DNA of 64,000 bases from Candidatus Saccharimonadota bacterium (lineage in GTDB: Bacteria > Patescibacteriota > Saccharimonadia > Saccharimonadales > Saccharimonadaceae), in assembly GCA_017516075.1 (NCBI GenBank), contig JAFWDS010000033.1, positions 1-64,000 of the forward strand, written 5' to 3'. A program made the position numbers and the translations under genes. Shown in pieces: positions 1 through 64,000 of this stretch (the stretch's first letter is position 1; each line of letters starts with the position of its first letter). A model generated the notes under the pieces. The model saw only the letters and a list, made by a program, of their open reading frames with translations. It did no database searches and was not told the DNA's origin.

Positions 1-3000
1 GGCGGTGATGGTGTAGGATTTACCTTCTTTTAGGCTGACTGTGGGGTTGGCGGAGGTGGCAGTCTGATCTGTTTCACCGCTGGCGGAGAAGGTGACGCTG
101 GAGATGTGGGAGTCTGTGGAGATGGTGACGGAGTGGGTGGGGGCGGAGACTAAGCAGCGAATGCACCTCCCGTGGTACTTGTCGCTGTAGTTCGTGCCTG
201 GGCGGACGCTGCTACTATAGAAGTCCATGTAGTAAGCGTTGTAGCCAGAGTATGCTGTAGATGACCAATATAAGCCGTAGGACCCACGATTGCCCACCAA
301 ACCGCTGTTAACGTAGCCGGAATAAACGAAATTGTTAGGGTAAGCCCTCAGAGCATTAGAGGCATCTGAACCCTCTGGAGTACCAGTATAAGATGGAGTT
401 GTGCTGCTATCATAGCTTGCTGGATTGGTGCCATCATTGATGCCAGTTACAACTAGCGCCCAGAAATCATTGTTAGCTTCATTGGACTTATCACCACCTT
501 TCGGTAAATGCCAGCCAGTAGGACAAATAGAAGTACTAGTAACTGATTGATTATTTGTGGAATAATGTGTAGTATCTGCAATAGCTGCCGCCCAAGTATA
601 ATAGTTACCATAACTATACATACTAGCGTTCGTTGTACTATTGGTGGCAGAGTTACTTGTTGGGGTACTTGGTCTATCTGTGGCTGTAGTAGGCGTGTTT
701 ACATTGTTATAACGCGGAAATCTATAGCCTTGATAACTTCCTGAGATAGTTTTATCGGTAGAGCCATCGGTGCTATATAGGCTATTTGCAGTAGTACTAT
801 AATTCGCCCATGGCGCTTCTGGATTAGCTAATCCAGCAAAGCTAGCATTATAGCCTTGCGCAAGCGAACCATTAGTATTATCGGTTCCGGTATTTTCTAG
901 ACGCATGTTTTCTATCATCCAGCAGTTACCATCAGCTAGTTTCGCTATGGCATAGGTCTCGTTATCACGTTGATCGGTGAGGGCGGAAACTGAATTGATA
1001 TTGGCGGTGCCATTGGTGTGGGCGGTGGTGAGGGTTTTGCAAACATTCCAATAGTCAGATTGCATTGAGCCAGCGGATTGAACCCATACGGCGTAGAGCT
1101 TGAGTCCAGTGGTGGAATATTGACCGGCGGTCATGGTGAGGTCTTCTTGGGGACCGTAGATTTTACTGTTGCTTGTGATAGTGGAGTCTGGGCTCCAACC
1201 GGCGAAGCCGTAGCCGGAGCGAGAGAAGTTGGAAGCGAGAAGGGTAATGGAAGTGTTGGTAGAGGAGAAGGTTTGAACGCCCATGGTGCCTTCTACGTTA
1301 TTGCCGTTTGGCATGTAACAGATAGAATTGGCTGCTACTGTGTTACAAATTTCTTGGGATGCGATGGTGAGGGTGGCGGTGTCGGTGACTGTGTAGGTAG
1401 TAGGATTGGTGGTAGTGGAGCTTAATGTGCCATTTGCTGTAGTGGACCAAGAGGCGAATTCGTAGCCGGTAGTGCCGGTGGCGGTGATGGTGTAGGATTT
1501 ACCTTCTTTTAGGCTGACTGTGGGGTTGGCGGAGGTGGCGGTTTGAGTAGTTTCGCCGCTGGCGGAGAAGGTAACGCTGGAGATGTGAGAGTCTGGGGAG
1601 ATGGTGACAGAGTGGGTGGGGAATTTGGTTAGGCACCGGACTGAGAACCCGATCATGCGACCGAAGAAACTGGCAGGATCGATGTAATCTGAATAGAAGA
1701 ATAAGCTATGAGCGCTCGTAGAACTAGAGCCCGAAGTAGCAGACCAATAGTAGCCGTACGAGCCAATATTACCGAACGATCCTTCGCCGTAGTAGCCAGC
1801 GAGTAGAAAGTTCGGAGTAGTGCTGGGACCAGCTTGGGTATAGAATTTGCTAGTAGATCGAGACCATGCGCCAGTAGACATACCATAGTTTGTAGCTAGA
1901 TTATAGAAGTCTGAATTTGCTGCGGTAGCAGCATCAAAGGTGCTAGTATATCTAGAAGTTGGGAGTTTCCAATTCTTCGGGCAGATACTATGGTTGGCAT
2001 CAGTATTGTTGGTACTAATACTTCTACCGGAGCCTAGGGTGGCGGTATCCCATGAATAGTAAGAATAGCATGAGGTATTTTGACCATTAGCTCCACAGTT
2101 GGTTTTATTGCCAGAATTGTAGACATAGGCATAATTATCTGTAGAAAAGCCAGAAGTAGATGAAGCTGGAAGGACTAGTTTGCCATCGGTTACTGCCCAA
2201 CCATCTGTGGTGGGTAGAGTGTAGCTTGAATCAAAGTCGGTATCAGTGCTAGAGAGGGCGGTACCACCAGCAATATTGAGGTTCTCGGTCATCCAGACGT
2301 TGCCGTCAGCGAGTTTGGCGATGTTGTACTGCTGCCAATCACGTGCATCATAAAGTTGATACGTAGTACTATCGGCCATAGAATTAATGATGCTACTATT
2401 CATATCTTGCAAGCAAACTGCGGCGCTAATGGTTGTGGCACTGGGATTACAGCTGAGAGTTGTTGCGGAGAGGGTCAGAGTGGAGTCGTCGGTGACACTG
2501 AAGGTGGTGGGGTTAGCGGAGGTGGAGCCGATGGTACTATTGGTGCCGTTGGTCCAGGAATCTAGGGTATAGCCACTAGCAAAGGTGGCGGTGATGGTGT
2601 AGGTGGCGCCTTGGGCGAGAGAGACGGTGGTGTTTTGTGGAGTGGCGGTCTCAATGCCCAGCCCAGCATTAGTAAAGGAGACGCTAGTGACATTGGCGGG
2701 GAAGGTGACTACAACATCGCTATATTCTATGGTGCCCTCATCTCTTACGCAGCGGATGGCGAAGCCGTCCCATTTTCTATAGTTGCCGCTAGGCGTGGAA
2801 CCTTTACTACCGCTTTCTTGGTGGCCCATGCGATAGGCGTTGTTAGCATCAAGGCCAGTAGATGACCAGTAGCGGCCATTGCTATAACCACTAGTGCGAC
2901 TAGAGCCATTATAATCACCGGACCAGATGAGATTGACCGGATAAGTTCTGAGACCGGCGTCAGCATTAGAGACTCCTCCATTAACGGCAGTATTTAGAGC

Positions 3001-6000
3001 CGCCCATTCGCCAGAAGAAGTACTGGTAGGTAAGTGCCAGTTCTTAGGGCAGAGATCGCCACTAACATTGGTATTGGCGGATGTACTGAAGGTACCTTGG
3101 CCGGCAGTGGCGGTGTACCAGTTATAATAAACACCATATGAATACCAAGCAACATTATCTCCTGTGCCATTATAAGATTGAGTAAGGTTACGATTGAGAC
3201 TATTAGTATTATATTGAAGTTGATTGATGCATGAGGAATCATCATCTGTATTACAGAGAGCGTTGGATGAAGATGAGTTAGCGGCTGCAGCGGCGAAGCC
3301 GGAAGCTGGATTATGGGTATTCTGGCTGGTAATAGTAGCAGTGTTTGGCACTAGGCGGAGACTTTCAATGGTCCAACAATTATCGTCGGCAAGTTTCGCC
3401 ACAGCGTAGACATTGTCATCGCGAGTATCAGTAAGAGCGATAACGCTATTCTGAGTAAGAGTATTGCAGCCATTCCAGGACTGGAGAGTACCAGTGGGCG
3501 CTACCCATTTGGCATAGAGAGCGAGACCAGTACTGCTGATATCTGGAGTAGTAATGGTAGCATTTGGGCCATAGGGAGTAGCATTGGCGTCGGTAGCCCA
3601 GCCGGCGAAGCCATAGCCGGATTTAGAGTAGTTAGACGGGATGAGGGTGGCGCTGGAATTACTGGAGGCGGATTGATTGGCCATGGTGCCGCGGCCACCA
3701 CCTGTAACATCGGCGCCGTTGTCGTAGTAGCAGATTTTGCCGGATGGGCAGGAGTTTGCCGTATAGACGGCATAGAGAGTCTTGGTGGTTTCGGTGCCAG
3801 TACTGGTGATAGTAAGGGTGTCGCCAGAAATATAATCTATAGTACTACCTCCATTAGTTTCGGTCCAACCAGTGAAGGTGTAACCATAATATATAGGAGC
3901 GGAATTAGTGATAGTAAAATCGTGAGTGGCGTCGTAACTAGTGACTGTTTCAGAGTTTGGAGCGTCGGTACCGTTGCCGGCGTTGTAAACTAGTGTATAG
4001 GATAATTCGTTGGCTTCATGAGCAGTAAGACCCAGAGTGGCGGTGCCGGTGATAGTGTAGGTGGTGCTAGCACTAGTGGCACTACCGAGAGTTCCGTTTG
4101 CGGTGGTGGTCCAGGTATCTATAGTATAGCCAGTTTCATAGCTAGAAGTGAGAGTATATTCTACGCCACGGCGGAGATTGACTGTGCCGGTGTCGGAGGT
4201 GGTGGTGTCTTGGTTAATAACTGTTTGGGCGGGGTAATTAGCATTTGTGAAGCTGACGCTACTGACGTTGGTATCGAGATTCACGGTAACTTCATAGGAA
4301 GGAATTTCGGCGCCGGTGGCAGTGAGAGTGGCGTCGTCCGTGATAGTGTAGGTGGTGGGATTAGCGGAAGTGCTGCCGAGAGTGCCGGTTGAGGTAGTAG
4401 TCCAGTTAGATAATTCATAGCCAGAGGAAGTTGTGGCGGTGATAGTATATGGTGTGTTTTCGGCGATACTGACAGTGGGGTTACTAGGCGTAGCAGTTTC
4501 GGTGGGATAGCTATTATTCTCAAAAGATACGCCCGTAATACCGGTGCCGGCAAAATTAATCGTGACATTACTAAATGGAACATTGCCGCCCTGATAGATA
4601 CAGCGAACAGAGAAGTTGTCCCATTTGTTGTAGGTATTGACTGGGGTGATGGAACTAGCATTATAGCCCATACGATAGGCATTGCTATTGCTGCTAGCAG
4701 TAGCTTGCCAGAGACGACCTTGGGTGCCACGACCATCAGGATAATTGTTTTTAGGATTATAATCGCCGGAGTAAATGAAATTGTTAGGGTATTTACGGAT
4801 ATTGGTAGCGCCAGCACTACCGGTGCCACCGATGGCGGTAGTGAATGTATTGTATTCGCCGGAGCTACCGCCAGTTGGCAAGTGCCAGCCGGCTGGACAG
4901 ATATCACCCGCCATGGTGCCATCACTATTTGGACCGCTAGTAGTAGTAGTAGAATTGTAGGAACCGTGACCGGCAGTGGCGGTATACCAGTTGTACATGA
5001 TACCGTAGGAGTACCAAGCATTGGCGGTAGTGTTGCCAGTAGGAGATTGGGTGGCGGAACGATTTATGTTGCCAGCGTAATAATATATTTGATCGTCACA
5101 AGCTACACTATCACTACTACATTGGGAAGATGTAGGATTAGTGGAGGGAGCATCCGTTATAAAGGTAGAGGTAGGATTGTTGGTGTTATGGGCTGTAATG
5201 TTGGCGGTGCCAGGATTCAATCTGAGGTTTTCAACAATCCAGATTTTATTGTCGGCAAGCTTGGCAACGGTGTAAACTTCATCGTCGCGGTTGTCTTTCA
5301 GTGCGACAACGTCACCAACATTCATACTGGAGGCATTGGACCAAGATTGAAGAGTGTCAGAAGCTTTAATCCAGTGGGCAAAGAGAGTGAGGCCTGCAGT
5401 AGATAAATTACCTGGATTAATAGTTTGGTTGGGACCATAATTGGTGCCAGTGCCATCAGCCTCAGTATTCCAGCCGGCAAAACCATAGCCGCTTCGGTCG
5501 AAATTACTGGCGATAAGAACATTATTGGCATTGCTGGTAGCGGATTGGTTGGTCATGGTGCCACCATCGGCGTGGTTGTTATTGTAGCAGATGGTGTCGG
5601 CAGGACAATTGGCGACCCAGATGGCATAAAGAGTGACAAAACCAGATAGACCATCTCCGCCCATAGGAATTGTTTCGTTAGCGTAATAGTAATCACCGGT
5701 GCCATCAGCAGAGGTATTCCATTCCTTAAAGATGTAGCCGGTACGAGTGGGGCGTTTGTTGGATAGAGTGATGGTATTGTTGGTGGTGTCAGTGGTGTTA
5801 TCTGAGGTGGTTGGGAAATTGGCGATGGTACTATCGGTACCTTCTGAGCCGGCACCATCGAGGTTTTCATTAAATGAAACAATCGTAGAATCGGCGCAGG
5901 ATGGTGCAATCGTGAGGTAGTAATCTATAGTTCCATTATTTCCCATTGAATAACTACCAGGATTAAGGGCAGAATTGATTGAGGTGCCGTAATAAATTGA

Positions 6001-6471
6001 AAAAGTTTCTTCGATACTAGCATCGGAGGCGGTTTCGGAGGTGGTTTTGATGATAGATGGGGTGCTTGATAAAGGACTAAATGCCCCTATGGTAGTAGTA
6101 TCGCCTGTAAGGGAATAGCCCCAAGTGTTGACATTGTGGGCAGTGTCAGAAAGAGAATAAGTACTGTCTATCGGATTAATGGTAGGGAGGCTACTGGCGG
6201 AATCACCATCTAAATACAGAGTACTATCTCCGGTAGTAGCAAGCGTAAGACTGTAGCCATCGGTGCAGTTGGTGGTGATGGTGACAGATTCGTCGTGGAT
6301 ATTGATGCCGTCGCCTGCCGAAGAGGCGTTAAGAGTAATTGAATCGCTGGTAGTAATTGATGAGGAATAAGTGGTGGCGGAGGTAGGAGAAGAGAACAGA
6401 AAGAGAATACCACTTGTGAGGATGGTACAGATTAAAAACGCAGTTTTTTTGATAAAATATTGCACCCGCAT
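1..6471 (-). CDS. Giant secreted surface protein with four Fib_succ_major (C-type-lectin-like) domains, 3'-partial
   Basis: Reading the minus strand from the ATG at 6471 gives an uninterrupted frame of 2157 codons that leaves the window at base 1, so the C-terminus is missing. An alternative GTG start two codons downstream (6465) has better spacing to the AAGGG. Residues 1-33 form a signal peptide ending near PTSATT. Four Fib_succ_major domains follow at about 390-625, 1010-1245, 1370-1615 and 1830-2107, each opening with a motif like DxRDxxxYxxAKLADxxxW and closing with a VRC/IRC cysteine. Between them are InlB/Listeria-Bacteroides-type repeats (GYxFxGW...LYAxW) and Thr/Ser-rich beta domains of the form TVSLxEGxxYTITA. 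It is probably an exported adhesin or host-binding protein. Codons are strongly C-ended (ACC, GCC), unlike the neighbouring genes. A TATAAT lies at 6492-6497. Paralogues lie at 33273-35036 and 54675-57557. Confidence 0.85.
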   Translation of the reverse strand, partial: MRVQYFIKKTAFLICTILTSGILFLFSSPTSATTYSSSITTSDSITLNASSAGDGINIHDESVTITTNCTDGYSLTLATTGDSTLYLDGDSASSLPTINPIDSTYSLSDTAHNVNTWGYSLTGDTTTIGAFSPLSSTPSIIKTTSETASDASIEETFSIYYGTSINSALNPGSYSMGNNGTIDYYLTIAPSCADSTIVSFNENLDGAGSEGTDSTIANFPTTSDNTTDTTNNTITLSNKRPTRTGYIFKEWNTSADGTGDYYYANETIPMGGDGLSGFVTLYAIWVANCPADTICYNNNHADGGTMTNQSATSNANNVLIASNFDRSGYGFAGWNTEADGTGTNYGPNQTINPGNLSTAGLTLFAHWIKASDTLQSWSNASSMNVGDVVALKDNRDDEVYTVAKLADNKIWIVENLRLNPGTANITAHNTNNPTSTFITDAPSTNPTSSQCSSDSVACDDQIYYYAGNINRSATQSPTGNTTANAWYSYGIMYNWYTATAGHGSYNSTTTTSGPNSDGTMAGDICPAGWHLPTGGSSGEYNTFTTAIGGTGSAGATNIRKYPNNFIYSGDYNPKNNYPDGRGTQGRLWQATASSNSNAYRMGYNASSITPVNTYNKWDNFSVRCIYQGGNVPFSNVTINFAGTGITGVSFENNSYPTETATPSNPTVSIAENTPYTITATTSSGYELSNWTTTSTGTLGSTSANPTTYTITDDATLTATGAEIPSYEVTVNLDTNVSSVSFTNANYPAQTVINQDTTTSDTGTVNLRRGVEYTLTSSYETGYTIDTWTTTANGTLGSATSASTTYTITGTATLGLTAHEANELSYTLVYNAGNGTDAPNSETVTSYDATHDFTITNSAPIYYGYTFTGWTETNGGSTIDYISGDTLTITSTGTETTKTLYAVYTANSCPSGKICYYDNGADVTGGGRGTMANQSASSNSSATLIPSNYSKSGYGFAGWATDANATPYGPNATITTPDISSTGLALYAKWVAPTGTLQSWNGCNTLTQNSVIALTDTRDDNVYAVAKLADDNCWTIESLRLVPNTATITSQNTHNPASGFAAAAANSSSSNALCNTDDDSSCINQLQYNTNSLNRNLTQSYNGTGDNVAWYSYGVYYNWYTATAGQGTFSTSANTNVSGDLCPKNWHLPTSTSSGEWAALNTAVNGGVSNADAGLRTYPVNLIWSGDYNGSSRTSGYSNGRYWSSTGLDANNAYRMGHQESGSKGSTPSGNYRKWDGFAIRCVRDEGTIEYSDVVVTFPANVTSVSFTNAGLGIETATPQNTTVSLAQGATYTITATFASGYTLDSWTNGTNSTIGSTSANPTTFSVTDDSTLTLSATTLSCNPSATTISAAVCLQDMNSSIINSMADSTTYQLYDARDWQQYNIAKLADGNVWMTENLNIAGGTALSSTDTDFDSSYTLPTTDGWAVTDGKLVLPASSTSGFSTDNYAYVYNSGNKTNCGANGQNTSCYSYYSWDTATLGSGRSISTNNTDANHSICPKNWKLPTSRYTSTFDAATAANSDFYNLATNYGMSTGAWSRSTSKFYTQAGPSTTPNFLLAGYYGEGSFGNIGSYGYYWSATSGSSSTSAHSLFFYSDYIDPASFFGRMIGFSVRCLTKFPTHSVTISPDSHISSVTFSASGETTQTATSANPTVSLKEGKSYTITATGTTGYEFASWSTTANGTLSSTTTNPTTYTVTDTATLTIASQEICNTVAANSICYMPNGNNVEGTMGVQTFSSTNTSITLLASNFSRSGYGFAGWSPDSTITSNSKIYGPQEDLTMTAGQYSTTGLKLYAVWVQSAGSMQSDYWNVCKTLTTAHTNGTANINSVSALTDQRDNETYAIAKLADGNCWMIENMRLENTGTDNTNGSLAQGYNASFAGLANPEAPWANYSTTANSLYSTDGSTDKTISGSYQGYRFPRYNNVNTPTTATDRPSTPTSNSATNSTTNASMYSYGNYYTWAAAIADTTHYSTNNQSVTSTSICPTGWHLPKGGDKSNEANNDFWALVVTGINDGTNPASYDSSTTPSYTGTPEGSDASNALRAYPNNFVYSGYVNSGLVGNRGSYGLYWSSTAYSGYNAYYMDFYSSSVRPGTNYSDKYHGRCIRCLVSAPTHSVTISTDSHISSVTFSASGETDQTATSANPTVSLKEGKSYTITA
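152..318 (-). other. Candidate hypervariable (DGR-type) region, fourth Fib_succ domain
   Basis: This is the end of the fourth Fib_succ_major domain. Aligned codon by codon with the C-terminus of the protein at 33273-35036, the framework codons are shared (GGC TAC, TAT TGG, CCA GGC, AAG, GGG AGG, CGC TGC). The intervening codons alternate among AAC, TAC, AGC, GAC and CAC. Such changes are those expected if adenines of AAC codons in a template repeat were mutated. No template repeat or reverse transcriptase was found in the window, so this is inference. Confidence 0.4.
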
Positions 6472-6536
6472 ACCCTTGTATGATTCTATATATTATATAT
6501 AGTATCACGATTATGCTTAAATGTTAATAGAAATCG

Positions 6537-8336
6537 TTAAAAATTTTCGTCTGAGTTAGCCGTTGGGTCGCCAATAATGATAACAAAATCGTAGTCTTTG
6601 GAGATACCTTCAGGAAGTTCTTCAGCGGATTTGGCGGTGGTTTCGTATTTCTTTTCAAGGAGCTTGGTGGTACCTGGTGCAGCGTCCGTGAGAACATAGA
6701 GTGTATATTTGTTTGTGTAGTTATTGGTAGGGGCATCGCCGGCTTCGAGGTTAGTATAGCCATCATCTTCTAATTGATGAACTTCTTGAGTAGCGATACC
6801 GACTTCTTCGGTGCCGTTTAGAACTAAGATCGAGGCATCTTCGTAGACGCGGGGATCGTTGTCGAGCATTTTGGTAATGTATTTTTTAATATTAGTGTAG
6901 TTGCCGACGCCGCCGACTGGAATGACATAAGAGATGCCGTTAATGGTGCCAGTAGTCATGTAACGGGTTGGTTCGATGAGCGAGAGCTGACGCATGCTGT
7001 CGAAATCAAAATCAGTGGTGAGATGAGCGAGGGTTTTCATTTCATTGACACTAAAATTGGTGCGGAGATTGTCGCCGAGGGTGGTGGCGAGATCAATGAT
7101 GTCGGTGAGTGAGAGGTTTTTGGCGAAGATTTTGTCTTTGATACCAATAAGGATTTTTTGTTGAGAGGCGCCACGAGTGAAGTCGCCATTGGCGGTGCCG
7201 TGGCGAGCACGAGCGAGGCCGAGAGCTTCGTCGCCATTGATGGTGTATTCTTCGCCGGCTTTGAAGACGGCTTTGGTGTAGTAGTAGTCCGAGATGTCTT
7301 CATCCAACGTAATAGTAATGCCATCTAGGATGTTGACGATTTGAACGAGAGAACCCCAGTTGAGATGGGCGTAATATTGGAAATCGATGCCGAGGATGGA
7401 GCCAACTTCTTCCATGAGGGCTTCGGCGCCGGCTTGCTCGTTGTCGCCGTTGATATTGTTGCACCAGTAGACTTCGTTGATTTTGCCGGTGGCGGTACAA
7501 GTAGGGGAAGCTTTGAGGTCGCGGGGGAGGGAAAGCATGGCGATGTCGCCGGTTTCTTGATTGAGACTGATGACCATGATGGAATCGGTGAGTTGAGCGC
7601 CGTCGTGTTTGCCGTTGCCTTCGTCGCCATCCATGTTGTAGCCACTAGTACCAATGGCGAGGATATTGGTGCGGCCGTTTTCATCGGTTTTTAAAGGGTC
7701 GTATTTTTCTTCTATGAAGGTGAGGAGATCAAAGACGTTACCTTGGCCGCCGGTGATCTTGGCGATGATGTCGTTGCCCCAGATGATAAAGACTACTGCG
7801 CCGGCTACTATTAATAATAGTAAGGCTATGAGTATACGAGTGATGATCTTGCGTTTTTTGGACTTGGGCTTTTTCTCTTTTTTCATCTTTTTGGCTTCTT
7901 TCTTGGTGAGGGTTTTGCCGTCGGTGGGGGTTTTGCTGGCGGTGAGTTGCCCACTTTGCTCATCAAAATCAAAAGCTTGAACAGGGCTCAAAAAATCTTC
8001 AGTGGAGGCGACTGGTTTAGGTTCTGAAGTTGGCTCGATAGTTGGTGTCGAGATTGGTTCTGTTGGGGTTGGTACAACTAGTGGAGTAGCCGGGGAGATT
8101 TCGGAAACAGCGACGGGCTTTCTGGCCTTAGGGGTCGTCTTCCGGGTTGTTTTGGTGGTTTTTGCGGGTTTGGTGGTAGTCTTTCTCTTGGTGGTCGTAG
8201 CTGGTTTGGCGGTGGTTTTACGGGCGGATGGTTTGGGGACGGAAGCTTTGGGGGTAGATGTTTGTGGAGCTGGGGAAGAAGTCGCTTTTTTAGAGCGACG
8301 TGTGGTAAGGCCATCGATTGATTTATTCTTATCCAT
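6537..8336 (-). CDS. LytR-CpsA-Psr (LCP) family wall-polymer ligase with LytR_C domain
   Basis: A 599-residue protein. Residues 1-163 are a Lys/Thr/Pro-rich cytoplasmic tail, followed by one membrane helix (about 164-187), then an extracellular LCP domain (about 220-410, containing the SLPRDL motif and downstream Arg/Asp residues), and a C-terminal LytR_C domain (about 505-598). LCP proteins transfer undecaprenyl-linked anionic polymers onto peptidoglycan, which fits the glycopolymer locus that follows. It is transcribed divergently from the lexA-like gene across only 16 bp. A -10 box (minus strand, 8345-8350) ends 8 nt before the ATG, so the mRNA is probably leaderless. The long basic tail is unusual for the family and might bind DNA, RNA or membrane phosphates. 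The family assignment is firm; the exact polymer is inferred. Confidence 0.9.
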   Translation of the reverse strand: MDKNKSIDGLTTRRSKKATSSPAPQTSTPKASVPKPSARKTTAKPATTTKRKTTTKPAKTTKTTRKTTPKARKPVAVSEISPATPLVVPTPTEPISTPTIEPTSEPKPVASTEDFLSPVQAFDFDEQSGQLTASKTPTDGKTLTKKEAKKMKKEKKPKSKKRKIITRILIALLLLIVAGAVVFIIWGNDIIAKITGGQGNVFDLLTFIEEKYDPLKTDENGRTNILAIGTSGYNMDGDEGNGKHDGAQLTDSIMVISLNQETGDIAMLSLPRDLKASPTCTATGKINEVYWCNNINGDNEQAGAEALMEEVGSILGIDFQYYAHLNWGSLVQIVNILDGITITLDEDISDYYYTKAVFKAGEEYTINGDEALGLARARHGTANGDFTRGASQQKILIGIKDKIFAKNLSLTDIIDLATTLGDNLRTNFSVNEMKTLAHLTTDFDFDSMRQLSLIEPTRYMTTGTINGISYVIPVGGVGNYTNIKKYITKMLDNDPRVYEDASILVLNGTEEVGIATQEVHQLEDDGYTNLEAGDAPTNNYTNKYTLYVLTDAAPGTTKLLEKKYETTAKSAEELPEGISKDYDFVIIIGDPTANSDENF

Positions 8337-8374
8337 TGTTTATAATTATAACATGGCAGGACAGAAAATTACAA
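8318..8374. promoter_or_regulatory. Bidirectional promoter sharing a symmetric TATAATTATA -10 core
   Basis: The decamer at 8341-8350 reads TATAATTATA on both strands. On the plus strand TTGATT (8318-8323), a 17-bp spacer and TATAAT (8341-8346) precede the lexA ATG by 6 nt. On the minus strand TTGTAA (8369-8374), an 18-bp spacer and TATAAT (8345-8350) precede the LCP ATG by 8 nt. Each -35 lies inside the opposing coding region. Two polymerases could not occupy the site at once, so the two genes would compete for it. Confidence 0.7.
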
Positions 8375-8682
8375 AAAAACAATTAGCGTTATTGGACTTT
8401 TTACAAGATTTTACAGAGGAGAAAGGCTACTCGCCCTCTTATCGTGAGATTCAGGCTGGATTAGGGTTATCGTCAGTATCGGCAGTGGCGGAGCATATTG
8501 ATAATTTAGTTTCTAAGGGGGCTTTAAGAAAAGTGCCAGGTGCAGCGAGATCTTTGGAAATATTAGACTATAAGCATGAAGATACGGTGGAGCTTTTTAA
8601 GATGAAGATGATGGAATGTAGCGAAGAAGATAAAAAAGTGCTAGAAAAGGCGGGGGAGATTCTGGGGCTAGATTTGGGGTAG
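8353..8682 (+). CDS. LexA-type winged-helix DNA-binding protein without the S24 peptidase domain
   Basis: A 109-residue protein. Residues 1-72 match the LexA DNA-binding domain: a KQLALLDFLQDF opening, SPSYREIQ, the recognition-helix region SSVSAVAEHIDNLVSKGAL, then a wing. The C-terminal 37 residues are a charged helix. The autoproteolysis domain of LexA (Ala-Gly cleavage site, catalytic Ser/Lys) is absent, so RecA-stimulated self-cleavage is not possible for this protein alone. A longer in-frame extension upstream would overlap the LCP gene in antisense, and the -10 box at 8341-8346 rules it out. The ATG lies 6 nt after TATAAT (leaderless). It is followed after 4 bp by the CotH-like gene, so the two are probably co-transcribed. 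The fold is confident; the target is unknown. Confidence 0.8.
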   Translation: MAGQKITKKQLALLDFLQDFTEEKGYSPSYREIQAGLGLSSVSAVAEHIDNLVSKGALRKVPGAARSLEILDYKHEDTVELFKMKMMECSEEDKKVLEKAGEILGLDLG

Positions 8683-8686
8683 AAAG

Positions 8687-10003
8687 ATGAGCGGGGGAAA
8701 TAAGCAAAAAAGTAAAGAGAAGGAAGAAGGGGAAGAAAGACGAAAGCTAGCGATGGCTTTTGTTTGTCTGATATTGGTTTTTTTGTTGTTTGCGGGGTTT
8801 TTGATAAAAATAGGAGTGGATAAAGCATTATATAACAGATTTGAGGATAGAGGTTTACCAAGGATCAATATCAAATTAAATGAGGTAAGTTTAGATGAAA
8901 TAAAAAATGGTTCAAAAGAAACAAAATACGAAAATAACAAGTTGGTTTTATATAGTGACGGACATATATACGATTATAATAATGTAGAGGTAAAGGGGCG
9001 GGGAAATTTGACATGGAATAAGCCTAAAAAACCATATCAGGTAAAGTTTTCGGGCAAGACGGATTTATTGGGGCTAGGAAGGGCAAAAAAATGGGTGCTA
9101 CTGGCTAATTATTTTGATCACAGCGCTTTAAGAAATGATATAGCTCTGACTTTAGCAGAGATGTTGGGTGTGAAATATAATCATAGGGGAAAATTTGTTG
9201 AAGTATATTTTAACGATAAGTATGAAGGGTTATACTATTTAGTACAGAGAATTGAATTAGCTAAAGGGTCGGTGGATTTACGCAATAGCGAAGGGGTTTT
9301 GTTTGAAATCGACGCTCTACATAAATATGATGAAGAATGTCATGATAGTGCTTTGAAGGATTGTTTGGTTTTTAAAGACGCAATAAGAAAAAACTCTAAA
9401 GAACAAGAGTATTTGATTGAAAAATTTGTAGAAGATTATCAAGATGCCGAACTGGCGGCTAGAGAAGGTAAATATAATGAAGTTGCCGAAATATTGGACA
9501 TTAATTCTTTTGCTAAGTATTATTTAGTAAATGAATATACGGTTAATCCAGATGCATATATGTCTAGTTTTTTCCTTTATAGAGATGACGATGGGAAGAT
9601 ATGTGCTGGTCCGGTGTGGGATTTTGATTATTCATTAGGAAATCGTGAATGGCGATGGCAAGATGATGATAGTTTCTTTTCACCATATGAGGATGAGAAG
9701 AATATGAATGCTAAAATAATGAAGTATTTGTTAATGATGCCAGAATTTCAGGATGAAGTACAACAAACTTTTCAGGAAAAACTGGCGGGTAGAGAAGAGG
9801 AATTAGTTCAAACAATCCAGGATAGAAGAGATGAAATTAATAGGGTAATACTGGTAAACAATAAGAAATGGAATATAGAAAATTTTAAAGAGGATACCGA
9901 TTCTTTATTGAAATGGGTGAAAGCTAGGTATGGGTATTTTGAACAAAAATATGAAAGTGAAAGAGAAGATATTAACGATCAAAAATGTTTCCAGTTTCTA
10001 TGA
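8687..10003 (+). CDS. Membrane-anchored CotH-family kinase
   Basis: 438 residues. There is a short basic cytoplasmic N-terminus, one membrane helix (about residues 21-43), and an extracellular CotH kinase domain. Recognisable CotH elements are KGRGN and a KKPYQVKF-like segment, WVLLANYFDHSALRND, a VEVYFNDKYEGLYYLVQRIE-type block, and the active-site-like GPVWDFDYSLGN. CotH proteins are atypical kinases that phosphorylate secreted proteins; they were first known from spore coats. In a non-sporulating organism beside wall-polymer genes, a surface substrate is likely. The last 32 bp overlap convergently with the sulfatase-fold gene. The true substrate cannot be told from sequence. Confidence 0.82.
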   Translation: MSGGNKQKSKEKEEGEERRKLAMAFVCLILVFLLFAGFLIKIGVDKALYNRFEDRGLPRINIKLNEVSLDEIKNGSKETKYENNKLVLYSDGHIYDYNNVEVKGRGNLTWNKPKKPYQVKFSGKTDLLGLGRAKKWVLLANYFDHSALRNDIALTLAEMLGVKYNHRGKFVEVYFNDKYEGLYYLVQRIELAKGSVDLRNSEGVLFEIDALHKYDEECHDSALKDCLVFKDAIRKNSKEQEYLIEKFVEDYQDAELAAREGKYNEVAEILDINSFAKYYLVNEYTVNPDAYMSSFFLYRDDDGKICAGPVWDFDYSLGNREWRWQDDDSFFSPYEDEKNMNAKIMKYLLMMPEFQDEVQQTFQEKLAGREEELVQTIQDRRDEINRVILVNNKKWNIENFKEDTDSLLKWVKARYGYFEQKYESEREDINDQKCFQFL

Positions 10004-11636
10004 TGGTTGTTTCATCCCAGGCTTTGCCGGTTTGGATTTCTTCGACCATGTGGTCTTCTTTGTTCCAAACGTAATAAATGATAGTTCTATTTCTAGGTGA
10101 GCTGATATTGCTGAATAGTTCAGTGCTGGATTTGCCGTTATATAAATCATTGAAGGCGTCGCCAAAATCTTCAAAGGAAATGGGTTTGTCGGAGCGATGC
10201 ATTTTGGAATGGGTTTCGTTGACTCCTTTAATATAAAGAATTGGATTGAATCGATTATTGATATAATCATATTCCCAAACACCATCTTTGTAGCCATGGT
10301 CGGCTAAGATGACGATGGAGGCGTTATCGTAGGCATTGGCTGATTTGAGACGGTCGAGATAGGCTTTGATAGTTTTGAAAGTAGCGATTTGTTTTTGGGA
10401 ATAGGTTCCAACGGTGCGATCGACGGGATTAAGGTTTTCGTCGAGATTAAACCAGATATGAGCACCTTCAAGATGGATGAAATGGAAAACATTATCGTCG
10501 ACTACTTCGAGTTCTTCGTTGTTATATATATCGTAATTTGTTCTATCGTGCCAATCAAAATCAACGTGCCCTTCGTCTAATTCTGACATCCAGAAACTGA
10601 GATCTTCGATATGGGCTTTACCTTTTAATGGATAAGGAAGATATTTATAGAAATCGTATCGGCGGATTTCGGTGAAGAAGTTATCACTGTTGATTTTGGT
10701 GCTGTTTGACATGTTTTTAAAAATTGAAGCGGTGCTTGCGTCCATAATGACGTCGTCTTCGTAAAAATACATATTGTAATGGTCGTCGTTTAGAGTTTTG
10801 ATGATATTAGAGCTAGCAAAGGCGTTTTTTGAATACTCGCTAAATTCAGTTTCGTTATGATTAGGAATTTGAGAGAAGAGATAAGGGATTGAGTCTCTAG
10901 TGTACGGATAGTATGAGACGGTGTCTTGGTAGTAAGTAAAATCTTTGAAAGTGGATTGATAATCTGAGTTGTCTTTAAGGAGCGCATCAAAGGACCTGGA
11001 ATCAATGGCATCGACAAGAAAGATGAAGAAATTGCGATTTTTAGATACTTGATTGTAGTAATCAAAGGTAGCTTTGGATGTGAATTTGTCTTCTAAGGCC
11101 CTAGTTGTAAGAAGTGAGGAGATAAATGAAATGATAAGCATCACTAGAACTGCTCCAGTAATCGGCGCAATAAATGAGGCGTATTTTTTGATGGTAAATT
11201 TCTTGATGAGTAGGAGAGAAACCCCAAAGACAATTATCCATAGAACTATCGAAGTAATAGATTCGGTTTTGTATTGGCGCCAATTAAAAACTTCGCCATT
11301 AACTCCTGGTAGAGAACCAGCAAGGAAGTTGCCTTGGATATAAGTAATAAGGAAAAGACAAAAAAGAATGGATATAATAACATAATAGATGGTGGGTTTT
11401 TTGAAAAGCTTGGTGGCTACAACATAACAGATTAGTAGTACAATGAAAATTATAAAGGCAAATAAGAAAAATTGAGGAATTAAAAGCGGCAACATATCAT
11501 ATAGGTCAAACCAGAAATCATCGATGTTGTTGGCGTAGAGCGAAACCGGCTCGAAGATTAAAAACATGAAACTAGTTGTTAGCGCCAAAACGATTGCTGG
11601 CAAAATATCTTTAAAAAATTGTACTCCCTTTTTCAT
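9972..11636 (-). CDS. Membrane sulfatase/alkaline-phosphatase-superfamily enzyme, LTA-synthase-like layout
   Basis: 554 residues. About five membrane helices occupy the first 190 residues, followed by an extracytoplasmic sulfatase-fold domain (about 205-500). Metal- and catalysis-type motifs visible are NFFIFLVDAID near residue 205, FHFIHLEGAH, and ILADHGYKDG. This architecture is shared by phosphoglycerol transferases (LtaS, OpgB) and phosphoethanolamine transferases, so the likely reaction is transfer of a phospho-alcohol group onto a surface polymer. The substrate is not determinable. A TATAAT on the minus strand (11644-11649) stands 7 nt before the ATG, so the transcript is probably leaderless. 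The 3' end overlaps the CotH-like gene by 32 bp. Confidence 0.75.
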   Translation of the reverse strand: MKKGVQFFKDILPAIVLALTTSFMFLIFEPVSLYANNIDDFWFDLYDMLPLLIPQFFLFAFIIFIVLLICYVVATKLFKKPTIYYVIISILFCLFLITYIQGNFLAGSLPGVNGEVFNWRQYKTESITSIVLWIIVFGVSLLLIKKFTIKKYASFIAPITGAVLVMLIISFISSLLTTRALEDKFTSKATFDYYNQVSKNRNFFIFLVDAIDSRSFDALLKDNSDYQSTFKDFTYYQDTVSYYPYTRDSIPYLFSQIPNHNETEFSEYSKNAFASSNIIKTLNDDHYNMYFYEDDVIMDASTASIFKNMSNSTKINSDNFFTEIRRYDFYKYLPYPLKGKAHIEDLSFWMSELDEGHVDFDWHDRTNYDIYNNEELEVVDDNVFHFIHLEGAHIWFNLDENLNPVDRTVGTYSQKQIATFKTIKAYLDRLKSANAYDNASIVILADHGYKDGVWEYDYINNRFNPILYIKGVNETHSKMHRSDKPISFEDFGDAFNDLYNGKSSTELFSNISSPRNRTIIYYVWNKEDHMVEEIQTGKAWDETTIIETGNIFDR

Positions 11637-11717
11637 GAGATATATTATATCATAATTTGAGCAATTCTCTTTACATAAGGCAAAATAATGATAGAATAAA
11701 GATAGGAGAAAATGGTT

Positions 11718-12257
11718 ATGTCTAGAAGGCGCAGTAAAAAATGGATATCTCGGTTGATAATTATTGTTTTGTTAATTGTGGCTTGTATCATAGTTTATCT
11801 TGTTTGGGATAATTATTTTAATGATAAAAAAGATGAAGGTGGGGAAGGAGAGCTGGAACTATCAATACAAGAGGGGGGAAGTGATGCGACAGAAGATTTG
11901 GAAGATGATACTCAGGAAGAAGATGATAAGAAGGTCAAACAATACGAGGGAGAAGACCCTAACAATGCAGAGGAATTATCTGGGGCGGTGACGTATGCCG
12001 GTGTAGTTGGTGATGTAGTAATGATAAGGATGAATATCGATCAGTATCTAGGAGAAGGTCAGTGTAAATTATCGCTATTAAATAATGCTACGGTAGCATA
12101 TGAAGATACGGCTAGTATTGTCAGTTCGGCTTCAACGGCAACTTGTGATGGGTTTGATGTGCCGGTAAGTAAACTAAGTGGTGGGAATTATGACATTGTG
12201 ATTAAAATTGAGGCAAGTGACAAAACTGGATCGATAACGGGAGAAGTTGCATTATGA
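11718..12257 (+). CDS. Hypothetical single-pass membrane protein with acidic linker
   Basis: About 179 residues. A basic N-terminus (SRRRSKKW) is followed by a membrane helix of about 20 residues, a very acidic Glu/Asp-rich linker (about residues 30-85), and a beta-rich extracellular domain of about 90 residues with two cysteines. I chose the ATG at 11718 over 11712 because AGGAG (11704-11708) sits 9 nt before it and only 3 nt before the other. A promoter is visible: TTTACA (11670-11675), 16 bp, TAGAAT (11692-11697). The stop overlaps the start of the next gene (ATGA), so the two proteins are translationally coupled and may act together. No family was recognised. Confidence 0.75.
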   Translation: MSRRRSKKWISRLIIIVLLIVACIIVYLVWDNYFNDKKDEGGEGELELSIQEGGSDATEDLEDDTQEEDDKKVKQYEGEDPNNAEELSGAVTYAGVVGDVVMIRMNIDQYLGEGQCKLSLLNNATVAYEDTASIVSSASTATCDGFDVPVSKLSGGNYDIVIKIEASDKTGSITGEVAL

Positions 12258-14233
12258 TAGTAGAGCAGAAGGTTGTACGAAGAAGAGATAGAAGAATTTG
12301 GTACGTAACAGGTGGGATTTTTGTGGCTATATTTTTGTTTACCTTTTTGACGCATTTATTCAAGAGTAAAACTGAGGAAGTAGATGCGGTAAATGTGGCG
12401 AATTTTGATCCAGGATATATTATTTCAGACTATCAGATGAGTAATTATAATTCGATGAGCGAATCAGAAATTCAGCGATTTTTGAAGTCAAAGAATTCTT
12501 GCAACGATACAAATATTAATAAATATACGATGGGTGAAAAAGTATCGTATTTTTCTGAGTCGATGCCGCCAAGGACTTGGCACGTTAGTAATGGGCATTT
12601 CGTGTGTTTAGCGGATGAAGATTTTAATGGCGAGTCAGCTGCTCATATTATTTATAGAGCGGCGCAGGATTATCATATTAATCCTCAGGCATTGATCGTG
12701 TTACTAGAAAAGGAGCAGAGCCTGATAACAGATACTTTCCCGCATAGCGGTCAATTTAGATCGGCAACTGGATATGGATGTCCGGATACGGCGGCCTGTT
12801 CGTCAAAATATTATGGCTTCAAAAACCAAGTTAGGAATGCAGCGGCATTATTCAGAACGGTGTTAAATGGTGGCTGGACGAATTATCCGTTAGGTAATAA
12901 CTATGTGCAATATAACCCTTCGGCTTCTTGTGGAGGTTCAATAGTAAATATACGTAATTTGGCGACTTCGGCGTTATATCGTTATACGCCATATCAACCA
13001 AATGCAGCGACCTTGGGTGGTTGGAATGATGGGTGTAACGCGTATGGAAACTTGAATTTTTATAAGTTATTTGAGAATTGGTTTGGCGGGATTGTTGATG
13101 ATGAATCTTATAGTGATGTCACAACACCAAGATATATGGAGGTAAACAAGGACACTCATTATATTAATCCGTATACTGGGCAGGAAGATGGTTCTGTTGA
13201 GAAGGGAAAGATTTTTAAGTTCTCGACAAAAATCATTGATAAAGATGATGAGTGGTGCATAAGAACTGCAGAAGATACGAAAAATAATAGAAATCGCTGT
13301 ATTAAACGTACTGATTTAGGAGAAGTAACAATTTCTTTTGAAAATATTCCGGAATCGGAGCAAGAAAAAGCAATTAAATCTGGAGCTATAAAGGTTAATA
13401 TCAGAACTGGTGAAAAGATTGCATCTTATGATAAGGCAATGATTAAGAGATTTTTGAAGAAGGCAACATTAAATAGCAATATTTATTATGTTCTTGAAAA
13501 TGATGCAAATAATAATTCCGAAATAGGTATTTTGGCAAAATATATTATCGAGATAACATACGAAGAAGCAGTAACGCCAAGATATATGAGAGTAAAAGAA
13601 GATACGAATTATATAATTCCGCAAACAATGGAAGATAGAGAACAAGTTAAAAAAGATACGGTATTACTGTTTACAACAAAGACCAAAGACACTAATGGGG
13701 ATTGGTGTATTAGGACGCAGAACGATACAGATAACAATAATAATGTATGCATAGAGCGTAATAGTTTGGATGAGGCGGACAAGTATTTGCCAGTACTTTC
13801 GCCGCGAAAAATGCAGGTCGTGAAAGATACGTATTACTTAGTTCCATATACCGAAAATAATGGTGAATTAGTAAAAAAGAATAAGATTATGGATTTTGAC
13901 ACTAAGTTGGTTAATTCGGATGGAAATTGGTGTATTAGGACGGAGATTGATACGAAGAATGATGTTAATAGGTGTATAGAGCGTAGTTCTTTGGCGGATG
14001 TTGAAACATATACACCGGCTTCGGTGCCACGTAGAATGCGAATTGCAAGAGATACTTATTATATTAATCCTCAAACTTTAGAGAAAAATGACTATGTAAA
14101 AAAAGGAACAGTCTTTTATTTCACTACAAAAGTAGAAGCAAACAATGGGGAGTGGTGTATTAGGACGTATGAAGAGACGAATAGTGATTACAATCTGTGT
14201 ATCTATAGAAAAGATTTAGAAGAAGTGTTATAA
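12254..14233 (+). CDS. Membrane-anchored hemagglutinin/lysozyme-like protein with four C-terminal repeats
   Basis: 659 residues: cytoplasmic N-terminus, one membrane helix (about 15-36), an extracellular domain (about 50-285), then four repeats starting near 292, 440, 515 and 590. The first domain resembles the actinobacterial proteins often annotated 'hemagglutinin', with segments such as FDPGYIISDYQM, INPQALIVLLEKEQSLI, GYGCPDTAACSSKYYGF and NQVRNAAALFR. The helix pattern around LLEKEQ recalls lysozyme-like transglycosylases, with Glu as a possible catalytic residue. Each repeat follows the pattern PRxMxVxxDTxYxxPxT...W CIRTxxDTxxxxNxCIxRxxL with a Cys pair, suggesting SH3- or GW-like wall-binding modules. 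Wall remodelling or adhesion is inferred, not shown. Confidence 0.7.
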   Translation: MIVEQKVVRRRDRRIWYVTGGIFVAIFLFTFLTHLFKSKTEEVDAVNVANFDPGYIISDYQMSNYNSMSESEIQRFLKSKNSCNDTNINKYTMGEKVSYFSESMPPRTWHVSNGHFVCLADEDFNGESAAHIIYRAAQDYHINPQALIVLLEKEQSLITDTFPHSGQFRSATGYGCPDTAACSSKYYGFKNQVRNAAALFRTVLNGGWTNYPLGNNYVQYNPSASCGGSIVNIRNLATSALYRYTPYQPNAATLGGWNDGCNAYGNLNFYKLFENWFGGIVDDESYSDVTTPRYMEVNKDTHYINPYTGQEDGSVEKGKIFKFSTKIIDKDDEWCIRTAEDTKNNRNRCIKRTDLGEVTISFENIPESEQEKAIKSGAIKVNIRTGEKIASYDKAMIKRFLKKATLNSNIYYVLENDANNNSEIGILAKYIIEITYEEAVTPRYMRVKEDTNYIIPQTMEDREQVKKDTVLLFTTKTKDTNGDWCIRTQNDTDNNNNVCIERNSLDEADKYLPVLSPRKMQVVKDTYYLVPYTENNGELVKKNKIMDFDTKLVNSDGNWCIRTEIDTKNDVNRCIERSSLADVETYTPASVPRRMRIARDTYYINPQTLEKNDYVKKGTVFYFTTKVEANNGEWCIRTYEETNSDYNLCIYRKDLEEVL

Positions 14234-14240
14234 TAAAACT

Positions 14241-15398
14241 ATGAATAATAGAGTGAAAGTGTCGGTATTGGTTCCGATTTATAATGTTGAGCAATTTTTA
14301 CCAGAATGCTTGGATAGTTTGGTGGGTCAAACTTTGGAAGATATAGAAATTATTTGTATAAATGATGGTTCGAAGGATGATTCGTTAAACATTATAAAAG
14401 AATACGCCAAGAATGATAAACGGATTAAGGTCATTGATAAAAAGAATTCTGGCTACGGTGATTCGATGAACCAAGGGCTGAAGAAAGCGACGGGTGAATA
14501 TGTTGGGATTGTGGAATCGGACGACTTCATTGATTTGGATGCATTTGAAAAGCTATATAAGATAGCAAAGCATGAAAATGTCGAAGTCGTGAAGAGTAAT
14601 TTCTATGAATATTTTGGCGATACAAAAACCGATAAAGCAGTAAGCAATTTATTTCCTGTAAGTGAGGTCGGTAGAGTAATTGATCCAAGAGAAGAACATC
14701 AGATTTTTTATCAACCACCATGTATTTGGGCAGCAATTTATAAACGTGATTTTTTGGAAGGTAATGAAATAAGGTTTTTACCAACACCAGGAGCATCCTA
14801 TCAAGATACGGGTTTTAATTTTAAAGTATGGGCAATGGCAAGGAGAGTTTATTTTGTAAAGAGGGCATTCTTGCATTATCGTCAGGATAATTCAAATTCT
14901 TCTGTAAAGGATGCGGGGAAGATTTATTGTGTGAAAGAAGAATATGATGAGATAGAGAGGTATTTGGGGGAGAGGGGATTGATGGATGAATTAGGACCGT
15001 TAGTATTCACGTGCAGGTTCGGTGGCTATATTTGGAATATGCATAGGTTAAAATTCAAACCTGCGATGGATTTTACTAAAACCGTAAAGAATGATTATAA
15101 ACGCGCAAAAAAGAGTGGATATTTAGAGGTTGATAAATTGGATGCGGTTGGAAAATATAATAGTAAACTGATTGCAATTCGTCATCCCAAATTATATGTT
15201 TTTTTGAGACCGTTGCACGATTTGAGAAATTCTGCAAAGCCGGTAGCCTCAAATATACTAAAAAAAATCTCTCCTAGATATAGACAAAGATTAGAGACGA
15301 TTAAGACTATTAATAAGCTTAATGAGATTCAAAGTGAATTATCAGTCAAAATATCAGAGATAGAATTAAAAATAGAGGAAGAAAATGGCAAAAAGTAA
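14241..15398 (+). CDS. Family 2 glycosyltransferase (GT-A fold)
   Basis: 385 residues. The N-terminal GT2 domain shows VSVLVPIYNVEQFLPECLDS, then ICINDGSKDDS and a SGYGDSMNQGL region, with the metal-binding acidic motif as ESDDF near residue 94. The C-terminal 150 residues are helical and basic. It transfers a sugar from a nucleotide donor onto the surface polymer; donor and acceptor are unknown. A TATAAT overlapping the previous gene's stop (14229-14234) lies exactly 6 nt before the ATG, suggesting an independent leaderless transcript as well as readthrough. It overlaps the next GT gene by 14 bp. Confidence 0.88.
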   Translation: MNNRVKVSVLVPIYNVEQFLPECLDSLVGQTLEDIEIICINDGSKDDSLNIIKEYAKNDKRIKVIDKKNSGYGDSMNQGLKKATGEYVGIVESDDFIDLDAFEKLYKIAKHENVEVVKSNFYEYFGDTKTDKAVSNLFPVSEVGRVIDPREEHQIFYQPPCIWAAIYKRDFLEGNEIRFLPTPGASYQDTGFNFKVWAMARRVYFVKRAFLHYRQDNSNSSVKDAGKIYCVKEEYDEIERYLGERGLMDELGPLVFTCRFGGYIWNMHRLKFKPAMDFTKTVKNDYKRAKKSGYLEVDKLDAVGKYNSKLIAIRHPKLYVFLRPLHDLRNSAKPVASNILKKISPRYRQRLETIKTINKLNEIQSELSVKISEIELKIEEENGKK

Positions 15399-16482
15399 GG
15401 TTAGTATAATTGTTCCAGTATATAATGTTGAAAAATACGTTGGTGCGTGTTTAGATAGTTTGATAAATCAAACTTTGAAAGATATTGAGATTATCTGTAT
15501 AAATGATGGTTCAACTGATAATTCTTTGGATGTGCTGAATGAATACAAAAAGAAAGACGCACGAATAAAATTGATAAATCAGAAAAACGGTGGGCGATCT
15601 ATGGCTAGAAACGCTGGGTTGGAGGCAGCAAGTGCGCCGTATGTGATGTTTTGCGATTCGGATGACAAATTTGATTTGATAATGTGTGAAAAGATGGAAA
15701 GAGTAATTAGTGAATATGAGACTGATCTTGCAGTATGCGGTATTGCAATAGAATATGAGGCTCATTCTGAGATTAGAAGTAGTGACGAAACTTATTATAG
15801 ATTAAAATTCTACGGGAAGAATTATATTGACGATAATATAATTCGGAAAACTGATGCTTCTGTTTGTAACAAGATCTTTCGAATGGATTTAATAAAAAAA
15901 CATGATCTTAGTTTTCCGGAAAAACTAAATAATGAGGATTACTATTTTTACAATGCATATATGAGTATTGCGAAGACTTGTTATTATTTGAATAGGAAGT
16001 TATATAAATATATTCGACACGAAGGCTCAATTATGTCAGATAATTTTGATAAGAATCTTTATTCTCCTGATCATTTGTTAATTGCAAAGAGTTTGTTTAG
16101 TTTTTATAAAAAAAATGAATTTTTGGCTAAACATACAGATTTGGCTTGGATGCAATTTGTGGAGAGTTTCTGGTTCTCATATAACCATTCAGCAAAAAAT
16201 TATCACAAAAAAATCTTAGATTTAGGAAAAGATTTTATTAATAAGAATTATGAAGAATATAAGCCATTGAACCATAAGGTAGAGAATTCGGTACGAGAAT
16301 TATTGCATTACAATTTTTTCTATAAGATGAAGAAAAGGATAAAACTGAAACTAAAAGGTTTTTATTTGAAGGTAAACTATGGTTATCGGCAGCAACACTT
16401 TATAAATGTGTTTCTTGATGATGTATATGAAAAATTGGCAGATTTATCGGATAGGTTGGATAATTTAAAAAAGGAGCTATAG
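15385..16482 (+). CDS. Family 2 glycosyltransferase
   Basis: 365 residues, homologous to the preceding gene at its N-terminus (VSIIVPVYNVEKYVGACLDS, ICINDGSTDNS, a GGRSMARNAGL acceptor loop) with the catalytic/metal motif CDSDD near residue 91. The start overlaps the upstream GT by 14 bp, and its stop is immediately followed by the glf start. It is an operon member in a surface-polysaccharide pathway, and the neighbouring UDP-galactopyranose mutase makes a galactofuranosyl transfer by this or the upstream enzyme plausible. Confidence 0.88.
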   Translation: MAKSKVSIIVPVYNVEKYVGACLDSLINQTLKDIEIICINDGSTDNSLDVLNEYKKKDARIKLINQKNGGRSMARNAGLEAASAPYVMFCDSDDKFDLIMCEKMERVISEYETDLAVCGIAIEYEAHSEIRSSDETYYRLKFYGKNYIDDNIIRKTDASVCNKIFRMDLIKKHDLSFPEKLNNEDYYFYNAYMSIAKTCYYLNRKLYKYIRHEGSIMSDNFDKNLYSPDHLLIAKSLFSFYKKNEFLAKHTDLAWMQFVESFWFSYNHSAKNYHKKILDLGKDFINKNYEEYKPLNHKVENSVRELLHYNFFYKMKKRIKLKLKGFYLKVNYGYRQQHFINVFLDDVYEKLADLSDRLDNLKKEL

Positions 16483-17670
16483 GTGGAAAATAGATTTGAT
16501 TATTTAGTGGTAGGTGCAGGCATATTTGGTGCAACGGTGGCGGAGAGATTAGCGAGCGCTGGAAATAAAATATTAGTAATTGATAGACGGTCGCACCTGG
16601 CTGGAAATATTTATTCTTATACCGATCAGGAGACGGGAATTGAGGTTCATAAATACGGTTCACATATTTTTCATACAGAAATGGATGAAGTCTGGGAGTA
16701 TATTACAAAGTTTACGGAGTTTAATGATTATACTCACACGGTGAATACTAGACATGATGGCAAGCTTTATCCGATGCCAATTAATCTTGATACAATTAAT
16801 TTACTATATGAAACAAATATGGATGCGGAGGAAGCAGAGAAATTCGTGGCAGAGGAAGCGAGGCGAGACAGTGAGAAATATGGGATTACTGAGCCGAAGA
16901 ATTTTGAGGAAAAAGGCATTAGTTTGGTAGGTGAAAAATTGTATACGGCGTTTTTGAAAAATTATACTGAGAAGCAGTGGAATACGACAGCGACTAATTT
17001 GTCAGCGGAGATTTTGAGTCGGATTCCGGTGAGGTTTTCGCATGATAATAGATACTTTATGACGGCGAGACATCAAGGTATTCCAAAAGATGGATACACA
17101 AGAATGGTAGAAAACATGCTTAACTCGGAAAATATTGAAGTAAAGCTGAACACGGATTTTAAAGACATTGAAAAAGATTTGCTAGAAAATGTAAAAACTA
17201 TTTATTGTGGGCAAGTTGACGAATTGTGTGATTATGAGCTGGGGGTATTGCCGTGGAGATCGCTAAGATTTCTGGAAGAAAAAACCGAAGATGGTCTAGG
17301 CGAGGCAGTGATTAATGAGGCTGATAAAGATGTGCCGTATACGAGAGCACATGATTATAAGTATTATCAAATCCACCAGCCTGAAGTGATTGAACAAAAA
17401 ATTTCATATATTGCGCGTGAGTATCCAGCAGATTTTGAAAAAGGCGGGGAGGCGTATTATCCGGTAAATAATGAAGAGTCAGCAGAATTGTACGAAAAAT
17501 ATGTATCGCTGGTGAAGGAAAAGTATTCGAATATGGTTTTAGGTGGAAGACTCGGAGCGTATCAATATTGGGATATGGACAAAGCGATAAAGAACGCGCT
17601 AGATTTAGCTGAAGTATTAATGAAATTGTTTTTGCTTTCCGGTAAGAATAGGTGCATATTTGTTGATTAG
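16483..17670 (+). CDS. glf: UDP-galactopyranose mutase
   Basis: 395 residues, starting at a GTG directly after the upstream stop, with GGAG 8 nt before it. The N-terminal FAD-binding fold is clear (DYLVVGAGIFGATVAERL), then the substrate segment KYGSHIFHT, and the conserved YTEKQWNT region near residue 160. The C-terminal ARVPYTR-like stretch (VPYTRAHDYKYY) and GGRLGAYQYWDMDK are also typical. The enzyme converts UDP-Galp to UDP-Galf in the cytoplasm. With GalE at 28252, this provides UDP-Galf for the neighbouring glycosyltransferases. The last 54 bp overlap the opposing acyltransferase gene, and the C-terminus departs from the family there, with a slightly extended tail. Confidence 0.93.
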   Translation: MENRFDYLVVGAGIFGATVAERLASAGNKILVIDRRSHLAGNIYSYTDQETGIEVHKYGSHIFHTEMDEVWEYITKFTEFNDYTHTVNTRHDGKLYPMPINLDTINLLYETNMDAEEAEKFVAEEARRDSEKYGITEPKNFEEKGISLVGEKLYTAFLKNYTEKQWNTTATNLSAEILSRIPVRFSHDNRYFMTARHQGIPKDGYTRMVENMLNSENIEVKLNTDFKDIEKDLLENVKTIYCGQVDELCDYELGVLPWRSLRFLEEKTEDGLGEAVINEADKDVPYTRAHDYKYYQIHQPEVIEQKISYIAREYPADFEKGGEAYYPVNNEESAELYEKYVSLVKEKYSNMVLGGRLGAYQYWDMDKAIKNALDLAEVLMKLFLLSGKNRCIFVD

Positions 17671-18660
17671 ATATGAGAATAACATACAGATTGGGACTGT
17701 AAATAATATACAATATGGAATTACGATCCAATTTGAAACGTGAGTGGTAGTGAATAGAGCAAGAAGGTCAATAGACCATTGAAGTGGGTATTTGTGTAGG
17801 ATAAAAATCAACATAGTATCTGAGCCAATTTTTTGCATGAGGTTTGCTAAACGTTTGGTGTATTTTTCGATGGTGAATGATAATAGAAGGCTTGCGATTA
17901 TGCCGGCAAGAGCAGCAATCAAGAAGAAGAGATAATTGCCGTAGCGGTTTTCTGCCATAAGAACATAGTTAACGTCATTTTTTAGACCAAAGAAGAGAGT
18001 TATTAAAAACATGACGAGGATGATTGGGATTGAAACATATAGTTTGGGACGAAGGTTTGAAATTTTTTTGCAGTTTTGATATAGATAGCCGAGCAAGATG
18101 AAGACAATTGTCATTGGGACGATATCGATACCAAGTGGTAAATTATGTCCATTTAGGAGTTCATGGATAGTGGGTTGCGATGGCATAATCAGCGCTAGAA
18201 TTAGAAAGCCAATTAAAAAGAGAGGAAGCTTAGAAGTGGCCTTTTTCTTAGTTAGCAGAATGATAATCGTATCGACTATGAGCAAACTGATGAAAAGGAC
18301 AGGTAAGAACCATAAAGAACTATTAGTAACGGAAGCTAGTGATTTGTGGGTGCCATAAAGTATTTTGGGAATTGTCCAGAGGCTGAAGTTCGGGATTGCT
18401 AATAATATTCCCCAGATTAAATATGGTAAATATATTCTATGGAAACGTTTAGAAAGAAGTTCTTTGAAATTTGTTTTTGAATAATTGATGAAGGATAGTG
18501 AGATTCCAGAAACAAAAAAGAAGAGAGGAATATGAAAAGCGTAAACCCATTTATGAAAATCTGCGCTGAAGTCAGCGTATGGTATATGCCCAGCAATGAC
18601 TAAAATAATCGCAATCGCTCTTAGGATATCAATATATTTGACGCGATTGTTCCTATTCAT
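17617..18660 (-). CDS. Acyltransferase family 3 (O-acetyltransferase-like) membrane protein
   Basis: 347 residues with about ten predicted membrane helices. The N-terminus carries the family's signature elements: YIDILRAIAIILVIAGH, then FHIPLFFFVSGIS and RFHRIYLPYLIWG. These enzymes move acyl groups (usually acetyl) across the membrane onto surface sugars. It is the last gene of the minus-strand polymer operon and overlaps tagD by 8 bp, so it probably decorates the same polymer. It overlaps glf convergently by 54 bp. Confidence 0.85.
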   Translation of the reverse strand: MNRNNRVKYIDILRAIAIILVIAGHIPYADFSADFHKWVYAFHIPLFFFVSGISLSFINYSKTNFKELLSKRFHRIYLPYLIWGILLAIPNFSLWTIPKILYGTHKSLASVTNSSLWFLPVLFISLLIVDTIIILLTKKKATSKLPLFLIGFLILALIMPSQPTIHELLNGHNLPLGIDIVPMTIVFILLGYLYQNCKKISNLRPKLYVSIPIILVMFLITLFFGLKNDVNYVLMAENRYGNYLFFLIAALAGIIASLLLSFTIEKYTKRLANLMQKIGSDTMLIFILHKYPLQWSIDLLALFTTTHVSNWIVIPYCILFTVPICMLFSYLINKYAPILTGKQKQFH

Positions 18661-19102
18661 TGGGTAGAAGAGTTTTAATTAGTGACGTTAGCTCGGTACT
18701 AGAAATGCCGTCGGTATGCGGAAGGTAGACGATTTCTACGCCGTGAGGTTTTAATTCTTCTTCGTATTTTTTCCATTGTGGAGTACCTTGCCAGTCTGAG
18801 CCGACAAACATTTTATCAAACTTATATTTTTCCCAAGCGCCAAGTTTGTTTTTATCGACCTGAGGTACTACTTCGTCGACATACTTTAGGGCGGAGACAA
18901 TCTCTTTACGTTCTTCGAATGGAATAACTGGAGTTTTATTTTTTTCTTTTTTAACTAACTCATCAGTGCTGACGGCTACGATTAAATAATCACACTGAGC
19001 TTTTGCATTGCGGATGACGTTGAGATGGCCGATATGAAACATGTCATAAACGCCAGCAGTATAGCCGACAATTTGTTTTTTCTGGTTCGATTCTTTAGTC
19101 AT
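18653..19102 (-). CDS. tagD: Glycerol-3-phosphate cytidylyltransferase (TagD-like)
   Basis: 149 residues, close to the usual length of about 130. The nucleotidyltransferase motifs are present: GVYDMFHIGHLNVI with the HxGH signature, the KMFVGSDW segment, and HTDGISSTEL near the end, matching the RTxGISTT motif. TagD makes CDP-glycerol from CTP and glycerol-3-phosphate for teichoic-acid-type polymers. It overlaps both flanking genes by 8 bp. Substrate specificity among related CTP transferases cannot be fixed from sequence, but two CDP-glycerol-type transferases nearby support glycerol phosphate. Confidence 0.87.
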   Translation of the reverse strand: MTKESNQKKQIVGYTAGVYDMFHIGHLNVIRNAKAQCDYLIVAVSTDELVKKEKNKTPVIPFEERKEIVSALKYVDEVVPQVDKNKLGAWEKYKFDKMFVGSDWQGTPQWKKYEEELKPHGVEIVYLPHTDGISSTELTSLIKTLLPNE

Positions 19103-20384
19103 GGCTGTTTCCTTTATTTTGTTGATTCTTTAGTTTCTGATATGGTTTGATGAGCCGGTTGAATAACTGGTACAGACGCGATGAGAATACGGCTTCGGCG
19201 GAAGTTTTGTATTGTGCTAGAGCAGCGTTGTCTGCGCTGAGAAGTTCGACTTCTTTGATTAAGCGGTGAATGTCTGTGTCACGTTTATATAGAAGGCTAA
19301 CGGCTTCAAAACGATCAGACGCGAATAATTGAGAGGCGATAACGGATTCTATGTACGAATTGGAAAGGAGGGGAACTTTCTTTTGTTGAACAGATTGTAG
19401 GAGAGCGGGAAGAACTACTTCTAGAGAAAAATCTTGGATGAATTCATCGTGGTGTGATGTTTGAAACGTTAATGCATCTTGATAGCCGTCGATAATTTCT
19501 TGAGCAATCTGATGAGGCTTTTTAAAAGTGAAACTTTTGCCTTCGTAGTTGGGGAAAAGGGGATTTTGATATCCAGAGAAGTTACGATATTTGGCTTGGT
19601 GGTAGTTGTCTTGGTTGAGCCAACCGGGACCACCGCCAAAAGCATCATATATATATACTGGTTTGTTGGCGAGAAGACAATAAGGAACGGTTTTGGCGAT
19701 CGTGAGTATGGCGTCGTATTGATTGAGGATCGATGGACCCATGAGGGTATATCTGTCTTGGCCTTCGCCAAGAATGGAGACATCAAGATAATGTTTGTCG
19801 ATAAGGATTCTTTTGGCCTCGACTACTTCCTTGGGCGGATGATTAGAAACAATGAGAAGTTTTTGCAGTGTTGGAGAGGAAGGTTTTATTTGAAGGTATT
19901 CTTTGGGGGCAGGATTGCGGAAAAAGGCGGTTGGGATTGAAGGATCAAGAAGCGGTTTATTAATCTCTAAGACTTCTTCAGAAATGAATAATGACAGACT
20001 GGACAGTTGATTTTCTAAATTATAAATCCAGGGTTTCTCGTCAGGAATCCAATCCATGCCAGACATATGTAGAAAAATGAACGAAGGCATTTTAGAATGC
20101 TTGGAGGATAATTCTTTGATGATGCTTATGGGCAAAATCTGGGAATGGACCCAAATATAATCAAAATCAGAAAGTTTATAATTCGGGTTGTCTTTAAGCG
20201 TATCGACGTGAAGATTAGCTTTTTGAAAATAAGTTGAGGCTGGTTTTGCGTAATTACAAGTATATAGGGTGACTTTGGCGCCAAGATTTTGGAGGGTGGT
20301 GGCCAGTTCAAGCGTGACGAGGGTGGAGCCATTGAAGCCTCGAATAATTGGTTGAGTTATGAGAAAACGTTTATTCTTGAACAT
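19095..20384 (-). CDS. Putative GT-B-fold glycosyltransferase
   Basis: 429 residues. The N-terminus resembles a GT-B Rossmann domain (RFLITQPIIRGFNGSTLVTLELATTL), with a second nucleotide-binding half around LLIVSNHPPKEVVEA and LGEGQDRY. A C-terminal coiled or helical region (about 360-425) ends SRLYQLFNRLIKPYQKLKN, similar to the amphipathic tails of surface-polymer glycosyltransferases. It is part of the operon between the TagF-like gene and tagD, overlapping them by 14 and 8 bp. No exact family could be assigned. Confidence 0.65.
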   Translation of the reverse strand: MFKNKRFLITQPIIRGFNGSTLVTLELATTLQNLGAKVTLYTCNYAKPASTYFQKANLHVDTLKDNPNYKLSDFDYIWVHSQILPISIIKELSSKHSKMPSFIFLHMSGMDWIPDEKPWIYNLENQLSSLSLFISEEVLEINKPLLDPSIPTAFFRNPAPKEYLQIKPSSPTLQKLLIVSNHPPKEVVEAKRILIDKHYLDVSILGEGQDRYTLMGPSILNQYDAILTIAKTVPYCLLANKPVYIYDAFGGGPGWLNQDNYHQAKYRNFSGYQNPLFPNYEGKSFTFKKPHQIAQEIIDGYQDALTFQTSHHDEFIQDFSLEVVLPALLQSVQQKKVPLLSNSYIESVIASQLFASDRFEAVSLLYKRDTDIHRLIKEVELLSADNAALAQYKTSAEAVFSSRLYQLFNRLIKPYQKLKNQQNKGNSHD

Positions 20385-21594
20385 GGTTTTTGCCTCGTGC
20401 TTTGATAGCTCTTAAGGGTTTCGTAACTTTCCAACTCGTTGAGTTATGTAGGTCGTTGATGATGTCGGTTAGCTCTTGGATTTTGGATTCTTGGTCAATA
20501 ATAGTTTGTTTGTCGCGATACCATTCTTCAACCATGGCGTCGTGTAGTACTTTGTGATAATCTTTGGTTTCGTCGAGGAGTAAGTAGTGCTTAATAACAT
20601 TGATGAAATCTTTGTATGGGTCAGTTGTGGCTTGCAAGAATAGCTGTTTTCTAAGGGCTTGCTGTTTTTTGCTGAATGGTTGAATAGAAAGGAGCATTGG
20701 TAAGACCTGTTTAGCTTGATTAGTGTGCGGTAAAATACCTTGACTTGCAAAAATATATTGAGGGGTATCGACGGTATGAAATTTTCTAGCATTGAGGTTG
20801 TCGGCGAAAAGGGCAACTGGAATGCCAGCACAAATTGCCTCGAAGATTGCGCCTGAATTATCGGATAAAACTAAGTCAGCTTTTTTTAGTAGTTCATCAA
20901 TTGGAATATCTGAATCATGGTATTCGTCTGCTATTTTTTTGAGATTGTCGATAGTTTGGCCTCCGTCGTAGCCAAAATGGATAGCGTGATGGGCTTTAAC
21001 TATGACGAAGAAATGCTTTTTGATTTCGTTTATCGCTGAGTCGGTAAACTTGTTAGCGCAGCTAGTGTCTGCTCCAAATGTTGGGAGTACTAGAAGAACT
21101 GGTTTTGAATGAGTCTTGGTGGTCTTTTTGAAATTGTGATAACGCCAGTATGGTACAGGATAAACTTCGGCGCCATAGGCGTCAAGGAAAGTTTGGTCAA
21201 AGGTGTTAAACGAGATAATGGCATCGTAGTCTATTCTGGTGCTGGGTAAATAAGTAGGATTCGGCTTGGTGGAGACGGCTCCGTAGGGATAGCGGATGTG
21301 GTAGATATAATTCATCCTTTTGACTACGTCTAAGCCGGGGTAGGGCGTGAGAAGAATTTTATATTGTTTGTTTTTCGGAGCGTCGTCTAAAGGTGTGTAG
21401 CCGAGTTCTTTGATTTTGGAAATAGTATGGTTAGCTAAATTGTTATACCCGCTATCGGAGGGGACAATGATATCGACGGGGATGTTTAATTTATTTAGCT
21501 TATCAACGATGCTTTTGATGACGAAAAATTCGGTTAAATCGTCGCAAATAATTGCGATATTATTGTTGGCTAGATTTTTTTTCATGGCTTTCAT
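20371..21594 (-). CDS. CDP-glycerol glycerophosphotransferase-like (TagB/TagF family) protein
   Basis: About 407 residues from the ATG at 21594, which has GGAG just upstream. A longer form from 21621 overlaps the ABC ATPase gene further. The C-terminal half carries the family hallmark ADLVLSDNSGAIFEAICAG followed by PVALF, the CDP-binding region. A VPYWRYHNF segment lies mid-protein. A tail ending NSTSWKVTKPLRAIK is typical of polymer glycosyltransferases. It probably polymerises or primes a polyol-phosphate chain on a lipid carrier at the inner membrane face. Translation is coupled to the upstream exporter ATPase by overlap. Confidence 0.75.
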   Translation of the reverse strand: MKAMKKNLANNNIAIICDDLTEFFVIKSIVDKLNKLNIPVDIIVPSDSGYNNLANHTISKIKELGYTPLDDAPKNKQYKILLTPYPGLDVVKRMNYIYHIRYPYGAVSTKPNPTYLPSTRIDYDAIISFNTFDQTFLDAYGAEVYPVPYWRYHNFKKTTKTHSKPVLLVLPTFGADTSCANKFTDSAINEIKKHFFVIVKAHHAIHFGYDGGQTIDNLKKIADEYHDSDIPIDELLKKADLVLSDNSGAIFEAICAGIPVALFADNLNARKFHTVDTPQYIFASQGILPHTNQAKQVLPMLLSIQPFSKKQQALRKQLFLQATTDPYKDFINVIKHYLLLDETKDYHKVLHDAMVEEWYRDKQTIIDQESKIQELTDIINDLHNSTSWKVTKPLRAIKARGKNHVQE

Positions 21595-22813
21595 ATTCTC
21601 CACGATTAAATAATATAGCATTTGTGGTTTTGTTCTTGGGGTCTGGATAATCGGAGCGGCGGAAAATGAAGGTGGGCGATTCGTCTTCTTGGCTGTAGGT
21701 GAGAATGTCGTTATCTTGATTGCGAATTGAGACGTAGGCTCGAATGTTGGTATCGTTTAACTCATTGAGACTAGTTTTAAATGTTATGCTGTGATGTTTC
21801 TTGCCGGAAGTCGGAGATTGTTTAGAATTACTATTCATGATGGATTGACTACGAATAATATCCCAAAGGGTGATTGCTACGTGGGTGGGGATATCTTCTT
21901 TGGTATCATATGAAATGTTAATTTCGACTTTATCTTTTTGACTAACGATGCCAGGAGATTTAAGAGCGATTTTGAGATTTTCGATAGCGGATGTTCTTTG
22001 ACTGGTGGCGTTAAAATCGTTGGTGTAGCGCGTGGTATTTTCGAGGCTATAGTCGTTAGCTACATCTTCTGGGCTACCGTCGATTTTAATAACGCCGTCG
22101 CGTATCAAGATGGCATGATTGCAATATTTGCGGACATTTTCCATTGAATGAGTGACGAGCACGACGGTCTTGGTCTTATCTTTTTTGATTTTATTGAAGA
22201 ATTGATTGCATTTGTTTTGGAAGGCCTCATCACCAACGGCAAGGACTTCATCGAGGACTAGGATATCGCCGCGGGCTTTAATTGCAATTGAAAAAGCAAG
22301 TCGGACTTGCATACCGGAAGAAAAGTTTTTGAGTTTTTGGTCCATAAATTCTTTGAGTTCGGCAAAATTAACGATGTCGTCATACATGTTGTCAATTTCT
22401 TGGTGAGAAAAACCAAGTAAAGCACCATTTAAATAGACATTTTCGCGACCAGTTAAATCTGGGTTGAAACCGACACCCAGCTCGATAAAAGGGATGAGAT
22501 TGCCGTTGATAGTGACTTTGCCTTTTTCTGGATAATAGATGCCGGCGAGTATTTTGAGAAGGGTAGATTTGCCTGAGCCGTTGCGGCCAACGATACCAAG
22601 GAATTCGCCGCGTTTAATTTCGAAATCGATATTCTTAAGAACTTGTTGTTTTTTAAAACCTTTGTTGCCACGAATTTTGCTAAAGATTGATCCTTTGAGG
22701 CTGCTTGAACGATCGGTAGGTAATTTGAAACTTTTAGATAGGTGTTCGACCTTAATGACAGTCTCGTCTTCTGGGTGATTTACTTCAACGCGTGTGCCGA
22801 GTATTTTTTTCAT
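21560..22813 (-). CDS. Polysaccharide/teichoic acid export ABC transporter ATP-binding protein (TagH/Wzt type)
   Basis: 417 residues. The ATPase domain (about 18-265) has Walker A GRNGSGKST, the signature NFSSGMQVRLAF, Walker B ILVLDEVLAVGDE and switch His in VTHSMENV. The insert ELGVGFNPDLTGRENVY is diagnostic of the TagH/Wzt/RfbE subfamily. Residues about 270-400 form a beta-sandwich C-terminal domain like that of Wzt, which binds the polymer's modified end. Its start overlaps the permease stop (TGATG). It energises export of the lipid-linked polymer built by the surrounding enzymes. Confidence 0.93.
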   Translation of the reverse strand: MKKILGTRVEVNHPEDETVIKVEHLSKSFKLPTDRSSSLKGSIFSKIRGNKGFKKQQVLKNIDFEIKRGEFLGIVGRNGSGKSTLLKILAGIYYPEKGKVTINGNLIPFIELGVGFNPDLTGRENVYLNGALLGFSHQEIDNMYDDIVNFAELKEFMDQKLKNFSSGMQVRLAFSIAIKARGDILVLDEVLAVGDEAFQNKCNQFFNKIKKDKTKTVVLVTHSMENVRKYCNHAILIRDGVIKIDGSPEDVANDYSLENTTRYTNDFNATSQRTSAIENLKIALKSPGIVSQKDKVEINISYDTKEDIPTHVAITLWDIIRSQSIMNSNSKQSPTSGKKHHSITFKTSLNELNDTNIRAYVSIRNQDNDILTYSQEDESPTFIFRRSDYPDPKNKTTNAILFNRGEYESHEKKSSQQ

Positions 22814-23625
22814 CAGATTTCCTCCGCGAAGAATTTAGATTTTTTACGGAAGTATAGAGCAGCTAAAATTAGGATAACAATGATTAAAACGATGGGGAGG
22901 AGCTGGAGATAGATGTTGCTGACATAGTTCCAAGTAGTGATTGTTTCGTGGGTGATAAGATTGTGACGAATGTCTTGAATTGCTTGTGCGATGGGATTTA
23001 GTAGGATAATTTTGGCGGCTAGAGGACTAGTTTCGGCAACCATGGTGATGGGGTAAATAATCGGTACGGCGTAAAAGAGAGCTTGGATACAGACATCCCA
23101 AATCGATGTGATGTCACGATATTTAACATTGATGGCGCCGAGGAGGAAGGAAATGCCAAGAGCTAGCGCGTATAATTCAATGAGGGAGAGGGGAACTAGT
23201 AACCAAGTCCAACTAGGTTCAACTCCATTAATTAATGCAAATATAATTACAACTACGAGATTAATGAGCATATTGATGACTGCAGTAAGAGTGGCGGACA
23301 CAACGACGATGTATTTGGGGAATGAGATTTTTCGGATCAAATCTCCGCGTACTACCATAGCTTGAATACCTTGAGAAGTGCATTCAGTAAAGAAGCTCCA
23401 CATGGTAGTACCGGCTAATAGGTAGACTGGGTAGTGGGGAATATCGCCGCCGAATCTGAGCAATTTGGCAAAAACAATATAAAGAATTGCAAACATCATT
23501 AATGGACGAAGCAAAGCCCATAAATAGCCCAATGCTGACCCTTGATATCGGAGTTTGAAATCGGTCTTGGTGAGCTCGGAAAGAAGAATGCGGTTCTTCT
23601 TGTTTAACACACGAGGTATACTCAT
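22813..23625 (-). CDS. Polysaccharide export ABC-2 permease (TagG/Wzm type)
   Basis: About 270 residues with six membrane helices and an N-terminal amphipathic region (LTKTDFKLRYQGSALGYLW) typical of the ABC-2 polysaccharide exporters. I chose the ATG at 23625 (MSIPRVLN) because a TAAAAT -10-like box ends 7 nt upstream of it; the ORF can also be opened at 23652. It pairs with the TagH/Wzt-type ATPase. The gene lies 38 bp downstream of the cytidylyltransferase-oxidoreductase fusion. Confidence 0.9.
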   Translation of the reverse strand: MSIPRVLNKKNRILLSELTKTDFKLRYQGSALGYLWALLRPLMMFAILYIVFAKLLRFGGDIPHYPVYLLAGTTMWSFFTECTSQGIQAMVVRGDLIRKISFPKYIVVVSATLTAVINMLINLVVVIIFALINGVEPSWTWLLVPLSLIELYALALGISFLLGAINVKYRDITSIWDVCIQALFYAVPIIYPITMVAETSPLAAKIILLNPIAQAIQDIRHNLITHETITTWNYVSNIYLQLLPIVLIIVILILAALYFRKKSKFFAEEI

Positions 23626-23663
23626 ATCTATAATTTTACCATAAAATAGCAAAAGTGGCTCAG

Positions 23664-24992
23664 TTAGATTTCTATGAGGTCTTTACGTTCTTTGAAATCT
23701 TGCATAGTTTGGCAAATTGCTAAGGTGGTATTCCTATCGATGCGGGGAACATCTTTACTGTCTTGAATAGCTTGGAGAAATTCAACTAGCTCGTAACGAA
23801 TTCCTTCGCCGTCTAATTGGTAGAAATAGCGACGATTGTGAGCGGGGTTTTCATAACGAAGTTCAAAGTATTCAGTCTTCCACCAGGGCGCTGGGACGTA
23901 AATATAGGCTTTGGTGCCGGTGATAACGAGATCGCCTTCGGATTTTGCTCCTTCTGCTACGGTGGCAGAAGCAGTGGCATGATTGTAGATGAAGTTGATT
24001 TTTGTGAAAGCATCACCTTTGATTTCTTTAGAATTTTGACGAGTGATAAATGTTTTGGATTTATAATTAGTGCCTAGAATTTGGAAGATTGGTAAAATAG
24101 CGTTTGGACCCCATTCGTAGAGACTAGCTAGGTGGTTGGGGTCATTTCTTTGCATATTAGTGCAAGTGGCTTCGATAGACAAAACATCTCCGACTTTACC
24201 GATTTCGGCTAGGAGCGATAGACGTTTGTAGGCAGTAGTGTAAGCTGTGCGAATAGCTTCCATGAGAACGCAATGGTTTTTGGTAGCAAGATCAAATATT
24301 TCTTGGCATTTATTAATGTCTAAACAAATTGGTGATTCGCAGAGGATGTTTTTGCCGTGTCTGAGAGCTTTTTTGATGTAATTATAGCGTTTGGCGTAGT
24401 CAGTTTTAATGTAAACAGCGTCGACATCTTTTAACATAGCATCATAAGAATCGTAGGCTTGAAGTTTAAGTTCTTGAACAGACGGATTGGCAATTTGGAG
24501 TTTTTCTGGGCAAACACTGACAATATTTAAGCCATTGACGAAGGTGCTTTCTTTGATGAATTTTTTGAAAAAGGCGCAAGAATCACCTACTAGACCGAGT
24601 TTGGTAGCACGTTTTTCTGAACGGATTTCTGAGCTAGAGACACCTTTAGTACGCTCGAGATAGACGACTTTACAGTAGTTGTTGAGATAGTCAAATTTGC
24701 CTCTCCAGTCTGATCCGATGGTAAAAACATCAACATTGTATTTTTTGATGTCATCGATTTTTTGGCCATCATATTCTTCGACAATAACCATGTCGGCGAG
24801 TCCAGTAGCTTTTACTGCGGCGATACGCTCGGCCAACGATTGAGCAATATTGATTTTGCCGCGAACGCGATCATAATCGTCACTAGTGACTCCTACGATG
24901 AGATAATCGCCAAGAGCTTTGGCACGTTCTAATAGGCGTTGATGACCAAAATGGAATAAGTCGAATGAGCCGTATGTGATAACTTTTTTCAT
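23664..24992 (-). CDS. Fusion: cytidylyltransferase plus Gfo/Idh/MocA-family oxidoreductase
   Basis: 442 residues. Residues 1-130 are a TagD-like nucleotidyltransferase: ITYGSFDLFHFGHQRLLERA with HxGH as HFGH, FTIGSDWRGKFDY, and RTKGVSSSEIR. Residues about 132-440 are a Gfo/Idh/MocA oxidoreductase, with LGLVGDSCAFFKKF as the nucleotide-binding start, CESPICLDINKC equivalent to the EKP motif, and EWGPNAILPIF. No stop or frameshift separates the halves. The linked reactions suggest CTP activation of an oxidised or reduced polyol phosphate. The oxidoreductase half has CESP where EKP is usual, so its catalytic Lys may be replaced. It sits 14 bp downstream of the aminotransferase gene. Confidence 0.85.
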   Translation of the reverse strand: MKKVITYGSFDLFHFGHQRLLERAKALGDYLIVGVTSDDYDRVRGKINIAQSLAERIAAVKATGLADMVIVEEYDGQKIDDIKKYNVDVFTIGSDWRGKFDYLNNYCKVVYLERTKGVSSSEIRSEKRATKLGLVGDSCAFFKKFIKESTFVNGLNIVSVCPEKLQIANPSVQELKLQAYDSYDAMLKDVDAVYIKTDYAKRYNYIKKALRHGKNILCESPICLDINKCQEIFDLATKNHCVLMEAIRTAYTTAYKRLSLLAEIGKVGDVLSIEATCTNMQRNDPNHLASLYEWGPNAILPIFQILGTNYKSKTFITRQNSKEIKGDAFTKINFIYNHATASATVAEGAKSEGDLVITGTKAYIYVPAPWWKTEYFELRYENPAHNRRYFYQLDGEGIRYELVEFLQAIQDSKDVPRIDRNTTLAICQTMQDFKERKDLIEI

Positions 24993-25006
24993 ATGATGAG
25001 TCCTAT

Positions 25007-26065
25007 CTATTTATCAATTTCTAATAATGCTTTGGTAAATTTTTCCATGTATTTTTTGCCACCGATGGAGATGCGTAAACAATCGCCTAGTTCACCTACG
25101 CCTGGGTAACTCTTAATTAAAATTTTCTTTTCCTTTTTCATGCGTTCGACGACGGTGTCGGCATTTGTCTTTGGTTTAATAAAAATGAAATTACCGGCTT
25201 CGCCTTTGTGTTGATAATCATTTTGGTCGAGCCATTTGATAAAATAATTGCGTCCCCCGTTAAATTCTTTGATAAGATTATCTAAAGCTCCAGGTGTGTC
25301 AAGAACTGCTTCGGCAATTTTTAATGCAAAGACATTGGTATTGTGCGGTGTGCAGAGCTTTTGTATCATTTTGATACCTTCTGGCCAGCCTACTACGTAA
25401 CCGAGTCTGCATCCTGCCATAGAGAATAATTTTGAAAAGGTACGTGTAACAAAAATATGTTCATCATTTAGAGCATATTTGAGAAAAGTTTTAGGATAAA
25501 AATAGTGATAAGCTTCGTCTATCAGAATAGTGATTTGCTTGGCTCTGGCTACACTGAGGATTTTTTTAAATTCGGTTTCACTGTAAGTATTACCCATAGG
25601 ATTGTTGGGGTTCAATAGAATCAATAATTGTGTGTCTTCAGTTAATTTATCAATAATGTGGTTTACATCCATTTTTAGATCATTATCATATGGAACTTGA
25701 ACAAATTCTCTACCGTACATTTCCGAATAAATTTGGAACATAAAATAAGACGGGACGACTCCTACGACGCGACCACCCTCACTAGTAAAAGCTTCGAAGA
25801 TATAACGTATACCTTCTGCGGAGCCGTTGACTAGGCAGAGATGTGAAGTATCGGTATGAAGGTGCCTAGCTAATACTTCTGTGAAATGCCTAGTTTCTGG
25901 ATATTCGGCAACAAGCTCTGGCGTAATTTTGTCTAAAGCTTTCTTGACAATTTCTTTAGGCAAACCTCCTGGGTTCTCATTTAAGTCTAGACGTAAATAA
26001 TCGCTTCTGTCGTTTTGGTCGAAGATTCGGTTTAGCTCTTTAAGTTTCGGATTCAGGTAATACAT
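25007..26065 (-). CDS. Histidinol-phosphate-aminotransferase-like PLP enzyme
   Basis: 352 residues, close to HisC length. Fold-type I features are LRLDLNENPGG at the N-terminus, LVNGSAEGIRYI, NPNNPMGNTYS, ILIDEAYHYFYP and the PLP-lysine segment VTRTFSKLFSMAGCRLGY. No histidine genes are near. Its place between the YidC-TagF fusion and the cytidylyltransferase-oxidoreductase fusion points to making an amino-polyol phosphate for the polymer, by analogy with HisC-like aminotransferases of Campylobacter capsule loci that make serinol phosphate. That substrate is inference. Confidence 0.82.
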   Translation of the reverse strand: MYYLNPKLKELNRIFDQNDRSDYLRLDLNENPGGLPKEIVKKALDKITPELVAEYPETRHFTEVLARHLHTDTSHLCLVNGSAEGIRYIFEAFTSEGGRVVGVVPSYFMFQIYSEMYGREFVQVPYDNDLKMDVNHIIDKLTEDTQLLILLNPNNPMGNTYSETEFKKILSVARAKQITILIDEAYHYFYPKTFLKYALNDEHIFVTRTFSKLFSMAGCRLGYVVGWPEGIKMIQKLCTPHNTNVFALKIAEAVLDTPGALDNLIKEFNGGRNYFIKWLDQNDYQHKGEAGNFIFIKPKTNADTVVERMKKEKKILIKSYPGVGELGDCLRISIGGKKYMEKFTKALLEIDK

Positions 26066-26083
26066 AACACACTTTCTAAAGAA

Positions 26084-26302
26084 TTAGGCTTTCTTGGACT
26101 TGTTTTTAACTTCAATTTCGTCGGATTCGACTTCTTTGTTCTTGTTTTCATCGATGCCAAGTTTTTTGTTGACTTTTTTCTTGGTTTTTCGGAAATATAG
26201 ACCAACGAAGGCTCCTACTGCAATGACAATACCAGCTCCAGCTTGAATGGCATAGGTCATAACTGAAGGATCGATATAACCAAAGTTTAATATTTCGTTC
26301 AT
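26084..26302 (-). CDS. Small single-pass membrane protein, function unknown
   Basis: 72 residues. A short N-terminal region is followed by a Gly/Ala-rich membrane helix (about 14-37, AGAGIVIAVGAFVGLYF) and a highly charged Lys/Glu tail. Its start overlaps the stop of the YidC-TagF fusion (4 bp), so it is translated as part of that operon, 18 bp before the aminotransferase gene. It might be a partner of the fusion protein. No family was recognised. Confidence 0.65.
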   Translation of the reverse strand: MNEILNFGYIDPSVMTYAIQAGAGIVIAVGAFVGLYFRKTKKKVNKKLGIDENKNKEVESDEIEVKNKSKKA

Positions 26303-28197
26303 TTTTTCTTCCTTTCTTTAATTTTATCTTGAACGCATTGAATAATGTACTCGGCGCCAACTTTGGCGCTGTTTCCTAAATTATACATCGAATCTTTTTT
26401 AAGGGTTGCGATTTTCTTTTGGTATTTTTTAGGATCTTTGAGAATTTTTTGGACGGTTTTGTTGATATTTTTAACGTCTTTAACTTTGACGACTTCTCCA
26501 ATTTCAGAACGTGCCCAAATATTGAAAGGTTCAACTTTGATCTTTTTGTATTCAGGATTCATGATTTTCATTGGAGTATCGATAGAAATGACCGGTTTCT
26601 CGGTAGTGAAGGCATATTCATAGCCGATGCTAGACCAGTCAGTGATGAGGAGGTCAGCATTAAATACGGAATCGGTAGACGAGAAGTCGGTTTGGATAGT
26701 AATGTTAGTGTCTTGATATTTTTCTTGCATTTTGTTGAACATTTCTTTCATATGACGAACATGCTGAGGGTGTGGACGAACGATGACTTGATAGTTTTCA
26801 CCTTTTAATAAATCAAGAATTTGGTCTAGACAGAGATCGATGATGTTATCCTTTTGCCAAGAAGGCGCAATCATAATGGTTTTTTTCTTGGTGGTTTTCT
26901 TAGAGGATTTTTTGTAATCGGTAATCATTTCATCCAGTAGAGGATAACCTAAATTGATGATTTTGCGATCTTTAAGATTATAGACTTTGTTGGTTTTTTC
27001 ACATTCTTCGCGTTGATATTTGCCGGTGACGAAGACTGAATCGTAATTGTCCATTGAGCCTTTACGCATTGTGAGATTTGGACTATCGATGCCATGTGGG
27101 ATATAAACGTATTCGATGTCTTTACGGATATAACTGCGTTTAATGTGATAGTTATTAATGTCTGGCATAGTCATAGCGACTACGTCGGCGTCCATTTTCA
27201 TCATTAAAGTGATGAGCTTCTTTTCTTCAATATAGTATGGTTTGATGTGTTTTTCGGTTTTGGCGAGTTCGAAGATTTGATCATTGTAATCACTAGTGAT
27301 GTAATGAATAGTAAGGTTGGTATTTTTTAAAATGTATTCAATCATTCCTTTGTAGTATTTATAAAAACCATTACTTTCGGAATAGAAGACGAGTTTTTTA
27401 TTAACGATTGAAAAGAAACGTTTGTAATCGGCTTTTTCTTTTTTGATTTGTTCTTTGGTGCGTTTGTTGGATTTGTTAAGATCTTGAAGCTCTTTTAGTT
27501 CGGCGCGTGATTTTTCGAGAGCTTTGTAATCGATGTGTTTTTTAGGATTGATGAAAATGTTAAGTAGCCATTGCTGAAGAATTGCCATGAGATTGCTAGC
27601 AGTCCAGTAGAGAGCAACGCCGGCGGTTACAAATGTACCCAGATATATTGAAAGACCAACTGATAAAACTAGCATGCCGTATTTATTCCACTTGGATTGT
27701 TCGGCTTGGAGAGGGTTCATGATGTTTTGACCGATACAAAGTGCAAGAGCGGAAAGGCCGGCGATAACTGGAATCCAAATAGCAGTGCCGCCGTTTTCGA
27801 TAGCGATCCAACGAAGATCAAAACCAAGGAAATCGAAATCGAGATTTTCGACGCCGATGTAAAGGCTAGGATTCTTGACGATTTCGACTACGCCGAGAAG
27901 CAGGATGATCTGGGCAACGAGTGGGACGAGAGAAGCAAGGGGATTATATTTATATTTTTTATAGATTTTAGATTCTTCTTCAGCGATGGTGTCTTTGTCG
28001 CCGAAATACTTGGTTTTAAGTTGATTGATTTCTGGCTGCATTTTGACCATTTTGATGGAGTTTTTTTGCACCCAGATTGAAATGGGGAGTAGGATGATTT
28101 TGCTGACTAGAGTAAAGAGAATGATTGCGACGCCGTAGTTACCAACCATGTTGTAACATAACTTCATAATCCAACCAAGGAAATCAACAAAAAACAT
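26299..28197 (-). CDS. Fusion: YidC/Oxa1 membrane insertase plus CDP-glycerol glycerophosphotransferase
   Basis: 632 residues from the ATG at 28197, preceded by GGAG at 7 nt; a further in-frame ATG at 28251 abuts galE and would sit on its promoter. The first 230 or so residues are a YidC/Oxa1 core with five membrane helices: GWIMKLCYNMVGNYGVAIILFTLV, the cytoplasmic hairpin QPEINQLKTKY, and a C-terminal helix ALYWTASNLMAILQQ. A Lys-rich linker (about 235-285) leads to a TagF-like transferase (about 290-620) with YIPHGID, IMIAPSWQ, VRPHPQH and LLITDWSSIGYEYAF. The transferase half carries the complete CDP-binding signature. One open frame joins them. The insertase half may serve as a membrane anchor, or co-ordinate protein insertion with polymer synthesis. 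Confidence 0.85.
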   Translation of the reverse strand: MFFVDFLGWIMKLCYNMVGNYGVAIILFTLVSKIILLPISIWVQKNSIKMVKMQPEINQLKTKYFGDKDTIAEEESKIYKKYKYNPLASLVPLVAQIILLLGVVEIVKNPSLYIGVENLDFDFLGFDLRWIAIENGGTAIWIPVIAGLSALALCIGQNIMNPLQAEQSKWNKYGMLVLSVGLSIYLGTFVTAGVALYWTASNLMAILQQWLLNIFINPKKHIDYKALEKSRAELKELQDLNKSNKRTKEQIKKEKADYKRFFSIVNKKLVFYSESNGFYKYYKGMIEYILKNTNLTIHYITSDYNDQIFELAKTEKHIKPYYIEEKKLITLMMKMDADVVAMTMPDINNYHIKRSYIRKDIEYVYIPHGIDSPNLTMRKGSMDNYDSVFVTGKYQREECEKTNKVYNLKDRKIINLGYPLLDEMITDYKKSSKKTTKKKTIMIAPSWQKDNIIDLCLDQILDLLKGENYQVIVRPHPQHVRHMKEMFNKMQEKYQDTNITIQTDFSSTDSVFNADLLITDWSSIGYEYAFTTEKPVISIDTPMKIMNPEYKKIKVEPFNIWARSEIGEVVKVKDVKNINKTVQKILKDPKKYQKKIATLKKDSMYNLGNSAKVGAEYIIQCVQDKIKERKKK

Positions 28198-28251
28198 AAA
28201 TGCACTCCATATTATTTTATCTATTCTATCATAGAATGCTATAATTGTCAT
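28198..28251. promoter_or_regulatory. Divergent promoter region galE / YidC-TagF fusion
   Basis: On the plus strand TATAAT (28240-28245) lies exactly 6 nt before the galE ATG, predicting a leaderless mRNA. On the minus strand ATGACA, a 17-bp spacer and TAGAAT lead into a short leader with GGAG before the fusion gene's ATG at 28197. The region is only 54 bp long, so both promoters interleave. Confidence 0.65.
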
Positions 28252-29250
28252 ATGGAGAAAATATTAGTTACTGGGGGGACCGGTTATATCGGTTCACATA
28301 CAATTATTGAATTATACAAAAAAGGCTACGAGATTGACGTAATGGACAATCTGTTTAATTCAAAGATTACGGTGCTTGATAAAATTGAAGAGATTGCCGG
28401 AAAGAAGCCGAATTTTTATGAATTAGACTTGTTGGACTTTGAAGGGATGGACAAGCTCTTTAGTGAGAACAAATATGATTTGGTGATACATTTTGCAGGA
28501 CTTAAAGCGGTGGGCGAATCGGTTGAGAAGCCTTTAAAGTACTACGAAAACAATGTTGGCGGTACAATTAATCTTCTCAAATGCATGAAAAAGCATAATG
28601 TTAATAAGATAATTTTTTCCTCGTCGGCAACGGTATATGGTGAGCAGCCAACCCCAAAGCTTGATGAGACGATGCCGACTGGAATGGGGATTACGAATCC
28701 TTATGGTGAGACGAAGCATGTGATTGAAGAGATCTTGAAAGATGTGGCTGAATCTGACCCAGAGTTTCAGGCGGTAATTTTGCGCTACTTTAATCCGGTC
28801 GGGAATCATCCGTCGGGGTTAATTGGCGAGGATCCGAATGATATCCCGAATAATTTGATGCCGATTATTATGAAAGTGTCGCGGGGCGAGATTAAAGAAC
28901 TTAGTGTTTATGGCGATGATTATCCAACTCCGGATGGAAGTGGGATTAGGGATTTTATCCACGTAGTAGATTTGGCTCGTGGACATGTGGCCGTGATAGA
29001 TAAAATGAAGCCTGGGATTTTGATTTATAATCTTGGGACGGGTAAAGGAACATCGGTGTTTGAAATGATTAAAGCTTTTGAAAAAGCGAGTGGGAAAGAG
29101 TTGCCGTACAAGATAGTAGGACGTAGAGCTGGTGATTTGGCGGAAATATACGCTGATCCATCAAAGGCAGAAAAAGAACTCGGCTGGAAGGCGGAGTTGA
29201 GTATAGAAGACGCGATGCGAGATACGATTAACTATTTGAACAATTTGTAA
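28252..29250 (+). CDS. galE: UDP-glucose 4-epimerase
   Basis: 332 residues, the usual GalE length. The extended SDR features are the GGTGYIGSH dinucleotide motif at the N-terminus, DLLDFEGMD, HFAGLKAVGES, SSSATVYGE (catalytic Ser/Thr region), NPYGETK (catalytic Tyr and Lys), RYFNPVGNHPSG, and GSGIRDFIHVVDLA. It interconverts UDP-Glc and UDP-Gal, supplying substrate for Glf (16483-17670). The coding tail overlaps the opposing GT2 gene by 19 bp. Confidence 0.95.
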   Translation: MEKILVTGGTGYIGSHTIIELYKKGYEIDVMDNLFNSKITVLDKIEEIAGKKPNFYELDLLDFEGMDKLFSENKYDLVIHFAGLKAVGESVEKPLKYYENNVGGTINLLKCMKKHNVNKIIFSSSATVYGEQPTPKLDETMPTGMGITNPYGETKHVIEEILKDVAESDPEFQAVILRYFNPVGNHPSGLIGEDPNDIPNNLMPIIMKVSRGEIKELSVYGDDYPTPDGSGIRDFIHVVDLARGHVAVIDKMKPGILIYNLGTGKGTSVFEMIKAFEKASGKELPYKIVGRRAGDLAEIYADPSKAEKELGWKAELSIEDAMRDTINYLNNL

Positions 29251-30182
29251 GCTAGTTGAAATAGTTTAATATTGGTTAGAGCAAGTTTTAGAGCGATTTT
29301 GTCGGTTTTGGTGGCTTCTGGGTTTTTAGTGATGAAATCTTGATGAGTTTTAAGATAATATATGAGAGATTTGACTTGTGGGTGAGTGGTGGGGATTTGG
29401 CGAAGAATTGAAAATCTAGCACGCATACGACGTTCATTAGTCGTGTCTTTGAGATCTGGATATTTCTTTTCAATGTCGTCGCACATTTGGTCGGTAAGGG
29501 TGATGAGATCAAATTTTTGGTCAGAGAATTTACTGATGATTGATGAATCGTGGTGGTGGTAGATGTAGTAATCTTGTGGAAGAAAGATGAGTTTTTGAGC
29601 ATTTAGGATGGCTTTGTAAGTAAAGCCGACATCTTCATGGAGTTTGCCGATGGGGAATTCGAGACCTTTTAGGGTGTTTTTGGAAAAGAGCTTTATAGTG
29701 GCAGTGACATTGAAGCCGACTTCTCTTAGCATGGCTTTTAAAGCATTTTCGGTGTCGTAGACTTTTTTGGGATAATTATGGTTGAAGCTTTTGGTTTTGC
29801 CATTTGGGAAGGATTCTGAAAATGAGCAGGCGGCGATATTGGCGCTGGTAGTTTCGATTGCGTCTAAAAGCTCTTCAATCATTTCGGATTTGATTTCGTC
29901 GTCGGAATCGACAAAAGTGATAAAGTCACCGGTGGCGTTTTTGAGTCCAGTGTTTCTGGCGGCGGAAAGGCCTTGATTCTTTTGGGTAATAATCTTGATA
30001 CGGGGGTCTTTTTTGGCATAGTCCTCTGCTATAGTTAACGAATTATCGGTAGAACCATCGTTGATTAGGATGATTTCTAGGTTTTTGTAGGTTTGATTTT
30101 GGACAGAATTAAGGCAACGAGGGAGGAATTTGGCAGTATTGTAGACGGGGATGATAATAGAAACTAGTTTTTTTGAATTCAT
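29232..30182 (-). CDS. Family 2 glycosyltransferase
   Basis: 316 residues. GT2 motifs: VSIIIPVYNTAKFLPRCLNS, ILINDGSTDNS, LSAARNTGL and the metal motif VDSDDE near residue 92. A helical C-terminal third follows, as in EpsJ-type enzymes. A TATAAT on the minus strand lies 10 nt before the ATG, so the leader is at most a few nucleotides. It is a separate transcription unit from galE, overlapping it convergently by 19 bp, and probably contributes to the same surface polymer. Confidence 0.88.
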   Translation of the reverse strand: MNSKKLVSIIIPVYNTAKFLPRCLNSVQNQTYKNLEIILINDGSTDNSLTIAEDYAKKDPRIKIITQKNQGLSAARNTGLKNATGDFITFVDSDDEIKSEMIEELLDAIETTSANIAACSFSESFPNGKTKSFNHNYPKKVYDTENALKAMLREVGFNVTATIKLFSKNTLKGLEFPIGKLHEDVGFTYKAILNAQKLIFLPQDYYIYHHHDSSIISKFSDQKFDLITLTDQMCDDIEKKYPDLKDTTNERRMRARFSILRQIPTTHPQVKSLIYYLKTHQDFITKNPEATKTDKIALKLALTNIKLFQLAYKLFK

Positions 30183-30258
30183 TATGAGTACTATTATACC
30201 ATAGACAAAGTTTAAATTTTTTGGTATAATATATGCGTTTATTTAAGAGAAGGATGAG

Positions 30259-33222
30259 ATGGTAAGAGAAGAAAAGCAGGAAATTAGTGGAAAGGATGAG
30301 ATTTTTGGTGCCGAAAATGTGATAAAAGTGAGGGGTGCGAGGCAAAATAATCTAGCGAATTTGGACGTGGATATTCCACGCGATAAACTAGTGATTATTA
30401 CGGGATTATCTGGGTCAGGGAAGTCGTCTCTGGCTTTTGATACGGTGTATGCGGAGGGGCAAAGGCGGTATGTGGAGTCTCTGAGCTCTTATGCGAGAAT
30501 GTTTCTAGGTATTATGGACAAACCGGATGTGGATTCAATAACTGGGCTTTCGCCGGCGATTTCGATTGACCAGAAATCGACATCAAGAAACCCACGTTCA
30601 ACGGTGGCGACAGTGACAGAGGTGTATGATTACTTGAGATTGTTGTTTGCGCGGGTGGGGGTGCCACATTGTCCGATTTGTAAAAGGCAAGTATCGAGGC
30701 GGAGCGCGGAGGATATTGTAAATGAGGTGATGAAGTTGCCACTGGGTTCTAAATGCATGCTACTTGCGCCGATTGTGCAGGCGAAGAAAGGTGAATTTCA
30801 GCATTTGCCGGAACAGTATTCGGCGAAAGGGTTTTCTAGAGTCCGCGTAGATGGAATAATTTACGCTCTAGATGAATTTCCGGAACTAAACAAAAACGAA
30901 AGACATGATATTGAAATTGTGGTTGATCGATTTGTGCTAAGTCCTGAGCAAAGAACTAGGATTTCGGGCTCAATTGAGCAGGCGCTCGAAATGGGTAAGG
31001 GGATTCTGGAACTTTTACGCGTAACAGATAATGCGACGGCGGTGGGAGAGTCGAGAATCAGTGCGGAAAATACGGAAGTTTTGACGTATTCGCAGAGGTA
31101 TGCATGTCCGGACCATCCGGATGAGTTGATACCGGAGCTGACGCCGAGATTGTTTTCTTTTAATGCGCCGGAAGGAGCTTGTCCGACTTGTACTGGTCTT
31201 GGTACGCGAATGGAAATTGATCCTGGACTAGTATTTAACAACAATCTGACGATTGCGGAGGGGGGGATTCGGCCGTTTAATAGAGTGGGGCAGGATTCGT
31301 GGTGGCTGAAGAGATTGATGTCGGTGGGGGCGAAACATGGGTTTAATGTGTATACGCCGATTGGGGAGCTTTCGGAAGAAACGCGCCATATGATTTTATA
31401 CGGAACTGGGGATGAGAAATATGAAATGAGGATTTCTGGTTCGGGGCGATTTGCGGATGGGACGATATACGAGACAACTTACGAAGGTGTGATACCAATG
31501 CTGGAGCGGAGATATCACGACCCGAAGGTGTCGGATTTTACAAAGCATGATATTGAGAGATTTATGAGGGTGAGGAAGTGTCAGACTTGTAATGGAGCGA
31601 GGTTGAAACCGGCGGTACTCGCGGTGACAGTGCATGATTTGAATATTGTGGACATGTGTAATTTGGATGTGGATGCGACACTTGAGGTATTATCGCAGGA
31701 TTTGGGTTTTTCGGAGTCGGAAAGTCAGATTTCTGGTCCAATTTTAAAAGAGATTCGTGAGCGAGTGAAATTCATGCAAGATGTGGGCTTAGGGTATTTG
31801 GAACTTGGACGGGCGGCGAATACGCTTTCTGGTGGGGAGGCGCAGAGAATTAGGCTCGCGACGCAGATTGGGTCTGGGCTGCAGGGAGTGCTATATGTAC
31901 TAGATGAGCCGTCGATTGGGTTGCATCAGAGGGATAATAATAAATTGATTGCGACGTTGAAACATTTACGTGATTTGAAAAATACGGTATTAGTGGTGGA
32001 ACATGATGAAGACACAATGTTGGAGTCAGATTATATTATTGATATCGGACCAGGGGCGGGGGCAAAGGGTGGAAAGCTGGTAGCATGCGGAACGCCAGAG
32101 GAAATTATGGCGAATCCGAATTCGATAACTGGAAAGTATTTGTCTGGTGAAATGACGATTCCGGTGCCGAAGAAACGCCGTAAAGCACGTAAAGGTCGCG
32201 AACTAGTGGTGATAGGAGCAAGAGAGAACAATCTTAAGAACATTGATGTACATTTTCCACTTGGCGTATTCAATGTAGTGTCGGGCGTGTCTGGGTCGGG
32301 AAAGTCGACGCTGGTGAATTCGATTCTGGCAAATGAGCTTCTCGCACGATTACATCGAGCGCAGACGGTGTCGGGGACGCATGAGAGGATTGATGGAATT
32401 GAGAATCTGGATAAGGTAATCGTGATTGATCAATCACCAATTGGACGAACGCCGAGATCGAATCCGGCGACGTATACTGGGGTTTTTACGGCAATTCGTG
32501 AATTATTTGCCAATCAACCAGAGGCGGAGGTACGTGGGTATAAGGCCGGAAGGTTTTCGTTTAATGTGAAGGGTGGAAGGTGCGAGCATTGTCAGGGTGA
32601 TGGCGTAAACAAGATTGAAATGCATTTCTTGCCAGACGTGTATGTGACGTGTCCGGCGTGTCATGGTAGGCGTTATAATGCGGAGGCGCTGGAGGTGAAA
32701 TATAAGGGGAAAGATATTTCACAAGTGCTTGACATGACGATTGACGAGGCAGTAGATTTCTTCGGATCGATTCCGTCGATTGCTGCGAAACTTAAGACGA
32801 TTCAAGAGGTTGGGCTAGGATATATTCGGTTAGGGCAGCCGGCAACTACTTTTTCAGGCGGAGAAGCTCAGAGAATAAAGCTTGCAACGGAGTTATCGAG
32901 ACGTTCTACTGGACGGACTTTGTATATTCTAGATGAGCCGACAACAGGGCTGCATTCGGATGACGTGAAGAGGTTGCTCTCGATTCTGAATAGGCTGGTG
33001 GATGGAGGAAATACGATGATTGTGATTGAACACAATTTGCACGTGATAAAGTCGGCGGACTGGATAATAGATATGGGACCAGAAGGTGGGCTCAAAGGTG
33101 GTATGGTGGTGGCGGAAGGGACGCCGGAAGAGCTAGCAAAGCATGCGAAGACGCCGACCGGGGAATATTTAGCTCAAATTCTTTTTGGAAAAAAAGATGT
33201 GAACAAAAAAGTGAGAAGCTAG
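30259..33222 (+). CDS. uvrA: Excinuclease ABC subunit A
   Basis: 987 residues, slightly longer than the usual 940-970. Two ABC ATPase halves are visible: Walker [10 protein letters not shown] near residue 52 and GVSGSGKST near 678, signatures [16 protein letters not shown] and [16 protein letters not shown], and Walker B motifs [12 protein letters not shown] and [12 protein letters not shown]. Zinc-binding cysteines are present ([26 protein letters not shown] with CPACHGRR). It is the damage-recognition ATPase of nucleotide excision repair. AAGGATGAG precedes the ATG, and a TATAAT lies about 25-30 nt upstream. Confidence 0.97.
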
Positions 33223-33272
33223 AAGTATATGATAATATAGTGTATAATAGTTAACATAAGGATTATGTTGAC

Positions 33273-35036
33273 ATGAAATTATCAAATATAGCGCTAGGGG
33301 GAATGGTAGGTTTGATAGTGGTGGCTGGCGCGAGCCTTGCGTCGAACGTAGTAAAAGCAGATGATGTGATTGATGATGTTGCTATCACGATACCAGTATC
33401 ATGCACAATGACGGGGACGGGTCAGAATACGCATAGTGCCAATGTAACAAATGGTACATATGAGGATGATATCGGTACGACTACACTGAAAGTCCTCTGT
33501 AATGATAGCGAAGGATTCTCTATCTACGCGATAGGATTTACTGGCGACCAATACACTGGCGAGGATCACACCAAGCTAATTGGCGTGGCGAATAATCAAA
33601 AAATTGCCACGGGCACGGCGACGAGCGGAAGTGTGTCTAACTGGGCCATGAAATTAGAAACTGATGGTACGGCGACTTATGCATTAACGCTAGATAATGG
33701 ATTTGGTAGTTATAGCGCGGTACCAGATAGCTATACTAAGGTAGCACATAAAGATTCTGGTACGGATGTGGGGACGAGCGCGGTAGGGAGTACGCTTACG
33801 ACGACTTACGCATCTTTTATAGCGAGTAATCAGGTGGCGGATACATATAGTGGGAAAGTGAAATATACTATGGTGCATCCGGCGAGTGAAACACCGCTGC
33901 ATCCAGAGACTACTCAGGCTGGACAAATCTGCTATTATCCAAATGGCTCTAATGTAGAAGGCTCCATGGGGTGTCAGACTATTTCTGCTTCTGCCACTTC
34001 TGCCACACTGCTTGCCTCTAATTTTAGTCGCGAAGGCTATGGCTTTGCTGGCTGGAGTAAGACTTTTGATTATTCTGATACAACTGGCTACTTAGGTCCA
34101 CAAGAGACAATCACCTTCACGGCTGGTGAATATACTGGAGATAATCCTGGGCTTTCGCTTTATGCTAGGTGGATTAAATCTGCTGGCAGTCTCCAGGGAT
34201 GGACGGGTTGTAGTAGTTTAGCTTCAGGTGCAGTAACAGCCCTTACCGACCAGCGTGACAACCAAACCTACGCCATCGCTAAACTTGCCGACGGTAACTG
34301 CTGGATGATAGAAAACTTACGCCTAGAAAATACCGGTACCGACAACGCTAATGGCTCCCTCGCCCAAGGTTACGGCGGCCAGTTTGCTGGCCTTGCCGAC
34401 CCAGAAAACGCCTGGGCAAACAATATCACCACCGTCAACAGCCTATACAGCACCGATGGTTCTGATAGTACCATAAATATCGGTACCAGTAACGCTGGTT
34501 ACCGCTTCCCACGCTACAATCACGACAATACTAGCTCTAGAGCCTCCACCCCAACAGCTAATACTGTAGCAATGTACAGTTATGGTAACTACTACACTTG
34601 GGCAGCCGCTATTGCTGATACCACTGCCTATTCCAGCGGCGATTACAACACTACATCCATCTGTCCAACTGGCTGGAAGATTCCACTAGGTAATGCTAGT
34701 ACTGGTGACATAGAACAAGGCGCATCAGACGCAGCAAACAAAGTCACTGGCTTCTCATACTTAGACAGAAAAATGGGTGGTACTGGACAATCTCAATCCA
34801 CTGCAGCCGATTCTCTCCGTTGGCGTAAATACCCAGTAAATTTCGTCTATTCCGGCTACGTCAGCAGTGGTTCGGTGAGCAATCGTGGCTCGAGCGGCTA
34901 CTATTGGTCGTCTACGGCGAGCTCGTCTAGCCGCGCCTACTACTTGCTCCTGGATTATTCTAGCGTCAACCCAGGCACATACAACAACAACAAGCATTAC
35001 GGGAGGACAGTGCGCTGCGTCGCCTCTGGTAGCTAG
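33273..35036 (+). CDS. Secreted surface protein with InlB-type repeat and C-terminal Fib_succ_major domain
   Basis: 587 residues. A signal peptide covers about residues 1-30 (cleavage near VVKAD), then a beta-rich N-terminal domain (about 30-205), an InlB/Listeria-Bacteroides repeat (about 215-300, REGYGFAGW...LSLYARW), and one Fib_succ_major domain (about 310-587). The last domain is closely similar to the fourth domain of the giant protein at the left edge (shared TDQRDN, AKLADGNCWMIENLRLEN, MYSYGNYYTWAAAIADTT). It ends at TVRCVASGS. AAGGA sits 10 nt before the ATG, and TATAAT-like boxes lie at about 33240. It is likely a surface ligand-binding or attachment protein. The C-terminal 50 codons look hypervariable. 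Confidence 0.85.
   Translation: MKLSNIALGGMVGLIVVAGASLASNVVKADDVIDDVAITIPVSCTMTGTGQNTHSANVTNGTYEDDIGTTTLKVLCNDSEGFSIYAIGFTGDQYTGEDHTKLIGVANNQKIATGTATSGSVSNWAMKLETDGTATYALTLDNGFGSYSAVPDSYTKVAHKDSGTDVGTSAVGSTLTTTYASFIASNQVADTYSGKVKYTMVHPASETPLHPETTQAGQICYYPNGSNVEGSMGCQTISASATSATLLASNFSREGYGFAGWSKTFDYSDTTGYLGPQETITFTAGEYTGDNPGLSLYARWIKSAGSLQGWTGCSSLASGAVTALTDQRDNQTYAIAKLADGNCWMIENLRLENTGTDNANGSLAQGYGGQFAGLADPENAWANNITTVNSLYSTDGSDSTINIGTSNAGYRFPRYNHDNTSSRASTPTANTVAMYSYGNYYTWAAAIADTTAYSSGDYNTTSICPTGWKIPLGNASTGDIEQGASDAANKVTGFSYLDRKMGGTGQSQSTAADSLRWRKYPVNFVYSGYVSSGSVSNRGSSGYYWSSTASSSSRAYYLLLDYSSVNPGTYNNNKHYGRTVRCVASGS
34851..35033 (+). other. Candidate hypervariable (DGR-type) region at the C-terminus
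   Basis: This is the end of the Fib_succ domain. Within it the run TAC AAC AAC AAC AAG CAT is followed by the framework TAC GGG AGG and CGC TGC. Codons ending in C whose first two positions vary (AGC, TAC, CGC, AAC) dominate at sites where the paralogue differs. The segment is richer in GC than the domain body and is followed by inverted repeats at 35108-35168. The pattern matches adenine-specific mutagenesis of an AAC-rich template, but no template or reverse transcriptase is seen here. Confidence 0.4.
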
Positions 35037-35263
35037 TGTTTTCTGTTCGTGCCGTTCCGGAGCCCTCTGCATAATGCTTAAGATATATGTGGTGGGGATT
35101 TGAAAAAGTGGAGCTAAAAAAATGAAGAGGACTCCACATGCGCACTAACACGCTTTAGTTTCCTCTTCGTCGGAATTTGTACTTTCATTATAGCAAAGAT
35201 TAGAGGATTTGTCAGTTTATCAGAGGAGTTTGATATAATAGAGAGAAGAAATTAGGAGAAGAT
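35037..35263. other. Intergenic region with two overlapping inverted repeats
   Basis: 227 bp without a gene. GTGGAG (35108-35113) pairs with CTCCAC (35132-35137), and GAAGAGGA (35124-35131) pairs with TCCTCTTC (35161-35168). The two hairpins interleave and could be alternatives. They may end the upstream transcript, or be the hairpin commonly found after DGR variable regions. A TATAAT precedes the amidohydrolase gene at about 35233-35238. Confidence 0.5.
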
Positions 35264-36571
35264 ATGAGGATTTTGATAAAGAATGGGGAGCTGCTACTGG
35301 CAGAGGGGGAAGGATTTAAAGCGAAGAGGGGGAGTGTGGTGATTGGGGGGAAGAGGATAGAGAAGGTGGTTTTGGATGGGGAGGAAGTTAGCGGTGAGTT
35401 TGATAAGATAATTGATGCGGCGAATAAGCTAGTGATGCCAGGGCTCATCAATGCACATACGCATGCTTATATGAGTATATTTAAAAACTTCGCGGATGAT
35501 TTGGAGTTCTTTGATTGGTTGCACAAGGTGGAAGAAGTGGAAGATAAGATGAGCGCAGAAGACTGCTACTGGACGAGTTTGCTCTCAATTGCGGAGATGA
35601 TAAGGACTGGGACGACTTGTTTTGTAGATATGTGTATGCGGAGTAAAGTAGTGTCGGAAGCGGCGCGAAAAAGTGGGATGAGAGCGTTTATCGGCAGGGG
35701 GCTAGTGAAAGAGGCGGATGATCCGGAAGCGCTCCGGCGATTAAATGAGTTTTTGGAAGATGCGGAGATGAATACTGATAGCGATAGGGTGAAGTTTATC
35801 TTGGCGCCGCATGCGCCGTATTCGAGTCCGCAGAGTTTGCTTCGACTAGTGCGAGAGACTGGCTTCAAAAGAAACATGATGGCGACGATTCATATGTCAG
35901 AATCGCAAGCAGAAGTGGAAGGAATTGCGGCGGAGCAAGATGGAAAGACGCCAGTGGAGTTTGTGGCGGAGACGGGGTTGTTTGACCTGCCGACCATTGG
36001 GGCACATCTAGTCAAGGCGACAGATAAAGATATTGAGATTTTGAAGGAAAAAGGGGTGAGCGTAGCGATAAATCCGCGAAGTAATATGAAGCTAGGAAAT
36101 GGGTTTGCGCCGGTTTCTAAGATGCTGGAGGCTGGGGTGAATGTGTGCCTCGGGACAGATGGGAGCGGCAGTAACAATACGCAGAATATGTTCCAGGAGA
36201 TGAATTTTGCAAGTTTGGTATATAAGGGAGATGAGAAAAAAGCGAAATGCGTGGATGCGAGTGAAGTGGTGAAGTTTGCGACAATAAACGGAGCAAAGGC
36301 GCTGCAGATGGAAGGTGAAATAGGGGAGATTTCTGAGGGGGCGCTGGCGGATATAATAGTGTTAGATTTAGAGGTGCCGGAGTTTGTGCCAAGGAATGAT
36401 TTGGTGAGTGCATTATGTTATAGTGCGAATGGTTCGGAAGTGGTGACGACGATAGTAAATGGGGAAGTATTGATGGAGGATAAGAAGATTTTGACGTTTA
36501 ATGAAAGTGAAGTGTTTGAAAAATGTACTGAAATAGCAGAAAGATTGGGGATGAATGGCTTGGAAAAATGA
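35264..36571 (+). CDS. Amidohydrolase, MTA/SAH deaminase-like (MtaD/SsnA group)
   Basis: 435 residues. Features of the TIM-barrel metal-dependent hydrolases: MPGLINAHTHAYMS (metal HxH), a PHAPYSSPQSL segment, IHMSESQAEVE (HxxE), GAHLVKATD, and CLGTDGSGSNNTQNM (metal Asp). This set is typical of 5'-methylthioadenosine/S-adenosylhomocysteine deaminases and related nucleoside or guanine deaminases. It overlaps the methyltransferase gene by 17 bp, which would make sense if it clears the SAH that enzyme produces. AGGAG lies upstream of the ATG. Confidence 0.85.
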   Translation: MRILIKNGELLLAEGEGFKAKRGSVVIGGKRIEKVVLDGEEVSGEFDKIIDAANKLVMPGLINAHTHAYMSIFKNFADDLEFFDWLHKVEEVEDKMSAEDCYWTSLLSIAEMIRTGTTCFVDMCMRSKVVSEAARKSGMRAFIGRGLVKEADDPEALRRLNEFLEDAEMNTDSDRVKFILAPHAPYSSPQSLLRLVRETGFKRNMMATIHMSESQAEVEGIAAEQDGKTPVEFVAETGLFDLPTIGAHLVKATDKDIEILKEKGVSVAINPRSNMKLGNGFAPVSKMLEAGVNVCLGTDGSGSNNTQNMFQEMNFASLVYKGDEKKAKCVDASEVVKFATINGAKALQMEGEIGEISEGALADIIVLDLEVPEFVPRNDLVSALCYSANGSEVVTTIVNGEVLMEDKKILTFNESEVFEKCTEIAERLGMNGLEK

Positions 36572-37235
36572 TCAAGTTAATGAAAAGGAAACTGCGCGGA
36601 TTTTGGAGCTCGCGAGGGCTTGTGTAAAAGTGCCTGGAGACTTTGTGGAAATGGGGTGTTATAGGGGAGACACTTCACTAATTTTGGCTGAGATGCTTCA
36701 GCGCGACGCTAGGCTTCGTGAGAAGGTGCGTTGCTCAGTCGACGTACGACGAAGTACGTCTCCTTCCGCTACTCCTTCTTCCTCGCCTAGCATTTACGCT
36801 GAAGCATCTCAGGAGCTTGGTGGAAAAGATGCGAAAAAGTTGTGGATTTATGACTCGTTTGAAGGGTTGCCGGAGAAAAAGGAAGTAGATAAGTCGGTGA
36901 TGGGGGTATTGTTTCGGAGTGGAGAGCTGGCGGCGACAAAGAGAGAAGTGAAAGAGAGGTTTTTGCGCGCCAATTTGCCGGTACCAAGGATAAAAAAAGC
37001 GTGGTTTAGCGATTTGACGCCAGAAGATATGCCAGAGAAAATTGCATTTGCGTTTTTAGATGGAGATTTTTATGAATCGATTAGGGATTCTTTGAGACTG
37101 GTGACGCCAAGGATGAGCGACGAGGGGATATTAGTTGTGCACGATTATACAAATCCGGCTCTTCCTGGGGTAAAACGAGCGGTAGATGAGTGGAATAATA
37201 GGGAAAAATATAGTTTTGAGGTAATTTTATTATAA
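36555..37235 (+). CDS. TylF/MycF-like SAM-dependent methyltransferase carrying a palindromic insert
   Basis: 226 residues. The methyltransferase core is clear: FVEMGCYRGDTSLILAEML (motif I), then LWIYDSFEGLPEKKEVD, WFSDLTPEDMPEKIAFAFLDGD, and GILVVHDYTNPALPGVKRAVDEW. Between motif I and the second strand, residues about 45-86 are replaced by an Arg/Ser/Pro-rich stretch encoded by a 125-bp imperfect palindrome. In relatives this loop is short. The frame stays open throughout, so the protein is probably still made with an extra surface loop; activity cannot be judged from sequence. The natural substrate is unknown. Confidence 0.8.
   Translation: MAWKNDQVNEKETARILELARACVKVPGDFVEMGCYRGDTSLILAEMLQRDARLREKVRCSVDVRRSTSPSATPSSSPSIYAEASQELGGKDAKKLWIYDSFEGLPEKKEVDKSVMGVLFRSGELAATKREVKERFLRANLPVPRIKKAWFSDLTPEDMPEKIAFAFLDGDFYESIRDSLRLVTPRMSDEGILVVHDYTNPALPGVKRAVDEWNNREKYSFEVILL
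36688..36812. repeat. 125-bp palindromic element inserted in frame in a methyltransferase gene
   Basis: The outer arms are a perfect 16-bp inverted repeat, CTGAGATGCTTCAGCG (36688-36703) against 36797-36812. A second pair, GCTAGGC (36708-36714) and GCCTAGC (36785-36791), and a central hairpin GACGTAC (36741-36747), 6-nt loop, GTACGTC (36754-36760), share the same centre near 36750. The whole could fold as one long hairpin. It resembles the palindromic elements found within Rickettsia coding genes in organisation, not in sequence. Confidence 0.75.
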
Positions 37236-37240
37236 AATAC

Positions 37241-37269
37241 TTGACAGATATTTGGGAATGGTGTAGAAT
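37241..37269 (+). promoter_or_regulatory. Consensus sigma-70 promoter for an RNA gene
   Basis: TTGACA at 37241-37246, a 17-bp spacer, and TAGAAT at 37264-37269. This is one of the best -35/-10 matches in the window, and no coding region follows for 400 bp. Confidence 0.8.
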
Positions 37270-37275
37270 GTAATG

Positions 37276-37545
37276 CACGGGGGACGACGTTTTTTAATAA
37301 TTGGAACTATTGTAGCTCTTTGTAACCTGAGGTTTTAATTGTAACAAATGGTCTTAAGATAAGTAGCTATCGACTCTTTTGTGTTTCAGAAACTTATTGT
37401 TTTAGTTTTTATTGCTTCACAATGAATCTGCTGTTTATTCGATTCGCCTGTTATTAAAACTCATGCCACATTCAAAGATACATTACCCATCGATTGACGT
37501 CGTCTTCTGTACATTATGGGCCGGTCTTAGTACCGGCTCTTTTCC
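37276..37545 (+). ncRNA. Unidentified structured non-coding RNA of about 270 nt
   Basis: It starts about 7 nt after a consensus promoter and ends in a strong terminator. The ends pair: GACGACGT (37283-37290) with ACGTCGTC (37497-37504), extendable by G-U pairs. Inside, small hairpins such as AACC-tga-GGTT are visible. No open frame with a start codon and ribosome site is apparent. I could not match it to tmRNA (no tRNA-like end or tag frame), RNase P RNA (no conserved P4 sequences) or SRP RNA. A divergent 6S RNA is possible given the closing stem, but the length is greater than usual. Confidence 0.6.
37519..37545 (+). terminator. Rho-independent terminator of the ncRNA
   Basis: GCCGGT (37520-37525), 6-nt loop, ACCGGC (37532-37537), then TCTTTTCC and a further T-run. 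Confidence 0.85.
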
Positions 37546-37622
37546 TTTTTACGATAGAGTTGTGAATTTGATTTAAGAAAAAGGTTTTTTCAATAAGAAT
37601 GAATGGCGAATGATAGAAAGTT

Positions 37623-37649
37623 TTGGCACTCGCGTATTGCAAGTGCTAG
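37623..37649 (+). promoter_or_regulatory. CIRCE operator (HrcA site) upstream of groES
   Basis: TTGGCACTC-N9-AAGTGCTAG, close to the CIRCE consensus TTAGCACTC-N9-GAGTGCTAA. The -35 (TTGCAA, 37637-37642) lies inside it, with a 16-bp spacer to TATAAT (37659-37664). HrcA binding would block polymerase directly. Confidence 0.85.
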
Positions 37650-37689
37650 TTTTTGTGCTATAATAGGGCTAGAAAAGGAGTAAATAATC

Positions 37690-37944
37690 ATGGCGCTTAA
37701 ACCATTGAAAGATAGAGTGGTGGCAGTGGTGGAAAAACCGCTCGAAAAGACAAAATCTGGAATACTGCTGGGCGAGGCTAAAGAAAAACCAGCATACGCA
37801 GTGGTAGAATCTGTGGGTCCGGAAGTGAAATCTGTGAAAAAAGGAGACAAGATTGTCTACAAAGAGTATTCGACTACCGAAATAAAAGTCGATGGAAAAG
37901 ACTATATTATCTTGAAGGAAGAGGATGTTCTGGCAACTCTGTAG
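37690..37944 (+). CDS. groES: Co-chaperonin GroES
   Basis: 84 residues, shorter than the usual 95 or so. It opens with LKPLKDRVVAVVE, has the mobile loop TKSGILLGEAKEKPAYA, and the strand VKKGDKIVYKEYSTTEIKVDGKDYIILKEEDVLATL at the end. It caps the GroEL ring. GGAG lies 9 nt before the ATG. It is cotranscribed with groEL, 52 bp downstream, and is under CIRCE control. Confidence 0.96.
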   Translation: MALKPLKDRVVAVVEKPLEKTKSGILLGEAKEKPAYAVVESVGPEVKSVKKGDKIVYKEYSTTEIKVDGKDYIILKEEDVLATL

Positions 37945-37996
37945 AAGAATAAGTTGTGGAAAACATGTGGAAAACTTTTTATAATAAGGAGTAAAA

Positions 37997-39619
37997 ATGG
38001 CAAAAAAAATCTTTTACGAAGCGGAGGCACGGGAAAAAGTGCTATCTGGTGCAAAGCAATTATATGATGCGGTGAAAGTGACGTTTGGACCGAAGGGCAA
38101 GAACGTGATTATAGAGAAAGAGTATGGCGCTCCGGTGATTACGCACGATGGTGTAACGGTGGCAGAAGCAGTGGAGCTTCCAAACAAGAACGAGTCTCTA
38201 GGTGAGGCTGTGGGCGCAAAACTGATTAAAACTGCGGCACAGAAGCTAAATAAGGTAGCTGGGGATGGCACTACCACTGTGACGGTTTTGACTTATAATA
38301 TCTTGAATGAGGCAAATAAACTGATTGCGGCGGGGATGAATCCGATGGAGCTTCGGCACGGAATTGAGAAGGCTGGCAAGGAGGTGGTTAACGAGATTGA
38401 GAAGCAGGCCGAGAAGATTGATGGTGATTCGGCGAAGGTGGCGGAGGTTGCGACGATCTCGGCCGGTGATGCAGAGATTGGTAAACTGATTGCTGAAGTG
38501 ATTTCTAAGATTGGCAAGGATGGTGTGGTGACTGTAGAAGCTGGGCAGGGGCTTACGATGGAGCAGGAAATTGTAGAAGGGTTTTCTTATGACAAGGGCT
38601 ATTCTTCGCCATTCTTTGTAACGGATGTGAATCGTCAGGAAGCGGTGTTTGAGAAGCCTTTGATTTTAGTTACTGATAGGAAGATTTCGGCGGCGAATGA
38701 TATTTTGCCTCTCTTAGAAAAGGTAGCGCAAACCGGCAAGAAGGATTTGGTGATAATTGCCGAGGAAGTTGAAGGCGAAGCGCTGAGCCTACTAGTTTTG
38801 AATAAGCTGAAGGGTGTATTTAATTCGCTGGTTCTCAAAGCACCGGCATTTGGTGAGAGACGAAAGGCTGTGATGGAAGATATTGCGATTTTGACCGATG
38901 CGACAGTGGTGTCTTCTGAGAAAGGATTGAAACTGGAGGAAGTCGGGCTAGAAGTGCTGGGTACTGCGAGTAAGGTGATTGCGGAGAAGGATGCGACCAC
39001 TATTATTAAAGGCGCAGGTGACAAGAAGAAGGTGGCGGAGAGAATTGAGTTAATTCATACTTTTGCCAATAATGCGAAATCGGATTACGAGCGAGAAGAA
39101 TTTGAGAAGCGCGCAGCGGCTTTGTCTGGTAAAGTTGCGGTGATTAAGGTAGGTGGTGCAACGGAAACTGAGATTGACGAAAAGAAATTCCGCGTAGATG
39201 ATGCAGTGGCGGCCACCAAGGCGGCATTAGCTGAGGGAATCGTGACTGGTGGAGGTGTGACGCTAGTTAACGCATCTTCTAAGTTAGATGAGAAAGATGC
39301 GGGGGCGAGGATTGTGAAGAATGCTTTGAAGACTCCATTTGTGCATATTATGGAAAATGCTGGTCTGAATGCGCAGGCTTTGCTGGCTAAGGTGGAGGAT
39401 GCGAAGGTTGGTATGGGTATAAACGTAATGACGCCAGAAAAGGGACTGATAGAGCTAAAGAAGGCTGGCGTGATTGATCCAGCAAAAGTGACGAAAGAGG
39501 CAGTCAAGAATGCTACTTCGATTGCCGGAACAGCGATTACGATGGGAGCGTTGATATGCGAAATCCCAGAAGAAAAACCGGCAGCCATGGATGGTGGCGG
39601 TATGGGGATGGGATACTAA
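37997..39619 (+). CDS. groEL: Chaperonin GroEL
   Basis: 540 residues, typical length. It shows VTFGPKGKNVIIEKEYGAP, the ATP-binding GDGTTTVTVL, the apical domain around GYSSPFFVTD, EIPEEKP near the end, and a Gly/Met C-terminal tail (GGGMGMGY). It forms the folding chamber with GroES. GGAG sits 8 nt upstream. A strong hairpin terminator follows the stop directly. Confidence 0.98.
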   Translation: MAKKIFYEAEAREKVLSGAKQLYDAVKVTFGPKGKNVIIEKEYGAPVITHDGVTVAEAVELPNKNESLGEAVGAKLIKTAAQKLNKVAGDGTTTVTVLTYNILNEANKLIAAGMNPMELRHGIEKAGKEVVNEIEKQAEKIDGDSAKVAEVATISAGDAEIGKLIAEVISKIGKDGVVTVEAGQGLTMEQEIVEGFSYDKGYSSPFFVTDVNRQEAVFEKPLILVTDRKISAANDILPLLEKVAQTGKKDLVIIAEEVEGEALSLLVLNKLKGVFNSLVLKAPAFGERRKAVMEDIAILTDATVVSSEKGLKLEEVGLEVLGTASKVIAEKDATTIIKGAGDKKKVAERIELIHTFANNAKSDYEREEFEKRAAALSGKVAVIKVGGATETEIDEKKFRVDDAVAATKAALAEGIVTGGGVTLVNASSKLDEKDAGARIVKNALKTPFVHIMENAGLNAQALLAKVEDAKVGMGINVMTPEKGLIELKKAGVIDPAKVTKEAVKNATSIAGTAITMGALICEIPEEKPAAMDGGGMGMGY

Positions 39620-39620
39620 A

Positions 39621-39648
39621 AAATAAGCCCTGCGGGGCTTATTTTTTT
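39621..39648. terminator. Bidirectional terminator after groEL
   Basis: AAATAAGCCC (39621-39630), TGCG loop, GGGCTTATTT (39635-39644) and a T-run. The A-rich 5' side lets it serve the opposing gene too. Confidence 0.9.
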
Positions 39649-39666
39649 GTGAGGTGGGTTAGCTAA

Positions 39667-40218
39667 TTACATTTTGTCGATGGACTGGATGAGATAGAGC
39701 AGAGCTTCAGCGCGCTCGACTTCGTTGGGGATTTCGCGAGCGGCGCGATAGGCTGGCTCTAAAATGGTGTAATCTTTGAGATCATCGAAAATGTCTTTGT
39801 AGATTTTGAACTTTTCGGAATTGTCCATGCTGATTCTATCGAGCAAGGGGACAAGGTCGCGAAGAGCGGCTTTTTTGACTTCGCCGGTGTTGAGGGGCTG
39901 CGGAATGGGCTCTGGGGTGGGCTGTTCTACGACTGGGGCAGGTGCGGGCATGTCTGGAACAGCTGGTGCAGGGGCGGGGCTAAGCTCTGGAATATTGACG
40001 GATTCGAGAGGGGCAATTGGCTCTGGAGCTGGTTGGACCATTTCGATTTTTGGCTCTGGGAAAGGGCCAATTGGCTCGCCTAGCTCACCAGTATCTCCTT
40101 CTGGCACAGAAGAAGGCGCGGCGACTGGATCCGAAAAAACTGGATCCACGCTGGTCGTATTAGTAATATCGTCAATTGCTTTTTGTAGATCGTTATCTAC
40201 GTTTTGAGTTTGTTCCAT
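39667..40218 (-). CDS. Hypothetical protein with Pro-rich N-terminal half
   Basis: 183 residues. The first 110 are low-complexity, rich in Pro, Glu and Ala (repeats such as PAPAPAVP and PEPIPQP), and probably disordered. The last 70 form a helical domain (KKAALRDLVPLLDRISMD...ERAEALLYLIQSIDKM). No signal peptide or membrane helix is seen, so it is cytoplasmic. AGGTGGG precedes the ATG. Convergent with groEL. No family was recognised. Confidence 0.7.
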   Translation of the reverse strand: MEQTQNVDNDLQKAIDDITNTTSVDPVFSDPVAAPSSVPEGDTGELGEPIGPFPEPKIEMVQPAPEPIAPLESVNIPELSPAPAPAVPDMPAPAPVVEQPTPEPIPQPLNTGEVKKAALRDLVPLLDRISMDNSEKFKIYKDIFDDLKDYTILEPAYRAAREIPNEVERAEALLYLIQSIDKM

Positions 40219-40267
40219 ATTTACCCACCTTTTAGATTATACTTATGTTAATATTAGCACAGATTTT

Positions 40268-40735
40268 TTAAATACGCAAGAAGTTTACAATTTTATCGAG
40301 AAAATCGAGTTTGACTTCTTCCATGGGTAGACGAGCACCTAGAGCGTCGACGATTTGCTCGCCGCTATTTCCAGGAAAATAGACTTTGGTGTTAAGGCTG
40401 AAGCGTTTTTTGGGGATGAGGACGGCAGAGAAATGAGTGCCTTCTTTGAGAATACCAAAGGCGCGATAGTTGGTGAAGGGATGAAGATTGTTGCCTTCGG
40501 TGAGACCGTCGGACGTGAGGGCGTAGTGGATTTTGCGTGGCGGACGCAAGGCAGAAATAAGGATAGCGATACCACTGAGGATAACGAGTGCAAGAAAAGT
40601 CCACCAGCCAAGAAAAATCGCCAGAGCAGATAAACCTGCACACACGAGAAATAGGCCGATATACCACCAAGCGTTGTGTTCACGAACGATGTATTCCTCG
40701 GCTTCCCAAGAAATATCATTTATGCTTTTTGCCAT
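40268..40735 (-). CDS. Hypothetical two-helix membrane protein
   Basis: 155 residues. Two adjacent membrane helices (about 22-60) follow a short N-terminus (SWEAEEYIVREHNAWWYIG), then a cytoplasmic domain of about 90 residues with beta character (RKIHYALTSDGLTEGN...FPGNSGEQIVDALGARLP). The arrangement resembles bacterial PH-like membrane proteins, but I cannot assign it. TACAAT on the minus strand (40742-40747) stands 6 nt before the ATG, so it is probably leaderless. Confidence 0.7.
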   Translation of the reverse strand: MAKSINDISWEAEEYIVREHNAWWYIGLFLVCAGLSALAIFLGWWTFLALVILSGIAILISALRPPRKIHYALTSDGLTEGNNLHPFTNYRAFGILKEGTHFSAVLIPKKRFSLNTKVYFPGNSGEQIVDALGARLPMEEVKLDFLDKIVNFLRI

Positions 40736-40783
40736 GCTCTTATTGTATCACAAATTAAAAAAATGTGGTAGAATGGTATGAAT

Positions 40784-40876
40784 GGAGGGTTACCCAAGTG
40801 GCTGAAGGGGACGGTTTGCTAAATCGTTAGTCTGGAGTGATCTGGAGCGGGAGTTCGAATCTCCCACCCTCCGCCA
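40784..40876 (+). tRNA. tRNA-Ser (anticodon GCU), CCA encoded
   Basis: The acceptor stem GGAGGGT (40784-40790) pairs with ACCCTCC (40866-40872), followed by G and CCA. The anticodon loop TTTGCTAAA gives GCU, which reads AGC and AGU. A long variable arm typical of tRNA-Ser is present, and the T-arm GGGAG-TTCGAAT-CTCCC is perfect. A TAGAAT -10 lies 9 nt upstream. Confidence 0.97.
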
Positions 40877-41035
40877 TTGGCTTAAACTTTCTTTAGAAAA
40901 GAAAGTTTAGCAAAGAAACTAGTATAAAAAAGAAAACAGGCGCATGTCCTGATTTTCTTTTTTGATTATGACAAATCGCTACGCGATTTGATTTGATAGC
41001 TTAATTATTAGGTGCGAATCTCCCACCCTCCGCCA
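40856..41035. repeat. Direct repeat of the tRNA-Ser 3' end (possible att remnant)
   Basis: The 21 bp CGAATCTCCCACCCTCCGCCA occurs at 40856-40876 inside the tRNA gene and identically at 41015-41035. This is the signature left when an element integrates at a tRNA 3' end. Only 138 bp lie between, without an integrase or other gene, so it is an excision scar or a decayed element. Confidence 0.6.
40926..40963 (+). terminator. Probable tRNA-Ser terminator
   Basis: A stem of GAAAACAGG against CCTGATTTTC with one bulge, extended by A-run and T-run, loop CGCATGT, ending in six T. Confidence 0.75.
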
Positions 41036-41081
41036 ATTTCGTGCTATAATCCGCCATCTTGGCGTTTTTTGTTGGGGATTT

Positions 41082-41110
41082 TTGCCATAAATGGTACGTT
41101 GTGGTATAAT
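41082..41110 (+). promoter_or_regulatory. Promoter of the first VirB2-like gene
   Basis: TTGCCA (41082-41087), a 17-bp spacer, TATAAT (41105-41110), then 6 nt to the ATG at 41117. The transcript would start at or next to the start codon. Confidence 0.75.
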
Positions 41111-41116
41111 TGAGCT

Positions 41117-41503
41117 ATGAAAAACGTTTTTAAGCTTTTGTTATCAGTTTTAATGGTGGGAGTGGTTAGCTTGGCTGGGCTATCGAGCGTGTCGGCTTTA
41201 ACTCTGCAGGAAGGTGCGGAGGCGGCTAGATGCGATGGCTGCCCAAAGGATCTTTTTGGTGATATGGGGGTATTTAAGCAAGTAACAAATACCATTCTCT
41301 ATATTGTAGGTATTGTGGCGGTGATTATGCTTATTATTGGTGGTATCAAGTATGTGGTTTCTGGTGGTGATTCAAAGAAAGTGACAGACGCGAAAAATAC
41401 CGTACTCTATGCAATAATTGGTCTAGTGATTTCTTTCTTGGCGTTTGCGATTGTGAACTTCGTAATTTCGGCATTGCCAAGCTCACCGACGACTACGTCT
41501 TAG
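41117..41503 (+). CDS. VirB2/TrbC-like pilin-family protein
   Basis: 128 residues. A signal peptide covers about 1-27 (cleavage after SSVSA), then a short loop with a Cys pair, and two membrane helices (about 54-77 and 92-118) joined by the conserved cytoplasmic loop YVVSGGDSKKVTDAKNT. That loop is shared with four other proteins on the opposite strand (42908-45107). VirB2-type proteins form the pilus or the membrane part of type IV secretion systems. Leaderless start (TATAAT 6 nt before ATG). A terminator follows. Confidence 0.8.
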   Translation: MKNVFKLLLSVLMVGVVSLAGLSSVSALTLQEGAEAARCDGCPKDLFGDMGVFKQVTNTILYIVGIVAVIMLIIGGIKYVVSGGDSKKVTDAKNTVLYAIIGLVISFLAFAIVNFVISALPSSPTTTS

Positions 41504-41533
41504 ATTTTGAAATAGAAAAATCGCTGAAAAGAT

Positions 41534-41557
41534 AAAATGAGGCTAGGCCTCATTTTT
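41534..41557. terminator. Terminator between VirB2-like gene and comF
   Basis: AAAATGAGGC (41534-41543), 3-nt loop, GCCTCATTTT (41547-41556), then T; symmetric enough to work in both directions. Confidence 0.88.
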
Positions 41558-41579
41558 GTTGAGGGTTGTTTGATTGAAA

Positions 41580-42272
41580 TCAAACGGAGACCGCTAAAAT
41601 GGCTAGGTTGATGCTTTTGACACCGGACTCTTGGAGGAGTTTGGCGGCGGATTTCATACTGGCGCCGGTGGTCCAGACATCGTCGATTAAAAGATAGGTG
41701 GCGTCTTTTTCGATAGGAGTTTTGGGATTAAGGGAGTAGGCGGTTTTGGCTTGGCTAAGTCTGTCTTTGGCGTTCGCGCCGACTTGAACGGAGGAGTTGT
41801 TGCGGAGGAGTAGTTTGGAAACATAGTAGTTTTGGTGGAGTTTTGCGAGTTGTTTTGCGATAGCGTAAGTATGATCTAGACCGCGTGAGCGAATATGACG
41901 GCTGATGGTGGGGAGGGGGACGAGATATATTTTTTCATCGTAATGGGGGAGCGAATAATCGATAAATTCGGCGAGGGGGCGGGCTAAGGCTCGAACGGAA
42001 TTGTATTTGTAATCATAGATGAGACCGCTAAGAAGGTCGGAGCGTTCACTAAAAACGAAAGTGGGTAGCGGGGACTTGGTTTGGCATTTTTGGCAGATTC
42101 CGTTGGTGTTGGGGGTTTTACACGATGGGCAAAAATTGTGATGTGAAGCTAATATGTTTTTTTTACAACGTTCACAAATAACGTTACCGATATGCCCGCA
42201 ACCTCTACAGGAGTGCGGCGCGATGAGGTCTAGAATGCCGGGAGTTGTTGTGTTTTTTACAATATTTGGCAT
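41580..42272 (-). CDS. comF: ComF-family phosphoribosyltransferase-like protein
   Basis: About 230 residues from the ATG at 42272; an upstream ATG at 42320 would overlap the hsp20 promoter. The N-terminus has two zinc-ribbon pairs (CRGCG, CERCK, CPSC, CQKC). The C-terminus has the PRTase-like fold with YLVPLPTISRHIRSRGLDHT and the PRPP-loop-like YLLIDDVWTTGASM. ComF proteins take part in DNA uptake during transformation. Its place inside a type IV secretion/pilus locus fits a role in DNA import. Confidence 0.88.
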   Translation of the reverse strand: MPNIVKNTTTPGILDLIAPHSCRGCGHIGNVICERCKKNILASHHNFCPSCKTPNTNGICQKCQTKSPLPTFVFSERSDLLSGLIYDYKYNSVRALARPLAEFIDYSLPHYDEKIYLVPLPTISRHIRSRGLDHTYAIAKQLAKLHQNYYVSKLLLRNNSSVQVGANAKDRLSQAKTAYSLNPKTPIEKDATYLLIDDVWTTGASMKSAAKLLQESGVKSINLAILAVSV

Positions 42273-42296
42273 GATTCTCTTGATTTTACTATAAAG

Positions 42297-42315
42297 ATGC
42301 TTTATAATAAAGCAT
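42297..42315. promoter_or_regulatory. 19-bp palindrome over the hsp20 -10 box
   Basis: ATGCTTTAT (42297-42305), centre A, ATAAAGCAT (42307-42315): nine perfect base pairs around one base. It contains the TATAAT (42303-42308), so a dimeric repressor binding here would shut the promoter. Confidence 0.55.
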
Positions 42316-42336
42316 AACAATATAAGTGGAGGAAAT

Positions 42337-42852
42337 ATGGCTCGTACAAACAGTGATGATTTGCTGATGGAAGACGACCTTGCTGCAGCATTCTTGGGAG
42401 GAGGCGAAGAAGAAATCGTAGCTCCCGTAGAGAATATCGAACCAGCTGCAGAGATAGAAGAGGTTCCCGCCGAGGAAATCAGCGAACCAGTCGAAGATGA
42501 GTGGGAAAGTGCCGACGATTTTCCAGGACAACTCGCTGTGGATGTCTACGAAACCGCCGACAAATTAGTAGTCAAAGCTCGGACTGCTGGTATTTCGAAA
42601 TCTGATCTTGATGTGAGTATTTCCGATAATATTTTGACAATTTCTGGTGTTTTGTCGGGTGGCGAAGATGAACAAACCACGAGATGGCATATTCAGGAAT
42701 GTTATTGGGGAGAATTTTCAAGGACGATCGCTTTGCCAGTGCAGGTGCGCGAAGATGAAAACAGTGTCAAGGCAGAGCTCAAGGATGGAGTTCTTACTAT
42801 TACTTTTGAAAAGGAAAAGACTGAAGCCCCTAAGAAGATTGAGATTCAATAA
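42337..42852 (+). CDS. Small heat-shock protein, Hsp20/alpha-crystallin family
   Basis: 171 residues. The first 75 are strongly acidic (Glu/Asp/Pro-rich, VEDEWESADDF). The alpha-crystallin domain (about 65-165) follows: LAVDVYETADKLVVKARTAG, DVSISDNILTISG, FSRTIALPVQV, and VKAELKDGVLTITFEK. It holds unfolding proteins in a refoldable state. GGAGG sits 5 nt before the ATG. The acidic N-terminal extension is longer than in most bacterial Hsp20 proteins. Confidence 0.92.
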   Translation: MARTNSDDLLMEDDLAAAFLGGGEEEIVAPVENIEPAAEIEEVPAEEISEPVEDEWESADDFPGQLAVDVYETADKLVVKARTAGISKSDLDVSISDNILTISGVLSGGEDEQTTRWHIQECYWGEFSRTIALPVQVREDENSVKAELKDGVLTITFEKEKTEAPKKIEIQ

Positions 42853-42861
42853 ACTGCTTTT

Positions 42862-42896
42862 AAAAAAAAAACATCTCCGAGAGGAGATGTTTTTTA
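42862..42896. terminator. Bidirectional terminator between hsp20 and the VirB2-like array
   Basis: ACATCTCC (42871-42878), GAGA loop, GGAGATGT (42883-42890), flanked by an A-run and a T-run. Confidence 0.9.
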
Positions 42897-42907
42897 TTGG
42901 TTTATTA

Positions 42908-43264
42908 TCAATTATTATTGTTGCTGTTCTGTTGTTGTGAACTATTGCCGCTATTTGAGTTGCCACTAGAGTCACCTTGTTGGAGAATGGTGCCAATGAC
43001 GAAGTTAACGATAACAAAGGCTAAAGCGCAGACGATTAGACCAATAAGACCATAAAGGATAGTTTTTTTGGCTTTTTCGACTTTGGATGAATCGCCGGAA
43101 GAAGTCATGTAATTGTAGCCACCGATAATCATGACAACTACAGCTACTAGACCTAGAGCAGCGATAATGGCTGTTAAGATGCCAGAAACGGCTCCGGTGA
43201 GATCGCTGCTGCCGCCGACCTGGTCGACGTGCTCCCCCGCCGCGAATAAAATGAGATTGTTCAT
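42908..43264 (-). CDS. VirB2-like membrane protein 2
   Basis: 118 residues. Short N-terminus without a clear signal peptide, two membrane helices (about 24-50 and 67-92) joined by YMTSSGDSSKVEKAKKTILY, and a C-terminal tail of Asn/Ser/Gln/Gly only (SGNSSQQQN and similar). The tail is disordered and may be surface-exposed. It is 17 bp downstream of VirB2-like 3, in the same operon. Confidence 0.78.
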   Translation of the reverse strand: MNNLILFAAGEHVDQVGGSSDLTGAVSGILTAIIAALGLVAVVVMIIGGYNYMTSSGDSSKVEKAKKTILYGLIGLIVCALAFVIVNFVIGTILQQGDSSGNSNSGNSSQQQNSNNNN

Positions 43265-43281
43265 GAAATGACCTTTCCTTA

Positions 43282-43578
43282 TTAATTGGCGAGGATAGTG
43301 CTAATTACAAATTGGACGAGGGCAAAAGCAAGAACACAGACTACGAGACCGATCAAGCCATATAGGATGGTGTCTTTGGCCTTTTTGACTTTGCCGGCGT
43401 CACCAGATGAGGTCATATAGTTAACGCCACCGATAATCATAACAACGACGCAGACAAAACCTAGTACGCCAATAATAGTACTAAGAATGGTTTTGACGTT
43501 TTCTATTAAGGTGTCACCATCGTCGGTTACATCTGTTAATACTTCGCCTATTGCAAATTTTGTAATGAGTTCTTTCAT
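43282..43578 (-). CDS. VirB2-like membrane protein 3
   Basis: 98 residues. N-terminal amphipathic region (KELITKFAIGEVLTDV), then two membrane helices (about 30-52 and 70-95) linked by YMTSSGDAGKVKKAKDTILY. The shortest member of the array, without low-complexity tail. Probably a pilin or a small membrane subunit of the secretion channel, in operon with its neighbours. Confidence 0.78.
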   Translation of the reverse strand: MKELITKFAIGEVLTDVTDDGDTLIENVKTILSTIIGVLGFVCVVVMIIGGVNYMTSSGDAGKVKKAKDTILYGLIGLVVCVLAFALVQFVISTILAN

Positions 43579-43617
43579 TTGATATCCTTTATACTTATTT
43601 ATTATATTTTATAACTA

Positions 43618-44115
43618 TTATTTGAAAAAAGCAAGATATTTTGAGGGCAAATACGCTTCTGCTCCCGTCTTTACATTTGCTACTGTACTGATGACCCAGT
43701 TGACGATGATGAAGGCGAATGCACAGATGATGATGCCGATGACAGCGTAGGTGATGGTCTTTTTGGCTTTTTCGACTTTGGATGAATCGCCAGAAGAGGT
43801 CATGTAGCCGTATCCACCAATGACTACATAGATAGCAGCGACAATGCCACAGACTGAGATGATGGTGTTGAGGATGACTTGGATAATACCTGGTAGAGCA
43901 TTGGCGTTGTTGTTGCACCCGGCGGATTGTCGGACTGCTTCAGGATATTCGTTGTTGCCACAGATATTGGTGCTGGTGGCGGATTTAGTGCCAGTAGCTG
44001 CACCGCTACCAGTAGTGGCGCCCGAGGATTTTTCTTCTGCGAGCGCAGGCATAGCAAATAGGGAAGAGATAGCGATTGCAGTAATAGCGAGTATGTTGAA
44101 TAGTTTTGTTTTCAT
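43618..44115 (-). CDS. VirB2-like membrane protein 4, with signal peptide
   Basis: 165 residues. Signal peptide about 1-26 (ends FAMPALAEE), a Gly/Ser/Thr linker, two Cys (ICGNNEYPEAVRQSAGCNN), then two membrane helices (about 75-100 and 117-142) with the shared loop YMTSSGDSSKVEKAKKTITY. The start overlaps the stop of the upstream gene by 4 bp. Confidence 0.8.
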   Translation of the reverse strand: MKTKLFNILAITAIAISSLFAMPALAEEKSSGATTGSGAATGTKSATSTNICGNNEYPEAVRQSAGCNNNANALPGIIQVILNTIISVCGIVAAIYVVIGGYGYMTSSGDSSKVEKAKKTITYAVIGIIICAFAFIIVNWVISTVANVKTGAEAYLPSKYLAFFK

Positions 44116-45107
44116 GAACCTCCTTTGATAATGTTAGTAACGAATGCGGTGATAACGACTGAAAGGGCGACGATGATGAGACCGATGAGGGAGTAGGTGA
44201 TCATCTTTTTGGCTTTTTCGAGTTTACCGGTATCGCCGGAGGATGTGATATAGAGAATACCACCGTAAACTATAAAGATGAGTGAAACGGCGCCGGCGAT
44301 GCCAGTGAACCAATTGATGACACTGGTGACCATACTCGTTGGGTCTACGCAGGATGCGGTAGCACAGTTGGTGAGACGACCTTGACTACCAAGAAGAGCA
44401 AAACGGATAGTATTCATGATGAGGCTAGCTAACAGAACGATGGCGAGGCCTAAGAAAGCTCTAGCAAGAGTTTTTCTACCATTTTCGACTTTGCCGGCTT
44501 CGCCGCCAGAAAAGGTGTAGAGGTAACCGCCGTAGATGACGTAGCCTAAAACTAAGTAAGTAGCGGCGACCGCTATGTCGGTGGCGACGTTGGCGGCGAT
44601 AGTCCAGATGCCGGCTTTGAGAGATTCTTCGTCGCTGATATTAACGTTGCTGTCCCAGGATACAAAGCCTAGAACGGAGACGTCTCGTCCGGAGAATGTT
44701 GATGCTTCTGTGTTAGGGACGACTGTGTCGTAATGGTTTTCGGCTGATTCGGATTTGGCTCCATCTGTGGCGTCATCGGAGTTGGTGACTCCAGAGGAGG
44801 CGTTGCCAGAGGTTTGAGTAGTAGAGTTGTTGCCACTATTGCCACTGCTATCGGAGCTTCCGCTGGTCGAGTTTCCGGTTGAGTTACCATTATCGTCGCT
44901 TCTATTATCCGCACTGGTTGCATTATTGATGCCATTACTGATGGCATTCCCTACTGCTTTTAAACCTATTATTTGATTGGTTTTATGTTTGTTACTAACT
45001 GTGGTATTGGGGCCTTTGATAATAGTTGGTTCGGCAAAAGTGGGCAGTAGGATGGTCGAAGATACCATGACGGCACAAGCAATAATAAAGAAAAGTTTTT
45101 TCAACAT
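44112..45107 (-). CDS. VirB2-like membrane protein 5, duplicated core
   Basis: 331 residues. A signal peptide (about 1-25), a low-complexity Ser/Asn/Gly/Thr linker (about 60-130), and then two copies of the two-helix unit: one with FSGGEAGKVENGRKTLAR and one with TSSGDTGKLEKAKKMITY. So a gene duplication has been fused in one chain. It is the first gene of the minus-strand array. The ATTTAAGCATAA motif at 45146-45157 lies 40 bp upstream of the start codon. Confidence 0.78.
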   Translation of the reverse strand: MLKKLFFIIACAVMVSSTILLPTFAEPTIIKGPNTTVSNKHKTNQIIGLKAVGNAISNGINNATSADNRSDDNGNSTGNSTSGSSDSSGNSGNNSTTQTSGNASSGVTNSDDATDGAKSESAENHYDTVVPNTEASTFSGRDVSVLGFVSWDSNVNISDEESLKAGIWTIAANVATDIAVAATYLVLGYVIYGGYLYTFSGGEAGKVENGRKTLARAFLGLAIVLLASLIMNTIRFALLGSQGRLTNCATASCVDPTSMVTSVINWFTGIAGAVSLIFIVYGGILYITSSGDTGKLEKAKKMITYSLIGLIIVALSVVITAFVTNIIKGGS

Positions 45108-45219
45108 AATTTTATATTATCATAATACTTAAAAAAGTCCAATAGTTATGCTTAAATATTAGGCTCATGTTTATGCTTTAACATATCTTTGAAATATTTG
45201 GAAATATAGGGTGTTTATA

Positions 45220-45306
45220 TTGACAAAAACGCTTATGTGTGCTATAATGTAGTTACGCCTAGAAATAGGTCTCTTTTGGGGACTTAAAAAGGGAGGCGAA
45301 AGAATT
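45220..45306 (+). promoter_or_regulatory. Perfect-consensus promoter and structured leader of the VirB6 operon
   Basis: TTGACA (45220-45225), a 17-bp spacer, TATAAT (45243-45248). The leader of about 50 nt can form CCTA-GAAA-TAGG (45258-45269) and GTCTC/GGGAC (45269-45283), and ends with GGGAGG 10 nt before the ATG. It is the only exact consensus promoter seen, suggesting strong expression. Confidence 0.85.
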
Positions 45307-48300
45307 ATGATAGTGAAAAGACGAACAAAAAAGGAGTTCAGAAAAGCCATTTTTGGCTGTCTTTTTGCTATAATGATGTTAATTACAGGGGTGTTTGGTG
45401 TTTTTGGCCAGAATACTTCGGTTTTTGCTGAGGTCGTGAATAGCACCAACAATGCAAATAACACGAATAACACAAATGCGACGAGAGAGCAAGTCCGATT
45501 AGACGAAGATATGAATGCAGAAGATGAGACTGATGCTGAAGAGGAGGAACCAGAGGAGCCGGCAAATACTACTCCACTAGGGAATGGTGATAGTTGTAAA
45601 AATAGTTTGGGGGCGATTGGTTGGCTGGTATGTCCGACAACAGGGAAGATTGCCGAGGCGGTGGATTGGCTTTACGACAAGATTGAGGAAATACTGATAA
45701 TTAAACCGATTTCTGTAGAGGATGGGTCGCCGATTTATGAGATTTGGAAGTATTGCCGTGGGATTACCAATATGGTGTTTATTATCTTTCTTCTGGTGGT
45801 GATTTATTCGCAGATTACGGGATATGGGATCAATAATTATGGGATCAAGAAAGCGCTGCCAAAACTAATCGTAGCGGCGATTTTGGTGAACTTAAGCTTT
45901 TTGATATGTTCATTAGCGGTGGATTGTTCAAATATTATTGGTAGTGGTCTGAGGAGTTTGTTTACGGCAATAGAGGAGTCGACTCTAACGAATGTATTGG
46001 CGGAAAAAGGGGCGACGATGACGGCGACGACAAAACTTTCTTATGCAAGTATGTTCTCGTCTCTGGCGGGAGGAGCGGCTTTGACGGTGCTGGGCGGAGT
46101 GATTGCCTTTGAGACTGGGGCGATTTGGATGTTGATTCCGGTGGTACTAGGGGCGCTAGTGGCGGTGGCTTCGGGTTTGATTACAATTGCTTTGAGGCAG
46201 GCGGTGGTGGCGCTTCTGATCATGATTTCGCCACTCGCGATTGTGGCTTATATTTTGCCGAATACGGAAAAATGGTTTAAGAAATGGAAAGATTTGTTGA
46301 TGAAAATGTTGGTGTTTTATCCAATGTTTTCGTTGTTGTTTGGGGCGTCGAGTTTGGCGGGGTTTGCGATTATTGCGAGCGCAAGTGACGGATTTGGGAT
46401 TCTGCTGGGTGTGGCGGTGCAAGTGTTCCCGCTATTCTTCTCTTGGTCACTCATGAAGATGTCGGGCACGTTCCTCAGCGATATCAATGCAAGGTTGCAA
46501 GGGCTGGCGGCAAGACCGCTCGCAGCCAGCAGAGGTTGGGCGGATTCGCGGAGACAGTTGGCTAAGCAAAAACATTTGGCGTCGGGGAAGGCATATACGC
46601 CGTCACTTAGGTTGATGCAGTTTATTAATAATCGTAGGATAGCTAGAGAAGCAGATATGGATGAATATGCGAAATTGGCGCATGAAAGAGGCATGGCATA
46701 TAGAGCTCGAAAACATTACGACAGGAAAGGTGTACCGACAAGGGCAGGCGAGAGGGCTTATCGTAGACAGGCAGAAAGCATGGAATATCAGAGGGTTATT
46801 GCTCGCGATGCAAATAATATGGAAGAAGGATTGGCGGAATATGCAAAGAAGGGTACGTTGAGGCATGCTCGTTTGGAACAATTGGATATAAGAAATATTA
46901 ATGCGGCCGATTCGTTGAATATAGAGAAAGCGCGTGGACATAAGATTGAATATGAAAATGCTCGTGGGTTTCATCAAAGAATGGAAGATGCAATTAATGC
47001 CCATATGGACGATGAACATGGCGGTAATTCTAAGTACAAGATGCATGATATCAAAGATAGAGATGGAGCAAGAGCGAGATATAATGTTGCTGCCGAAATA
47101 ATGAAGAATAATGATGAGAATATTCATTTTGCGGCTGCAAATGCTGCTAAGGGTTTTGAGGCGCAGAAAAAGATAGTTGAAGCTACAATGGGAGAATACT
47201 TTAGTAAGACACCAGCAACTCAGGATGTTAATTATAGGCTAGATGAGCTTACGACTAAGTTTGATGCAACGAAGAATGAAAGAGTGGCCGATAGGATTGA
47301 TTTGATTATGCCGGGTCTTAGGATTTTGAATCAGCGTGGTGATACAGATATGGTCCGCAAACAGCTTGAAAACATTTTGAATAATGGTGGTGGCGTCGAT
47401 TTGGGCACGCACGCTTCGCAATCTCTAGCGAGTTTCTTGATGTTCGAAGTGAAGGATGGAGACCCATTCCTAAGGAGATTTGGTAAGTATATTAATCTTG
47501 AAACGGCGCGTGTTTACAATACAAAAGACCCAAACGAAAGACGACAGAATCCACATTTGACGTTGGATGAATATATTACTGGTGAGTATGAAGATTGGGA
47601 ATATAATAATCCGACAAAAAAGATAGTAGGTAAGGCAAAACGACCAATGGATGTTTTGATTGAAGGTACTTCTTTAGATAATGTAGAACGGACGGCTTAT
47701 GCAAATTTGGATGAAATGCTGGTTAATGCCTATACTAAGAATGGGCAATTAGATATTGAAAAATACTTAAAAAGGCGTAAAGAAATTGAAACCGCAATGG
47801 GTCCAGCGTTCATTTCTGCAAGCTTGAAGTATTTGTCTGGTAGTGAACCACTAAAGAGCGCAGTTAGTTTTTTGACTGGATATAATGGTGATAAGCCAAG
47901 ATGGGAAGACGAGAAAGATCCGTTGTACCGGAGTAATGAGGCAAAAGATTATTTCCGCGGAAAGTCAATTGATTATTTATCGAGTCAAACACCAACTCAG
48001 ATTTTAAGTTTGAGGTCGGATTACTATAAGGCGTTGCAAAGCCATTTGATTGACGAATATGAGCTGACGGATATGAAGGGTTGGGATCAAAAGGCGATTG
48101 ATGAGCATCGCGAATTAATGCGCGAGAAAGCTGAAATACAAACTAGATATGGTGATTTACCGGCTGAAGAGGCCATGAAGAAGCGCGATGCGGATATGAA
48201 GGAATTGAAGGACAAAATGGCGGGCGCAGAGTTTAGACAAATTCTAGATTCGAAGGGTAAGTTGAATCAGATTTATCGCACTAGAACTTCTGGTGCGGCA

Positions 48301-48717
48301 AACAATGCTAAAGACTGGGTGCGTAAATGGCTTGGGCTTGATGATGAAATATCTATTACGATGAAACTTGATGACGATAGAAAAAGAATGAAAGCTTTAG
48401 TCGAAGAAGAGCGCAAGAAGAGAAATGCTCGCCAAATGGTGGATGATTCTGGTGTACCAGATTCTGTATATGGTCCGTATTCTGATACAGATAGGGCAAT
48501 GTTTATTTCCCAGATCAATGATATGTGGCAGGATTTGAAGGGCGAAGATGGAGATGTTTTCTTTGAAGAGTCTATGAAATATTTGAAACAAATATTGGGC
48601 GAAGATAGCGCTATTGTGATTGATTATAAACGTTTCCGTGAAGATGATAAATATGCAGATGGACATATGCTAAAATGCTACCTTGAAGACTTATTGAGCG
48701 ACCCAGAAAACTATTAA
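45307..48717 (+). CDS. VirB6/TrbL-like type IV secretion membrane protein with large cytoplasmic C-terminus
   Basis: 1136 residues. A signal sequence (about 15-42), an extracellular Asn/Thr then Glu/Asp-rich stretch (about 43-95), about six to seven membrane helices (about 145-395: TNMVFIIFLLVVIYSQI, LIVAAILVNLSFLICSLAV, and others, with the channel-like core QAVVALLIMISPLAIVAYIL), and then roughly 735 residues of hydrophilic helical sequence. VirB6 forms the inner-membrane channel of type IV secretion. The long soluble tail is rich in Arg, Lys and Glu and could reach coupling or cargo proteins. It is followed by the PrgI gene after 44 bp. Confidence 0.82.
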   Translation: MIVKRRTKKEFRKAIFGCLFAIMMLITGVFGVFGQNTSVFAEVVNSTNNANNTNNTNATREQVRLDEDMNAEDETDAEEEEPEEPANTTPLGNGDSCKNSLGAIGWLVCPTTGKIAEAVDWLYDKIEEILIIKPISVEDGSPIYEIWKYCRGITNMVFIIFLLVVIYSQITGYGINNYGIKKALPKLIVAAILVNLSFLICSLAVDCSNIIGSGLRSLFTAIEESTLTNVLAEKGATMTATTKLSYASMFSSLAGGAALTVLGGVIAFETGAIWMLIPVVLGALVAVASGLITIALRQAVVALLIMISPLAIVAYILPNTEKWFKKWKDLLMKMLVFYPMFSLLFGASSLAGFAIIASASDGFGILLGVAVQVFPLFFSWSLMKMSGTFLSDINARLQGLAARPLAASRGWADSRRQLAKQKHLASGKAYTPSLRLMQFINNRRIAREADMDEYAKLAHERGMAYRARKHYDRKGVPTRAGERAYRRQAESMEYQRVIARDANNMEEGLAEYAKKGTLRHARLEQLDIRNINAADSLNIEKARGHKIEYENARGFHQRMEDAINAHMDDEHGGNSKYKMHDIKDRDGARARYNVAAEIMKNNDENIHFAAANAAKGFEAQKKIVEATMGEYFSKTPATQDVNYRLDELTTKFDATKNERVADRIDLIMPGLRILNQRGDTDMVRKQLENILNNGGGVDLGTHASQSLASFLMFEVKDGDPFLRRFGKYINLETARVYNTKDPNERRQNPHLTLDEYITGEYEDWEYNNPTKKIVGKAKRPMDVLIEGTSLDNVERTAYANLDEMLVNAYTKNGQLDIEKYLKRRKEIETAMGPAFISASLKYLSGSEPLKSAVSFLTGYNGDKPRWEDEKDPLYRSNEAKDYFRGKSIDYLSSQTPTQILSLRSDYYKALQSHLIDEYELTDMKGWDQKAIDEHRELMREKAEIQTRYGDLPAEEAMKKRDADMKELKDKMAGAEFRQILDSKGKLNQIYRTRTSGAANNAKDWVRKWLGLDDEISITMKLDDDRKRMKALVEEERKKRNARQMVDDSGVPDSVYGPYSDTDRAMFISQINDMWQDLKGEDGDVFFEESMKYLKQILGEDSAIVIDYKRFREDDKYADGHMLKCYLEDLLSDPENY

Positions 48718-48761
48718 GATGATTATGTTTGAACGGATTATTGTGTTATAATATATAATAT

Positions 48762-49673
48762 ATGGCGCAGTATAAAGTACCGCAGGATGTTGAGGCGGAC
48801 GACAAACTTTTAGGGCCGTTTAGTTTTCGGCAGTTTATTTATCTTTTGATTGCTGGTGGATTGATTTTTTTGGCAGTGGGTTTGTTTCAGCTTTTTCCGC
48901 TGCTTGCGATAATACCGTTGCCGTTTGTTTTATTGCTGGCAGTTTTGGCTTTGCCTCTTAAGAAGGATCAGCCGATGGAGACATACTTGGCGGCGATTGT
49001 GTCGTATTATCTGAAACCACATAATAGAGTATGGACGCCGGGACAGAGAGAGTCTACTATTATGATTACGGCACCGAAGAAAGTTGAAGAGACGAGGACT
49101 CGTAGCATTACTGGGGAAGAGGCGACGCATAGACTGTCGTTTTTGGCTGATATCGTCGATACAGAAGGGTACGCTATTAAAGGGATGGGGCCGAATCGCG
49201 TGAAGAATGAGTTGGTCGAGGAGGCAGATGCGACAGCAGATATGTTTGAAACTAGTCATTTTGACAATTTGGAGAATACTATCGCGAAGGATGAAAATGA
49301 GAGACACCAGGAAGTGATAAAAGAAATGAGAGAGCAGATTGAACAAAATAGTATTGGCGGCGCGGCGAGAATTGAGAAAAAAGAAGAAAAACCGATAGTA
49401 GAGACGCCGGTGGTAGAAGATATGGCGATTGACGAAAAACCTGATTATAGTTCGCCGGCGGTGATTACGCCAGTGATTACTCCAGTATTAAAGCCTGTGG
49501 AAAAGCTTAAGGCTGTGTCGGAAAACGCTACGAAAAAAGAAGCGACAACTTCTGCAAAACCTAGTATAATAGAACTAGCGAATAATCCCGATTTTTCGGT
49601 TGCGACGATCGAAAAAGAAGCTAATCGTATTAACGGAAAGGAAAAGGGCGAAGTTTTTATATCGCTGCACTAA
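48762..49673 (+). CDS. PrgI-family (VirB3-like) inner-membrane protein with long cytoplasmic tail
   Basis: 303 residues. The N-terminus matches PrgI: YKVPQDVEADDKLLGPFSFRQ, two membrane helices (about 27-70, with a tight turn), and PMETYLAAIVSYYLKPHNRVW. PrgI is the VirB3 counterpart in Gram-positive-type systems and sits next to VirB4. The last 180 residues are a charged low-complexity tail. Two overlapping TATAAT boxes (48747-48752 and 48754-48759) lie just before the ATG, so a promoter of very short leader is likely. Confidence 0.85.
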   Translation: MAQYKVPQDVEADDKLLGPFSFRQFIYLLIAGGLIFLAVGLFQLFPLLAIIPLPFVLLLAVLALPLKKDQPMETYLAAIVSYYLKPHNRVWTPGQRESTIMITAPKKVEETRTRSITGEEATHRLSFLADIVDTEGYAIKGMGPNRVKNELVEEADATADMFETSHFDNLENTIAKDENERHQEVIKEMREQIEQNSIGGAARIEKKEEKPIVETPVVEDMAIDEKPDYSSPAVITPVITPVLKPVEKLKAVSENATKKEATTSAKPSIIELANNPDFSVATIEKEANRINGKEKGEVFISLH

Positions 49674-49676
49674 AAT

Positions 49677-50711
49677 ATGAATCCGCAAGATAATCCACAA
49701 ATAATGATGCCGAACCAGCCGATGCCGCAAGGTCAGCCTGTGATGCCTGGGGTGCAAAGTGGCCCGCAGATTATGATGCCGGAGCAATCTGCGATGCAAG
49801 GACAACCGCAGATTATGATGCCACAGGGGCAACCTCAGGTTATGATGCCGCAAGGACAACCTCAGGTTGCGATGCCCGGACAGCAGGCGATGCCTGGACA
49901 GCAAGGGATGCCTGGGCAACAGGCGATGCCTGGACAGCCGGGGATGCAAAATATGACGGCTGCGAATTTGGGTTCGGCGGCGATTGCGGCGAACCAAATT
50001 GCGCCAACATCTGTGAACAAAGATGTGCCGACGTCGACGCAGGCAACGCTGCAGATTTCGGAGTTACGCGATAATGTAGTGATTATGAAAGATGGTTCTT
50101 TTAGGGCAGTGGTGGCTTGTAAGTCGATTAACTTTGATTTGATGTCTGATATGGAGCGAGAAGGTGTAGAGTATTCTTACCAGAATTTTTTGAATTCCTT
50201 GAAGTTTACAACGCAGATTATGATTAGGTCGCAAAGAGTAGATATTGGGCCATATTTGCAGCGTTTGTCGGAAATTCGCAGGAACAATGATAATATGCTG
50301 CTCGGTGTTTTGATGGATGATTATATTAATTTCGTAGATATCTTGTCTCAGGAAGCGAACATTATGGACAAATCGTTTTTTGTGATTATTCCGTATTATA
50401 CTTCGGCGGATGCTGAGAAGATGCTGCAACAGACCAAGAATTTCTTTAAGAGTTTTTCGAAGGCCAAGACGCCGGAGGTGACGAGGATTGATAGAGCAAC
50501 ATACGACAAGGCGATGACAGAAATCAATAATCGTGTCGATTCGGTGATGTCGGGTCTGTTCCAGATAGGCGTGCATTCGGTGAGGCTAAATACGAAGGAA
50601 TTGGCGGAGCTATATTATAACTTTAATAATCCAGATACGGCGGTGAGGGAGCCATTGGTGGATTTTTCGAAGCTAGCAACGATGTACGTGAAAAAAGGAG
50701 AGCAAGCATGA
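49677..50711 (+). CDS. VirB4 N-terminal-domain (TraC-like) protein with Met/Gln/Pro/Gly repeats
   Basis: 344 residues. Residues 1-90 are a repetitive tract of the type MPGQQ and QPQIMMPQG. The rest (about 115-344) resembles the N-terminal domain of VirB4/TraC: ISELRDNVVIMKDGSFRAVV, MSDMEREGVEYSYQNFLNSLKF, and FFVIIPYYTSADAEKML, without any ATPase motif. Thus the N-domain and the ATPase (50769-52592) are split in two genes. The repeat tract is unusual and probably disordered, perhaps for protein contacts. The PrgI stop lies 3 bp before its start codon. Confidence 0.78.
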   Translation: MNPQDNPQIMMPNQPMPQGQPVMPGVQSGPQIMMPEQSAMQGQPQIMMPQGQPQVMMPQGQPQVAMPGQQAMPGQQGMPGQQAMPGQPGMQNMTAANLGSAAIAANQIAPTSVNKDVPTSTQATLQISELRDNVVIMKDGSFRAVVACKSINFDLMSDMEREGVEYSYQNFLNSLKFTTQIMIRSQRVDIGPYLQRLSEIRRNNDNMLLGVLMDDYINFVDILSQEANIMDKSFFVIIPYYTSADAEKMLQQTKNFFKSFSKAKTPEVTRIDRATYDKAMTEINNRVDSVMSGLFQIGVHSVRLNTKELAELYYNFNNPDTAVREPLVDFSKLATMYVKKGEQA

Positions 50712-50768
50712 TCGCGGCGCTGATGCTTGCTCTAAAGAAAGTGAGTTGTTTGAAAGGAGCTATTAATT

Positions 50769-52592
50769 ATGGGTAAAAAGAAGAAACTGACGGCGGCAGA
50801 GATAGCAGCGCAAAACGAAGCGATGGAGGCGGCGGAAATCCAGCGAGCTTTTGAACAGGGTACGAACACGCTGAGAGATTTGATTTCGCCATCGGCTATC
50901 GAAATACACTCAGATTATTTTAGGCTTGGTAATAAATACGGCAGAACGATGTATGTTTATGGATATCCAAGGATGCTCTATACTGGGTGGCTTTCGCCGA
51001 TTATTAATATCGACGAGGTGCTTGATGTGTCGATGTATATTTATCCGGTAGAATCAGCGGTGATTATGAAAAACTTGCGCACAAAGGTGACGCAGCTTGA
51101 GGCTTCGATGAATATCAACATGGAAAAGGGCAAGGTGCGTGATCCGGAGCTGGAGGCGGCGATTTCTGATGCCGAGGAACTTCGTGACCAATTGCAGCTA
51201 GGGGCAGAAAAGTTCTTCCGATTTGGACTATATATTACATTGTGGGCGGATTCTCTAGATGAGATGAAATTTGTACAGCAGAAAATTGAGACGATTTTTG
51301 GTCAGCAGATGGTGTTTTCGAAGGTAGCAAATTCACAACAAGAGCAGGGGCTAAACTCGATTATGCCACAGTGCTTGGATCAATTGCAGATTCGACGGAA
51401 TATGAATACTGGTGCGATTTCGACATCATTCCCGTTTACGTCAGCAGATTTGACGCAAGATAAGGGAATTTTGTATGGCATCAACATGCATAATAATGGT
51501 TTGGTGATTTTTGATCGGTTTAGTTTAGAAAATGCCAACATGGTGGTGTTTGCGAAATCTGGTGCAGGTAAATCGTTCACAGTGAAACTCGAGGCTCTGC
51601 GGTCGATGATGGTGGGCGCAGAAGTTTTGATTATTGACCCTGAAAATGAATATCAGAAACTAAGCGATGCGGTGGGCGGGTCGTATATTAGGTTGTCTCT
51701 TAATTCGGATGTGAGAATTAACCCATTTGATCTTCCTAAGGTGGTGGATGCGGAAGATTCTGATGATGCTTTGCGTGCGAATTTGGTGACGCTGCATGGG
51801 TTGTTTAGATTGATGCTAGGGGGGAATCAGATTTCTAGCGGTGGAAGCGTGGTGCCGGCATTGACAGCGGCGGAAGAGGCAGATTTGGACCAGGCCTTGA
51901 TTGATACTTATGCGAGGGCCGGGATTACGTCGGACCCGTTGACGCACCAGTCGACTCCGCCGACGATTGCGAATCTATACGATACTTTGCTACATATGGA
52001 AGGAACTGGGCCGCAACTGGCACAGAGGCTGCGCAAATACACCACGGGTACGTTTGCGGGGATTTTCTCGCAACAGTCGAATGTTGACATCAATAATCAG
52101 ATGGTGGTGTTTAACATTCGCGATCTCGAAGATGAGCTAAGGCCGGTGGCGATGTATATTGTGCTTTCACATATTTGGAATATTGTGAGGGCGTCGCAGA
52201 AAAAGCGTCTTCTAATCGTGGATGAGGCGTGGCAGCTGATGAAATATGAAGATTCGGCGAATTTCTTGTTCTCGCTAGCGAAGCGTGCACGTAAATATTA
52301 TCTGGGTCTCACAACGATTACGCAGGACGTGGAAGATTTCATGAGTACTAAAATGGGTCGCGCGATTGTGGGAAACTCGTCGATGCAGCTTCTTTTGAAG
52401 CAATCGGTGTCGGCGGTGGATGTGCTATCTGATGTGTTTAAATTGACCGAAGAAGAGAAGAGAAGATTGTCGAATTTCCCAGTAGGGCAAGGGTTGTTCT
52501 TTGCCGGACAGAATCACGTACATATTCAGATTATTGCGTCAGAAACTGAAGAGAGTTTGATTACAACCAATCCAGGTGCAAAGAAAGCATAA
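50769..52592 (+). CDS. virB4: VirB4-family type IV secretion ATPase
   Basis: 607 residues. It opens with a Lys-rich stretch and the VirB4 region SDYFRLGNKYGRTMYVYGYPR. The ATPase core has Walker A FAKSGAGKSFTVKLEALR, LIIDPENEYQKL, the Walker B KRLLIVDEAWQLM and GLTTITQDVEDF. It powers pilus or substrate translocation and is the most conserved protein of this locus. AAAGGAG precedes the ATG by 9 nt. The stop lies just before the CIRCE element of dnaJ. Confidence 0.93.
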   Translation: MGKKKKLTAAEIAAQNEAMEAAEIQRAFEQGTNTLRDLISPSAIEIHSDYFRLGNKYGRTMYVYGYPRMLYTGWLSPIINIDEVLDVSMYIYPVESAVIMKNLRTKVTQLEASMNINMEKGKVRDPELEAAISDAEELRDQLQLGAEKFFRFGLYITLWADSLDEMKFVQQKIETIFGQQMVFSKVANSQQEQGLNSIMPQCLDQLQIRRNMNTGAISTSFPFTSADLTQDKGILYGINMHNNGLVIFDRFSLENANMVVFAKSGAGKSFTVKLEALRSMMVGAEVLIIDPENEYQKLSDAVGGSYIRLSLNSDVRINPFDLPKVVDAEDSDDALRANLVTLHGLFRLMLGGNQISSGGSVVPALTAAEEADLDQALIDTYARAGITSDPLTHQSTPPTIANLYDTLLHMEGTGPQLAQRLRKYTTGTFAGIFSQQSNVDINNQMVVFNIRDLEDELRPVAMYIVLSHIWNIVRASQKKRLLIVDEAWQLMKYEDSANFLFSLAKRARKYYLGLTTITQDVEDFMSTKMGRAIVGNSSMQLLLKQSVSAVDVLSDVFKLTEEEKRRLSNFPVGQGLFFAGQNHVHIQIIASETEESLITTNPGAKKA

Positions 52593-52593
52593 T

Positions 52594-52620
52594 TTAGCAC
52601 TCTTGCATTTGGAGTGCTAG
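52594..52620 (+). promoter_or_regulatory. CIRCE operator (HrcA site) upstream of dnaJ
   Basis: TTAGCACTC-N9-GAGTGCTAG, one base from the consensus. TTGCAT (52604-52609) inside it, a 16-bp spacer and TATAAT (52626-52631) repeat the architecture of the groES promoter. Confidence 0.92.
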
Positions 52621-52638
52621 TAGTGTATAATGGTTTTT

Positions 52639-53556
52639 ATGGCTAGTAAACGAGATTATTATGAAGTTCTTGGCGTGTCAAAAAACGCATCTGATGACGA
52701 AATAAAAAAGGCTTATAGGAAGCTGGCGGTGAAATATCATCCAGATAAGAATCCCGGGGATAAAGAAGCCGAGGCGAAGTTTAAAGAGATTAATGAGGCG
52801 CATGACGTGCTTTCTGACAAGCAAAAGCGGGCACGTTATGATCAATTTGGGCATGCAGGTGTAGGAGGGGCTTCTGGCAATCCATTCGGGGCTGGCGGAA
52901 ATCCATTTGCTGGCGGAGCATTTAATTATAATGGTCAGACGTTTAACTTTGATTTTGGTGGTGCTGGTGGGTCGATGTTTGATGATATTTTGGGTAGTAT
53001 TTTTGGCAATGGAGCGAGAAGGGCGAGGCGTGGTGCAGATTATCAGACATCTGTGACTTTGACATTTGAGGAAGCTATTTTTGGAACAAATAAGAAAGTA
53101 TCGACAAATAGTGGAGAAGAAATTAAGTTGAAAATCCCCGCAGGAATCGACGATGGAATGTCGATTCGTTTGCATGGTAAGGGTGGTCCGGCGCCAGAGG
53201 GCGGAACGGAACCAGGTGATTTATATGTAAAGATTCGGGTAAAACCGCATAAACATCTGACAAGGGAAGGGGCGATTATTCTATCTGAAGAGCGTATTAG
53301 TATGGTGGACGCGGCGCTTGGGTGCGAAATAGATGTGGAGACAGTGGATGGGACTGTGACGATGAAAGTCCCGGCAGGGACGCAGTCCGGGACGCCATTT
53401 AAACTTTCTGGGCATGGTGTGCCGTTTCGGGGCGATGGAGATAGAGGGCCACATATCGTGACGATTATTGTAGAAACGCCAAAGAATTTGTCGAAAAAGC
53501 AAAAAGAACTATTGGAAGAATTTAAAAATAGTAAGAAACGTGGGTTTTGGGGCTAG
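52639..53556 (+). CDS. DnaJ-family co-chaperone without zinc finger (CbpA-like)
   Basis: 305 residues from the ATG at 52639; the ATG at 52630 overlaps the -10 box and is unlikely. The J domain (1-70) has [11 protein letters not shown] with the HPD motif. A Gly/Phe-rich region (about 75-125) follows, then directly the C-terminal substrate domains ([18 protein letters not shown]...[39 protein letters not shown]). The CXXCXGXG zinc repeats of classical DnaJ are missing, so this is the class B form. It stimulates DnaK. Leader is absent or minimal (TATAAT 7 nt before ATG). CIRCE-controlled. Confidence 0.92.
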
Positions 53557-53561
53557 AGGTT

Positions 53562-53876
53562 TTAGCTATTTAATAATAGTTTGATATTTCGGCGAGAATA
53601 GACTATTCTATAGATGATTACTTCGTGTTTGTCGGAGTTTACGATATAAATTGCAGTGTAGTTTCCAAAATGACTGAATCTGAATTCGTATTTGTCATGC
53701 ATGATGTGTGCTGGGTTTGCTTCTGGGAAAAAAGCCAGTTTTGCGCATTTGTCTAGAATGCCGTTTGTAACTTTTTTGGCTGCGAGGGGGTTTTCTAATA
53801 CGTTATAAATATAGTCGTAGATTTGTAACAGATCAAAATCTGCTTGGTCGTTCATTTTTACGACGTATTTTTTCAT
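53562..53876 (-). CDS. RelE/ParE-family toxin
   Basis: 104 residues. Typical features: KYVVKMNDQADFDLLQIYDYI at the N-terminus, a middle helix LAAKKVTNGIL, and the C-terminal strands YEFRFSHFGNYTAIYIV and EVIIYRIVYSRRNIK. Such proteins cleave mRNA at the ribosome (RelE) or poison gyrase (ParE). The start overlaps the antitoxin stop by 4 bp, as usual for such pairs. The dnaJ stop is only 5 bp away, convergent. Confidence 0.88.
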   Translation of the reverse strand: MKKYVVKMNDQADFDLLQIYDYIYNVLENPLAAKKVTNGILDKCAKLAFFPEANPAHIMHDKYEFRFSHFGNYTAIYIVNSDKHEVIIYRIVYSRRNIKLLLNS

Positions 53877-54235
53877 AGGGTAGAAACCTCTTGAATCATT
53901 GCTGCGCGGATTTTTCTGGATTCTTTGAACTCTTTTTCACGCTCTTTGATGTGGGTTTTAACATCATCGATGGAGTAGCGAATACCGGTATCGTTTTCTA
54001 TGCTTTCGTTTAGTAGTTTTTCTAGTTCTGCTTTGGTTTGAATGTTCATGTTTTCTGGTAAGGAACGTTCTGCCTTGGCTAGCTTTGCTTCGAAGGGGAC
54101 ACCACCTTCTTTAATGGTTTTTCGCATAGTCATATTGACCAAGTCGGAGATGGTCAGTCCTAATTCTTTGAGAACTTGCTCTGCCTGCTCTTTTACTTCA
54201 GTATCTATTCTTATATGGATATCCGTTGTTGCCAT
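53873..54235 (-). CDS. RelB/DinJ-family antitoxin
   Basis: 120 residues, long for this family. The N-terminal ribbon-helix-helix is TDIHIRIDTEVKEQAEQVLKELGLTISDLVNMTMRKTI. The remaining 80 residues are a charged helical tail that should wrap the toxin. GGAG precedes the ATG. It represses its own promoter in characterised relatives, and an operator-like palindrome lies upstream at 54268-54282. Confidence 0.88.
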   Translation of the reverse strand: MATTDIHIRIDTEVKEQAEQVLKELGLTISDLVNMTMRKTIKEGGVPFEAKLAKAERSLPENMNIQTKAELEKLLNESIENDTGIRYSIDDVKTHIKEREKEFKESRKIRAAMIQEVSTL

Positions 54236-54267
54236 AATTGCTCCTTTTTTCTATTATACCACAAAAT

Positions 54268-54282
54268 ATCCACATTGTGGAT
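54268..54282. promoter_or_regulatory. Operator-like palindrome of the toxin-antitoxin operon
   Basis: ATCCACA (54268-54274), one central base, TGTGGAT (54276-54282), just upstream of the TATAAT on the minus strand (54254-54259). Confidence 0.55.
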
Positions 54283-54336
54283 GAGACGACAATGGACGAT
54301 ACTGATGAATATTTGCTTAAAAGTGTGTTTGTTGTG

Positions 54337-54555
54337 TTAAATAATTAGTCTAGTTTCGACAAGACCGGTGGTGACGTTTCGGACGACGAGGTCGACGCCG
54401 TTTGAAGCGCGTTCGATGCGGTGGGTGACCCAGCCGGAAGAATTGCGTACGACAAGGGAATTTGAGACTAAACTCCCTTCGATATAAGAACAGGAGCCAT
54501 CTGGTGCATGATAGATGACTCCATTTCTGACTAGCATTTCTTCTAAACGTCCCAT
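54337..54555 (-). CDS. Small hypothetical protein
   Basis: 72 residues from the ATG at 54555, which has GGAGG 8 nt upstream (an in-frame GTG at 54570 lacks one). The sequence is beta-like with alternating hydrophobics (SNSLVVRNSSGWVTHRI, VDLVVRNVTTGLVETRLII). No signal peptide, membrane helix or known motif. Located between the toxin-antitoxin pair and the surface protein. The clear ribosome site supports it as a real gene. Confidence 0.6.
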   Translation of the reverse strand: MGRLEEMLVRNGVIYHAPDGSCSYIEGSLVSNSLVVRNSSGWVTHRIERASNGVDLVVRNVTTGLVETRLII

Positions 54556-54674
54556 CGGACTTACCTCCACACTGAATTATTAAGTTATTTTAATATAGTT
54601 TACTCGGATTTCGAGAAAATGCAAGAGGGAAAATGATTTTGTGGAGTGGGCAGATAGCTCGGGATAATGAGGTA

Positions 54675-57557
54675 TTATGAACTACCTAGTATACATCGTA
54701 TAGAGAGACCGTAGCTGCGATCGCTGAGGCCGCTGCGGACGCTTGTAGCGCGCACGTGGCGACTGTACATAATGAGGGTACTGGTCCAAGTAGAAGACCA
54801 GAAGTAGCCGTTCGTACCAAGATCGATCCGCGAGCTACCACTGTTAAGATAGCCCGACAAGGGAGTAGATAAGGCGGTGTTATGTGCGACAGCTGCTGTT
54901 AAAGCAGTTTGTCCTCCTAGAGTACCGCCACCGCTGTAAGCGGAATAGAGGGCGCTGAATTCTCCAGTATAATTTGGTAAATGCCAACCAGCGGGGCAGA
55001 TGTCACCCTCTATATCGCGATAGGAGCTGGTGTTGGGGTCGCTGGATGGGGAGCCGGTGGAGCTAGTACCACTACCCCAGCAATAGGTGCCGGCAGAAGT
55101 AGCACAATAGTTGTAATAAACGCCTACTTTACCACTGCCAAGCCCAAAGGTAACAGGAGCGATGTCGTCTTTGAAACTAGCGGCTGCCTGGGGGACGGAA
55201 TAACTGTAGCTACTGGTCCACTCGGAGCCGGAAAGACCGGCGGTGGGGTATTGGTCGGTAGTAGTGCCAGTGCTGGTGCCTTTGAGGTAGGCGAGCTGGG
55301 CGTCGGTAGCATTGGTGTTAGTGGAACTGAGTGTGTTAATCACGGTAGAGCTCGTGAGGTCTAGTCTGAGGTTATCCAGCATCCAAATGTTGCCATCACA
55401 GAGCCTGGCTACATAGTAGGCTTCGTTATCGCGCGGGTCGTAGACCAGCTGTGGAATGACAGCTTCGTTCTTACAGTTACTGGAGACTGGGTCTGTGGGG
55501 ACGGTGAGAGTAGAGATACTCGTGGTAGCCTCCTGGCCTGTAACTGTAATAGTGGCGTCGCTCACTACGGTATAGGTAGTAGTGGGAGCGGATGAATTTG
55601 CTATAGTACCAGCAGTGGCAGACCAACTGTTTAGTCCATATTTGGTCGGAAAGACGCCGGAGATTTGGTATTCTCCGCCTAGGACCTGAGTAGTTTGTCC
55701 ATTAGTATAGGTAGTGCCGTCAAAATAGATGCCGGTGGCGCCCGCGCCTATGTTAAAGGTGATGGTATAGACCTTGTCCCACTGAGCGTAGAGAGTAACG
55801 GTAGTAGCAGCAGTACCAGTTCTGGCATAGTACTGGGCAGCATCCTGATAGCTGGTGCCACTACCGTCTGGCTCGGTGTTCCAGCTATTAAAGGCGTAAC
55901 CAGTGCGAGAAAAGCCATTAGTGGGTAGGGTGTTTAGTGTATTGGCGTTGTAAGTCTGGCTACTCATAGTACCAGTAGCGTCACTGGCATTCTTATTAAA
56001 GGTGATGGTGGTAGAGCCGGTATTATCCTGTCTAGCGACGCAACGTACGGAGAAACCTCTGCCGCGTGGTGAATTGGAAGAATTGTAATAAGTGGGATAA
56101 AGGCCAGAACTATAAAAGTATGGAGCATAGGCAACGGAACTGCTATAAACTGTACTGGTCCAATATCTGCCATAAGTACCTAGTTGAGTGGGCGCTGAGG
56201 TGCCATTTTTATAGCCAGCGGCAACCATATACATAGGGTTGTTTCTAATATTAATCCAGCCAGTGCTGTTGTCTGGATTATATGTTGCAGTGCCAGTACC
56301 AGTGATATAGTTCTGTGCCAAACCTTCATTGACCCAAGTATAGTTAATCTCACTGTAGTAGCCTGGGTCGGTGCTAGTAGTACTGGTTCTACTTGCTGGC
56401 AATCTCCAGCCAGCGGGGCAAATGGAATCTGGTGCAGTAGCATAGTTTGCCGTGAGAGAACTGGTATCATTAGAGGCTACAGCGGCGGACCAGTTGTAAT
56501 AGTTTCCTAAATGATAATGAGGACAGGTACCGTCCGTGTGGGCGGTTTCGCAGGCAGACTTGGTGGTATAGCTAGTAGTAGAACCAGAAGTAGAAACATA
56601 ATGGTAAACATAACCATAATCAAAGGAGGCAGGAGCGGTACTAGTATTAGTGCCATAGTCTGTGGCAGTAGTAACGGTAGCAGTGTTGGGTGTCCAAGTA
56701 GCCGTAGTGTCTAGCGTAGTCCAACCCAGGTCAGTGTTGGCGTGGGTAAGAGCAGAGACATTAGTGGGTGTAGTTTCTAAGTCTAGATCTAGGTTCTGCG
56801 TCATCCAGACTCTGCCGTCTTTCATTTTAGCGACATAGTATTCTTTCCAATCACGGTTGTCTTTGAGTTTGTACTGCCTGCCTTCTATCATGGAGTCAAT
56901 GATGGCGGCACTATTAGTGCCACTTAAATCTTGCATACAAAGAGCATCACCAATAGTAGTAGCAGCAGAATTACAGCCTAAGTTAGCGATAGCAGTAATC
57001 ACAAAAGTATTCTCATAGGAACCAGTAGTAGTCTCCGTGGTAGCTCTAGCGCCAATGGCTAGAGTGTAGTTGCCAGTAGTATTATCGGTACTAGTTTGAT
57101 CTATGATATCACCGTTACCGCTAGGGGCTGGGCGGAAGGAAGTATTATCACTAGAATTAAATTTACTAGGAAGATAACCCCACATATTATTATATTGAGT
57201 GTTAGACGCATTAGAAAAGTCATTTTCAGTGAGAGCTGAAGAGATAGAAGTAAACTTCTTGGTATTATCTACAGTGTGAACGAGACTAGTAGCATCAGCT
57301 CCAGTGGAGGCAGAATAAACTCCGAGAGTATATCCACCCGCACCTGACAAAGTAACAGAAATATCTATACTGCTAGATTTAGCAAAAGTGCCACTACTAG
57401 ATTTTGGGATGAGATTTAAAACTACGCTGTTGCTGCTGACACTTAAGGAAACCGAGTTATCTGCGAAGACTGATTCTGGGCGAAAATAGCAAACGAAAAA
57501 GCTAGCCAGAAGTGGCATGAAGAATGCGAGAAACAATTTATTTGTATTTCTTTTCAC
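54675..57557 (-). CDS. Secreted surface protein with two Fib_succ_major domains
   Basis: 960 residues, starting at a GTG with AGGTG upstream. A signal peptide (about 1-32), a Ser/Thr-rich beta domain (about 33-205), a first Fib_succ_major domain (about 225-505, opening KLKDNRDWKEYYVAKMKDG, closing FSVRCVAR), an InlB-type repeat (about 515-592, RTGYAFNSWN...VTLYAQW), a beta domain (about 595-690), and a second Fib_succ_major domain (about 695-958, opening DPRDNEAYYVARLCDGNIWM, closing SIRCILGSS). It is a paralogue of the proteins at 1-6471 and 33273-35036, with the same C-rich codon use. Likely host or cell-surface binding. Confidence 0.85.
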   Translation of the reverse strand: MKRNTNKLFLAFFMPLLASFFVCYFRPESVFADNSVSLSVSSNSVVLNLIPKSSSGTFAKSSSIDISVTLSGAGGYTLGVYSASTGADATSLVHTVDNTKKFTSISSALTENDFSNASNTQYNNMWGYLPSKFNSSDNTSFRPAPSGNGDIIDQTSTDNTTGNYTLAIGARATTETTTGSYENTFVITAIANLGCNSAATTIGDALCMQDLSGTNSAAIIDSMIEGRQYKLKDNRDWKEYYVAKMKDGRVWMTQNLDLDLETTPTNVSALTHANTDLGWTTLDTTATWTPNTATVTTATDYGTNTSTAPASFDYGYVYHYVSTSGSTTSYTTKSACETAHTDGTCPHYHLGNYYNWSAAVASNDTSSLTANYATAPDSICPAGWRLPASRTSTTSTDPGYYSEINYTWVNEGLAQNYITGTGTATYNPDNSTGWINIRNNPMYMVAAGYKNGTSAPTQLGTYGRYWTSTVYSSSVAYAPYFYSSGLYPTYYNSSNSPRGRGFSVRCVARQDNTGSTTITFNKNASDATGTMSSQTYNANTLNTLPTNGFSRTGYAFNSWNTEPDGSGTSYQDAAQYYARTGTAATTVTLYAQWDKVYTITFNIGAGATGIYFDGTTYTNGQTTQVLGGEYQISGVFPTKYGLNSWSATAGTIANSSAPTTTYTVVSDATITVTGQEATTSISTLTVPTDPVSSNCKNEAVIPQLVYDPRDNEAYYVARLCDGNIWMLDNLRLDLTSSTVINTLSSTNTNATDAQLAYLKGTSTGTTTDQYPTAGLSGSEWTSSYSYSVPQAAASFKDDIAPVTFGLGSGKVGVYYNYCATSAGTYCWGSGTSSTGSPSSDPNTSSYRDIEGDICPAGWHLPNYTGEFSALYSAYSGGGTLGGQTALTAAVAHNTALSTPLSGYLNSGSSRIDLGTNGYFWSSTWTSTLIMYSRHVRATSVRSGLSDRSYGLSIRCILGSS
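54678..54860 (-). other. Candidate hypervariable (DGR-type) region at the C-terminus
   Basis: The last codons before the stop include a run AGC GAT CGC AGC TAC GGT between framework codons, plus AGT CGC CAC GTG CGC GCT ACA AGC. Most variable codons can be reached from AAC by changing adenines only. Compared with the other two proteins the framework TTC TGG TCT TCT ACT and CGC TGT is retained. Inference only; no template seen. Confidence 0.35.
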
Positions 57558-57709
57558 TTAAAACACACCTATTTGTTAATATATGACCTTTATGTCTTTC
57601 TTATTTTATAATGCTTATTTATAAAATGCAAGAGTTTTTGTGGAAGTTTGGTGGATTTTGTGGTATAATAAGGGTGGAAATTTATTAATTTGAAATTATT
57701 TGTTAAAGG

Positions 57710-57732
57710 GCTGATATAAGGAAAATATCAGC
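57710..57732 (+). promoter_or_regulatory. Leader hairpin before rny
   Basis: GCTGATAT (57710-57717), 7-nt loop, ATATCAGC (57725-57732), 20 nt before the ATG and downstream of a TATAAT at 57664-57669. It could protect the leader or act in feedback. Confidence 0.5.
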
Positions 57733-57752
57733 AAACAATTAGAAAGGGTAAT

Positions 57753-59270
57753 ATGGAAATAGTGATTCCAATTATTGCCGCCATAGCAGGACTCGCTGTT
57801 GGGGCTGGTGGGATTTTTGCTTACAATAAAAAGAACGAAAATGGCGGAAAAGATAAGGCTGACGATTTGATTCGCAAGGCAAAAAGAGAGGCTTCTGACA
57901 TTGTTTTGTCGGCAAAAAAAGAAGCATCATCAATTGCCGAAAAGAATCAAGCGGAAGAAAACGAACGTCGCAAGGAATGGAAAAAGACGGAAAATCGTTT
58001 GGCGGAACGCGAAACGACTTTGGATGCGAAGCTCGATCAGCTAGAGAAAAAGACCGAAAAACTTGGAAAAGAAGAACGCGAACTAGAAGAATTGAAAAAG
58101 GAAGTACGCGAGATTCGCAATAAACAGCATGAGAAGTTGGAGAAGATTGCGGGTCTGTCTAAAACCGATGCGCGTGATAAGTTGATGAAGATGACAGAAA
58201 ATGATATAAAGCAAGATTTGGCGAATTTGGTAGTAAAGGAGCAGAAGGAAATCAAACACGAAATTGACGAGACGGCACAGGCGGCGCTACTTACAGCGAT
58301 GGAAAGAATGTCGTCTGAAGTGACGGCGGATAGGACTATTACCGCTTTGAAACTGCCGGATGACGATATGAAGGGGCGGATTATTGGTAAGGAGGGACGC
58401 AATATTCAGGCTTTGCAGAGAGCGACTGGTGTGGACATTATGGTGGACGATACGCCAGGAATGGTGGTTTTGTCTTCATTTGATCCGATTAGGAGACAGG
58501 TGGCAAGATATGCCCTGGAGAGATTGATGAAAGATGGGCGAATTAATCCGGCTTCGATTGAGGAATCTGTAGCAAAGGCGGAGCGCGAGATTGAAAAAGA
58601 AGTAGTGCGTGCAGGTGAAGATGCGGCGCGTGAAGTGGGTGTGGTAGGAATTCCGCGGGAGATTCTGCATTTACTTGGGGAACTCAAGTTTAGGACTTCG
58701 TATGGGCAGAATGTGCTTTTGCATTCTATTGAAATGGCGCATATGGCTGGGATGATTGCAGAGGAAGTGGGTGCAGACAAAAGAGTAACTAAGACTGCGA
58801 CGCTGCTTCATGATATTGGCAAGGCGGTAACACATAAAATTGAAGGAAAGCATGCAGAGATTGGCGCGGAGCTCGCTAAAAAGTATGGTATGCCGGAACC
58901 GATTGTGCATGCAATGGCGGCACACCACGATGACATTGAACCGACTACTCCGGAAGCAGTAATCGTGAAGATTGTAGATGCGATTTCGGCGGCGAGACCA
59001 GGAGCTAGAAATATCTCAGCGGAGAACTTTGCGGAAAGAATGCGGGATCTTGAAAATATTGCAACATCGTTTCCGGGGATTGATAAAGCCTATGCGATTT
59101 CGGCGGGTCGTGAGATTCGCGTAATTGTAGAACCAAAGCAAATTGACGATCTTTCGGCTTTGAAATTGGCGCGTGATATAGCGAATAAGATTGAGGCAAC
59201 AATGTCTTATCCTGGCATTATTAAAGTTAATGTAATTCGGGAAACTAGAGCGGTAGAATACGCAAAGTAG
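57753..59270 (+). CDS. rny: Ribonuclease Y
   Basis: 505 residues, standard for RNase Y. An N-terminal membrane helix (about 4-24), a long coiled coil (about 30-190, Lys/Glu-rich), a KH domain (GRIIGKEGRNIQALQRATGVDIMVDDTPG), and an HD domain with LLHDIGKAVTHKIEGKHAEIG and AHHDDIEP. It is the membrane-bound endonuclease that starts mRNA decay. AAAGG lies upstream. A terminator follows 24 bp after the stop. Confidence 0.97.
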   Translation: MEIVIPIIAAIAGLAVGAGGIFAYNKKNENGGKDKADDLIRKAKREASDIVLSAKKEASSIAEKNQAEENERRKEWKKTENRLAERETTLDAKLDQLEKKTEKLGKEERELEELKKEVREIRNKQHEKLEKIAGLSKTDARDKLMKMTENDIKQDLANLVVKEQKEIKHEIDETAQAALLTAMERMSSEVTADRTITALKLPDDDMKGRIIGKEGRNIQALQRATGVDIMVDDTPGMVVLSSFDPIRRQVARYALERLMKDGRINPASIEESVAKAEREIEKEVVRAGEDAAREVGVVGIPREILHLLGELKFRTSYGQNVLLHSIEMAHMAGMIAEEVGADKRVTKTATLLHDIGKAVTHKIEGKHAEIGAELAKKYGMPEPIVHAMAAHHDDIEPTTPEAVIVKIVDAISAARPGARNISAENFAERMRDLENIATSFPGIDKAYAISAGREIRVIVEPKQIDDLSALKLARDIANKIEATMSYPGIIKVNVIRETRAVEYAK

Positions 59271-59481
59271 TCGTCGATTAATTGAAAAATGAAAAAGAGT
59301 CGGCGATAATTGCCGACTCTTTGGTGTGATGTGGTTAAGTTTTTTGCTTGATCTTGTCGAGCTCGATTCTTAAGTGAATGTGTTCATCCTGGAGAAAGTC
59401 GAAAAGCGTTTTGTGATAGCGCGCTCTTCTTTGAGCTTGTTATACCATATTTGATGAGAAAAGTAAAGATTGTGGTTATGG
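59271..59481. other. Intergenic region with terminator and a possible gene remnant
   Basis: 211 bp. After the rny terminator, the minus strand contains a frame of about 33 codons ending near 59338 (residues such as RYHKTLFDFLQDEH and RIELDKIKQKT) with protein-like composition, but it has no ATG, GTG or TTG upstream and is bounded by a stop. I take it as a remnant or chance. Confidence 0.4.
59294..59325. terminator. Bidirectional terminator after rny
   Basis: AAAGAGTCGGC (59294-59304), 7-nt loop, GCCGACTCTTT (59312-59322). Confidence 0.9.
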
Positions 59482-60594
59482 TTAATCGCTGACATCTACG
59501 TCTAGGGTGATATGAATGGCATAGTTTTGATATTTGGTTTGGACTTCGTCGTAGATGTGCTGATACAATTCCTCGCGATTTTTGACGGCAAAGTCGATAA
59601 TGATATCGAAGCTGATGGTTTTATCTTCTTCGTCAAGATAAAAGCCATGCATTTCGAGGACGCCTTGATGCGAAAAGACGATAGTTTTGATGTCTTGTTG
59701 AATTTTGCTAATGGATTTATCGTTGGTGTTAATTGAGTAGACGCCGATAGTATGAAGAATAACGCCATATTTTTGAGCTATAGTTTTGGTGAGGTGACGG
59801 GAGATTTTATCAATATCGGCGACAGTGAGAGTGTCTGGGACTTCGATATGAACGGAACCAAGGTATTTGTCAGGCCCAAAATCGTGTAAAACCAAATCGA
59901 ATGCGCCTTGAATGTCCTTTTCTTTAGTGATTTCTTTCTTGATTTTTTTGGTAAGAGAGCTTTCAACCCTAGTGCCAAGGATATTGTCGACAGATTCTTT
60001 GATGAGGTCGATACCGGTTTTGATAATGTATAAAGAAACTAAAATACCGACGTAGGCTTCGAGGTCGATTTGCCAGAGCATATAAATAATTGTGGAGGCG
60101 AGGACAGAGATGGAAAGGAGGCCGTCATTGAAGGCATCAATGCCGCTTGCAACGAGAGAGTCGGAGCGGACCTTTTTGCCAGTGTTTTTGACGAAGAGGC
60201 CGAGAGCAAATTTGATAGCGATACCAGCAATTAGGATAATGATTGTAGCGATGTTGTAATCTGGAGTTTCGGGGTTGATGATTTTTTTGATGGATTCAAT
60301 TAGTGCCGTGATGCCGGCATAGAGGATGATGGCGGAAACGACAAGCGAAGTGACGTATTCAATGCGACCGTGGCCGAAGGGGTGGTCACGATCGGGGGCT
60401 TTGCCAGCAAGTTTGGTGCCAATAATAGTGACGACACTGGAAAGGGCATCGCTCAAGTTGTTGACGGCGTCAGTGATGATAGCGATAGAATTAGACATGA
60501 AACCGACTGTAGCTTTGAAACCAACGAGAACGAGGTTTGCTAGGATGCTGATGATGCTGGTTTTGACAACGGTTTGTTCGCGACGATTTTTCAT
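59482..60594 (-). CDS. Cation diffusion facilitator (CDF) family metal exporter
   Basis: 370 residues from the ATG at 60594; an upstream ATG at 60618 is excluded because the -10 box lies between. Six membrane helices occupy about residues 10-205. The metal-site motifs are SIAIITDAVNNLSDA (the NxxD form, as in manganese or iron exporters) and DHPFGHGRIE, with a second site DSLVASGIDAFNDG. The cytoplasmic C-terminal domain (about 210-370) is longer than usual. It exports divalent metals by proton exchange; Asn in place of the zinc-site His suggests Mn or Fe. Confidence 0.92.
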   Translation of the reverse strand: MKNRREQTVVKTSIISILANLVLVGFKATVGFMSNSIAIITDAVNNLSDALSSVVTIIGTKLAGKAPDRDHPFGHGRIEYVTSLVVSAIILYAGITALIESIKKIINPETPDYNIATIIILIAGIAIKFALGLFVKNTGKKVRSDSLVASGIDAFNDGLLSISVLASTIIYMLWQIDLEAYVGILVSLYIIKTGIDLIKESVDNILGTRVESSLTKKIKKEITKEKDIQGAFDLVLHDFGPDKYLGSVHIEVPDTLTVADIDKISRHLTKTIAQKYGVILHTIGVYSINTNDKSISKIQQDIKTIVFSHQGVLEMHGFYLDEEDKTISFDIIIDFAVKNREELYQHIYDEVQTKYQNYAIHITLDVDVSD

Positions 60595-60645
60595 GAAGAT
60601 ATTATAGCACTTTTTCATATGAGAATAATCCTTTATAATAAAAGT
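60595..60645. promoter_or_regulatory. Divergent leaderless promoters of CDF and AlkD-like genes
   Basis: On the minus strand TATAAT (60601-60606) is 6 nt from the CDF ATG; on the plus strand TATAAT (60634-60639) is 6 nt from the alkD-like ATG. Neither gene has a Shine-Dalgarno sequence. Confidence 0.75.
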
Positions 60646-61368
60646 ATGAATAGAGTATGTAATTATAAGGAGTTACGGCTGAGGTTGGCGGATTTGGCGG
60701 ATGATGAGTACCGCGTGTTCAGCATGAAAGGGATTCCAAGTGAGAGGCCGTTTATCGGGGTGAGGATTCCTTTGATACGGGAAATAGTAGCAAAGGTGCC
60801 AAGTGAGAAGATTGTTGAATTATTGAAGGTGGAGCCGATGGCGATTGAAGAAGTGCTCGCGAGAGGGATGTTGATTGGTCGGTTGCCGTATGAGGAGATT
60901 GTGGCTTCGTGTGATGAGTTTGATAGCAATTCATGGTTTGACTCGCAGATTGGTTATATTGATAATTGGTGTACATGTGATATTTTTTGCTCTGGAGTAT
61001 GCAAGAAGATAGGGAAACATCGGGAAGAGTTTTTGGAATCGAAAGTGGATGAACTGCTTGAGGCTAAGGATGAGTTTGCAGTGCGGGTGGGGCTGGTGAT
61101 ACTGAAATGCGGATATGTGAGCGAGGATTATCTTGCAGTGATTTTTGACCGAGTGGAGAGGTTGGCTAGTCGGGAAGAGTATTATGTGCGGATGGCGATA
61201 GCATGGTTGATCGCAGAATGTTTTATTAAATATCCAGATGAAACTATGGCATATCTAAAAGTTTCTAAACTACCGAAATGGACTTATAATAAGACTATAT
61301 CTAAGATTTGTGATTCGTATCGAGTGGAACCAGAGATGAAAGAAATATTAAGAAAAATGAGGAGGTGA
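60646..61368 (+). CDS. AlkD-like DNA alkylation repair protein
   Basis: 240 residues from the ATG at 60646; the frame is open further upstream but the -10 box at 60634-60639 fixes the start. HEAT-like helical repeats run through the protein. The segment FIGVRIPLIREIVAKV, and WFDSQIGYIDNWCTCDIFCSG with VRMAIAWLIAECFIKYP, match AlkD-type DNA glycosylases and their relatives. The catalytic Asp of AlkD is probably in the DNWCTCD segment. It would remove alkylated bases. Followed by DUF1653 after 1 bp (GAGGAGGTG). Confidence 0.85.
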   Translation: MNRVCNYKELRLRLADLADDEYRVFSMKGIPSERPFIGVRIPLIREIVAKVPSEKIVELLKVEPMAIEEVLARGMLIGRLPYEEIVASCDEFDSNSWFDSQIGYIDNWCTCDIFCSGVCKKIGKHREEFLESKVDELLEAKDEFAVRVGLVILKCGYVSEDYLAVIFDRVERLASREEYYVRMAIAWLIAECFIKYPDETMAYLKVSKLPKWTYNKTISKICDSYRVEPEMKEILRKMRR

Positions 61369-61369
61369 A

Positions 61370-61618
61370 ATGAAGAGAGAATTAGTGATACATGGAGTGT
61401 ACCGTCATTTTAAGGGGAATATGTATATAGTGGAGGATGTGGCGATTGATTCGGAGACGGATGAGTATTTGGTGATTTATCGGGCATTATATGGTGAGGG
61501 GTTGTTGTATGCGAGGCCTATGAAGATGTTTCTGAGTCCGGTTGATACTAAAAAGTATCCGGACGTGAAACAGAAATGGCGATTTGAATACATAGAGGAA
61601 GGAGATAAAACAAAATGA
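61370..61618 (+). CDS. DUF1653-family protein
   Basis: 82 residues. The family pattern is HGVYRHFKGNMYIVEDVAIDSE, VIYRALYGEGLLYARPMKMF, and KWRFEYIEE near the end. The function of DUF1653 is unknown; it is a small SH3-like beta domain. GAGGAGG lies 5 nt before the ATG. Its stop overlaps the next start (ATGA). Confidence 0.88.
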   Translation: MKRELVIHGVYRHFKGNMYIVEDVAIDSETDEYLVIYRALYGEGLLYARPMKMFLSPVDTKKYPDVKQKWRFEYIEEGDKTK

Positions 61619-62169
61619 AAATTGAATATTTAGGACATGCATGTTTTCGATTGGACGATGTGCTCGTGATTGACCCGTATAAAGATGGATCGGTGCCGGG
61701 GCTTTCGCCTTTACGCGTGAAGGCAGTGAAGGTGATTTGTACGCACGAGCATGCTGATCATAGTGGTAGGGAATGTGTGGAGCTAGTCGATGGTGAGTGT
61801 GATTTTGAGATTCGTGAGGTGCCAAGTTGGCATGATAATGCGAACGGAAGTCTGCGTGGACCAAATACGATTTTTGTGATTACAAAGAATAGCGAAAAGT
61901 TGGTGCATCTTGGGGACTTGGGTCATTTTCCTGACGATGAGCAGCTTGCGGTGATTTCAAATGCGGATTATTTGTTAATACCAGTGGGTGGGTATTATAC
62001 GATTGATGCGGAAATGGCGGTGAAGATTTGCGAAGCGGCGCGGCCGAAGTGTATTATCCCGATGCACTATCGGACGACTACATCAGGTTATGCGGAACTA
62101 GCGATGGTCGATGAATTTGTGAAATTGGCGGAAGAAAAAGGTTTATCAGACATAATAAAAATAATGTAA
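61615..62169 (+). CDS. Metallo-beta-lactamase-fold hydrolase (UPF0173-like)
   Basis: 184 residues. Metal motifs are GHACFRLDD, the core THEHADHSG (HxHxDH), a further His in VPSWHDNANG, LVHLGDLGHF and IPMHYRT. The short form matches the UPF0173/YtkL-type metal-dependent hydrolases (Lactamase_B_3). The substrate is unknown. Part of the alkD-DUF1653 operon. Confidence 0.9.
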   Translation: MKIEYLGHACFRLDDVLVIDPYKDGSVPGLSPLRVKAVKVICTHEHADHSGRECVELVDGECDFEIREVPSWHDNANGSLRGPNTIFVITKNSEKLVHLGDLGHFPDDEQLAVISNADYLLIPVGGYYTIDAEMAVKICEAARPKCIIPMHYRTTTSGYAELAMVDEFVKLAEEKGLSDIIKIM

Positions 62170-62192
62170 AAATCAGTAATCTATTGAAATGA

Positions 62193-64000
62193 TTATATGA
62201 TAGAGTCTTTGCTCTTATGGCTGGATTTGCAACCCAAATAAACGATGAATATGATGGCGCCGAAAAGTGACGCGATGATGGTTTCACCTGCGATACCTAT
62301 AGTAGCTGAGGCATTGGTCGAGGCGACATGCGTTTCTAGACCAGTACTCGGGACTTTGACGGGATCTTCTTCTGCTGGAATGAGACTTTTTAGTATTGGC
62401 ATGATGCTTTCGGGAATGTGACCAATGACGAGTTTTTCGGCGTTTTTGATTAGACTATACGTATAGTATAGTGAATAATTTTCGCCGTAAGTGCTTTGAG
62501 TATACTTTGCGTCTGCGATAAGGAGAGGTGCTAGAGCTTTGACGAGTTTAGGAAGATTGGTTTTGATAACATCAAACTCGTCTTCGGTGATGGATGGGGC
62601 TTCGCCAAATGTATCTTCATAATCGTTGTAGGTACCTATGTAGCTAGTCAGCTTTGTTAATAATTCGTCGACGTCGGCATCAGTAGCGGTGCCTTTTAAG
62701 ATTTTGACAAGACTTTGGTAGACCGGGAAGTTGGCAAGGGATTCTATTAAATCTGCACCGTAACCACCTGTCATGAGGTCCATAAGAGCGTTGCCGGCGA
62801 CCATGCCGGCGAGACCTTGATCGGTGTCTTTGATAAAATCAGTGAGTTCGGATTGACGGTCGATAGTACGCATTTGATAGATTTTCATAATGGCAGAAAG
62901 AGGTGCTTTAACTTCGGAATCGAAATATTCGCGAGTGAGGACGTTGGCGTTAACGAACTGAATCCAAGAATCCATATAATCACGGCCGTTCATAGTGGCG
63001 ACATCTTCAGTGAGGCCTTCGTTGTCTGAAAGGATATTGAGGGCTCTTGCTGGATCGGAGAGGTCGGCAATATTAATCATGGAAGTAGTAATATTAAGGT
63101 CGGCGGGATGGACCTCTTCGTAAGTGCCAGTGTTGTAAAAACCCCAAAGCTCAGGGAAGACGTAGCCGAGGAGCAAGTCGTTGCCGTCTTTGACGTCGTG
63201 AATGTTGGTGTAATTAGTGGCTACGTTGCTAGCTCTCGGTGCACCAAAAGTATAGACGTAAAAATCGTCTGGTGACATTTGGTAGTCGTCGATATTAGAG
63301 TTGATGGTTTTACCAAATAAATCGATGACGGCACCGCCACGGGAATAGCCAACAGCCCAAGTTTTGTAATTGGTAAAATTATGATCTGTAACGTATTGAT
63401 TGAAGCGTTCAACGACGAGATTGGCGGATTCAGAGAATCCAGCGTGATCGCCAGTGGTGCCGACATTGAAATTAGAAAGCCATTCGGTCATGTAATTGTA
63501 ATTACGCGGGGCAACTACGACTAGCTCTTGACCATTTGGAAGAGTCTTGTGGGCGATAGTGGTACCCATAGAATGACCGTCTTCTTCGGAAGAAATGTCC
63601 CAGCTTTCGTAGTCGGAAAAACCGAGTTGGTCTAAGAGATTGTAGAGTTTAGGGTTGGGGTTTGATGGATCAGACGGGTAGCCATCGGCTTGGTTTTCGT
63701 AGCCAGCAAGGGCAAGGGCGTATGATACAGCGCGAAGTTTGGGGTGGTCACCAGGAGATGATTCATCAAAGTAGGCGTCACTATAATTAATGGTACTAGT
63801 TTCGTCCAAAGCGTCAAAGACGGTAACCCAAGGGTCGTTTGGATTTTCTACAAAACCATAATATGGGTACGTAACAGCGATTTCATCTGAATCGGTAGCT
63901 GAAGTGGTATTGATTAGGGAACTAGACGAGCCGATAATGATAAGCCCTGCAGTTATAATAAATAGCGATTGTTTAAGCTTTGCTCTAAAAAAATTAATAA
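62193..64000 (-). CDS. Surface-anchored lipase-like serine hydrolase, 5'-partial
   Basis: At least 602 residues. The frame stays open to the right edge without an ATG, so the start codon lies outside the window; the visible N-terminal part includes a membrane/signal segment (LFIITAGLIIIGSSSSL). A class 3 lipase-like alpha/beta-hydrolase core follows, with the nucleophile elbow WAVGYSRGGAVIDL and an upstream VVVAPRNYNYM. A long helical region comes next, and a C-terminal membrane helix (ETIIASLFGAIIFIVYLG) with basic tail anchors it. It may hydrolyse host or neighbour-cell lipids or esters. The third member of the catalytic triad is not assigned. Confidence 0.75.
   Translation of the reverse strand, partial: INFFRAKLKQSLFIITAGLIIIGSSSSLINTTSATDSDEIAVTYPYYGFVENPNDPWVTVFDALDETSTINYSDAYFDESSPGDHPKLRAVSYALALAGYENQADGYPSDPSNPNPKLYNLLDQLGFSDYESWDISSEEDGHSMGTTIAHKTLPNGQELVVVAPRNYNYMTEWLSNFNVGTTGDHAGFSESANLVVERFNQYVTDHNFTNYKTWAVGYSRGGAVIDLFGKTINSNIDDYQMSPDDFYVYTFGAPRASNVATNYTNIHDVKDGNDLLLGYVFPELWGFYNTGTYEEVHPADLNITTSMINIADLSDPARALNILSDNEGLTEDVATMNGRDYMDSWIQFVNANVLTREYFDSEVKAPLSAIMKIYQMRTIDRQSELTDFIKDTDQGLAGMVAGNALMDLMTGGYGADLIESLANFPVYQSLVKILKGTATDADVDELLTKLTSYIGTYNDYEDTFGEAPSITEDEFDVIKTNLPKLVKALAPLLIADAKYTQSTYGENYSLYYTYSLIKNAEKLVIGHIPESIMPILKSLIPAEEDPVKVPSTGLETHVASTNASATIGIAGETIIASLFGAIIFIVYLGCKSSHKSKDSII

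Follow-up and report, generated by a model that had tools for sequence, protein, structure and literature searches.

The Rickettsia palindromic elements (RPEs) and their counterparts in Wolbachia are dispersed palindromes of ~100–150 bp that encode no enzyme and are translated as in-frame inserts of essential genes unrelated to one another; the RPEs are described as possessing terminal inverted repeats of their own, of 12 bp (PMC2229807), and for neither the RPEs nor the Wolbachia elements have arms obtained from the target at insertion been reported. YPAL, from Yersinia, is a small mobile palindrome that occurs at dyad-symmetric sites and can be in frame. The miniature elements of the MITE type—Correia/NEMIS, RUP, and ERIC—are likewise small, non-autonomous, and hairpin-forming, with some in-frame gene fusions, and carry conserved terminal inverted repeats that match a transposon together with direct target duplications. 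The REP/BIME sequences with their RAYT and the IS200/IS605 (HUH) elements, for their part, have a hairpin that is recognised in single-stranded form, are tied to one replication strand, and use a Y1 transposase; to our knowledge, none of them makes an inverted copy of its flank, and the insertion mechanisms that we know of leave either direct target duplications or none. Finally, in template-switch (quasipalindrome) mutations, which are favoured on the leading strand in Escherichia coli, the nascent strand copies itself by fold-back to give a perfect inverted repeat, without any conserved mobile core or fixed length.

The locus considered here lies in a window of 64,000 nt, by which we mean the whole stretch of DNA analysed, and had originally been predicted to be a palindrome made up of three nested inverted repeats with one common centre, inserted in frame in a methyltransferase gene. 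All three repeats were present where they had been placed, between 36688 and 36812, their centres falling within 1 nt of each other, and the reading frame of the gene stays open across the element. The features are as follows.

36555..37235, + strand: host gene, encoding a TylF-like methyltransferase of 226 aa (Pfam TylF, 2.7e-24)
36688-36703 / 36797-36812: outer arms, 16 of 16 positions paired
36688..36706, + strand: left arm, sequence native to the gene, 16 bp perfectly paired and then 3 nt that include a 2-nt mismatch
36707..36793, + strand: mobile core of ~87 nt, conserved through the element family; its stems in this copy are GCTAGGC/GCCTAGC, AGAAG/CTTCT, and GACGTAC/GTACGTC, with conserved unpaired TC-rich loops between them
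36708-36714 / 36785-36791: middle arms, inverted repeat
36741-36747 / 36754-36760: apical stem, inverted repeat
36741..36760, + strand: apical hairpin, GACGTAC-gacgaa-GTACGTC
36794..36812, + strand: right arm, inverted copy of the left arm, not in relatives, translated as IYAEASQ

The outer arms, proposed to be perfect over 16 bp, are so over that length, but the full arm extends to 19 nt and includes one 2-nt mismatch. Nothing else in the window combines inverted arms of at least 16 with a spacer of 60–130, and 60 first-order Markov randomisations of the window yielded no such repeat. The encoded segment was absent from 29 relatives, as the original prediction had held for the family, although the linker is naturally variable there; in the AlphaFold model the insert lies in a low-confidence loop that follows the first long helix (39-63) and precedes the next strand, at 96. 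The left arm encodes AEMLQRD, of which the AEML part is conserved in the methyltransferase family, and the right arm is new DNA synthesised upon insertion. The apical loop of this copy has 6 nt versus the usual 5, and the frame shifts at that extra base. In the relatives (L022-L034) the linker is hypervariable and often built of TGTGGAAAA / TGTGGATAA units, which look like DnaA boxes within coding sequence; the upstream neighbour (window positions 33273-35036) encodes a large protein, rich in Ser/Thr/Gly, that looks secreted and whose N-terminus resembles a signal peptide.

The suggestion of a new family of in-frame palindromes in the CPR was borne out by the many in-frame copies in other genes and by the element-free sites in relatives; neither did relatives carry the segment as ordinary protein devoid of inverted repeats, nor was the palindrome a solitary sequence of old origin. 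The 16-bp arms, which had been recommended as the probe for finding the family, would have been useless for that purpose because they are unique to each copy, the inner core alone being shared. The genome containing the window (924 kb) has four copies. An exact core pattern run over 85,000 species matched 19 contigs, all from Candidatus Saccharibacteria and largely from goat, sheep, roe deer, and yak gut assemblies. With a covariance model of the core, the element was found in 69 of the 174 genomes of the genus, at up to 20 copies each; in 135/393 genomes and 76/152 genera of the class Saccharimonadia; and in 44/380 genomes of a CPR phylum sample, 35 of those 44 lying outside Saccharimonadia, where—the model being rich in base pairs—weak distant matches may be other hairpins; the strong distant matches that were read share the core CGCATTGCTGCGTC...TTGCTCGCTCACCGTA...TACGGCTCGCTCCGCTACTC...TTCCTTGCATTGCATC. 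Phage, plasmid, and viral collections gave no match to the element, and no curated RNA family of Rfam 15 matched it, a single sub-threshold chance match falling elsewhere.

Several copies depart from the common form. Those at L127 (3726-3877) and L130 (2667-2818) are in-frame variants of 152 nt with an enlarged apex, that at L137 (7384-7466) is an 83-nt copy with an internal deletion, and the one in the ParB gene at L197 is a decayed remnant that has kept its arms. Clustering is strong at L120 (G089 C34, ~10 kb), where five copies fall within 10 kb and four of the five lie inside a single IleRS gene or immediately ahead of it. The copies at L217, L218, and L224, in different genomes outside Saccharimonadia, have arms of similar sequence, ~TAGGACTTACGCGTTTGG, and may have hit one kind of target.

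The genic copies lie mostly in frame in housekeeping genes, the hosts including IleRS, ValRS, ArgRS, PyrG, PolA, DnaG, ParB, MurE, MurG, and MiaA-like proteins, which names were assigned by sequence recognition and in part tested. Most sense copies are read in one common frame of the core, encoding ...SADALLAHRTSSTARSATPASS..., and ADALLA-RTSSTARSATPAS is the predicted peptide of an element-bearing product. The same permissive loops were targeted more than once, and the insert is tolerated by essential genes, just as the RPEs are (PMC2229807); frame-preserving copies in the tolerant loops of essential proteins would be the ones that survive, as with the RPEs. Neither a cargo nor a benefit to the host is evident for the element.

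The two outer arms are complementary to one another in almost all of the copies examined, and are nonetheless unlike the arms of any other copy. Complementarity scores ran from 5 to 18 in 35 early copies, compared with a control mean of 5.2 and a control maximum of 10; in 95 copies the pairing was ~0.9 by the core and dropped to ~0.25 past 18 nt, the modal arm end being at 17–18 nt. Two copies of a recent pair, situated 340 bp apart at one locus, have cores 93% identical and arms only 33% so, the similarity breaking sharply at the ends of the core. Copy-specific arms and sharp core boundaries together indicate that the mobile unit is the ~87-nt core and that the arms are gained at the site; conserved terminal repeats were accordingly rejected as a feature of the family. 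Among 105 copies, no excess of direct repeats was found at the ends of either the core or the arms, such as a direct target duplication would leave. The base directly before the core is G in 79%, and insertion favours a G at that position.

Which of the two arms is native was decided by the empty sites of ParB and PolA. The empty ParB of the relative G142 reads ...VVIEED-GK-YVIV, and the filled one of G089 reads IVTYKE, the core, and then APSKQQ-YIII; in G080 a decayed insertion occupies that codon, its arms matching G080's own gene; the PolA of G142 is LAKQAS-ASDYE, and that of G089 is LARQAV, the core, and then PTADAP-EKWE. In both empty genes the homologue of the left arm is present and the right arm absent, so that the 5' arm is native and the 3' arm new. 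Furthermore, in all 25 sense gene insertions compared with empty homologues the left-arm peptide fitted better than the right-arm peptide (sign test, 6e-8), though some of those sites, such as the ones in IleRS, are non-independent; the three antisense insertions gave the opposite sign twice and a near tie once. The empty sites come from relatives, the nearest being ~76–78% identical in DNA. PyrG homologues were discarded as an arbiter because the loop is too variable. We consequently hold it as nearly certain that the product of insertion—well supported as it is—consists of the core followed by an inverted copy of the ~17–18 nt lying just 5' of it, which event, repeated at each insertion, gives every copy perfect arms of its own.

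The orientation of the copies was then compared with GC skew, a proxy for replication direction that partly mirrors gene orientation. Skew was positive on the core-forward strand at 60 of the 68 copies that lie outside long reading frames and, in a wider context, at 52/59 copies, or 33/37 when each locus is counted once; at L240, L253, and L248, where most genes run in the opposite sense, core orientation still tracks the skew. The core-forward strand is therefore usually the G-rich (leading) strand, and as the newly made arm occupies the 3' side in that strand, fold-back on the leading strand would yield the observed polarity.

On balance, and as slightly more likely than not, we interpret the whole as a mobile hairpin element of CPR bacteria, non-autonomous and inserted by replication-coupled fold-back. 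During leading-strand replication, a growing 3' end terminating in the 5' flank would pick up the core, either by copying another genomic copy or by the joining of a single-stranded DNA or cDNA hairpin; the acquired core would fold into its hairpin, the folded 3' end would prime synthesis on the last ~17 nt of its own strand to form the right arm, and that end would then go back to its template. Fold-back priming of nascent leading strands, with preference for that strand, is established in E. coli (PMC6357072). The internal loops of the core are non-palindromic, hence the right half of the core is not simply a copy of the left.

The narrow arm length of 17–18 nt is explained by a step that an enzyme defines no less well than by free fold-back synthesis, and an enzyme-driven single-strand integration with inverted target-site duplication is a possible, if less probable, alternative. 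A hairpin intermediate, of ssDNA or cDNA, would be joined at a nick in the target by a dedicated integrase or reverse transcriptase, and the right arm would come from a second nick ~17 nt away or from limited fill-in. Such a route would fit the sharp arms, the G preference at −1, and the defined ends of the core, as well as the strand bias, which is that expected for single-strand transposition on the lagging-strand template. The families searched for in the genomes of the genus were Y1 and RVT_1. A Y1 transposase was present in 8 of the 174, none of them copy-rich, which absence tells against this route and led us to reject an IS200/RAYT (Y1, HUH) transposase as the driver. Reverse transcriptases of the type found in diversity-generating retroelements (DGRs) were commoner in carriers (54/69 element-bearing versus 44/105 other genomes; OR 5, p 2e-6, uncorrected for phylogeny), but no RVT_1 was detected in the genome of the window nor in 14 other carriers, whereas G142 has three and no copy of the element; thus a reverse transcriptase is associated, yet the data do not require one as the driver. 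Two of the three reverse transcriptases examined resemble DGR enzymes, with an Avd-like neighbour; at L214 and L216 the reverse transcriptases have an Avd-like ORF of ~150 aa upstream, as in those retroelements.

If, instead, the element inserted into hairpins or palindromes that already existed, as dyad symmetry is described to be the target of YPAL (PMC2229807), both arms would be old, and the outer ends of the two arms do look like native codons at some PyrG sites. Those short matches could, however, represent microhomology for the return of the end to its template, and with the right arm missing from the empty ParB and PolA sites and the left arm the better fit at every sense site, we consider this explanation very improbable. 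Somewhat less remote, though still improbable, is the view that the arms were made after insertion, by palindrome correction through template switching or by selection for an RNA hairpin, in which circumstance their complementarity would be uninformative about insertion. Template switching can create, maintain, and repair hairpins (PMC8794818), and the stem changes between close copies were 106 double Watson–Crick versus 30 one-sided; together with the few G-U pairs in the core stems, this predominance suggests DNA-level pairing or correction in the core, where palindrome correction may well act. That view, nevertheless, explains neither the fixed arm length nor the absence of the right arm from empty sites, and the arms of the IleRS insertion common to G080 and G089 were inherited by descent and are already decaying. 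A chance palindrome or an assembly artefact can be practically dismissed: the genomes are mostly metagenome assemblies, but hundreds of copies occur in independent assemblies from varied hosts and classes, with their open reading frames kept.

Compared with the described systems, then, the CPR element is, like the RPEs, a dispersed in-frame palindrome of ~100–150 bp in unrelated genes, but it belongs to another phylum and differs from those elements, as they are described, in having copy-specific, target-copied arms in place of family-wide terminal inverted repeats. Unlike the MITEs, it has neither conserved terminal inverted repeats nor direct target-site duplications; with template-switch mutations it shares an inverted copy of the adjacent flank missing from the ancestor, and its strong strand bias by the GC-skew proxy may correspond to their leading-strand preference, but it has in addition a conserved core and a fixed length; and whereas the dyad is the reported target of YPAL, here one arm is absent before insertion. 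In the open-access literature we found no report of palindromic elements in the CPR and no description of an element with inverted, fixed-length target copies.

A second, unrelated family of palindromic inserts was also observed in the genus, with the core ...AAAAATGTCATAC.CTGG...CGTCAGGAATATACATTTTT... and long copy-specific arms (20–28 bp in several copies), in 14/118 genomes; its loci are L196 (G079 IleRS, minus strand near 2085-2103 and 3621-3639), L257, L260-L262, and L265. A second core with copy-specific arms would point to a machinery common to both families.

We give about even chances to an element class in which an inverted copy of the ~17–18 nt of 5' flank replaces the direct duplication, coupled to leading-strand replication. 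If true, then with copy-specific arms on no fewer than two unrelated cores in these bacteria, a general CPR machinery would be inserting hairpins into genes and so adding segments of ~35–40 residues to essential proteins. An inverted target copy of fixed length implies a chemistry of joining that is either different or replication-coupled; in the element, a type of mutation, fold-back template switching, would become an agent that spreads. The element also shows how palindromes can arise already fully paired. Many essential proteins of the CPR bear translated selfish inserts, which presence affects annotation and structure prediction, and for bacteria that are difficult to cultivate, the element offers a natural record of the direction of replication and of how forks behave.
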